Both the position numbers and the translations under genes were made by a program. A stretch of DNA of 34,430 nucleotides from Phycisphaerae bacterium (GTDB lineage Bacteria > Planctomycetota > Phycisphaerae > SM23-33), in contig JAGXKT010000020.1 in the NCBI GenBank assembly GCA_018335035.1, positions 1 to 34,430 of the forward strand, in the 5' to 3' direction. Every line of letters begins with the position of its first letter. Position 1 is the first letter of the stretch. A model generated the notes under the pieces. The model searched no databases, was not told where the DNA came from, and saw only the letters and a program-made list of their open reading frames with translations. Of the stretch, positions 1 to 34,430 are shown one piece after another.

Positions 1-10
1 GCCGCGGGGC

Positions 11-1762
11 TTACACGTAGCTGTGTTTGCCGGTCATCAGGTAGTTGACGACGATCCAGTTGAACAGCATCACGCCGACGCCGAGCAGGCAGCCGGCCGC
101 GGTGACGAGCCCGCGGCGATGGGCGGGCACCAGCGCGCGGGCGTGGAGGACGATCACGTAGACGACCAGCGTGATCAGCGACCAGGTCTCCTTGGCGTCC
201 CAGCCCCAGAAGCGGCTCCAGGCGGTGTCGGCCCACCAGGCGCCGAGGACGATGCCGACCAGGAGCGTGCAGGTCGCCAGTTGGGCCGTCAGGAGGTTGC
301 AGCGGTCGATGGCGGTCGCGGGGTCGGGTAGCGCGTCGCGTATTGTGTCGCCTGCGCGGCCGCGCAGGACGGCCCAGCCGTGCGCGGCGAGGTACGTCAG
401 CGAGATCGCGCCGGTCATGCCGACCAGGGCGTGGGCGGCGATGATGACCGACACGTGCGCCGTCAGTAGCGGGGTGTGGAGGATGCCGGCGGGCTGTCCG
501 ATGCCGGTGGCGACCGGTCCGAGCAGCACGGCCGCCCCGAGCAGCGCCACGGCGGCGTAGAGCGCCCCGGCGAGGGCGAAGACGCCGCCGCGTGCGCCGC
601 GTCGCGCGGCGAGCGCCTCGGCCGCCAGGGCGAACGCCCCGGCCAGCATCGCCGAGGCGAGAATCCCCTCGAACTGGTTGGTGACCGGCGGCAGATACGC
701 CGGTCGGTCGCTGAGGGCCCAGCGGACGGCGAAGGCGGCGCCGGTCAGGAGCGTCGCGGCGCCCAGAAGCGCCATCGCCAGGCGGCGCGGCCAGCGCCGG
801 CGTGAGATGACCGCAACCAGAGCGGCTACGAACGCCGCCGCGAAGGCGAGGCACGCGACGCCGGGGCGCCACAGGCGGTTGTAGGCCCGTTCGACGCGGC
901 GCCGCGCGGCGGCCGGCGCACCGGCGGCGCGCTGGGCGGCGGCGAGGTCGTCCAGGCAGCGGCGAGCGGCCGCGGCGTCGCCGACGCGCCAGGCGTCACG
1001 CAGCACGCGCCAGGTCAGGGCGGCGTCGCCCGCGTCGGTCGGCTTCAGCGCCGCGTGCGCGTCGTGCCAGTCGCCGTCGCCGGCCGGCACGGGGCGGAAC
1101 TGGTCGATCGCCAGGAAGCTTTGGTATCGCGCCTCGATGCGGCGCAGCGGGATCATATCGGCATCGGTCACTTCAAGCTGCGCCACGGCGTCGGCGTAGG
1201 CCTCGATCCGCGGCGTCAGCGCGAAGTCCTCCGCCGCGGCGCGCCCCGCGGCGAGCAACTCGCGCGCCTCGGGCAGGGCGCGCTCATACGACCGCCCGTA
1301 TGGGCGGATCGCCGCGCTGGCAACCTGCGGGCGCGGCGCGCCATCCGCGTCCCGCGCCAGGCGCTGCGCCTTGGCGGCCAGCAGCGCCAGCGGCGGCAGG
1401 CGGCGCGTGCGGGCGAACTCGTCTCGCGCCGCGCCGTCAAGCCCCGCCGCGATCCGACGCCGCAGCGAGGCCGAACGGATGCGGATCAGCGGGCGCTTCA
1501 GGTGCGCGCCGGTGCGGAAGAACACGTCGAGATACGTCACGGCCGGCGGCGTGCGGGCCGAAGCCGGGCAGGCGTCACCGCACATGTGACTGAGTTGCTC
1601 TCGCGCAACGGTATCGAGGATGGCGACCCGTCCACGATACCCGGCCGCGAGCAATTCGACGGCCTCACGAGGCAGCGCCCTGTTGAACGCTGCGCGGTCG
1701 GCGCCGCCGGCCGGCGCGGCGGCCGACAGAGCAATCGCCAGCAGTATGCTTGCCGGTCTCAT
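11..1762 (-). CDS. ResC/CcsA-type cytochrome c biogenesis protein with large N-terminal extracytoplasmic domain
   Basis: Predicted heme-handling subunit of system II cytochrome c maturation, 583 residues, inner membrane. Residues 1-21 look like a signal peptide (hydrophobic, ending AGGA). Residues about 30-265 form a soluble region with a GRVAILDTVARE segment, resembling the GR-x-hydrophobic-DT motif of long CcsA relatives in Bacteroidetes and epsilonproteobacteria, followed by CGDAC (a CxxxC pair). From about residue 280 on there are about eight membrane helices with the tryptophan-rich WGWDAKETW heme signature near residues 518-526 and conserved-looking His residues. ATG at 1762 overlaps the resB-like stop as ATGA, which argues for translational coupling and against the longer upstream reading frame. 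Family assignment is firm; the role of the N-terminal domain is unknown. Confidence 0.9.
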   Translation of the reverse strand: MRPASILLAIALSAAAPAGGADRAAFNRALPREAVELLAAGYRGRVAILDTVAREQLSHMCGDACPASARTPPAVTYLDVFFRTGAHLKRPLIRIRSASLRRRIAAGLDGAARDEFARTRRLPPLALLAAKAQRLARDADGAPRPQVASAAIRPYGRSYERALPEARELLAAGRAAAEDFALTPRIEAYADAVAQLEVTDADMIPLRRIEARYQSFLAIDQFRPVPAGDGDWHDAHAALKPTDAGDAALTWRVLRDAWRVGDAAAARRCLDDLAAAQRAAGAPAAARRRVERAYNRLWRPGVACLAFAAAFVAALVAVISRRRWPRRLAMALLGAATLLTGAAFAVRWALSDRPAYLPPVTNQFEGILASAMLAGAFALAAEALAARRGARGGVFALAGALYAAVALLGAAVLLGPVATGIGQPAGILHTPLLTAHVSVIIAAHALVGMTGAISLTYLAAHGWAVLRGRAGDTIRDALPDPATAIDRCNLLTAQLATCTLLVGIVLGAWWADTAWSRFWGWDAKETWSLITLVVYVIVLHARALVPAHRRGLVTAAGCLLGVGVMLFNWIVVNYLMTGKHSYV

Positions 1763-2868
1763 CGGCGGCGCTCCCGTCGGCCCACCAGCAGCGGCTTGAC
1801 GAAGAACGCATACGGCAGGGCGACGGCGACGACGGCGCAGCCGCACCAGACCAGCCACACCCCCGGGCGCGTCCGCACGTCGAAGATCATGCGCTGCGGG
1901 AGGGGCCCGTCGGGCAGCCACTGGGCGTGCGTCAGGCGCCAGGGGCCGACGCGGACGGCGTCGTGGAGCGTCAGCGTGCGCTCGCGGCCGGCGGCGGTCA
2001 GCACGCAGCGGTAATCGCGCGGCATCGCCGAATGCGGCAGCGTCAGGTACTCCGGGCCGGCGACGCCGACCTCCTGTGGCAGCGCCCGCCGCGCGCGAGC
2101 GAAGCGCAGATACATCCGCCGCTTGCCGACGTCGACAGGCACGGTCGGCGCATACGCGGCGAACGGCGCAAACGGCACCCGGGCCACGGTCCCGGCGCGA
2201 CCGACCTCGACGTGCGCCGCGGCCGGGAAGGTCCGCCAGCCGCCGCCCGGCATTTCCGAGCGCAGCGGTCCGGCCTGCAGGCCCGTGACGCGGAGCGCCG
2301 GCTCGTCGGGCGGCAGCGGGATGTCCAGCGGACGCATCCGGCCGGGCTCGTCGCCGGCGCGCTCGGGACACACGCCGCGCAGACGATGCTGCCGCCACGG
2401 ACCGGCCGGCGCGTCGGCGACGTACACAGCGGCCGTGTCCGAAAGCGATACGTGGCGCAATGGGCGGTAGCCGTCAGTGGTCCGCACCGTGGCGGCCTGT
2501 CCGGCGACGCCCGCGGCCGCGTACCACAGCCCCCCGCCGGCAATGGCGACGACGCCGAGGTGCGCCGCCCAGGTTCCCAGGTGCGCCGCGCGCAGCGGCA
2601 GGCGGACGACGGTGGACAGGAGCATGACCAGGCAGGTGGCCACGGCGAGCGTGGGCAGCGGCCACCACGCGTAGACGCCCTGCGGGGGCACGTCGAGCCA
2701 GCGTGCGAGCGGCTCCTCGACGACGGACACAACGGCCAGGTGCGCCGCGGTCAGCCCCAGCAGCATCAGGCCCACCTGCGGCGCGGACGCCCCGGCCAGC
2801 GCTACGCGCCCGGCGCGGCCGAGCGGGTGGCGGGCCTCCGTCTCAGCAGTCTGTCCGGCGCGTGTCAT
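1759..2868 (-). CDS. ResB-like cytochrome c biogenesis protein
   Basis: Predicted partner of the downstream ResC/CcsA-like protein in system II cytochrome c maturation, 369 residues, at the short end for ResB. Three N-terminal membrane helices are visible (about residues 32-52, 67-87, 98-122), the third containing the LGTWAAHLGVV segment typical of ResB, then a large extracytoplasmic domain and a last helix near the C-terminus ending in basic residues. The stop overlaps the next start by 4 nt, so the pair is surely co-transcribed. There is no clear Shine-Dalgarno before the chosen ATG, and an intrinsic terminator ends only about 15 nt upstream, so either read-through or an unrecognised promoter feeds it. 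A slightly later start cannot be excluded. Confidence 0.82.
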   Translation of the reverse strand: MTRAGQTAETEARHPLGRAGRVALAGASAPQVGLMLLGLTAAHLAVVSVVEEPLARWLDVPPQGVYAWWPLPTLAVATCLVMLLSTVVRLPLRAAHLGTWAAHLGVVAIAGGGLWYAAAGVAGQAATVRTTDGYRPLRHVSLSDTAAVYVADAPAGPWRQHRLRGVCPERAGDEPGRMRPLDIPLPPDEPALRVTGLQAGPLRSEMPGGGWRTFPAAAHVEVGRAGTVARVPFAPFAAYAPTVPVDVGKRRMYLRFARARRALPQEVGVAGPEYLTLPHSAMPRDYRCVLTAAGRERTLTLHDAVRVGPWRLTHAQWLPDGPLPQRMIFDVRTRPGVWLVWCGCAVVAVALPYAFFVKPLLVGRRERRR

Positions 2869-2883
2869 GGGCGTGGGCCGGCT

Positions 2884-2936
2884 AAGAAAAACCCCGCCCC
2901 CGCGCGTCCGACGATGGACGCCCGAGGCCGGGGTTG
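2884..2936 (-). terminator. Intrinsic terminator after the OmpA-type lipoprotein gene
   Basis: On the minus strand an AACCCCGGCC arm pairs with a GGGGCGGGGTT arm, with an inner GCGTCC/GGACGC helix, followed directly by TTTTTCTT. It lies 20 nt after the lipoprotein stop (2957) and just before the resB-like start, so it separates the two transcription units or acts as an attenuator for resB/resC. Confidence 0.85.
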
Positions 2937-2956
2937 ATTACACGCAGGGCGCCGGT

Positions 2957-3808
2957 CTAGTCGCCGCCGTCTGTGCCTACGACGGCCTCGGGCGTCAGGA
3001 AGCGATCCTTCGAGAGGATCCAGATCTCGACGCGCCGGTTGACCTTATTGCCCTTGCCGCCGGGCTTGTTCGGCGCGATGGGATGATGCTCCCCGAAGCC
3101 CATGGCACCGATCCGCTCGGGGTCCAGTCCGGCGGCCTGGAGGATTTGCTGGACCGCCACGGCACGATGGACGGACAGGTACCAGTTGTCCGGGTGGCGC
3201 CGCTTGGTGGCCGCCTTCTTGATGGGCACGTTATCGGTGTGCCCGGCGACGAAGACGTTGAAATCCTGTGCGGCGTCGGTCTGGAGAATCTCGACGAACC
3301 GGGCCAGCGCCTCTTGGGCATCATCCTGAACGTAGTCGCTGCCCAGTTCAAAGGTCAGGTCGGACTGGAACTTGACCATGCCGTATTTGGGCAGGTACTC
3401 GAGCAACTCGGGATTGGCGGCGGCGAAGGCCTTCAGCGCCGCGTCGACCTTGGTGGGCAGGGCGCTGATCGAGATCGGCCCGGTCTCCGGCGGCAACGGC
3501 TCATCCAGCAGCTTCTGATACCGATCCGAAAGCTCGTCAAACTTGTCCTGCAGGTCGGCCTTAGCGGCCTCGAGAATCTCGATGTCCGCCTGCTTGGATT
3601 TGACCTCGCCGCGGCACATGTCGAGGTCCCGCGACAGATCCTGCTTTTCGTCGCGGACGGTCCGCAGGGCGCTGTGCGCTTTGTTGAGTTCGATTTCCAT
3701 GCGGCGATTAGCCGCCCGGCAACTGTCAAGCTTGGCCTTCGGCACGCAACCGCCGGCCACCAGCGCTACCATCACCACGCTCAGGGCTGTGCCCACGTAG
3801 GTTCTCAT
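2957..3808 (-). CDS. OmpA/MotB-family peptidoglycan-binding lipoprotein
   Basis: Probable outer-membrane or periplasmic lipoprotein tethering the envelope to peptidoglycan, 283 residues. Residues 1-21 form a lipoprotein signal ending AGG-Cys21. Residues about 25-105 are charged, heptad-like coiled coil. The C-terminal half is an OmpA-like domain: GHTDN (189-193) with the diaminopimelate-contacting Asp, R215 in the following helix, and NRRVEI (257-262). Start at 3808 is chosen because it places the signal peptide at the N-terminus and is preceded by GGGAAAGGGA. It could be Pal-like or a MotB-like orphan; no Tol or flagellar genes are nearby. It sits 68 nt after the HTH membrane protein gene, so the two are probably co-transcribed. 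Confidence 0.9.
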   Translation of the reverse strand: MRTYVGTALSVVMVALVAGGCVPKAKLDSCRAANRRMEIELNKAHSALRTVRDEKQDLSRDLDMCRGEVKSKQADIEILEAAKADLQDKFDELSDRYQKLLDEPLPPETGPISISALPTKVDAALKAFAAANPELLEYLPKYGMVKFQSDLTFELGSDYVQDDAQEALARFVEILQTDAAQDFNVFVAGHTDNVPIKKAATKRRHPDNWYLSVHRAVAVQQILQAAGLDPERIGAMGFGEHHPIAPNKPGGKGNKVNRRVEIWILSKDRFLTPEAVVGTDGGD

Positions 3809-3876
3809 GTGATGTCCCTTTCCCGATATCGCCAGCCGTGTACTTCGAAGATCGCAGAACGCAAGGGGCGCCGTCG

Positions 3877-4728
3877 TCAGGATCCGACGCGTCTCATCGC
3901 TTCCTGGCGGGCGGCGATGTTCTTGCCCAGAAGCCAACCGGCCAAACCGAAAATGCCTGCGACCACGACGCCGCCGACGATCAGAACAATCGTGTTTTCC
4001 CGCAAGGACGCCACGAACGGCGGCACGACGCCCCCGACGGCCGCGATAGTCACAATCATGCTCAGCAGCGCCACGATCAGACACGCCAGGCCCACGCCGG
4101 TGAACAGCCCGCCGCCGGCGTCGACGACCTCCACGTAGCGCGGCGGCGCTGCCGGGGCCTGCGGGCGCGGCGCAAACCCCCCCGCCGCGCCGGCGGCCGC
4201 AGTCTCTTCCTCCCCCTCGATCGCGCCTTCCATGTCAATATGTTCGAGGACCTCGGCGCCGAGCGACGTGTCGTCGCTCTCCCGCGTCAGGTCCAGCAGG
4301 CCCGAGCCGCTGCCGGTGCCCTCCAGAAGCACCTGGTCCTCGACACTCGGGGCGACCTGCGTTTTGGCCATCGGATCGGCCGTCTCGATCTCCAGGTCTT
4401 CCTCGTCGAAGATGCTGATGCCCTCGGAGGTGATAACGGTGTCGGCCTTGCTGCCGGGCTCCCGGCCCGACTCATCGGCCTGGGACAAGCTCGCCTGGTC
4501 GGCGGACTGGTCACTCGACGGCGCGGCCGTGTCGGCGGGGCTCAACTCGATCGTGCTGGTGTCCTCGCCGCCGCCGGCCAGGGCGTCCACGTCGGCCACC
4601 TTGAACATGCGGTTCTCGCCGTCGGGGTAGGCGTGCAAGTCGCCCTGCTCGACGTGCTGGTTGAGTTGCTCGCTGCCACCGAGCTTTTCGGCGGCCTCGG
4701 CTTCGGTGTAATACATCTTCTTACCCAT
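3877..4728 (-). CDS. HTH (MerR/excisionase-like) domain protein with acidic linker and two C-terminal membrane helices
   Basis: Protein of 283 residues with an unusual architecture. Residues about 5-50 (YYTEAEAAEKLG ... GENRMFKVADVDALA) resemble the small winged-helix domain of MerR/excisionase-type proteins. Residues about 55-200 are acidic and low complexity, containing LDLTRESDDTSLGAE (145-159), a motif I recall from other planctomycete HTH proteins but cannot verify here. Two membrane helices follow (about 208-232 and 246-268) with a short basic tail. The N-terminal domain would be cytoplasmic. A Shine-Dalgarno (AAGGAG) lies 9 nt before the ATG. Function is unknown; a membrane-anchored DNA-binding or cytoskeletal adaptor is inference. 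Lies 30 nt after the small anchored protein gene and before the OmpA-type gene. Confidence 0.8.
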   Translation of the reverse strand: MGKKMYYTEAEAAEKLGGSEQLNQHVEQGDLHAYPDGENRMFKVADVDALAGGGEDTSTIELSPADTAAPSSDQSADQASLSQADESGREPGSKADTVITSEGISIFDEEDLEIETADPMAKTQVAPSVEDQVLLEGTGSGSGLLDLTRESDDTSLGAEVLEHIDMEGAIEGEEETAAAGAAGGFAPRPQAPAAPPRYVEVVDAGGGLFTGVGLACLIVALLSMIVTIAAVGGVVPPFVASLRENTIVLIVGGVVVAGIFGLAGWLLGKNIAARQEAMRRVGS

Positions 4729-4758
4729 GGTACGGCTCTCCTTGCCGGCGAAGGGCTC

Positions 4759-5142
4759 CTACTCGGAAGGGGCTTCGCTGAGGCGCTGCTGCTGGGCGAC
4801 CAGCTTGCGAACCTCCGCCGGTTCCAGCTTCGTGTTGTACGCATCCAGTTGGCGGTCGTATACGTATGTTCTTGCGGCCAGCAGGCGCAGCGTCCGCTCG
4901 CGTGCCTGCCACTGATACAAGCAGATGCTGCCGGCCGCCGGATCAACCAGATAGAGCCCGTAGGTATCCTGCGTGATGCGTCCGGCCACGGCAAACGTAC
5001 CGCGCGTCGCCGAACGGCGCTGGTCGTCGTCCACGACAACGGGCGCCCCGGCCGACGGACGCACGCTGACTTCGATGAGCAAACAGGTCGCGACGACCGC
5101 CAGCAGCGCAACGACAAGCCATTTTGCGACGGCACTTTGCAT
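4759..5142 (-). CDS. Small membrane-anchored hypothetical protein
   Basis: Predicted 127-residue protein of unknown family. Residues about 7-24 form one hydrophobic helix (signal anchor), and the remaining about 100 residues are extracytoplasmic, with a short strand-rich part (GLYLVDPAAGSICLYQW) followed by a charged helical tail ending near LVAQQQRL. The start at 5142 places the anchor at the N-terminus. An in-frame ATG at 5184 is possible, and both lie downstream of the promoter at 5209-5238. It is the first gene of a likely operon with the HTH membrane protein and perhaps the OmpA-type lipoprotein, which suggests a shared envelope role. Function not recognised. Confidence 0.65.
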   Translation of the reverse strand: MQSAVAKWLVVALLAVVATCLLIEVSVRPSAGAPVVVDDDQRRSATRGTFAVAGRITQDTYGLYLVDPAAGSICLYQWQARERTLRLLAARTYVYDRQLDAYNTKLEPAEVRKLVAQQQRLSEAPSE

Positions 5143-5208
5143 CGACACACCACCCGCAGGAAGGTCGGCAGGCGCATACGGCATACCGCCTTTAACCCAC
5201 GCAAACGG

Positions 5209-5238
5209 ATTATAGACCCGCACGAAGTCGGCACGCAA
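5209..5238 (-). promoter_or_regulatory. Sigma-70-type promoter for the minus-strand operon
   Basis: On the minus strand TTGCGT (5238-5233), an 18-nt spacer, then a consensus TATAAT (5214-5209). Predicted transcription start is near 5202, upstream of both candidate starts of the small anchored protein gene. Confidence 0.75.
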
Positions 5239-5366
5239 ACGCTTTTTTCGGGGATTGGCCTGCCTCCCGTTCGACCGGTCGGTCTGACCCCCGCGGGGCG
5301 CGCGAGACGGGCATGCCGTGCCTCCAGCGCCGATTTCCGCCTTGACGGTCCCGACAGAGGCGCTCG

Positions 5367-5395
5367 TTGCGTCGGACACGGTAATTCCGTAGCAT
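5367..5395 (+). promoter_or_regulatory. Probable promoter for the metallophosphoesterase-yidC operon
   Basis: TTGCGT (5367-5372), 17-nt spacer, TAGCAT (5390-5395), predicted start near 5402 and a 20-odd nt leader that includes AGAGGCAG before the ATG at 5425. The -35 matches that of the divergent promoter at 5209-5238. The 282-nt divergent intergenic region holds nothing else I can identify. Confidence 0.5.
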
Positions 5396-5424
5396 ATCGT
5401 CACGTGCCCCCCTAGAGGCAGCGC

Positions 5425-6195
5425 ATGCTTGCGATCATCAGCGACATCCATTCCAACGTCGAGGCCCTCCGGGCCGTGCTCGACGACATCGCCTCGCGCG
5501 ATGTCGAGACGATCCTGTGCCTCGGCGACGTGGTCGGCTACGGCCCGGACCCGGTGGCGTGCGTCGCGTTGATCCGCCGGCGCGTAGCGACGACGCTGAT
5601 GGGCAACCACGACGCGGCCGTGGTGTTCGAACCGAGCAAGTTCAACATGGCGGCGGAGAGTTCGAGTTTCTGGACCCGGGCACAGATCGAGGCGGCGGAT
5701 CGCGATGCCCGCCGCGCGTGCTGGGACTTCCTCGGCATGCTGCCGGTCAACATGACATACGACGCATCGTCGCTGGGGTTGGGCGAGATCTCGCTGGTGC
5801 ACGGGAGTCCGCGACGACCGGTGAACGAATACGTTTTCCCGGACGATGTGTACACGGCGCCGAACAAGGTCCAGGGCCAGTTCGAGCGGTTCGATCGTGC
5901 CTGTTTCTGCGGTCACACGCACGTTCCGGGCGTGTTCACGCCCGCCCCGGACTTCTACGCACCGGACGAGTTGAACGGCATTTGGGAATTCGACGGCGAG
6001 GACAAGGCGCTGATCAACGTCGGATCGGTCGGCCAGCCGCGCGACCGCGATCCCCGGGCCGCATACGTCCTGCTCGAGCCCAAGCTGGCCCGGTTCATCC
6101 GCGTGGAGTACGATGCGCCCGCCGTCGCCGAGAAGGTGTACGAGATCGCCGAACTCGATGATTACCTTGGAACCCGCCTAAGGGAAGGCCGCTGA
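5425..6195 (+). CDS. Metallophosphoesterase (YfcE/MJ0936-type calcineurin-like phosphatase)
   Basis: Cytoplasmic binuclear-metal phosphoesterase, 256 residues, full length for the family. Metal-binding motifs are all present: DIH (7-9), GDVVGYGPDP from residue 34, GNHD (60-63) and GHTH (163-166), plus the HGSPRRP segment typical of this subgroup. Such enzymes hydrolyse phosphodiesters or diadenosine tetraphosphate-like substrates; the substrate cannot be read from sequence. It has a reasonable ribosome site (AGAGGCAG) and its own promoter. Only 9 nt separate it from yidC, so the two are most likely co-transcribed. Confidence 0.93.
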   Translation: MLAIISDIHSNVEALRAVLDDIASRDVETILCLGDVVGYGPDPVACVALIRRRVATTLMGNHDAAVVFEPSKFNMAAESSSFWTRAQIEAADRDARRACWDFLGMLPVNMTYDASSLGLGEISLVHGSPRRPVNEYVFPDDVYTAPNKVQGQFERFDRACFCGHTHVPGVFTPAPDFYAPDELNGIWEFDGEDKALINVGSVGQPRDRDPRAAYVLLEPKLARFIRVEYDAPAVAEKVYEIAELDDYLGTRLREGR

Positions 6196-6204
6196 GGAGC
6201 GCCC

Positions 6205-8529
6205 GTGAATTTCAGACGACTGGCCATTGTATTGTCGATCTTCGCGCTGGGCCTGCTTGTGTTGTGGGCCTACACGGCCGGACAGCGCCACTGGCGCCGT
6301 CAGGCCGAGGAAGACACGACGACGCAGCCGCAGAAGCAGCCCGAAGATACATCCACCCCGGCAGCCACGACGCGCCCGGCGACGCAACCGAACCAACAGG
6401 CGACGGACCCCGGCGACGACGCCGACGACGAAGCGGAACCGGAAGACGAGCCGGACACGGCCGGCGCCGATCGGAACGCGACCACGAAGACTGCCGTGAC
6501 CCGGCCGGCGGTCGCACGCGGCGGATGGCGCTTTCTGCAGGCCGGCGATGTACAGACGCGCGCGCTGGGCTCGTTGGACGCCGACAGCGGGTATCTCTTC
6601 GAACTGGAGTTGGACAACCGCACGGCCGGCATCCGCACCGCCCGGCTGACCAATTACTACGAAACCGTCGCCGACAAGCGCCTGGCCGAGGAAGACCCGC
6701 AGCGCTATGCGCGCGTCCTGGCCGAGGAACGAGACAAGCCGTCCGAGACGCGTACGTATCACGGCCACTACAAGGTCCTGACGCCCCTCGGCGCCGACGA
6801 CGATCCCCGGCTGTCGATGGCGACGGCCCGCGTGAAACTCAAGACGGCGCAGCACGGAACGATCTCATTCAACTTGCGCAACAAGCGGTGGCGATTTGCC
6901 GGCGGCGACGCCTCGGGGCGCAGGGCGGTGCTGGTGCTGCAACTGGGACGGCTCCTGCCGGCCGAGACGCCCCAGACCCAGCCCTACGTGCCTTACCTCG
7001 AATTGCGCAAGATCTACGAAATCGCGGAAAACGATTACCGCGTCGGCGTCACGCTGGAGATTGAGAATCTGCTGACCGACGAGCACCTGGACAACGAGGC
7101 GCGTCGCACCCGCGCGGCGGAGGATGCGAATCTGCCCGCCGCCCTGGGCCGCGAGCTGAGCGCCAAGCAGATCGATGCGTTAGGCGAGGAGGGCAAGTCG
7201 CTGGCGGTGTGGATCGACCAGCACGGCCCGTCGGGCATTCCGCGCGAGGACCGGCGTCACGACTCGCGCCACACGGCGGTCGGCATGCTGGACACCGAGG
7301 CCGAGGCGGTGGACGTGGGCATGGAGCCGCCGAGCGACCGCCTAAAGGGCAAGAAGCCGGGCGAGCGCGTCGTTGTCGGGCGCAGCAGCGGTACCGAGCC
7401 GATCCTGTGGATCGGCGGCGTCAACAAGTACTTCGGGGCGATGATGTATCTCGTGCCGGAAGGCGACGAGCCGAAGCTCCAGGCGGACAGCTACGACGCG
7501 GCGTTCTACTTCGCCGCCGCGGGCGAGGGCTACCAGACCGGCACGACTATCGGCTTTCGCTCGTTGGGAGGCGCCGAGACGGTGCTGACGGCCCGCTGGG
7601 ACACGTTCGTCGGCCCGAAACGCCGCCGGATGTTCTCCGGCGAGAGCGACCTGCCGGCGCGCGATCTGTACGCCACGCTGGGCTTCGACAAAACCGTCAG
7701 CACGCGATCGTGCTCCTGCGCGTTCGGCTGGCTGACGCGCCCGCTGATGTGGCTGCTGGATCAATTCTCGTTCGTCAATTACGGCGTGGCGATCATCCTG
7801 CTGGTGGCGCTGGTCCGGCTGGTGCTGCATCCGCTGACCAAGAAGGGGCAGGTTTCGATGATGAAGATGCAGAAACTCGCCCCGCAGATGCAGAAGCTCA
7901 AGGAGAAGTACAAGGACGACAAGGAAACGCTGAACCGGGAGATGATGAAGCTCTACAAGCAGGCCGGGGCGACCCCCATCCTGGGCTGCCTGCCGATGCT
8001 GCTGCAGATGCCGATCTGGATCGCACTGTTCACGGGGCTCAACTCGGCCGTCGAGCTGCGCCACGCGGCGTTCCTGCCGGTGTGGATTACCGACCTGGCC
8101 GCACCGGATGCGCTGATCGGGTTCGGTCGGGGCATCGAAATCCCGCTGCTGTCGTTGTTCATGAGCCCGCTGTACGGGCTGAACCTGCTGCCGATTCTGG
8201 TCGCGTTGGCGATGCTGCTGAACGTCAAAATGAACCCCCAGGCCCAGGCGACCGGCAGCTCCGATCAAGCCAAGCAGTCCAAGATGATGATGTACCTGAT
8301 GCCGATCATGATGTTGTTGTTCTTCTACCAGGCGCCGTCCGGGTTGAACCTGTACATCATGACGTCGACCTTCGCGGGCGTGGCCGAGCAGAAGGTGATC
8401 CGGCGCCACATCCAACAGCGTGAGCAGGAACAGGCCCAGCGCGAGACGACGGTGACCATGCCGGGCAAGAAAGCCCGCTCGCAACGTCCGAAAAAGCCCA
8501 AGGGCCCGTTCTGGCACAAGCAGGGATGA
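6205..8529 (+). CDS. yidC: Membrane protein insertase YidC
   Basis: Inserts and folds inner-membrane proteins with or without SecYEG. 774 residues, longer than E. coli YidC (548). One N-terminal membrane helix (about 6-26) is followed by a Thr/Pro/Asp/Glu-rich low-complexity linker (about 32-105), a large periplasmic beta domain (about 110-510), and the conserved Oxa1/YidC core from about residue 522: NYGVAIILLVALVRLVLHP with the groove arginine R538, a charged coiled-coil hairpin, GCLPMLLQMPIWIALF near 593-608, and further helices. The tail is basic, as in gram-negative-type YidC. GTG start, with GAGGAG 5-6 nt upstream. The usual rnpA/rpmH neighbours are absent. Confidence 0.96.
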   Translation: MNFRRLAIVLSIFALGLLVLWAYTAGQRHWRRQAEEDTTTQPQKQPEDTSTPAATTRPATQPNQQATDPGDDADDEAEPEDEPDTAGADRNATTKTAVTRPAVARGGWRFLQAGDVQTRALGSLDADSGYLFELELDNRTAGIRTARLTNYYETVADKRLAEEDPQRYARVLAEERDKPSETRTYHGHYKVLTPLGADDDPRLSMATARVKLKTAQHGTISFNLRNKRWRFAGGDASGRRAVLVLQLGRLLPAETPQTQPYVPYLELRKIYEIAENDYRVGVTLEIENLLTDEHLDNEARRTRAAEDANLPAALGRELSAKQIDALGEEGKSLAVWIDQHGPSGIPREDRRHDSRHTAVGMLDTEAEAVDVGMEPPSDRLKGKKPGERVVVGRSSGTEPILWIGGVNKYFGAMMYLVPEGDEPKLQADSYDAAFYFAAAGEGYQTGTTIGFRSLGGAETVLTARWDTFVGPKRRRMFSGESDLPARDLYATLGFDKTVSTRSCSCAFGWLTRPLMWLLDQFSFVNYGVAIILLVALVRLVLHPLTKKGQVSMMKMQKLAPQMQKLKEKYKDDKETLNREMMKLYKQAGATPILGCLPMLLQMPIWIALFTGLNSAVELRHAAFLPVWITDLAAPDALIGFGRGIEIPLLSLFMSPLYGLNLLPILVALAMLLNVKMNPQAQATGSSDQAKQSKMMMYLMPIMMLLFFYQAPSGLNLYIMTSTFAGVAEQKVIRRHIQQREQEQAQRETTVTMPGKKARSQRPKKPKGPFWHKQG

Positions 8530-8540
8530 GCACGAGCGAC

Positions 8541-8557
8541 GCTGCGAGGGGCGCAGC
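8541..8557 (+). promoter_or_regulatory. Small hairpin before the YchF-like gene
   Basis: GCTGCG-AGGGG-CGCAGC forms a 6-bp stem exposing a purine-rich loop. GCTGCGAGG is also directly repeated around it. It lies in the 43-nt gap between yidC and the next gene, just before the probable ribosome site GAGGA. It could modulate translation, or be chance. Confidence 0.3.
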
Positions 8558-8572
8558 TGCGAGGAATCCGCC

Positions 8573-9643
8573 ATGCGGGTCGCGTTGATCGGGCCAAGGC
8601 AATCCGGCAAGAGCATCCTGCTGGCCGCCGTTGCCGAGGCGGGCGGCTCGCACGTGGACCTCTCGCGCCCGGACCAGCCGCATCGCGCCGTGGTCAAAGT
8701 GCCCGACCCGCGCGTGGACTGGCTGGCCGAGCAGTACCGGCCGAAGAAGGTCACCTACGCCGAGCTGGAATTCGTAGACACGCCGGGCTATGACCTGCGC
8801 GATGAGGCCGGGCGCCAGCATGCCAAGGCCCACTGGCCGCTCGTGCGGCAAAGCCATATGCTCCTGCCGGTCGTCCGGGCGTTCGACGACGCGACCGTAC
8901 CGGCCTATCGCGATCGGGTGGACCCCGTCGCGGACGTCGAGGAACTGCTGGCCGAGCTGCTGTTCGCGGACCTCGAGCAGGTGACCAATCGCGTCGAGAA
9001 GCTCAGCGAGTCCGTCCGCAAGCCAACGCCCCGTCGCAACGAAGACCAGCGCGAGTTGGAGCTGATGCAGCGCCTCCAGCAGACGCTGGAGGCCGAGCGG
9101 CCCGTCGCCGAGGCCGTCCGCACCGACGCCGAGGAGAAGCTCATCCGCAGCTTCGCGTTTCTGTCGCTCAAGTCGCTGCTGGTTGTGGTCAACAGCTCCG
9201 AGGCGCAGCTCGACGATCCGCCGCCGGAGATGCCGGCCGGGCTCCCCGCCATGCGGATCAGCGCGAAGATCGAGGAGGAGATCGCCGAGCTGCCCGCCGA
9301 CGAGCGGGCCGCATTCCTGGCTGACCTCGGCGTGTCGGCGTCGGCGCGGGACGTGCTGATCCGCGCCTGCTACGAGCGCATGAACCTCGTGAGCTTCCTG
9401 ACCTACGGCGAGGACGAGTGTCGCGCGTGGACCGTCCCGGCCGGAACGCGAGCCGTCGAGGCCGCGGGGGAAATCCACAGCGACATCGCGCGGGGCTTCA
9501 TCCGGGCCGAGACCGTCGCCTTCGACGACCTCCAGGCCGCCGGCGACATCAAGAGCGCCCGCGCGGCCGGCACACTCCGCCTGGAGGGCAAGGACTACGT
9601 CGTCGCCGACGGCGACGTGATCACGTTCCGATTTAACGTCTAG
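8573..9643 (+). CDS. YchF/Ola1-like NTPase with divergent G domain
   Basis: 356 residues, the same size as YchF. The C-terminal TGS-like (DUF933) domain is near-canonical: TYGEDECRAW, GTRAVEAAGEIHSD, RGFIRAE, LRLEGKDYVV and a terminal FRFNV. The N-terminal nucleotide domain is unusual: the P-loop reads GPRQSGKS (8-15) instead of the standard GxPNVGKS, the G3 motif is DTPGYD, and the G4 position reads VVNSSE, NxxE-like as in ATP-preferring YchF. A charged helical region (about 135-185) matches the YchF coiled-coil insertion. YchF binds ribosomes and hydrolyses ATP; this is probably a paralogue rather than the housekeeping copy, since the latter normally keeps NVGKS. Follows yidC by 43 nt. Confidence 0.85.
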   Translation: MRVALIGPRQSGKSILLAAVAEAGGSHVDLSRPDQPHRAVVKVPDPRVDWLAEQYRPKKVTYAELEFVDTPGYDLRDEAGRQHAKAHWPLVRQSHMLLPVVRAFDDATVPAYRDRVDPVADVEELLAELLFADLEQVTNRVEKLSESVRKPTPRRNEDQRELELMQRLQQTLEAERPVAEAVRTDAEEKLIRSFAFLSLKSLLVVVNSSEAQLDDPPPEMPAGLPAMRISAKIEEEIAELPADERAAFLADLGVSASARDVLIRACYERMNLVSFLTYGEDECRAWTVPAGTRAVEAAGEIHSDIARGFIRAETVAFDDLQAAGDIKSARAAGTLRLEGKDYVVADGDVITFRFNV

Positions 9644-9676
9644 TCCCTCGGCTCGCTGCTCGCACAGCACAAGCGG

Positions 9677-9771
9677 GTGCCGTGGTTTGCGCAGGGGCGG
9701 CGTCGCCGCCCCGAAGCAACCACGCAGACCCAGCCCAGACGTGGTTGCTCCCTGCGGTCGCAGCCCACGGC
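9677..9771 (+). repeat. Structured intergenic repeat, copy A
   Basis: 95-nt element closely matching the reverse complement of 14075-14175. It folds as an outer stem (GCCGTGG with CCACGGC) enclosing two hairpins: GGGGCGGC/GCCGCCCC with a 3-nt loop, and AGCAACCACG/CGTGGTTGCT with a 16-nt loop. A partial repeat of its 3' arm (CCTGCGGTCG...) follows at about 9798-9821. It has no coding potential and lies between the YchF-like and AsmA-like genes, in the same orientation as listed. Confidence 0.85.
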
Positions 9772-9882
9772 GCCCGCGCTCACAAACCGCGGCGCCTGCG
9801 GTCGTAGACCGTGGCACCGGCAGCCACGGACCCCGGCACGATGTCCGGCTCGCACGGCTCGCTATTGCGGCCGGGCGGACGG

Positions 9883-9888
9883 TATAAT
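9883..9888 (+). promoter_or_regulatory. Consensus -10 box predicting a leaderless AsmA-like mRNA
   Basis: TATAAT is followed by 7 nt and then GTG at 9896, so transcription should begin at or next to the start codon. No good -35 or Shine-Dalgarno is visible. Confidence 0.6.
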
Positions 9889-9895
9889 CCCGCTC

Positions 9896-12800
9896 GTGAG
9901 ACTGTTTCGCTCCAAGACGTCTCGTCCGCGGCGGCGCTGGTGGCAGGTCGCCGTGCGGTCGGCGGTTCTGGTCGCGGCGTTGCTGACGGCAGCGTACGCG
10001 ACGCTGCCGTACTGGGCGCCGACGGGCGTCCTGCGTCGCTGGCTGGCCAGGGAGATGTCCGCCCAGATGGGCGTGCCCGTCTCGATCCGCGAGGCGACGT
10101 TGAGTTGGTCGGACGGGCTGGAACTCCGTGGCCTGACCATCGACGCGCCCGACGGCGAGGGCGCGATGGTTCGGGCTGACGCGGTGCGCATGGATTTTTC
10201 GCCGGCGGATCTGTTTCGGCGGCGCGTGGCGTGGATGGAGGTGGTTCGCCCGCGCCTGTTCGTGCGATGGGACGCCTCGGGACGTTGCTCGATCGATCCG
10301 TTGCGGCGACTGAAGTTCGACGTCCTGGCTCGCCAAATCAGCGTCGACGGTGCCGAGGCGATCATCGAACCACCAGGCGCCGATGAGCCCGTGCTGCTGA
10401 AGGTCGGCTCGTTGGAGGTCCGTTCGGGCCGGACGGGGCAGTTCGCGCACGTCGCGTTGACGGGGCGACTCGTCCAGCCGGGCGACGATGCCCCTGTGAG
10501 CATGCAGTTCACCCAGCAACCGGTCGCGCCGGCTGCGCGCGCCTCGGCCTCGCTGGATTTCGACGGCGTGGCGCTGGAGCGGCTCGCCCTGTGCCCCGCA
10601 CTGAACCTGCCGCTGCGCCGCCTTGCCGGGCGATGCAGCGGCTCGCTCCAACTGCAACTGACCCGCACCGGCCTGGTCGACCCCGTCGCCGTAACGCTGG
10701 AGATCGCCGGACTCGACGCCCAGCCGAAGAAAGGGCCCGACCTGCCCGTGATCGAACAGGCCGGCATCGAGTTGACGGGCACCATCGATCCCCTGGCCGA
10801 AAGCGACCGCATCCGCATCGACCTGTCCGACGTGACCGTCCGCGTGCCGGGAATCGACCTGAGCGGTCAGGCGAGCATCCTGGCCGGCGCGGGCGTGCGC
10901 GTTCAGCAGGCGGCCGCGCGCGGCACGGTGGACCCGCAGCGGTTGACGGCGCTGCTGACGGGCATGGATTCGCCATCCGACCCGCTGCACTTCGCCGGGC
11001 CCGTGCGCATTGAGACCTTCACGCTGCAGCGCGAAGGTCCGGTCGCTCATGTCGAACTCGCCATCGACGCCACGCAGGCGACCGTCCGAGCCGCCGGCCG
11101 GGTGTACAAGCCGGTCGGCAACCGCCTCAGCATGCGCCTGGACGCCGTGCTGGACGAGCGGCGCGGGCAACTGCAGCTCTCGAACGTTCGCGTTGAACTC
11201 GGCGACGCCTGGATCGAACACGACGGACGCTACACGGGCGTGCTCGCCGCCGCGGGGCGGTTGCCGACGGAGGGCCTTCGCGCACTGCTGGGTGTCGACG
11301 TCGTGCGCAGCGCGGGGCGCTGGTACGCGGCGGATCTGGCGGCAGTGCGGAACGTCTGGCCGGCACTCGCGCCGCTGCAGGTCGACGGCGCCGCGTCAGG
11401 CGACTGGCAGTACGTCGGCCGGCCCGGCGGGCACGGACATTTCGAGGCGGGCATCTCGTCCGACGCCGCATCGGCGCTGACCCTTGGCGCGCACTTCATT
11501 AAGCCCTCCGGCAGCGCCCTGCACGTCAACGCCTCGGGACGCATCGTGCGACGCGGCGATCCGCGGCACGACCTCGATACCGACGTACACGTCGAAAAGC
11601 TGGACCTCACCGTCGGCGCCGGACGTCTACACACCGACGGCTTGACGCTGCGCGTCCGCGCCGGCGCCAACGGCCGGCCGACGGCCGCAATATCGGGCAA
11701 GGGCCGGTTCGACGTAACCTCGCTCCAATCGCTTCTGGCGTGCCTGCCGACTGCGGCAGAGACGGCGACGGTTCGCGGGTCGCTGCCCACCGGCGGACGC
11801 TACGTGATCGAGGGCGTCGATGGACGCGCCCAGGGACGCCTGGAGGCGGACCTGACGCCGCTGGATATTGCGGCCGAAGACCTGCTGGACAAGCCGCGCG
11901 GCGCGCCGGCGGCGTTGATGCTCGATGCGACGCTGGCGCCGCACGGCAACGGTCAGGGTAATGCCGTGCTGACGATGCGCCCCGAAGCCCGCTCCGGCGA
12001 GGCGGCGGACGACAAGCCGGCCGTGCGGCTGCACCTGGCGGGGAAACTTTCGACCGCCGCCGAGCGTTTCGAATGGCGCCCCGGGGCGCTGCAACTGGAT
12101 CTGCACGACGCCGACGCACGCTGGCTGGCACGCCGCCTGCCCGCGCTGAGACCCCCCGCGCATCTCCCGGAAGGGCTGCGCGTCAACGGGCGTGTGCGGC
12201 ACGCTTTTGCGACACCGGCGACCGTTGCAGTCACGGCCGAGCGCGAGGAGCCCCTGCGTCTGACACTCGGCGACAGTCATCTGGCCGCAAGTGGAACGGT
12301 AACACTCGCGCGCAGCAGCGATCTGCCGGCCGGCTCGCTCGACGCGTTGCGACACGTGGATGTGACCGTAACCGGGCGTCTCCACACGGACGACGTGGTC
12401 CGGACCTGGCCGACGGCGCGGAAGCTGTTGGCGTCGTTTGGAATCGACGGAACGTTGCGGGACATCTCGATGGCGCTTCGCGGCGACGGGCGCGCGCTGC
12501 AGGTAGAGGCCGGTGCCGATGCGACGGCGCTGGCGGCACGGCTCGACGTCGGCGTTCGGAAGCCGTCGGGGTTGCCGGCCGAGGTGTCGCTCGTCGCCGA
12601 CGTTCACGACGATCTGCGCACGATTGATCTCCGCACGTTCCACGCCCGCGCAGGCGGGGTCCGCCTCTCGGCCAGCGGATCGGCACGTTGGGATGGCGGC
12701 GCGGAGCGGGCGCATATGCTCCAGGCGGTCGCCAACGCCTCGGTCACGGCGGACGACGCCGCCACGCTTGAGCCCCTGCTGCCCACGCTCGCTGACGGCA

Positions 12801-14047
12801 ACCTCGGCGGCGGGATACAGGCCGACATCGCTTGGCGCCTCGCCGACGGGCGCATGCTTCGGGAGTTGACCCTGACCGCAGACGCGTTGACGGGGCGCTA
12901 CGGCGGCAAGGCGTTCGGGCTCGACGGCGCCGCGACGCTGTACGGCCTGCGCCTGCCCGACGGTGACGCGCCGGCGCGCGTCGCCCGCGCCAGGACCGAC
13001 GGATTGCACGTGCGCTTCGGCAACAGCCGGGGCTGGCTCATGGGCGATGTGCAAGCGGCCGCCCGAGGACCTACCGGACAGGTGCGGCTGCTCGCCCCTC
13101 ACGTCGACGCAGCGGAGGTGGGCGCCTGGCTGGGCGCGGCGTTTCCCGAGCAGCGCGACCACGAGGCGCCGCCGCGACAGCGAGCGCGAGACGTCATCGC
13201 GGCGATGCGCGACCGGTTGGACGAAGCGGACCTGGACGTCAGCGCCCACGTGCGCGCGCTGCGCTACCACGACGCATCCGTGAACGAAACGTACACCGTG
13301 CGCCAGGTCAATGTGCACGGCTCGGCGTCCAAGGGGCTTTGCACGCTCTCCTACGCCACCGGGCTCAGCGGCGGGCTGCTCAGCGGGAAGCTGGCGGTGG
13401 ACCTGTCCGACGCCGAACCGGTCGTGCACAGCGACGCCCGAATGCGCGAACTGATCGTCACCGAGGAGGTCCAGCCGCACATCAACCAGTACTTCCCGGG
13501 AAACGACGTCAGTGGACAGTTCTCTCGCACCGAGCAGACGCAGGTGCCGCTGGTGGAGCTGCTGGCGGGGCGGTTCGGCGCTGACGACGCGGCCCATCCG
13601 ACGGGCACGGCGCGGAATGTCGCCGTCGAGGGCACGGTCACGGGGCAGGCGGCGCCGGCGTTCATCACGGATATTTTCCCCAAGCTGGACCTGGCGACCT
13701 ACCGCTACGAGCGGATGACCGGCTTCGCCGAACTGCATGCCGACGGCTCGGCGACGAACGACATGGTCTTCGACGGGCGGGTGTACGATCTCTACATCGA
13801 CGGCCGCACCGATGCCGACCACATCGGGCACTACGAGATCGGCGTGATCCTGCCGCCGGGCATCCAGTCGGCCGAGTGGAACCACGCCCACCGCCTGGGG
13901 CGGATTCCGGTGTTGAAGTTCCGCGCCCGCATCGAAGGCGGCAAAATGCACGACGTGAAGGTTTCCTACCTCCGCCCGGACGAAATCGTCGCCGCGATCC
14001 TGTTGTGGAACAATCCCCTCTACGTGGCGCTGTCCAGCGGCGAGTGA
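9896..14047 (+). CDS. Large AsmA/TamB-like envelope protein
   Basis: 1383-residue protein with one N-terminal membrane helix (about 20-38, after a basic RPRRRWW start) and a very long extracytoplasmic part rich in short beta segments, as in AsmA-clan bridge-like lipid transport proteins. The segment MGVPVSIREATLSWSDGLEL just after the anchor matches the AsmA N-terminal pattern (novel helix, then strand with W-x-G-x-L). The C-terminus has IPVLKFRARIEGG and a final aliphatic LYVALSSGE. The family moves or organises phospholipids between membranes. GTG at 9896 is chosen because the upstream reading frame runs through the repeat and because the -10 box sits 7 nt away. The specific substrate is unknown. 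The gene is flanked by inverted copies of one repeat. Confidence 0.8.
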   Translation: MRLFRSKTSRPRRRWWQVAVRSAVLVAALLTAAYATLPYWAPTGVLRRWLAREMSAQMGVPVSIREATLSWSDGLELRGLTIDAPDGEGAMVRADAVRMDFSPADLFRRRVAWMEVVRPRLFVRWDASGRCSIDPLRRLKFDVLARQISVDGAEAIIEPPGADEPVLLKVGSLEVRSGRTGQFAHVALTGRLVQPGDDAPVSMQFTQQPVAPAARASASLDFDGVALERLALCPALNLPLRRLAGRCSGSLQLQLTRTGLVDPVAVTLEIAGLDAQPKKGPDLPVIEQAGIELTGTIDPLAESDRIRIDLSDVTVRVPGIDLSGQASILAGAGVRVQQAAARGTVDPQRLTALLTGMDSPSDPLHFAGPVRIETFTLQREGPVAHVELAIDATQATVRAAGRVYKPVGNRLSMRLDAVLDERRGQLQLSNVRVELGDAWIEHDGRYTGVLAAAGRLPTEGLRALLGVDVVRSAGRWYAADLAAVRNVWPALAPLQVDGAASGDWQYVGRPGGHGHFEAGISSDAASALTLGAHFIKPSGSALHVNASGRIVRRGDPRHDLDTDVHVEKLDLTVGAGRLHTDGLTLRVRAGANGRPTAAISGKGRFDVTSLQSLLACLPTAAETATVRGSLPTGGRYVIEGVDGRAQGRLEADLTPLDIAAEDLLDKPRGAPAALMLDATLAPHGNGQGNAVLTMRPEARSGEAADDKPAVRLHLAGKLSTAAERFEWRPGALQLDLHDADARWLARRLPALRPPAHLPEGLRVNGRVRHAFATPATVAVTAEREEPLRLTLGDSHLAASGTVTLARSSDLPAGSLDALRHVDVTVTGRLHTDDVVRTWPTARKLLASFGIDGTLRDISMALRGDGRALQVEAGADATALAARLDVGVRKPSGLPAEVSLVADVHDDLRTIDLRTFHARAGGVRLSASGSARWDGGAERAHMLQAVANASVTADDAATLEPLLPTLADGNLGGGIQADIAWRLADGRMLRELTLTADALTGRYGGKAFGLDGAATLYGLRLPDGDAPARVARARTDGLHVRFGNSRGWLMGDVQAAARGPTGQVRLLAPHVDAAEVGAWLGAAFPEQRDHEAPPRQRARDVIAAMRDRLDEADLDVSAHVRALRYHDASVNETYTVRQVNVHGSASKGLCTLSYATGLSGGLLSGKLAVDLSDAEPVVHSDARMRELIVTEEVQPHINQYFPGNDVSGQFSRTEQTQVPLVELLAGRFGADDAAHPTGTARNVAVEGTVTGQAAPAFITDIFPKLDLATYRYERMTGFAELHADGSATNDMVFDGRVYDLYIDGRTDADHIGHYEIGVILPPGIQSAEWNHAHRLGRIPVLKFRARIEGGKMHDVKVSYLRPDEIVAAILLWNNPLYVALSSGE

Positions 14048-14074
14048 GGGCTGACGCGTGCAGCTATCAGCAGG

Positions 14075-14175
14075 TGCCGTGGCTTGCGAACGCAGGGAGC
14101 AACCACGTCTGGCGATGGGTGGGTCTGCGTGGTTGCTTCGGGACGGCGATGCCGCCCCTGCGCAAACCACGGCAC
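14075..14175 (-). repeat. Structured intergenic repeat, copy B (inverted)
   Basis: 101-nt element whose reverse complement closely matches 9677-9771. The AGCAACCACG/CGTGGTTGCT stem is kept exactly while its loop is 6 nt longer, and the GGGGCGGC hairpin keeps pairing through a G-U. This pattern indicates a structure-conserved element. Confidence 0.85.
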
Positions 14176-14182
14176 GCGCCTG

Positions 14183-14201
14183 CCCTGAGCGCGTCGAAGG
14201 G
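14183..14201. repeat. Short CCCTGAGCGCGTCGAAGGG interspersed motif
   Basis: Quasi-palindromic 19-mer adjoining repeat copy B. From memory, closely similar CCTTCGAC...CTCAGG sequences are dispersed in many bacterial genomes. Only one copy is seen in this window. Confidence 0.45.
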
Positions 14202-14230
14202 CTGACGGCTCTGCTCGGTTGGCGTACAAT
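14202..14230 (+). promoter_or_regulatory. Promoter for the polytopic membrane protein gene
   Basis: CTGACG (14202-14207), 17-nt spacer, TACAAT (14225-14230); start expected near 14237, leaving a leader of about 23 nt without a Shine-Dalgarno. The -10 lies in a 15-nt word that also occurs at the ior fusion promoter. Confidence 0.55.
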
Positions 14231-14259
14231 GCTCCACGCGATCTAGCGACGACCACATC

Positions 14260-16119
14260 ATGACCAGGACGGCAAACGAGACGTTCGATCATCATCGCGG
14301 CGCCCGGCCGCTGCTGCGCCCGACGAGCCGTTTGCGCATCAGCATGTTTCTGCTGGTCAATCTGGCGGGCTTCGCCGTGGTCAACGCATTTTGGCTGTAT
14401 CTGACCACGGGGCAGTGGGTGCGGTTCTCGCTCGGCTCATACCGCAAGGCGATCGTCACACCGCTGGGCGAACTGCTCGTCGAGCCGCTGAGCGTGCTGA
14501 CCCACCCGTGGATGGTTCTCGTGACGGGGTTGCTACTGGCGCTGGTGATCTTGGTGCCGCTCGTCGTGGCCGTGCTGTACCGGCTGGTGTTCGCGGCCGC
14601 GTTCGTGGCGATGGTCGCTCTTGTCGGCCACGCGCCGGTGCTGGCGCTGGCGCTGGCGGTGGGCTGCATGGTGGCCGCCCGCACACCGCTGCGCAGCGAC
14701 ATGCCGTTTCTGGCGGTTCTGATCGGTTTGGCGCCGGTGGCGGCGTACTTGTATTTCTTCGCGTTTCAGGTCGGCGGGACACCGGCGGCACTGCCGCTGC
14801 AGAAGTGGGTGTTTTATGCGCCGTTCATTCTGGCCGGCTTGACCGCGGCGGTCGGTTCGGCCGTCGTGTTGTTTCTGGCGCGCCTGACGGGCTTCCGTCC
14901 GGGGGCGGTCTGGCCTGTGCTGGCGGTGTTGCTGGCCGCCCCGCTCGGCGTATTCTACACACACATCGGCGCCGAGGAACTGGAGTACCAACTGCTCGTG
15001 GCCGACCTGTCCGGCGGAGCGGGCATCTTCCACGACGTGGACCTGGAGCGGTGGAAGCGCCGCCACGGCGTCGGGCATCTTTCCCGCGAGGCGCTGTGGG
15101 TGCACCTGACCGGAAAGGACAACGACGATGGCGACGCCGGTTGGGTCGGTCGGCGGCGCAGGCAGCTTCAAATCGAATGCGAGCGCTTCCTGCGCGACTA
15201 CCCGGACGGCCAACGGACCGCCGAGGTCCTCTGGCTTCGCGGGCAGGCGATGAGCATCGAGGTCCGCCGGGCCGCCTTCGACCACGGACTGGTCAAGTAC
15301 TCCGCCGGTTACTGTCACGCGCCCTCGGCCGCGGCATGGCGCGAACTCGAAACGCGCCGCCCCAGTGCGCCGCAGGCGGCGCTGGCGCGCTGGAAGCTGG
15401 CACGCCTGGCGCTGCGACGCGGCACATCGGAGTCCGTCGAAGAGGCCCACGACCTGCTGACCGGCGCGCGGGCACGGCTGCGAGAGCATCTCGCCACGGA
15501 ACCCGCCGCGCCCGCACGCGTGTTCCTGCCCCCCGAGTCGCGCCCCACACGGCAGCACTATGACGAGGCGCTGGTCAACGTCGAGAAACTGCTCTGGATG
15601 CTCCGGCGCAACGCCCTGCGCGGCGAGCCGGAGGAGACGTTCGGTCAACGCGAGGCCCTGCGCGCCTGGCTCGACAAGAACCCCAATGCCGCCGGCTACC
15701 TCGGCAAGCTTGAGAACATCTGGTCGACCACGGCGAGCGGCACGCGCCTGGAGGACAATCTGAAACTCGCCATCGCGCGCCGGACGGACGACCTGGTCGT
15801 CAAGGCCGAACGCCTTCTCGAGGTCGAGGCGCTTGGGGCAACCCCGAACCGCCACCACGGCGCCGCGTTCGGCACCGCCGACGCCGCCTTGCCGGCGAAG
15901 TACTACCTGGGCCTGATCGCGATGCGCCCCGCCGACGTGCGGAAGCTGCATGAACTCTGGCACAAGCGCGACGCCCCCTACGCGCTGCGCGATGCACAAG
16001 CGTATTTCGACGAAGTCATCGCCGCCGACGAGCAGCCGTGGAAGCGGCTGGCCGAGCGGTGCCTGGCGCTGTCCGCCGGCGCGGCGGACAGGCGAAGCCG
16101 CAGGGACCAAGACCAATGA
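14260..16119 (+). CDS. Polytopic membrane protein with C-terminal helical-repeat domain
   Basis: 619 residues of unrecognised family. Residues about 25-250 contain six to eight membrane helices. The rest (about 260-619) is soluble, charged and helical with spacing reminiscent of tetratricopeptide repeats (for example the WKLARLALRRGTSESVEEAHDLL region and YDEALVNVEKLLWMLRR). No catalytic motif is apparent. The start has no Shine-Dalgarno but follows a promoter. Its stop overlaps the start of the glycosyltransferase by 4 nt (ATGA), so the two are coupled and probably work together, perhaps in lipid or exopolymer assembly at the inner membrane (inference). Confidence 0.75.
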   Translation: MTRTANETFDHHRGARPLLRPTSRLRISMFLLVNLAGFAVVNAFWLYLTTGQWVRFSLGSYRKAIVTPLGELLVEPLSVLTHPWMVLVTGLLLALVILVPLVVAVLYRLVFAAAFVAMVALVGHAPVLALALAVGCMVAARTPLRSDMPFLAVLIGLAPVAAYLYFFAFQVGGTPAALPLQKWVFYAPFILAGLTAAVGSAVVLFLARLTGFRPGAVWPVLAVLLAAPLGVFYTHIGAEELEYQLLVADLSGGAGIFHDVDLERWKRRHGVGHLSREALWVHLTGKDNDDGDAGWVGRRRRQLQIECERFLRDYPDGQRTAEVLWLRGQAMSIEVRRAAFDHGLVKYSAGYCHAPSAAAWRELETRRPSAPQAALARWKLARLALRRGTSESVEEAHDLLTGARARLREHLATEPAAPARVFLPPESRPTRQHYDEALVNVEKLLWMLRRNALRGEPEETFGQREALRAWLDKNPNAAGYLGKLENIWSTTASGTRLEDNLKLAIARRTDDLVVKAERLLEVEALGATPNRHHGAAFGTADAALPAKYYLGLIAMRPADVRKLHELWHKRDAPYALRDAQAYFDEVIAADEQPWKRLAERCLALSAGAADRRSRRDQDQ

Positions 16120-17282
16120 CAGACGCATCGCGTACGCATGCATCCCCCGGCGGTCCACGCCGCGTACTGATGACGACGGCCGCGGTCGGCGCCGGGCACA
16201 CCTCCGTCGCCGGCGCCCTCGCCGAACGCTTCAAGACGGACGCCCCGGAACTCGACCTTACCTGCATCGACGTGCTGGACTTCGTGCCGCCTGGCTTCCG
16301 CACCGTCTACGCCGGGGGGTTCGCGCTGGGCATGTCGCGCTTCGGCCGGCTGTACGGGGTGGGCTACCGCCTGAGTAATCGCCCGCAAGGCCCGCGGCGC
16401 GGGCTCTGCGAGCGTATGCGGCTGCGGATCGAACGCCGCATGCTCACCGCCTACGCCGCGTTCGTGCGGCGCCACAAGCCCGGGCTGGTCCTGCACACGC
16501 ACTTCCTGCCCGTACCGGCGACGGCCGAGATGCTCCGCCGCGGCGAGGCCGCCGGCGAGCAGATGGTGGTCGTCACGGACGTGGAGATGCATCGCTTCTG
16601 GTACGCCGGGCGCGTCGCGCGGTGGTTCGTGCCGCAGGACCCCAGCGCCGAGCCGCTACGGCGTTGGGGCATCGCCGACGACCGCATCACCGTCTCCGGC
16701 ATTCCGGTACGCCGCATCTGGCGCGCGGCGCACGACCCGGCCGCGCTCCGCACGGCGTGGGGTGTGCCGCCCGACGTGCCCGTCGTCGTGCTGACCGGCG
16801 GGGCGCACTTCACCTGCGCGCCCGTCGCCCGCCTGGCGCGCGACCTGCTCGATGCCTGCCCACGGATGCACCTGTTCGCGCTGGCAGGGCACAACGCCCC
16901 GCTCCAGCGCCGCCTGGCGGCAATGGACGCCGGCGGCCGCATGACGGTACTCGGCTTCTGCCCCCGCCTGCATGAACTGGCCGCCATCAGCTCACTGGTC
17001 ATCACCAAGCCAGGCGGCATCACGACCTCCGAATGTCTCGCATCGGGCAAACCCATGGTGCTGCTACCGCCGGTGCCCGGACACGAGCAGGGCAACGCCG
17101 AGTTCTTCGCCTCGGCCGGCGCGGCCGTCATCGCCCGCCGCCCGCGCGACTTGGCGCCGCACGTCTCGCGGTTACTCGACGACCCCGACCGCCTGGCGGC
17201 GATGTCCGCCGCGGCGCGGCGCCTGGACCGCCCCGCCGGCCAGGCCATCGTCGATGCGGTGCGCACGGCCGTCGGGGCGTGA
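16116..17282 (+). CDS. MGDG-synthase-type diacylglycerol glycosyltransferase (GT28-like)
   Basis: 388 residues. Family enzymes transfer a sugar from a UDP-sugar to diacylglycerol, making membrane glycolipids at the inner face of the cytoplasmic membrane. The N-terminal half has the MGDG-synthase signature (VLMTTAAVGAGHTSVAGAL, with GAGH at 25-28); the C-terminal half has the GT28-like donor site ITKPGGITTSECLASGKPMV from about residue 296 and the following PGHEQGNAEFF. The ATG is chosen because it overlaps the preceding stop and has AGGGA upstream. Sugar and acceptor specificity are not decidable. It is convergent with the next gene, 16 nt away; only a weak GAGGCC/GGCCTC stem lies between. 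Confidence 0.88.
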   Translation: MTDASRTHASPGGPRRVLMTTAAVGAGHTSVAGALAERFKTDAPELDLTCIDVLDFVPPGFRTVYAGGFALGMSRFGRLYGVGYRLSNRPQGPRRGLCERMRLRIERRMLTAYAAFVRRHKPGLVLHTHFLPVPATAEMLRRGEAAGEQMVVVTDVEMHRFWYAGRVARWFVPQDPSAEPLRRWGIADDRITVSGIPVRRIWRAAHDPAALRTAWGVPPDVPVVVLTGGAHFTCAPVARLARDLLDACPRMHLFALAGHNAPLQRRLAAMDAGGRMTVLGFCPRLHELAAISSLVITKPGGITTSECLASGKPMVLLPPVPGHEQGNAEFFASAGAAVIARRPRDLAPHVSRLLDDPDRLAAMSAAARRLDRPAGQAIVDAVRTAVGA

Positions 17283-17298
17283 GGCCCCACGGACCACC

Positions 17299-18795
17299 TC
17301 AGCGGCCTCGGCGCAACATGCCGGCCGCGCGACGCAGCGCCTCGCGGGGCCCTAGTTCGCACAGTCGGCCCAAAGCGCGCCGGGACAGCAGCCGGCGCCG
17401 GCGCCGGCGCGCGTTATGCCGGTCGACGCTTGCTTCGATCTCGCCGACCCGTTCGCGGAACCGCTCGGGACGGATGTGCTCGCAGAAGCAGTTGGCGGGA
17501 CTCTGGTGATGGTGCAGCGCCGGATCGTACGCCGCGCCGATCAGCCCGCGCCGGCGGCACTGCTCGTACATTTCCGTGCCCGGATACGGCGTGAAGATGC
17601 TGTAGACCAGCACGTCGGCGTCGCAGGCGGCCATCGCCGCGGCCGTCTCGGCCAGCGTCGCCTCCGTCTCGTCCGGGAAGCCCACCATGAAGAACGCCAC
17701 CAGCTCCATGCCGCTCCGGCGAACGGCACGGCAGGCGGCGAGGGCTTCGCCGGCCGTGATGTTCTTGCGGATGGCGCGGAGGATGTCGTCGTTGCCGCTT
17801 TCGATGCCGAGCTGGATCGAGCAGCACCCGCTGCGGCGCATCATCGCGAGCGTCTCGTCATCGACGCCCTTGACGTGCATCTCGCAGCTCCAGCGCAGCC
17901 GCGGGCAGTCGGCGCGGATCGCCCGGCACAGTTCAGCGAGCCAGTCGCGATCGATGCCGAACGTGTCGTCGTCGACGTGGACCTGGCGAACGCCCATCCG
18001 CTGAAGTGTTCGAAGCTCGGCGGCCACATGCCCCGGCGAGCGCGGCCGCACGTGCCGTCCCCAGATGCCGCGCGAGCCGCAGAACGTGCAGTTGTATGGA
18101 CAGCCGCGCGTCGTGAACACGTACCGAAACGCCCCCGGCGGATACCGCTTGCGCCCCACCAGCGCCGGCGCGCCGTCGATGGCGAAGCCCAGCGAGTCGA
18201 TATCTTCGACGAGTTCGCGCCGCGGCGTCTCGCGCACGGCGCCGTCTGACTCGCGGTAGATCAGCCCCGCGACGTCGCCGAGTGACCGCCCGCCCGCGAG
18301 GGCCTCGAGCAGCCCGACGAGCGTCTGCTCGCCCTCGCCGCGCACGGCGATGTCGAACTCATCGGTCAGTGCCTCAGCGCCGACCAGCGACGGGTGCGGG
18401 CCGCCGACAACAACCCGCGCGCCGCACACGTCTCGCGCCAGCCGCGCCACCACCCGGGCCGAGGCAAAGGTCTGGCTCTTGGCGGAAATGCCCACCACGT
18501 CCGGGCGAAGCCGCTCGAGCGTGTCGCGCAGCTCGTCCCAGCATGCCCCGTGCGGGTCGTCGAGCTGACGACGGTAGCGTCGAAAACCCTCCCCGGCAAG
18601 CCACGAGACGCGGATCGGCTCGCTGTGCGGCGTGAAGTCGGCATTGACCGCGGCCACGGTCCAATCGGTGCGCGCCATCGCCGCGGCGGCGAGATAGGCC
18701 AGCCCCAGCGGATAGCGTTCCAGTGAGTAGGTCGGCTTAAAGAGCCGATGAAACGGCGGCTCGACGAGCAGGATGGTTCCGGAGTCACCGGTCAT
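17299..18795 (-). CDS. B12-binding-type radical SAM protein
   Basis: 498 residues. An N-terminal cobalamin-binding-like domain (about 5-190, with VGISAKSQT and GGPHPSLVG near 131-139) lacks an obvious DxHxxG motif, so base-off cobalamin binding is uncertain. The radical SAM core follows, with C232-x3-C236-x2-C239 for the 4Fe-4S cluster, then a Gly-rich SAM segment, HVDDDTFGID, SIQLGIESGND and FMVGFPDET. The tail is basic (HNARRRRRR). Such enzymes methylate or rearrange unactivated carbons, often in lipid, hopanoid or pigment pathways; the substrate is unknown. The ATG at 18795 with AGGA upstream is preferred over a TTG five codons earlier. Convergent with the glycolipid glycosyltransferase. 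Confidence 0.87.
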   Translation of the reverse strand: MTGDSGTILLVEPPFHRLFKPTYSLERYPLGLAYLAAAAMARTDWTVAAVNADFTPHSEPIRVSWLAGEGFRRYRRQLDDPHGACWDELRDTLERLRPDVVGISAKSQTFASARVVARLARDVCGARVVVGGPHPSLVGAEALTDEFDIAVRGEGEQTLVGLLEALAGGRSLGDVAGLIYRESDGAVRETPRRELVEDIDSLGFAIDGAPALVGRKRYPPGAFRYVFTTRGCPYNCTFCGSRGIWGRHVRPRSPGHVAAELRTLQRMGVRQVHVDDDTFGIDRDWLAELCRAIRADCPRLRWSCEMHVKGVDDETLAMMRRSGCCSIQLGIESGNDDILRAIRKNITAGEALAACRAVRRSGMELVAFFMVGFPDETEATLAETAAAMAACDADVLVYSIFTPYPGTEMYEQCRRRGLIGAAYDPALHHHQSPANCFCEHIRPERFRERVGEIEASVDRHNARRRRRRLLSRRALGRLCELGPREALRRAAGMLRRGR

Positions 18796-18888
18796 GTGTC
18801 CTGGCGACAAGCGTTCGGCCTTTCGACGCGTCCCGGCGCGCCGGCACGACGGCGGGCGCGGTCCCGGCCGGGCCGTACGGCCTAAGCC

Positions 18889-21800
18889 CTAAGCCCTGAG
18901 ATACGCGTTGATTTTCCGCGCCGCGTGCCGGCCCGACGCCACGGCGCGAGCAATGTACGAGGCGCCTTCTCGTAGGTCTCCGGCCGCAAAGACGCCCGGC
19001 TCGCTGGTGGCGCCGTCCGTCAACTCCAGCCGCCCTTCGGCATCCATTCGCAGGTTGAGTTGACGGGCAAGGTCCTCGTCCACTTCCGGCTCGTAGCCCA
19101 GCGCCAGCACGGCCAGGTCGGCCGGAACCGTGAACCCGCCGTCCGGCTCCTCGACGGGACGGGCGCCGTTGGCGGCGCGCACCCAGCGGACGCGGGTGGC
19201 CTCCAGCTCACGGAGCGTTTGACCGCCGTTGAACGCTTTGGTCGCCACGCACCACTGCCGCTTGACCTGTTGCGGCGCGCGATGTGTCGGATCGCCGTTG
19301 ACGCGCTCAGCCGGGAGAATCTCGAGCTGGCGCACCTCGCGTGCCCCGGCCGCCAGGGCCAACTCCGCACAATCGTTGCCCGTCTCGCCACCGCCGATGA
19401 CCACGACGGACTTGTCACGCACCTGCCCGGACGACTCGTATCGCCCGCCGTCGCGCAGGAAGTCCAACGCCAACTGCACGCCGGCCTTGTCGCGCCCCGG
19501 CACCTGCAGATCGCGGGGGCGCGACGCCCCAAGCGCCAACAGCACGGCGTCGAACCGGTTTCGCAGTTCGTCGGCGGCGATGTCGCGCCCGATCTCCACG
19601 CCGGTCTCGAACGTCACGCCCTCGGCCTCGATCTGTTGAAGCCGCCGATCCAGAAGCGTCTTGTCCAGGCGAAAGTCCGGGATGCCGTAACGCAGCAACC
19701 CGCCGGGGCGGTCGGCCTTCTCGAACACGGTCACCGCGTGCCCGGCACGCGCGAGGTGCTGCGCCGCGGCGAGCCCGGCCGGTCCCGACCCGATAACGGC
19801 CACCGGCTTGCCGGTCGGGCGTTCGGCCGGACGCGGCGCCAGCCACCCCTCGCTCCACGCGCGGTCCGCAATTTGACGTTCGATGTCCTTGATCGGCACG
19901 GCGTAGCCGGCGGCGGCGCGCTTGCAGGCGACCTGGCAGGGCGCCGGGCACAGACGGCTGGTCAACTCGGGGAAGGTATTGGCCTCGCTGAGCACCTCCC
20001 ACGCGCGGCGCCACTGCCCGCGCCGCGCCAAGTCCACCCACTGCGGAATGGGGCTTTCCAGCGGGCACCCAGCCGCCGTGCCGGCCTGAATCTCGTTCTG
20101 GCGGCACCGCGGGTTCATGCACTCCAGGCACGCCACGGACGACAGACGCGCCAGGTGTCGGCGGTACTCGCCCTCGTCGGCATACTGGAAATCAACCACG
20201 CGGCGCAGGTACTCGTCGCGCCACGCCCGCGATCGCCGGTGCCACCATGGTGCGGCCGCGCGCAGCCAACGCATGCGCTTGAGCAGTTTCATCAGCCACG
20301 ACGGTGCCGGAAGCGTCATCGCCCGCTCGTCTCGACCGATCCGCCACCGCCAGTGCAGCATGTGCCGGTAGACAATGCGATCGCCGTTGGCGGGGTTGAC
20401 GTTGTACTTGCGCCGGTCGCGCGCGAGCTTCTCCGGATGCGTGGCCAGCTCGGCGAGGTACACGCCGTCCTTGATAAGCATCGCGTCAGCAAGATTGTAG
20501 ATAACGGCGCGGGTGACGGCGTAATCATGCTCGCCCGAGTCGCGCTCGACGGTGTGCCGCACGGCGTCGGCGTACTGCCGTGCGTAGCGGATGCCGCCCC
20601 AGCGCAGGCAGTCGTACATCCGCACGACCAGCGCTCGCTTGAGGCCGCCGTCGAGTTGCGCCGCGGCCTGGACCGTCTCGGCCGCCAGGTCGTGGAACTG
20701 CCCCGTCTCTCGGCGTCCGCGGCCGAACCGGCGGACGGACCAGCGGCACTTGTCGGCCAGCACGTCGCGCCAACCGGTCCGCTCCGGCGCGCCGCGGAAC
20801 AGGTCGCGGTCCTCCACCAGCATGCGCCCCATGTTGAACGCGTAGAGATTCTTGCGGAAGTCCTGTCGGATCGTGTCCTTGATCGCCCACGCCATCGCGT
20901 GCATCGAGACGGGGATCAGCCCCTTCTGGAAGGCAAAACCCAGCATCATGATGTTCGCGTAGACCTTCGAGCCCAGGTAGGTCTCGCAGATGCGCGATAT
21001 ATTCCGGGCGAGGTAATCCTCCCGGCGGCTCTGGCGGCGGATGGCGGCCTCGATCCGCTCAACGTCGAAGTCCTCGCGCCCCATGGTCCCGGCGACGGTG
21101 GGGAACTTATCGGTGTTGACCACGGCGGCGGTCTTGTCCGGCGCCGCGACACGCGCCCGCCCGGCCGGGTCGATCGCCCGCGCCGCCTCCAGCAGGTCGA
21201 TGCCGATCAGCAGATCGGCCCTTCCGTGCGGGATCAACGGCGTCACCGGACGTTCGGCAATGTTGTAGACGACCTGGCTGAGCACGCCGCCGCCGCGGAT
21301 CGCCAGGCCCTTCTTGTCCAGAAAACCCACGGCGTAGCCGGCCTTGTGGGCGGCGCGGACGAGGATTTGCGTTGCCGTGCCGATCCCCTGCGTGCCGACG
21401 CCGGCCAGGCAGCATCGCCAGATGTCGCCGACGGGACGCTTCTCCGGCTCGGGGATGTCGTCGAGGCCCAGTTCGGGCACACGCGAGCGCGGCGGCTTCT
21501 TCCGCCGAATCGTGACCCGCTCGAACGCGCTGCACGCGCCGAGCCGCTCGCACGCGCCGTCGTTGACGCACAGCGTCAGGTCCGTGTCGATCTTGGGCCC
21601 GTAGTCCGTCTGAACGTGCTTGAGCCCGGGGCAGCCCGTGCTCTCCGTGCACGCCAGGCAGAACGTGCACGCCTCCGTGTTGACGTTCATGTGCTCCCAC
21701 TTGGGCAGGTAACCCAACTGCTTGCGCAGCCCGCGGTCGGCGCGCTTCTGGCGACGCAGGCGCGTAATCGCGCACTCCTTGTCGGCAATGACGATCTTGA

Positions 21801-23604
21801 CGCCGTCCCGCAGAAACATCTCCTCCAGCAGCTCGCGGTAGCTGCGACGCTTCTCCGGGTCCACCCGCGCGATCGGCACGTTCGAGCCGCCCGCAATGCC
21901 CTGGACGACGTCCTCGATGTCCTGAACGGCCGTGGGGTTGCCGACGATGTCGAACTCGCTGCCCGGCGTCGGCTGGTGACCCGTCATCGCCGTCGTGCGG
22001 TTGTCCAGGATGATGAAGGTGATGTCCTGGTCGAGCTTGACCGCCTGGCTGACGGCGATCTGCCCGGAGTGGAAGAACGTCGAGTCGCCCATGAACACGA
22101 CCTGCTTGTTCGGCACGAACGGGTCCATGCCGCTTCCGGTGCCCCCCCCGAGGCCCATGCCGGACAGGTTGTGCATCAACTCCGTGTTCGGCGGGTACAT
22201 CAGCATCGTGTAGCAGCCGATGTCGCCGTGGAACAGCAGGTCGACCGGCTCCCGCCCGTGCGCGCGGGCCATGTAGTCCGCGTCGGCGAAGTCGTGCTTG
22301 ATCTCCAGGCACAGCGAGGCCGAATCGCGATGCGGACAGCCCGGACAAAACGACGGCAGCCGCGTCGGCAATCCCGGCATCTCCACTTCCGCCGTCGCGG
22401 CCGCACGGTCCAACTCGTCGTGCGGATCGCGTTGCGCCCGCCCGCCGGGGACGTACCGCCCGCCGCTGACGTGGTCCAGCAGCGCGACGATGCGCTCCAT
22501 GACGATCGACGGGTCCAGCCCGCGGGTTTCCGGGAACCCGGGCAGCGCACCGGGGAACGTTTTGCCCCAGACCTCCGCGTCGGCGGCGGGTCCGTCCGTC
22601 TGGCGGTCGCGGGCGACGACGTCGTGGACCTGCGATTCGAGAAACCCGCGCCGCTCCTCGACGACGACGATCCGCTCGCACTGGCGCGCCAGCCGTCGAA
22701 CCATGCCGCCGTCCAGCGGGTAGCTCAGGGCGAATTTCAGGATCGGAAACGCCCCGTCCAGCCCCAGCTCCCACAGCGCCTGGACGAGGTAATCGTGCGC
22801 CATGCCACTGGTGACGAAGCCGACCGGCGCCCGCCCGTCGCCGCCGGGGACGATGCGGTTGATGCCAAGCTCGCGCGCGACCGCCAGGGCCCGCCCGAAC
22901 CGCTCGCCGTAGCTCGCCTCCCGCCACCACGTCTTGGGCGGCAGCAGGACGTGCTTGTTCAAATCGATCCCGGCCGTTTCGAAATCCTTCAGCGTGCGGG
23001 TGTTGTTCCGGGGGTACTGGTTGGCGCGGCACGTGACGGTCCCGCCGCCGTCGGCGAGGTTCGTGGGCATCAGGAAGCCGGTGTACAACTCGCTGCGGCG
23101 CGACAGCTTCAAGCCCAGGTCGATGAAGTCCTTGACCTCCTGCTGGTTGGACGGTTCGAGAACGGGGATGAACAAGTGCTTGGAGATGAAGCGGCTGTCG
23201 GAGGGGACCTGCGTGGAGTCGGACCACGGGTCGTCGCCGTAGATGACCACGGCGCCGCCGTCGCGATGCGCGCCCGCCAGCGAGCCCAGCGCCAATGCAT
23301 CGGCCGCGACGTGCACGCCGACGGACTTCATGCAGATCACCCCGCGACACCCGGCGACCTGCGAGCCGTTGAGCATCGCCGCGGCGAGGGCCTCGTTGTT
23401 GTTGATGACCGCGCGGATGCCCCGCTCGGCCAGCAGGTCGCGCACCCGCGCCATCGAGTCGAAGAACCCGGCGATGGGACTGCCCGGGTAGCCGCCGAGC
23501 AGATGCACGCCGCCGTCAACCTCCAACGCGCCTTTGAGCAGAAGCTCGCTTCCGGTGAATATCTGCGGGCCCTGCTCGGTCAGAAATCTTGGGTCCACCT
23601 TCAT
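18889..23604 (-). CDS. Fused indolepyruvate:ferredoxin oxidoreductase (IorA-IorB-linker) with GltD-like NAD(P)H oxidoreductase
   Basis: One 1571-residue reading frame carrying a complete electron path. Residues 1 to about 400: PFOR-like domains of IorA. About 415-600: TPP domain, with CPGCPHRD and the GDSTFFHSG...DNRTTAMTG signature. About 640-690: cysteine-rich ferredoxin-like part (CTFCLACTESTGCPG, then CVNDGAC). About 728-930: IorB/POR-gamma domain (CCLAGVGTQGIG, KKGLAIRGGG). About 935-1130: a helical linker as in proteobacterial IOR fusions (DUF6537-like). About 1158-1571: GltD-type module, with CLECMNPRC...CP iron-sulfur segment, FAD site VIGSGPAGLAAAQ near 1268 and NAD(P)H site VVVIGGGETGND near 1400. 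It should oxidise aryl or other 2-oxoacids to acyl-CoA and pass electrons to NAD(P)+. The start is set by the -10 box at 23612-23617. Confidence 0.93.
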   Translation of the reverse strand: MKVDPRFLTEQGPQIFTGSELLLKGALEVDGGVHLLGGYPGSPIAGFFDSMARVRDLLAERGIRAVINNNEALAAAMLNGSQVAGCRGVICMKSVGVHVAADALALGSLAGAHRDGGAVVIYGDDPWSDSTQVPSDSRFISKHLFIPVLEPSNQQEVKDFIDLGLKLSRRSELYTGFLMPTNLADGGGTVTCRANQYPRNNTRTLKDFETAGIDLNKHVLLPPKTWWREASYGERFGRALAVARELGINRIVPGGDGRAPVGFVTSGMAHDYLVQALWELGLDGAFPILKFALSYPLDGGMVRRLARQCERIVVVEERRGFLESQVHDVVARDRQTDGPAADAEVWGKTFPGALPGFPETRGLDPSIVMERIVALLDHVSGGRYVPGGRAQRDPHDELDRAAATAEVEMPGLPTRLPSFCPGCPHRDSASLCLEIKHDFADADYMARAHGREPVDLLFHGDIGCYTMLMYPPNTELMHNLSGMGLGGGTGSGMDPFVPNKQVVFMGDSTFFHSGQIAVSQAVKLDQDITFIILDNRTTAMTGHQPTPGSEFDIVGNPTAVQDIEDVVQGIAGGSNVPIARVDPEKRRSYRELLEEMFLRDGVKIVIADKECAITRLRRQKRADRGLRKQLGYLPKWEHMNVNTEACTFCLACTESTGCPGLKHVQTDYGPKIDTDLTLCVNDGACERLGACSAFERVTIRRKKPPRSRVPELGLDDIPEPEKRPVGDIWRCCLAGVGTQGIGTATQILVRAAHKAGYAVGFLDKKGLAIRGGGVLSQVVYNIAERPVTPLIPHGRADLLIGIDLLEAARAIDPAGRARVAAPDKTAAVVNTDKFPTVAGTMGREDFDVERIEAAIRRQSRREDYLARNISRICETYLGSKVYANIMMLGFAFQKGLIPVSMHAMAWAIKDTIRQDFRKNLYAFNMGRMLVEDRDLFRGAPERTGWRDVLADKCRWSVRRFGRGRRETGQFHDLAAETVQAAAQLDGGLKRALVVRMYDCLRWGGIRYARQYADAVRHTVERDSGEHDYAVTRAVIYNLADAMLIKDGVYLAELATHPEKLARDRRKYNVNPANGDRIVYRHMLHWRWRIGRDERAMTLPAPSWLMKLLKRMRWLRAAAPWWHRRSRAWRDEYLRRVVDFQYADEGEYRRHLARLSSVACLECMNPRCRQNEIQAGTAAGCPLESPIPQWVDLARRGQWRRAWEVLSEANTFPELTSRLCPAPCQVACKRAAAGYAVPIKDIERQIADRAWSEGWLAPRPAERPTGKPVAVIGSGPAGLAAAQHLARAGHAVTVFEKADRPGGLLRYGIPDFRLDKTLLDRRLQQIEAEGVTFETGVEIGRDIAADELRNRFDAVLLALGASRPRDLQVPGRDKAGVQLALDFLRDGGRYESSGQVRDKSVVVIGGGETGNDCAELALAAGAREVRQLEILPAERVNGDPTHRAPQQVKRQWCVATKAFNGGQTLRELEATRVRWVRAANGARPVEEPDGGFTVPADLAVLALGYEPEVDEDLARQLNLRMDAEGRLELTDGATSEPGVFAAGDLREGASYIARAVASGRHAARKINAYLRA

Positions 23605-23611
23605 CGCGAGC

Positions 23612-23639
23612 ATTGTACGCCACCGAAACATGCCCCCAA
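23612..23639 (-). promoter_or_regulatory. Promoter predicting a leaderless ior fusion mRNA
   Basis: On the minus strand TTGGGG (23639-23634), 16-nt spacer, TACAAT (23617-23612), then exactly 7 nt before ATG at 23604. No Shine-Dalgarno precedes the ATG. An upstream in-frame ATG (23613) falls inside the -10 box and so is unlikely to be used. Confidence 0.55.
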
Positions 23640-23707
23640 AACCGATTTTGCGCCGTGCGGTCATCCGGCGACATCGCAACCGAACCCCACGCAAGATGAG
23701 CCCGGTG

Positions 23708-24556
23708 CTACACCGGATGATGCGGGCTGCGGCCCCACTGGAGCTTGTCCGACAAGGTGCGGAAAAAATGCCGCCCGGGGTGCGTGACGATCCGCACGCC
23801 GCGGTCGGCGCGGCGGACCTCGACGGCATCGCCGTCGCACAAGCCGCTGGAGAGCTGTCCGTCGATGATGACGGCCGAACCGGCGTTGACGCGCGTCGCC
23901 GTGAGGCGCAGCGTGCAATCGCTGCGAACCACGATGGGGCGCATCGACAGCGTGTGCGGCGCGACCGGCGTGATCGTCACGGCATCGAGCGTCGGTTCGA
24001 GGATCGGCCCCGACGCGCTCATGCTGTAGCCGGTCGAGCCGGTCGGTGTCGCCACCACCAGCCCGTCGCCGAGATACTCGGCGATCGGCTCGCCGTCGCG
24101 GGCGACGTGCAGGTTGATCATGCGGAACGGCGGGCCGGCGAGGATGGCCACGTCATTCGCGGCGACGGACGTGAAGGCGTGCGCCTCGCAGTTGCTCACC
24201 GTCACGTCGAGCATCATCCGTTCGCAGACGTCGGCGCGCCCGGCGAGGACGTCGTCGAGGTGCTTCTGCATGTGCTCGACGTCGAACTCGGCCAGGAAGC
24301 CCAGCTTGCCCATGTTCACCCCCAGCAGGGGCACGTCGGTCCCGCCGAGGGCCCGGGCGGCCGTCAGGAGCGTCCCATCGCCACCGAAGACCACGCACAG
24401 GTCCGCCTCGGCGGCGCCGTCGGGCAGCGCCGCACGGGCGTCGACGACGGCGACGACGTCGGCGCGCTCGTCAAACCACGGCCGGAGGCGCTCGATGCAG
24501 TCGCTGACGCCGGGCTTGTCGTGATTGGCCAGAATGAGAATCCGCTTGTCCGCCAT
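23708..24556 (-). CDS. nadK: NAD kinase
   Basis: Phosphorylates NAD+ to NADP+ in the cytosol; 282 residues, full length. GGDGT (58-62) with the catalytic Asp is intact, followed by GVNMGKLGFLAEF, ANDVAI, and the C-terminal TPTGSTGYSMSASGP segment that binds the second nucleotide. The final about 25 residues (HFFRTLSDKLQWG) match the usual family ending. No Shine-Dalgarno; a -10 box lies 6 nt before the ATG. It is followed 103 nt later by the ior fusion on the same strand, whose GltD-like module probably uses NADP(H), a reasonable functional pairing. Confidence 0.95.
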   Translation of the reverse strand: MADKRILILANHDKPGVSDCIERLRPWFDERADVVAVVDARAALPDGAAEADLCVVFGGDGTLLTAARALGGTDVPLLGVNMGKLGFLAEFDVEHMQKHLDDVLAGRADVCERMMLDVTVSNCEAHAFTSVAANDVAILAGPPFRMINLHVARDGEPIAEYLGDGLVVATPTGSTGYSMSASGPILEPTLDAVTITPVAPHTLSMRPIVVRSDCTLRLTATRVNAGSAVIIDGQLSSGLCDGDAVEVRRADRGVRIVTHPGRHFFRTLSDKLQWGRSPHHPV

Positions 24557-24562
24557 GCGGGT

Positions 24563-24591
24563 ATTCTATCGCGCCGAGGCGGGCGTGTCGC
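24563..24591 (-). promoter_or_regulatory. Promoter predicting a leaderless nadK mRNA
   Basis: GCGACA (24591-24586), 17-nt spacer, TAGAAT (24568-24563), then 6 nt and the ATG at 24556. Correct spacing with no ribosome site suggests a leaderless transcript. Confidence 0.6.
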
Positions 24592-24613
24592 CAGCAGAAG
24601 ACAACGGGTGCCG

Positions 24614-24657
24614 CGGACATTCCCATTCGTGCCAAATACCGGACAATTCTATTCGTG
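24614..24657. repeat. Two 18-bp direct repeats with 26-bp period between nadK and the GT2 gene
   Basis: Units at 24614-24631 and 24640-24657 share 15 of 18 positions (CGGACA-N5-ATTCGTG). The stretch is much richer in A+T than its surroundings. It lies between the divergent promoters of nadK and the glycosyltransferase gene, where an operator would be expected, but it may also be a dispersed element. Confidence 0.65.
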
Positions 24658-24681
24658 TTTGATATTTCCTCGTTTTGCGGG

Positions 24682-24711
24682 TTGACCCTTGGCGATGAGG
24701 GGCTCTAGAAT
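24682..24711 (+). promoter_or_regulatory. Sigma-70-type promoter for the GT2 glycosyltransferase gene
   Basis: TTGACC (24682-24687), 18-nt spacer, TAGAAT (24706-24711), giving a leader of about 88 nt before the ATG at 24806. Confidence 0.75.
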
Positions 24712-24805
24712 AGCAGAGCAAATCCCGCTGGCTCCAAAGCGATTGCGGCGTATGCGCCGCACGGGATGTTACGGCGCGCGAGCGCCCCGTCACGAAGGCA
24801 ACGTC

Positions 24806-26323
24806 ATGGACTGGTCCGACTTCGGCTATACATTGTTTATGTCGGTGTACACCTTCCTGCTGGTGGTGGTGTCCATCTACGGGCTCCACCGCTACGGGCT
24901 GGTCTTCCTGTACTATCTCCACCGGCGCAAGACGCCGCGTCCGGCGGGGCACTTCACCGAGCTGCCGCGCGTGACGGTGCAACTGCCGATGTTCAACGAG
25001 CCGCTGGTCGCCGAGCGGATCATCCGCAGGACCTGCCGACTGGACTGGCCGCGCGAAAAGCTCCAGATCCAGGTCCTCGACGACAGCACGGACCACACGC
25101 CGCCGATCGCCCGCAAGGCCGTCGAAGACGCCCGCGCCCGCGGCTTCGACATCACGTACATCCACCGCGAGGACCGCACCGGCTACAAGGCCGGCGCCTT
25201 GGCCAACGGGCTCAAGACCGCCACCGGCGAGTTCGTCACCGTCTTCGACGCGGACTTCGTCCCCGAGCCGGACTTCCTCAAGAAGTCCATCGACTATTTC
25301 ACCGATCCGAAGGTCGCCGTCGTCCAGACCCGCTGGGAGCACATCAACCGCGACGACAGCATGCTGACCCGCGCCCAGGCGATCTTCCTGGACGGGCACT
25401 TCGCCATCGAGCACATGGCCCGCAATCGCAGCAACCGCTTCATGAACTTCAACGGCACGGCCGGGACGTGGCGGCGATCGGCGATCGCCGATGCCGGCGG
25501 CTGGCACCACGACACGCTGACCGAGGACCTCGACCTGTCCTACCGGGCGCAGCTCAAGGGCTGGAAGTTCATCTTCCTGCCCGACCTGTGCGCCCCGGCG
25601 GAGCTGCCGCCCGAGATGAGCGCCTTCAAGGCCCAGCAGTTCCGCTGGACCAAGGGCGGGGCGCAGACCTCGCTGAAGCTGATCCCCAAGCTGCTGCTGA
25701 GCAAGATGCCCTGGAAGGTCAAGCTCGAGGGCTTCTTCCACCTGACGTGCTACACGATGCACATCTACATGTTCTTCCTGGTGATGCTGCTGTACCCGGC
25801 GATCGTGCTGCGAAGCCAGCCGGGCATGGAGGCGTCCGTCTGGCGGAACCTGTTCGACATGAGCGTCTTCACGCTGGCGACGCTGTCGGCCAGCGTGTTC
25901 TACGTCGCCAGCCAGGTCGAACTGACCGGCGACTGGCGCACGGGCGTCAAGTACCTGCCGCTGATGATGGCCGTGGGGATCGGGCTGTGCATCTCGAACA
26001 CCAAGGCCGTCCTCGAAGCGCTGTTCGGGCGCAAGAGCGAGTTCGTCCGCACGCCGAAATACGCCGGGCAGGCGATCGACGGCAAAGGCGACCGCAAGAA
26101 GCGCAAACGCCACTGGCTGCCGTACGTCGAGTTTGCGGCCGGGCTGTACATGTCCTTCTGCGCGGTCGTCTCGCTGGGGCTGGGCTACTCGCCGATGACG
26201 GCGCCATTCCTGATCATGTTCGCCTTCGGGTTCTACTACGTTTCGGTGCTGAGCTTCATCGCCGACCGGCGCACCGCCCGCAGCCGCGCCGCCGTCCCCG
26301 CGACGGCAGCCGAAAAGGCGTAA
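24806..26323 (+). CDS. Processive family 2 glycosyltransferase (cellulose/mannan synthase-like)
   Basis: 505-residue inner-membrane enzyme expected to polymerise or transfer sugars from a nucleotide sugar. One N-terminal helix (about 8-34), then a GT-A catalytic domain: LPMFNE, VLDDSTD (first Asp pair), DAD (DxD) in TVFDADFVPEPDF, TEDLDLSYR (base Asp) and QQFRW (the Q-x-x-R-W acceptor-site motif of processive synthases). Three to five membrane helices follow, with a basic cytoplasmic segment (GDRKKRKRH) between them. There is no PilZ domain, and no BcsB-type partner in the window. The ATG has GAAGG 7 nt upstream. Product unknown: beta-glucan, mannan or glycolipid. Its last nine codons and the bases just after them recur at 27961-27987. 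Confidence 0.92.
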   Translation: MDWSDFGYTLFMSVYTFLLVVVSIYGLHRYGLVFLYYLHRRKTPRPAGHFTELPRVTVQLPMFNEPLVAERIIRRTCRLDWPREKLQIQVLDDSTDHTPPIARKAVEDARARGFDITYIHREDRTGYKAGALANGLKTATGEFVTVFDADFVPEPDFLKKSIDYFTDPKVAVVQTRWEHINRDDSMLTRAQAIFLDGHFAIEHMARNRSNRFMNFNGTAGTWRRSAIADAGGWHHDTLTEDLDLSYRAQLKGWKFIFLPDLCAPAELPPEMSAFKAQQFRWTKGGAQTSLKLIPKLLLSKMPWKVKLEGFFHLTCYTMHIYMFFLVMLLYPAIVLRSQPGMEASVWRNLFDMSVFTLATLSASVFYVASQVELTGDWRTGVKYLPLMMAVGIGLCISNTKAVLEALFGRKSEFVRTPKYAGQAIDGKGDRKKRKRHWLPYVEFAAGLYMSFCAVVSLGLGYSPMTAPFLIMFAFGFYYVSVLSFIADRRTARSRAAVPATAAEKA

Positions 26324-26325
26324 CG
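26299..26325 (+). repeat. 27-bp direct repeat, left copy (3' end of the GT2 gene)
   Basis: Covers the final codons and stop of the glycosyltransferase gene. Matches 27961-27987 at 25 of 27 positions, same orientation. The separation is about 1.66 kb and contains the secreted-protein gene. Confidence 0.85.
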
Positions 26326-26555
26326 TACAACTGCCGGGCCGCGGGCCCGGACGTGGTTACATCGCAAACCGCGCTGGGGGGCAACTGCCGCCCCTGACGC
26401 AGCAGGTTCCGCAACTGAGCGGAGCGAACGACGCAGCGCTTCACCGCAAGGACAGGACGGCACAAGGCCGCGCGGAAGAGCTGGTCGTCGTGGCGCTCTT
26501 CGAGGCCTTCATGGTCTTTGTACTGAACGACGTCGTCGCGGAAAGGAGCAAACGC
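26324..26555. other. Intergenic region with hairpin and degenerate repeat pieces
   Basis: 232 nt. Begins with CCGGGCC-GCG-GGCCCGG (26334-26350), a strong hairpin but without a U tract. Then a stretch (about 26350-26400: GACGTGGTT, GGGGGGC...GCCGCCCC) loosely recalls repeats A and B and may be a decayed copy. At 26493-26521 a GCGCTCTTCG-led segment resembles 28072-28104 (about 20 of 27 aligned positions). A strong Shine-Dalgarno (GAAAGGAG) ends the region. Confidence 0.5.
26493..26521 (+). repeat. Diverged copy of a CTTCGTGCCCTCTGTGG-type dispersed repeat
   Basis: Shares GCGCTCTTCG exactly and about 20 of 27 aligned positions with 28072-28104, same orientation. It lies upstream of the secreted-protein gene. 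Confidence 0.5.
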
Positions 26556-27854
26556 ATGTCGCGCACACGTCGAATTCGGATCGCACCCGTGCTTGTGTGT
26601 CTGATGGCCTGCACGGTCGCCGGCGGCGAAGCGCCCGATGTCCCCGACGGGTGCCTGAGCCCCAGCGACGTGCGCTACATCGGCGCGTTTCGCCTGCCGG
26701 ACGGGCCCGACGAGTACGCCTGGGGGTGGAGCGGGCAGGCGCTGGCGTACCGCGCCGACGGCGACCCGGACGGGTCGGACGACGGGCACCCGGGCTCGCT
26801 ATTCGGCACCGGGCACGACTGGCATCAGCACGTCTCGGAGATCACCATCCCCCGCCCGGTCCTCTCGGCCGAGAAGGCCCTCGACGACCTGCCGACCGCG
26901 AAGACCCTCCAACCCTTCGCCGACATCGGCGGCCCGCTGTTCGAGGAGATGGAGCAGGCGCGGGTCGGGCTCGCCTGCCTGCCCGCCCAGGGTGAGCAGC
27001 GCGCCGCCAAGCTGTATTTCTGTCGCGGCCCCCACGCACACGAGGCCCAGGCCGTGCCCTCGCACGGGTGGTGCGCGTTGGACCTGTCCAGCCCCAAGCC
27101 CGCCGGTCCCTGGAAGATCGGCGATGAGTGGACCTACGTCACCACCGACTACCTGCTGCCGATCCCGGAGGGGTGGGCGGGCAAGCATGCCGGCGGGATG
27201 CGCCTGGGGACGGGACGGTTCCGCGACGGCGGGCAGGGCTCGCAGGGACCGACGTTGCTGGCGATCGCCCCGTGGAAGCACGGCAACCCGCCGGAGCGCG
27301 GGGCCTCGCTGGAGGCCCTGACGCTGCTGCGCTACTCCAGCGTCACCGACGACGAGCAGCACACCCTCAAGGACTACCATCACTCCGATGACTGGGCGGG
27401 CGCGGCGTGGCTGACGGCGAGCGACCGCTCGGCCGTCGTGTTCGTCGGAACCAAGGGCAAGGGCGACTGCTGGTACGGGTTCGCCAACGGGGTCGTCTGG
27501 CCGGAGGAGGGTCCCTGGCCCGAGGTGCCCGAGTACCCGAACGATCAGCGCGGGTGGTGGTCGAGCCGCTTCGTCGCCGAGATGCTGTTCTATGATCCGG
27601 CGGACCTGGCGGCCGTCGCGGCCGGCGAGATGGAACCGTGGGAGCCCCAGCCCTACGCCACGCTGGACGTCTCCGATCGTCTGTTCGCCGAGCACGGGCA
27701 ACGGCAGATGCGCCACGTCGGCGCGGTGGCGTGCGATCCGGCGCGCGGCGTGCTGTACGTCATTGAGCTTCGCGGCGACGGCGACAAGTCGCTGATCCAC
27801 GCGTGGCGCTTCGCGGCCGCACGCGAACGTGACGGGGAGGATGCCGCCGATTAG
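26556..27854 (+). CDS. Secreted protein of unknown function
   Basis: 432 residues. The start at 26556 has a near-ideal GAAAGGAG 8 nt upstream and begins with a classic signal peptide (SRTRR, hydrophobic core LVCLMAC, cleavage likely after VAGGEA). The mature part is Trp-, Gly- and Asp-rich with no membrane helix. Repeating segments such as YIGAFRLPDG, LLAIAPWKHG, AVVFVGTKGKGDCWYGF and YVIELRGDGDKSLIHAW suggest a beta-propeller-like fold (inference). No catalytic motif recognised. It lies between repeat copies and inside a segment bounded by a 27-bp duplication, so it may be an acquired cassette. Confidence 0.8.
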   Translation: MSRTRRIRIAPVLVCLMACTVAGGEAPDVPDGCLSPSDVRYIGAFRLPDGPDEYAWGWSGQALAYRADGDPDGSDDGHPGSLFGTGHDWHQHVSEITIPRPVLSAEKALDDLPTAKTLQPFADIGGPLFEEMEQARVGLACLPAQGEQRAAKLYFCRGPHAHEAQAVPSHGWCALDLSSPKPAGPWKIGDEWTYVTTDYLLPIPEGWAGKHAGGMRLGTGRFRDGGQGSQGPTLLAIAPWKHGNPPERGASLEALTLLRYSSVTDDEQHTLKDYHHSDDWAGAAWLTASDRSAVVFVGTKGKGDCWYGFANGVVWPEEGPWPEVPEYPNDQRGWWSSRFVAEMLFYDPADLAAVAAGEMEPWEPQPYATLDVSDRLFAEHGQRQMRHVGAVACDPARGVLYVIELRGDGDKSLIHAWRFAAARERDGEDAAD

Positions 27855-27866
27855 CGCCTTGGAGGC

Positions 27867-27892
27867 ACCACCACGCCCACCAGGGCACGAAG
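27867..27892 (-). repeat. Inverted copy of the CTTCGTGCCCT-type repeat
   Basis: The reverse complement starts CTTCGTGCCCT and continues with GGTGGGC and GTGGT, paralleling 28078-28104. Located 13 nt after the secreted-protein stop. Confidence 0.6.
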
Positions 27893-27960
27893 GTCACAGC
27901 CCCCCGCAGCACGTCGTTTGCGTGCTTGGCGTTGCTTGTGCCCTTCGTGTTGAAAGCCGC

Positions 27961-27987
27961 CGCGACGGCAACCGAAGAGGCGTAACG
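27961..27987 (+). repeat. 27-bp direct repeat, right copy
   Basis: Matches the 3' end of the glycosyltransferase gene (26299-26325) at 25 of 27 positions, including the stop codon, but here no reading frame leads into it. Confidence 0.85.
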
Positions 27988-28071
27988 ACGGCGTCTGAAC
28001 GCTGAGAACGCGGAGGACGGACGGTTGTGGTCACGCGACCGGCGGTGCCATCACGAAACCGCGCCCGCATC

Positions 28072-28104
28072 GCGCTCTTCGTGCCCTCTGTGGGCTCTGT
28101 GGTT
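28072..28104 (+). repeat. CTTCGTGCCCTCTGTGG-type dispersed repeat
   Basis: Belongs to a loose family of CTTCGTG/CTCTGTGG sequences that I recall as widely interspersed in several phyla. In the same 273-nt gap a CTTGTGCCCTTCGTG piece (about 27944-27958) and a CGCTGAGAACGCGGAGGAC piece (about 28000-28018) look like further members. Only these are seen between 27855 and 28127; no gene is apparent there. Confidence 0.6.
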
Positions 28105-28127
28105 AATCTCAAGCCGGGCGACCGGTC

Positions 28128-29078
28128 CTACTGCGTGGCCGCGTAGTACGTCACGTTGCCGCTGCGCGACGAGGCGACCTCGCCGTCGGCCTGGAGCTGC
28201 TCGATGTATTTGATGACCTCGTTGCGGTGCTTGCCGGTGGCGGCGGCTATGTCCGCCAGCGAGCAGGGGCGGCGCCGCAGCATGTTGAGGATATCCTCGC
28301 GCCCGGGGGCGAAGGCCCCTTCGGCCGAGGGGCCGTGGAACTCCGCGGCGACCTCCGCCGCCGGCTCGAACAGCCCGGCCAGTTCGTCCAGCGCCTCCCG
28401 CGTCACGCCGCGGGCGTACTCCTCGGCCGGGGGGCGGCAGACGGTGTTGAGCTGCACGCGCGCGGGCGCGATGCGCCCCGCGGCGTCGGCGATGGCGCGG
28501 ACCTCATCGGGCAGGGCGTTGTACCCGGCCAGCAGGAACACCTCCAGCCAGAGCCGCCCGTCAAAGTCGTCGGCGAACTGCACGAGCCCGTCGAGCATGG
28601 TCTCGAAGGCGACCTCCTCGGCCGGGCGGTTGACCGCGCGGAACATCGCGGCGCCTCCCGCATCGAGCGAGGGGACGACCAGGTCGGCGCCTGCCAGCTC
28701 GTCGCGCAGCTCCGGGCGGTCCAGCAGCGAACCGTTGGTCAGCACTGCGACGGGAATGTCCGTGTGCTGCTTGACGTGGGCGATGATGCGTCCGGCGTCG
28801 CTGTGCAGCGTCGGCTCGCCGGAGCCGCTGAGCGTGACGTAGTCGCACGCATTCGCGATGGCAGGCAGCAGGCGATCCAGCTCGGCCAGTACGGCGTCGG
28901 TGGGCACCCACGCGCGCCGCTCGGTCGTCTTGTTCGTGGTGCGCCCGAGTTGGCAGTAGAGGCAGTCGTAGCTGCACGTCTTGAACGGCACGAGGTCCAC
29001 GCCGAGCGACCGGCCCAGCCGCCGCGACGGGACGGGCCCGAAGGTATACCGCTGCATGTTGGATGCCTCGCCGCTCAT
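28128..29078 (-). CDS. Radical SAM protein (COG0731/TYW1-like core) with C-terminal winged helix
   Basis: 316 residues. The N-terminus reads GPVPSRRLGRSLGVDLVP followed by the cluster motif C35-x3-C39-x2-C42, then TLSGSGEPTLH (SAM-contacting) and VAVLTNGSLL, as in the COG0731 Fe-S oxidoreductases related to the tRNA wyosine enzyme TYW1. Residues about 255-316 form a winged-helix-like domain (LADIAAATGKHRNEVIKYIEQLQADGEV). The substrate is unknown. The ATG at 29078 overlaps the thi4 stop by 4 nt; an alternative start at 29057 has GAGG upstream. Coupling to thi4 hints at a thiamine or sulfur-related role, but this is inference. Confidence 0.88.
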   Translation of the reverse strand: MSGEASNMQRYTFGPVPSRRLGRSLGVDLVPFKTCSYDCLYCQLGRTTNKTTERRAWVPTDAVLAELDRLLPAIANACDYVTLSGSGEPTLHSDAGRIIAHVKQHTDIPVAVLTNGSLLDRPELRDELAGADLVVPSLDAGGAAMFRAVNRPAEEVAFETMLDGLVQFADDFDGRLWLEVFLLAGYNALPDEVRAIADAAGRIAPARVQLNTVCRPPAEEYARGVTREALDELAGLFEPAAEVAAEFHGPSAEGAFAPGREDILNMLRRRPCSLADIAAATGKHRNEVIKYIEQLQADGEVASSRSGNVTYYAATQ

Positions 29079-29851
29079 GCCTGCTTGCTCAAATCGTCGG
29101 CGATCTGCTCGGCGATTGTCCGCCCGCTGAGCAGCATGCCGCCGAAGATCGGCCCCATGCGCGGCCCGCCAAGCGCGGCGCTGACGCTCATGCCGGCGAC
29201 GTACAGACCCGGATACACGCTACCGGCGTTCTCGACGACGAAGGCCTCCCCCGCGTCCGGGTCCATCGGCCCCTCGACGCCCGCGCCCGCCGGCGTGCCC
29301 GCCAGCAACCCGCGCCGGCGCAGCGCCTGGACGCAAATCGCCTCGTGCCCGGTACCGTCCAGCACCGCGCCGGCCGAGAACATGATCGGATCCACGTGCA
29401 AGGCCCCGGAGATCATCGTGCGATTGGCGACCACGCCGGTGACACGCCCGGCGCGGACGGAGAGATCCTCGACGGTCATCAGGTTCAATACCGCGCAGCC
29501 GGCCTGCACCGCCGCGGCGGTCAGGGCGGCCGCCAGCTCGACCGAGTCGGCGCTGTGCAGCCCGTCGCCGCGGTCGCGGTGGCGGACGCCGACGTCGTCG
29601 AGTAACGCGACGGCCTCGTCCTGGATGACCACCTCGTTCATGCCCATGCCGCCGCCCCAGATGCCCCCGCCGGCGGTCAGGCGCTTCTCCAGCAGCGTGA
29701 CTTTCACGCCGCGTTTCGCGAGCAGGTAGCCGCACAGCAGCCCGGCCGGTCCGGCTCCGACGATGATCGCGTCGCTGACGATCCGCTCGCCGAGCTTCGC
29801 GTGGTAGCCGTCGAGGATGATTTGAGAGATTCGCGTCTGGTCCAGTTGCAT
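29075..29851 (-). CDS. thi4: Thi4-type thiazole synthase (His-type, sulfide-dependent)
   Basis: Makes the adenylated thiazole precursor of thiamine from NAD, glycine and sulfur; 258 residues, typical of archaeal and bacterial Thi4. FAD/NAD site GAGPAG (32-37) follows the AIIV strand, then GGGIWGGGMG (61-70). The position of the sulfur-donating cysteine of yeast Thi4 is occupied by His152 in ALHVDP, as in the methanogen enzyme that uses free sulfide catalytically. The C-terminus (GGPRMGPIFGGMLLSG) is canonical. Strong Shine-Dalgarno CAGGAGTG. No TPP riboswitch was found in the 85-nt leader. It overlaps the following radical SAM gene. Confidence 0.93.
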   Translation of the reverse strand: MQLDQTRISQIILDGYHAKLGERIVSDAIIVGAGPAGLLCGYLLAKRGVKVTLLEKRLTAGGGIWGGGMGMNEVVIQDEAVALLDDVGVRHRDRGDGLHSADSVELAAALTAAAVQAGCAVLNLMTVEDLSVRAGRVTGVVANRTMISGALHVDPIMFSAGAVLDGTGHEAICVQALRRRGLLAGTPAGAGVEGPMDPDAGEAFVVENAGSVYPGLYVAGMSVSAALGGPRMGPIFGGMLLSGRTIAEQIADDLSKQA

Positions 29852-29936
29852 CGATCACTCCTGCTGTTTGCAAAGCGTCTATGCGCAGATTTCGCACCCG
29901 CCTGACGGCGTCATCCGCGGCGTGCCCTTTCGTCGT

Positions 29937-30404
29937 TCACGCCAGAAAGAACGTCCCATTGTAGCGGCGGTAATCGTCCAGTGTGCGCCGGTGGATGTCC
30001 ACGATGTCCTCCGGAAGCGCATCGAGCGCGAAGAAGCGCACGGCGCTGCCCTCGACGCCGTCGGCCGCCGGGTCGCCCGACCATCGCCGCACGACAAACG
30101 CCATCGAAAAACACGCGACGCGGTCGCCGTTGGGATAGACGAACGCCTGATCGGGCCCGCTGTACAGCGCCATCGGCTCGGCGTCGATCACCGCCAGCGA
30201 GGTCTCCTCGCGTACCTCGCGGCGCAGCGCCTCGGCGGCGGTCTCGCCGATCTCGACCGACCCGGCCGGCAGGGACCACCGCGGCATGTCCGTCCGCCGC
30301 TGAAGCAAGATGCGCCCCTCGGCATCGGGGACGACCGCTCGCACGCCGGGCAGCAGCAGCGGCCGCGAGCCGACCAGCGCCCGCATCTCCTGAAGATAGC
30401 TCAT
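29937..30404 (-). CDS. Nudix hydrolase
   Basis: 155 residues. Hydrolyses a nucleoside diphosphate linked to another moiety; the substrate is not predictable. The Nudix box spans residues 48-70 (GSVEIGE ... RREVREETSL) with all acidic metal ligands; only the usual Gly near its end is Ser. It sits 85 nt upstream of thi4 on the same strand, so it may act on a thiamine- or NAD-derived pyrophosphate, though this is inference from position. GGAGGCGG lies 7 nt before the ATG. Confidence 0.92.
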   Translation of the reverse strand: MSYLQEMRALVGSRPLLLPGVRAVVPDAEGRILLQRRTDMPRWSLPAGSVEIGETAAEALRREVREETSLAVIDAEPMALYSGPDQAFVYPNGDRVACFSMAFVVRRWSGDPAADGVEGSAVRFFALDALPEDIVDIHRRTLDDYRRYNGTFFLA

Positions 30405-30483
30405 CGCCGAACCGCCTCCGAGGGCGAAAAGAGTGATGGATAACGCCTGACGCCCCCGCCCGCAATAATAAAGAACCGCCGCG

Positions 30484-30516
30484 CCGGGGTGGCACCTGCC
30501 CCATCAGCCACCCCGG
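30484..30516. repeat. Perfect 10-bp inverted repeat
   Basis: CCGGGGTGGC, a 13-nt loop (ACCTGCCCCATCA), then GCCACCCCGG. It is not followed by a U tract on either strand, so it is more likely a REP-like element or an mRNA leader structure for the Nudix gene than a terminator. Confidence 0.7.
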
Positions 30517-30704
30517 ACCACGGCGATTCACGCTCGTCGGCCGCCGACGCACCCAAGGCCGGGCGCGGGGCGGCATCGATTGTCGTGACTACACAGGCGT
30601 CAGTGCGAAACCCGTGCCACGCGTCCTTGCAGCAACGCACAAGCCAGTATTTCCTTGTTCCATAAGCTCTTAGCAACGAATCGGCGCGCAGCGAAAGCAC
30701 ACAC

Positions 30705-30723
30705 AAAACGTGCATCATGCACG
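30705..30723 (-). terminator. Probable terminator of mtnA
   Basis: On the minus strand CGTGCA-TGA-TGCACG is followed by TTTTGTGTG, about 50 nt after the mtnA stop. The stem is short, so efficiency is uncertain; the preceding CGCCGCCG/CGGCGGCG stem may assist. Confidence 0.55.
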
Positions 30724-30771
30724 ACAATATCGCCGCCGTTCGTGCAATACGCATATCCGGCGGCGAGGGGC

Positions 30772-31857
30772 TCAACCCGTCGCGTCCGGCTGCATCTGCG
30801 CCGCGACGTGGGGGGCGTCGACCGGCTGGATCACGCCCCGGTCGGTGATCAGCGCGGTTATCAGTTCGGCCGGGGTCACGTCGAACGCCGGGCTGTAGGT
30901 CGCCACGCCGTCCGGCGCGGTAACGCGGCCAAAGCCGGCGACGACCTCCTCGCGCCCGCGCTGCTCGATGGGAATCTCCTCGCCCGTCGCCAACGACAGG
31001 TCGAACGTGCTGTAGGGCGCCGCGACGTAGAACGGCACGTCGTGCCGCGCCGCCAGCACCGCCAGCGGATAGGTACCGATCTTGTTGGCGGCGTCGCCGT
31101 TGGCGGCGATCCGGTCGGCGCCGGTGATGACCATGCCGACGCGGCCTTCCTTGAGGACCTGCCCGGCCGCGCCATCGGTGATGACGACGGCATGGATACC
31201 CGCCTGGGCCAGTTCCCACGCCGTCAGCCGGCTGCCCTGGAGCAGCGGACGCGTCTCGTCGCAGTAGACCGTCAGCGCGTGCCCGCCGACGGCGGCGACG
31301 TACATCCCCGCCGTCGCCGTCCCGATGCCCGCCGTCGCCAGGGCGCCGGCGTTGCAGTGGGTCAGCACGCCCGCATGTTGCTCGATGATCGGCGCGGCGT
31401 AGCGCCCGATCGCGCGGCACAGCTCGACGTCTTCGTCATGGATCGCGCGGGCCTCTTCGAGCATCGCGGCGCGGATCGCGCTGGTATCGTCGGCGACGAC
31501 GTGGGCGGCGCGGTCGGCGACGCGACGGACGGCCCAGGCGAGGTTGACCGCCGTGGGGCGGGCGGATTCGAGGTACTCGGCCGCGGCGTCGACGCCGGTG
31601 AGGAAGTCCCGCCCGTCGGGCAGCCACTCGGCGGCGAGGACCATGCCGTACCCGGCAGCCACGCCGATCGCCGGGGCGCCGCGGACGGCGAGGCGCCGGA
31701 CGGCGTTCCAGAGGGCTTCGGCGTCATGACAGTCGAGGTAGACGGTTTCGGCGGGCAGCTTGGTCTGATCGAGCAGGCGCAGGTGCCCGCGGGTCGCGTC
31801 ACCCACCCATTCGAGAACCGGCACGGGCGGCTTGAGATCGTCAAGAGGAATGCTCAT
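30772..31857 (-). CDS. mtnA: S-methyl-5-thioribose-1-phosphate isomerase
   Basis: Converts methylthioribose-1-phosphate to methylthioribulose-1-phosphate, part of methionine salvage or of the related shunts that recycle the by-products of SAM and radical SAM reactions. 361 residues. RRLAVRGAPAIGVAAGYG (54-71), catalytic C168 in THCNAGALAT and D248 in GADRIAANGD, then NKIGTYPLA, are all intact. No other salvage gene is present in the window. The start at 31857 has no Shine-Dalgarno; a promoter ends 7 nt before it. Divergent from csrA. Confidence 0.95.
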   Translation of the reverse strand: MSIPLDDLKPPVPVLEWVGDATRGHLRLLDQTKLPAETVYLDCHDAEALWNAVRRLAVRGAPAIGVAAGYGMVLAAEWLPDGRDFLTGVDAAAEYLESARPTAVNLAWAVRRVADRAAHVVADDTSAIRAAMLEEARAIHDEDVELCRAIGRYAAPIIEQHAGVLTHCNAGALATAGIGTATAGMYVAAVGGHALTVYCDETRPLLQGSRLTAWELAQAGIHAVVITDGAAGQVLKEGRVGMVITGADRIAANGDAANKIGTYPLAVLAARHDVPFYVAAPYSTFDLSLATGEEIPIEQRGREEVVAGFGRVTAPDGVATYSPAFDVTPAELITALITDRGVIQPVDAPHVAAQMQPDATG

Positions 31858-31864
31858 ATACGTC

Positions 31865-31893
31865 ACAGTAGCCGTCGCACGGCGTACGTTCAA
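31865..31893 (-). promoter_or_regulatory. Promoter predicting a leaderless mtnA mRNA
   Basis: TTGAAC (31893-31888), 17-nt spacer, TACTGT (31870-31865), 7 nt, then ATG at 31857. Confidence 0.65.
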
Positions 31894-31947
31894 GTGCTTC
31901 GACCGGCGTCCCAGAAAAGCCGGAAACGGGCTCACATCGCGGCGGCG

Positions 31948-31971
31948 GATGTCCGATATAGTATGGACATC
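31948..31971. promoter_or_regulatory. Operator-like dyad upstream of csrA
   Basis: GATGTCC, 10 nt, GGACATC: a perfect 7-bp dyad. The 10-nt centre contains TATAGT (31957-31962), a candidate -10 for csrA, so a dimeric repressor here would block transcription. As RNA it would be a hairpin. The -35 is poor. Confidence 0.5.
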
Positions 31972-32057
31972 GCGGCCGAGCGGGGCCGTATCGCTGGGAG
32001 CGTGCCCGGCGTCCACGGCATAAGGGCCGCTCGACGATTCCAGGGAAGGAGCCGTCG

Positions 32058-32315
32058 ATGCTGGTGTTGTCTCGACAACGTGACGAGACGATCATGATCG
32101 GTGACGACGTGCAGATCACCGTCGTCGACGTTCGAGGGGATAAGGTGCGTCTGGGCATCAGTGCGCCGCCGCACGTCGCCGTCCATCGCAAAGAGGTCTA
32201 CGACGCGATCAAGCGCGAGGGCGAGCAACGCTCCGGCGAGGCCAACGACACATCGGACGGCGGACAGGTCAAATCGCTCGCCGGGCGCAAGCACCCGCCG
32301 CGCGACCAGGAGTGA
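32058..32315 (+). CDS. csrA: Carbon storage regulator CsrA
   Basis: RNA-binding dimer that controls translation by covering GGA-containing ribosome sites. 85 residues, longer than the usual 60-75. The first strand MLVLSRQRDETIMIGDDVQITV and the RNA-contacting VAVHRKEVY with R44 are intact. The extra C-terminal about 28 residues are polar and probably disordered, as in CsrA proteins of FliW-containing lineages. The ribosome site AGGGAAGGAG itself contains two overlapping ANGGA words, which suggests autoregulation. No flagellar or fliW gene is nearby. Confidence 0.96.
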   Translation: MLVLSRQRDETIMIGDDVQITVVDVRGDKVRLGISAPPHVAVHRKEVYDAIKREGEQRSGEANDTSDGGQVKSLAGRKHPPRDQE

Positions 32316-32400
32316 CCCGTCAGCCGCTGAGGCGCGTCCATCACGCTCCCCGCACGCCGAACGGCGCCGACGCGCCGGGCGCGCGCCGGGCCCGATGTCA

Positions 32401-32598
32401 CTACAACGCCCTGCGAACCGCCTCGAGGTGCTGGAGCATCGCCTGGAGATAGCACATACCCGTCTCGGTATGGGCGGTCCGTCTGAGGCGTCGCATTTGG
32501 TCCAGCGCCGCGCGGAGATGTTCGGCCACGGGTGGCGGCAGGTAGACACCGTCGCCGACGCAGTCCGTTGACTGATACGACCCGGAGTGCTTGTGCAT
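32401..32598 (-). CDS. Small helical protein of unknown function
   Basis: 65 residues, starting MHKHSGSYQSTDCVGDGVYL, then an amphipathic helical part (VAEHLRAALDQMRRLRRTAHTETGMCYLQAMLQHLEAVRRAL). It is supported by an excellent ribosome site (GGGAAGGGAG, 8 nt upstream). It lies 160 nt downstream of the HD-GYP gene on the same strand and is convergent with csrA. No family recognised. Confidence 0.6.
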   Translation of the reverse strand: MHKHSGSYQSTDCVGDGVYLPPPVAEHLRAALDQMRRLRRTAHTETGMCYLQAMLQHLEAVRRAL

Positions 32599-32758
32599 GG
32601 CGGGTCTCCCTTCCCCACGGCGGGTCCACACGCGGAGCCCTGTCGGGCTTGGGCGCGGGGCGGTGTTGCCGCCGGCGCCGGCCGCCTGCCTCAGCCCGAC
32701 CGGCGGCACCGACCCCCTGCCGGCTTGCGAGGGCGCGAGCATCTCTACGGTCACTTCG

Positions 32759-33652
32759 TCACACGGAATGCACGTCGGCCGCCGCCGGTGCCGGCCGCAC
32801 GTCGCCGGTGCGCGCCGCCGCTCCGGGCGCCGGATGCGCCTTGGGCTCAACGACCGCCGTCAGGTTCACGACCTCGGCTAATGCGGCGACACAGGCCGGA
32901 TCGTACGCCGACGGCGCGCACCGCTGGAGTTCCGACAGCGCCGTCATCGATGACATCGCCGGACGGTAAGGCCGGTCGTGCGTCATCGCGTCGTACGTGT
33001 CGGCCACGGCGATGATCCGCGCGCCCAGCGGCACCTGCGCGCCGACCAACCCCTCGGGATAACCGCTTCCGTTCATCCGCTCGTGGTGATAGCGGATGGC
33101 GGGAAGGACCGGCTGGAGCATCGTCAACGCTTTGAGCAGATCATAGGACGTCTTGCTGTGCTTGCGGACGCAGCCGAACTCCTCCGCCCCGAGGTAGTGC
33201 CGTTTGAGCAGCACCTCTTCCGGCACGGTGAGCATGCCCAGATCGTGCAGTTCGCCGGCCAGGCCGAGCAATTCGCACCGCTCGTCCGGCAGGTGCATCT
33301 GCTCGGCGATTTGACGCGACAGGCGTCCGACGTTGTCACTGTGCCCCTCCCAATACGCGTCGCGCGTATCGACGTGACGGATGATGCTTCGCAGGACGTC
33401 GATGTAGTGCCGCTCGGCCTGAAGGGCGCTGCGCTGTGTGGCGGTGGACTCCCGCCCCAGCCGGCGGACCGCCCAGCGAACATGCAACACGATGCCGACG
33501 GCAAGCAACGCCACGACCCCCGTCAGCAGCCACGAGGCGGCGCCCCAGCCCTGCACCGCCAGGGCGCCAGCCGCCACGCCCATCGCCACAAGCGAGATCG
33601 AAACCGGGCGCACAACCTCTCCGGCATCCGCGCAGATACGTGGTTTTCGCAT
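32759..33652 (-). CDS. HD-GYP domain phosphodiesterase, membrane bound
   Basis: Likely degrades cyclic di-GMP (or a related dinucleotide). 297 residues: two membrane helices (about 16-33 and 39-57), a short linker helix, then the HD-GYP domain with H104, H136-D137, HHE (189-191) and NGSGYPEG (GYP at 197-199), all metal and signature residues present. There is no sensor domain apart from the membrane hairpin. The start at 33652 has GGAG 6-7 nt upstream, preferred over a longer frame reaching into the promoter region. Divergent from the CBS gene. The Pro/Ala-rich C-terminal tail (about 275-297) is probably disordered. Confidence 0.93.
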   Translation of the reverse strand: MRKPRICADAGEVVRPVSISLVAMGVAAGALAVQGWGAASWLLTGVVALLAVGIVLHVRWAVRRLGRESTATQRSALQAERHYIDVLRSIIRHVDTRDAYWEGHSDNVGRLSRQIAEQMHLPDERCELLGLAGELHDLGMLTVPEEVLLKRHYLGAEEFGCVRKHSKTSYDLLKALTMLQPVLPAIRYHHERMNGSGYPEGLVGAQVPLGARIIAVADTYDAMTHDRPYRPAMSSMTALSELQRCAPSAYDPACVAALAEVVNLTAVVEPKAHPAPGAAARTGDVRPAPAAADVHSV

Positions 33653-33835
33653 TGAAGCTCCATCGCCCCCCGATGCCACGAGGTACCGCCTGAACACACG
33701 GCGCGGCCGTCCCCCACACTGGAAAAGTAGGATACGCCGTCCGGCGTGGCGAAGGCCGGGCGGGAAAAAGGGGGTTTGCAAGCAGCTTGACTCTCGAACT
33801 TTTACTATTCTTCAGTGAATGCTGACTTCTCACGG

Positions 33836-33872
33836 GCCGATAGAACATAGCGGCATGGTGCGGCCTATCGGC
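33836..33872 (+). promoter_or_regulatory. Leader hairpin overlapping the ribosome site of the CBS gene
   Basis: GCCGATAG, 21 nt, CTATCGGC: an 8-bp perfect stem that ends immediately before AGGGC, the only Shine-Dalgarno candidate for the ATG at 33884. It may control translation. The 231-nt divergent region also has an A+T-rich patch (about 33787-33820, with TTGACT and TACTAT) likely holding promoters, but I cannot fix their spacing. Confidence 0.45.
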
Positions 33873-33883
33873 AGGGCACAGCC

Positions 33884-34384
33884 ATGAGTGTAGTCAAGCA
33901 AATCGAATGGAGCGATGCCCCCCAGGGGCGTGTGCTGACGGTCGAGGACGACGCGCCGGTCTCGTCGGCCGCCCGCATCATGAAGCACCACGACGTCGGC
34001 TCGCTGGTGGTGGTCGACGCGTCCGGGGGGATCGTCGGCATCCTGACCGAACGGGACATCCTCGGCAAGATCGTCGCGGCGGCTCTGGACGCCGGAAATA
34101 CCCCCGTCCGCCGTGTCATGACGACAAACGTCATCGCCTGCTCGCTGGATACGCCGATCACCAAGGCCCAGCAGATCATGGCCAACAAGTCGATCCGCCA
34201 CCTCCCGATCATCGAGAACGGCGAGCTGCTTGGGATGCTCTCCAGCCGGGACATCCTCGCCCACCAGCTCTCCAGCACGCGGGCGGTGTTGCGCCGTCAG
34301 TCGCGGATGCTCCAACAACTCGAACGCCGGCACCCCGGCATCAGCGAGATCCGAACCGACACCGCCGGGCGCGTCGTCATCTGA
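33884..34384 (+). CDS. Two-CBS-domain protein
   Basis: 166-residue cytoplasmic protein built almost entirely of two CBS domains (about 15-70 and 78-130), a module that usually binds adenine nucleotides and acts as an energy or ligand sensor. The pattern VGILTERDIL and LLGMLSSRDIL, each with the conserved Asp, is typical. A helical tail with Arg/Gln-rich sequence follows. The partner is unknown; the divergent HD-GYP gene is a candidate. Nothing is seen in the 46 nt after the stop. Confidence 0.93.
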   Translation: MSVVKQIEWSDAPQGRVLTVEDDAPVSSAARIMKHHDVGSLVVVDASGGIVGILTERDILGKIVAAALDAGNTPVRRVMTTNVIACSLDTPITKAQQIMANKSIRHLPIIENGELLGMLSSRDILAHQLSSTRAVLRRQSRMLQQLERRHPGISEIRTDTAGRVVI

Positions 34385-34430
34385 CCACCCGTTGACTCGT
34401 CACCAGGTCGTTTGGTCAATCGGTCAACTG

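Follow-up and report, generated by a model that had tools for sequence, protein, structure and literature searches.

Inverted REP doublets around an AsmA-like gene of a Phycisphaerae bacterium and the RAYT linked to the same REPs

Two elements of about 100 nt that flank an AsmA-like gene in opposite orientation very probably arose by separate insertions of one REPIN and have since partly decayed; a REPIN is a non-autonomous unit that a RAYT would move in trans. They were found in a window of 34,430 nucleotides, contig C8 of a 2.74 Mb draft genome of a Phycisphaerae bacterium in 82 contigs (hereafter G000), and are the strongest inverted repeats of the whole window (pairs I1, 75 nt at 89%, and I2, 43 nt at 88%). 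They belong to a REPIN family with a common hairpin structure and covarying stems, and the genome carries a RAYT gene linked to the same REPs. Most likely, the REPINs were spread by this RAYT, a single-strand transposase whose gene lies on another contig.

Architecture of the window elements

The likeness of the two elements in opposite orientation, already seen in the initial annotation, holds on closer comparison: with copy 2 as the query against its own genome, copy 1 was recovered at 87% identity over positions 1-110 (E 3.5e-33), and the boundaries of both could be redrawn (Table 1). In single-stranded DNA folding, each strand of either copy adopts the outer stem with two inner hairpins that had been proposed, with z values of -3.7 to -5.9, and the fold of copies 1 and 2 (all four strands) was matched by 0 of 200 shuffles. 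Read from either end, an element starts with a six-base tag, GGGTGC in its intact form, followed by the hairpin CGTGG-(Y)-TTGC ... GCAA-CCACG, which carries a bulged base and encloses a variable inner hairpin; beyond the spacer, the second module is the same REP in inverse. Two inverted REPs with a short spacer and the capacity to form hairpins are the doublet plan known as REPIN (PMC3116915). No Rfam family matched the window elements above its gathering score.

Comparison of the copies also bears on the finer claims made from the sequence. One stem of the inner hairpin is indeed kept through a G-U pair, since G-C becomes G-U between GGGGCGGC...GCCGCCCC and GGGGCGGC...GCCGTCCC, as read from the sequence. 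The length difference between the copies is present too, in the spacer, with a size of 5 nt rather than the 6 nt first given. Copy 1 has an intact left tag, GGGTGC, and a right tag with one substitution, GGGCGC, and each tag of copy 2 carries one substitution (AGGTGC and GCGTGC). Because three of the four window tags are altered in this way, the copies look like relics; the window REPINs appear partly decayed, and their present-day mobility is doubtful.

Table 1. Coordinates of the REPINs, REP-head arrays, RAYT gene and neighbouring genes (window positions unless a contig is named)
Feature	Position	Strand	Remarks
REPIN copy 1	9675..9775		REP 9675-9724 (+), spacer 9725-9739 (15 nt), inverted REP 9740-9775 (-)
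REPIN copy 2, opposite orientation	14072..14177		REP 14072-14107 (+), spacer 14108-14127 (20 nt), inverted REP 14128-14177 (-)
Long-REP stretch with variable inner hairpin GGGGCGGCGTCGCCGCCCC	9690..9717	+	folds; copy 2 counterpart near 14135-14162 (-)
Three degenerate tandem 22-nt REP-head copies (GGYGCCRYGG...)	9751..9837	-	repeat family D4; overlap copy 1 right end
REP-head arrays	window 9751-9837; G000:C58:1069-1153; C39:268023-268113; C6:44724-44908
Cognate RAYT gene, 189 aa	G000:C58:1262-1828	-	HxH and Y motifs
ychF GTPase gene, upstream of copy 1	8573..9643	+	Pfam PF06071, 115 bits
AsmA-like gene between copies	9896..14047	+	DUF748/YhdP-like, both under Pfam cut-off
619-aa ORF, downstream of copy 2	14260..16119	+	no Pfam family

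Dispersed copies and the RAYT of contig C58

The initial annotation had taken the elements for REP- or MITE-like sequences selected or mobilised through their structure, and had looked to further genomic copies and base-pair covariation to decide the matter. Both were found, together with a cognate RAYT bordered by the same REPs. Beyond the window, a third copy of full length was recovered at 82% identity (G000:C82:4898-4998), and full or partial copies were located on C82, C58, C48, C4, C7, C39 and C66. REP heads, defined as GGTGCCGTGGYTTGCG with at most one mismatch, number 24 in this genome, whereas the reversed pattern has no match; besides doublets, the family includes single REPs and arrays of heads. 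The family is made up of multiple dispersed copies, intergenic where position was established (in the window and beside the RAYT gene), at a low copy number of about 24 heads and few full doublets. Draft genomes from its family or order contain up to 127 matches to GGTGCCGTGGYTTGCG (G015), with 116 in G030, 66 in G005, 43 in G031 and 34 in G035. In G000 itself, the second pair of the stem reads CGT/ACG in 19 distinct REPs and CAT/ATG in 4, so that both sides change together, and the inner hairpin sequences are unrelated between REPs yet often self-complementary. The arrays are head-only tandem repeats with periods of about 18-25 nt in which the second hairpin half is missing.

The RAYT gene, the search for which had been suggested, was discovered through reading of contig C58. 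The Pfam family search missed it because its Y1_Tnp score of 21.1 falls below the cut-off of 23; it reaches 96 bits against NCBIfam NF047646 (cut-off 80). The encoded protein is of the Y1/HUH type expected of a RAYT, and 12/12 scanned members of its clade match the NF047646 family. A structure model was predicted for L166, a homologue with 69% identity (mean pLDDT 90.6); by Foldseek, its best PDB match is 4ER8, in which the E. coli RAYT binds a REP hairpin (E 1.4e-8, probability 1.00). Window-type REPs border the C58 gene on both sides, which is the arrangement of a REPtron: a RAYT gene flanked by inverted REPs that are dispersed in the genome.

The linkage extends to relatives. The RAYT of G022, 67% identical, has the same REP all around it. 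RAYTs of at least 60% identity are found in five genomes (G000, G003, G015, G022 and G035), and at least 6 REP heads are present in 5/5 of these versus 6/55 of the others, a co-occurrence with a hypergeometric p of about 1e-4, uncorrected for kinship. At E 1e-10, no cognate RAYT was detected in G030 and G005, two draft genomes with many REPs, possibly as a result of loss or of an assembly gap. The highest-scoring Y1_Tnp genes of the relatives were considered as the cognate enzyme and rejected, this REP not being present in their flanks. Two further loci of G000 resemble such genes: a distant RAYT-like gene, 33% identical (L088, G000:C59:151908-152354), has a GTCGTAGAACCG repeat on both sides by eye, and at G000:C18:290-1576 (L087) visual reading gave a Y1-transposase-like N-terminus that continues in frame into an RHS/YD-repeat-like segment and ends like an integrase, which may reflect a fused gene or a misassembly.

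Probable insertion beside ychF and the AsmA-like gene

Both copies sit just past a stop codon, on the coding strand, within a co-directional gene row (Table 1). The gap between ychF and asmA is 252 nt here, with copy 1 and the head array as its contents; in ten other genera, with both genes on the same strand throughout, it is about 0-70 nt, as would follow from an insertion of REP material between two neighbours. The AsmA-like protein likely starts at GTG 9896 rather than at GTG 9677, which lies inside the REPIN and is where first-start-codon gene calling would open it. Between each REPIN and the next gene lies a box, TATAAT at 9883-9888, close to the likely GTG start, and TACAAT at 14225-14230, picked up by a promoter scan.

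The same gene order speaks to the suggestion that the inverted pair is a switch, in which recombination between the copies would flip the AsmA-like gene. Such a switch, for which one could cite the inverted placement and 87% identity of the copies, is highly improbable: order and orientation of ychF and asmA are those of the ten other genera, so that nothing in the sequence points to inversion there, a scan of neighbouring genes revealed no recombinase, and the copies are short, diverged members of a dispersed family rather than repeats specific to the AsmA-like gene. No more credible is mobilisation by a DDE transposase, with the elements as classical MITEs bounded by terminal inverted repeats. 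The inverted termini and the length of about 100 nt would suit such an origin, but the termini of the window elements match the repeats on both sides of a Y1/HUH RAYT, in this and other genomes, and single REPs and head arrays exist beside the doublets.

It is also unlikely that a host role after ychF and asmA, such as mRNA 3′ protection, attenuation or gyrase binding, is what maintains the copies. REP effects of this kind are known (PMC6006769, PMC3733652), and the strong folds just past stop codons in a co-directional row would suit them; however, the combination of a G+C-rich stem and a subsequent T run that marks an intrinsic terminator was found in neither window copy, the tight ychF-asmA spacing of the relatives leaves no room for the element, and it is with the RAYT, not with ychF or asmA, that the tag and stem are associated. 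As a side effect, the REPINs could possibly act as 3′ transcript structures.

For insertion of REPINs by a RAYT, the reading that we prefer, the opposite orientation of copies 1 and 2 is most simply the chance outcome of two insertions around the AsmA-like gene. A REP would fold when its region turns single-stranded, as in replication, and the folded REP would be bound in trans by the HUH/Y1 RAYT of contig C58. With the tag as a guide, the enzyme would then cut beside the hairpin via its tyrosine and move or copy the doublet to another intergenic site.

REP tags and RAYT residue 27 in the Planctomycetota clade

The homologues of the C58 RAYT came from two sources, related genomes and named GTDB genomes, and were mostly of Phycisphaerae and Pirellulales, with one from Zixibacteria. 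A motif-free search for the inverted repeats that flank these genes gave GGGTG[C/G]C in most cases. After deduplication, 74/86 clade RAYTs have a GGGTG[C/G] tag with a hairpin within 450 nt, and 61/86 have it on both sides. In shuffled flanks, both-sided tagged hairpins were obtained at 0.05 of 110 loci; at 600-1500 nt from the gene, any hit was found at 14/69 loci, and some of these distal hits may be genuine further REPs. A register test, which works without prior choice of stems, counted 154 perfect 7-bp stems directly after the tag and 20 one base earlier. The pair just outside the hairpin foot is paired in 30% and is thus not kept, which leaves the tag unpaired. Between lineages, both arms of the stem change at pairs 2, 3, 5 and 6; pairing persists in 87% at pair 7 and in 76% at pair 8, neither of which entered into the selection of stems. 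Inspection of the bases 5′ of the tag for a cleavage-site signal gave nothing decisive. Five distant RAYTs, at about 30% identity, fall outside the clade, and the inverted repeats of the distant RAYTs L124, L125, L126 and L128 contain GTAG (L124: TGGTAGGG). Unusually long REP loops, of about 35-50 nt between conserved stem arms, were seen at L227 and L228 (Gemmataceae MAG) and at L195.

REPINs, RAYTs and their linkage are already established (PMC3116915, PMC2817692, PMC6006769), best studied in gammaproteobacteria, and REPs have been noted before in Planctomycetes (PMC3733652). The window family shares with the REPIN/RAYT system of Pseudomonas fluorescens SBW25 the two inverted REPs with a spacer, the hairpin or clover fold and the RAYT beside the same REPs (PMC3116915), whereas its tag and stem sequences, its phylum and its far lower copy number set it apart. 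The E. coli TnpAREP/REP pair (PDB 4ER8; PMC8266576), the source of the structural data on RAYT-REP contacts, likewise combines a HUH/Y1 fold with a hairpin that has an unpaired tag and a stem bulge, but the tag is GTAG there and GGGTGC here, with GTGC as the last four bases, and the WQ segment reads IWQP-RFWEH there and FWQRGGGYDRN here. GTAG-tagged REP families also have an unpaired tag at the foot of the palindrome, dimers and RAYT linkage, and sister lineages of the window family carry GTGG, an accepted form of the GT[AG]G tag (PMC3733652; PMC6006769). The window family itself has GTGC directly 5′ of the foot, which places it outside the GT[AG]G definition of that superfamily: its tag ends in C, and the conserved tag extends two bases further out (GGGTGS). 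It also falls outside the CGTC superfamily, defined by a CGTC tag and no linked transposase, having another tag and a linked RAYT. The class 3 TnpAY1 of Planctomycetes resemble the present RAYTs in phylum and in repeats flanking a Y1 gene (PMC6006769), but differ in their CnGA foot and in a tyrosine motif Y----Q, which is YIHxNPV here. A literature search of main texts returned no account of the GGGTGS tag, its GTGC form or a tag-tracking residue, and the Planctomycetota GGGTGS RAYT/REP pattern seems undescribed in the literature searched; some overlap is possible between GGGTGS REPs and the R. baltica families of PMC3733652. GGGTGS provides a REP signature, and lineages with GTGC are missed by searches limited to GT[AG]G.

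The sixth tag base was C in 170 cases, G in 88 and A in 2 in a first labelling that includes some spurious hits, and the RAYT tree implies roughly a dozen switches between C and G. For the residue analysis, tag labels were assigned by a stricter stem rule. At position 27 (C58 numbering), Arg was present in 43/45 C-type and 6/19 G-type RAYTs of a first sample (p 1.7e-7, best of 388 tests), and in a second sample of 50 new RAYTs across the phylum in 19/20 C-type versus 7/18 G-type (p 2.9e-4). In the combined set, Arg occupies this position in 62/65 C-type versus 13/37 G-type proteins (p 4.5e-11, best of 467 tests), the next-best column reaching 4e-5. Among nine phylogenetically independent pairs, residue 27 went with the tag in 5.9 and against it in 0.0 (median sign-test p 0.03). 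The association is asymmetric: Arg is nearly obligatory with C-type tags, whereas several residues are tolerated with G-type ones.

One RAYT residue thus appears, by correlation, to track tag base 6. That the last tag base switched repeatedly between G and C and took residue 27 with it (Arg for the C-type), as a natural one-residue determinant of guide reading and possibly of cleavage-site choice, has about even chances of being right. Under the IS608-type pairing rule reported in PMC8266576, cleavage would be expected at GC or GA with GTGC guides and at CC or CA with GTGG guides. With a clade-wide switch at one base and one covarying residue, RAYT-REP recognition becomes testable by a small set of swaps. 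Position 27 corresponds to residue 23 of L166 and lies, in the L166 model, just past strand β1 (E13-20); in the E. coli RAYT, GTAG is contacted by β1, by the region around β4 and by the C-terminus (PMC8266576). Residues 103, 63, 151, 132 and 136 are also tag-associated in the combined set, far more weakly.
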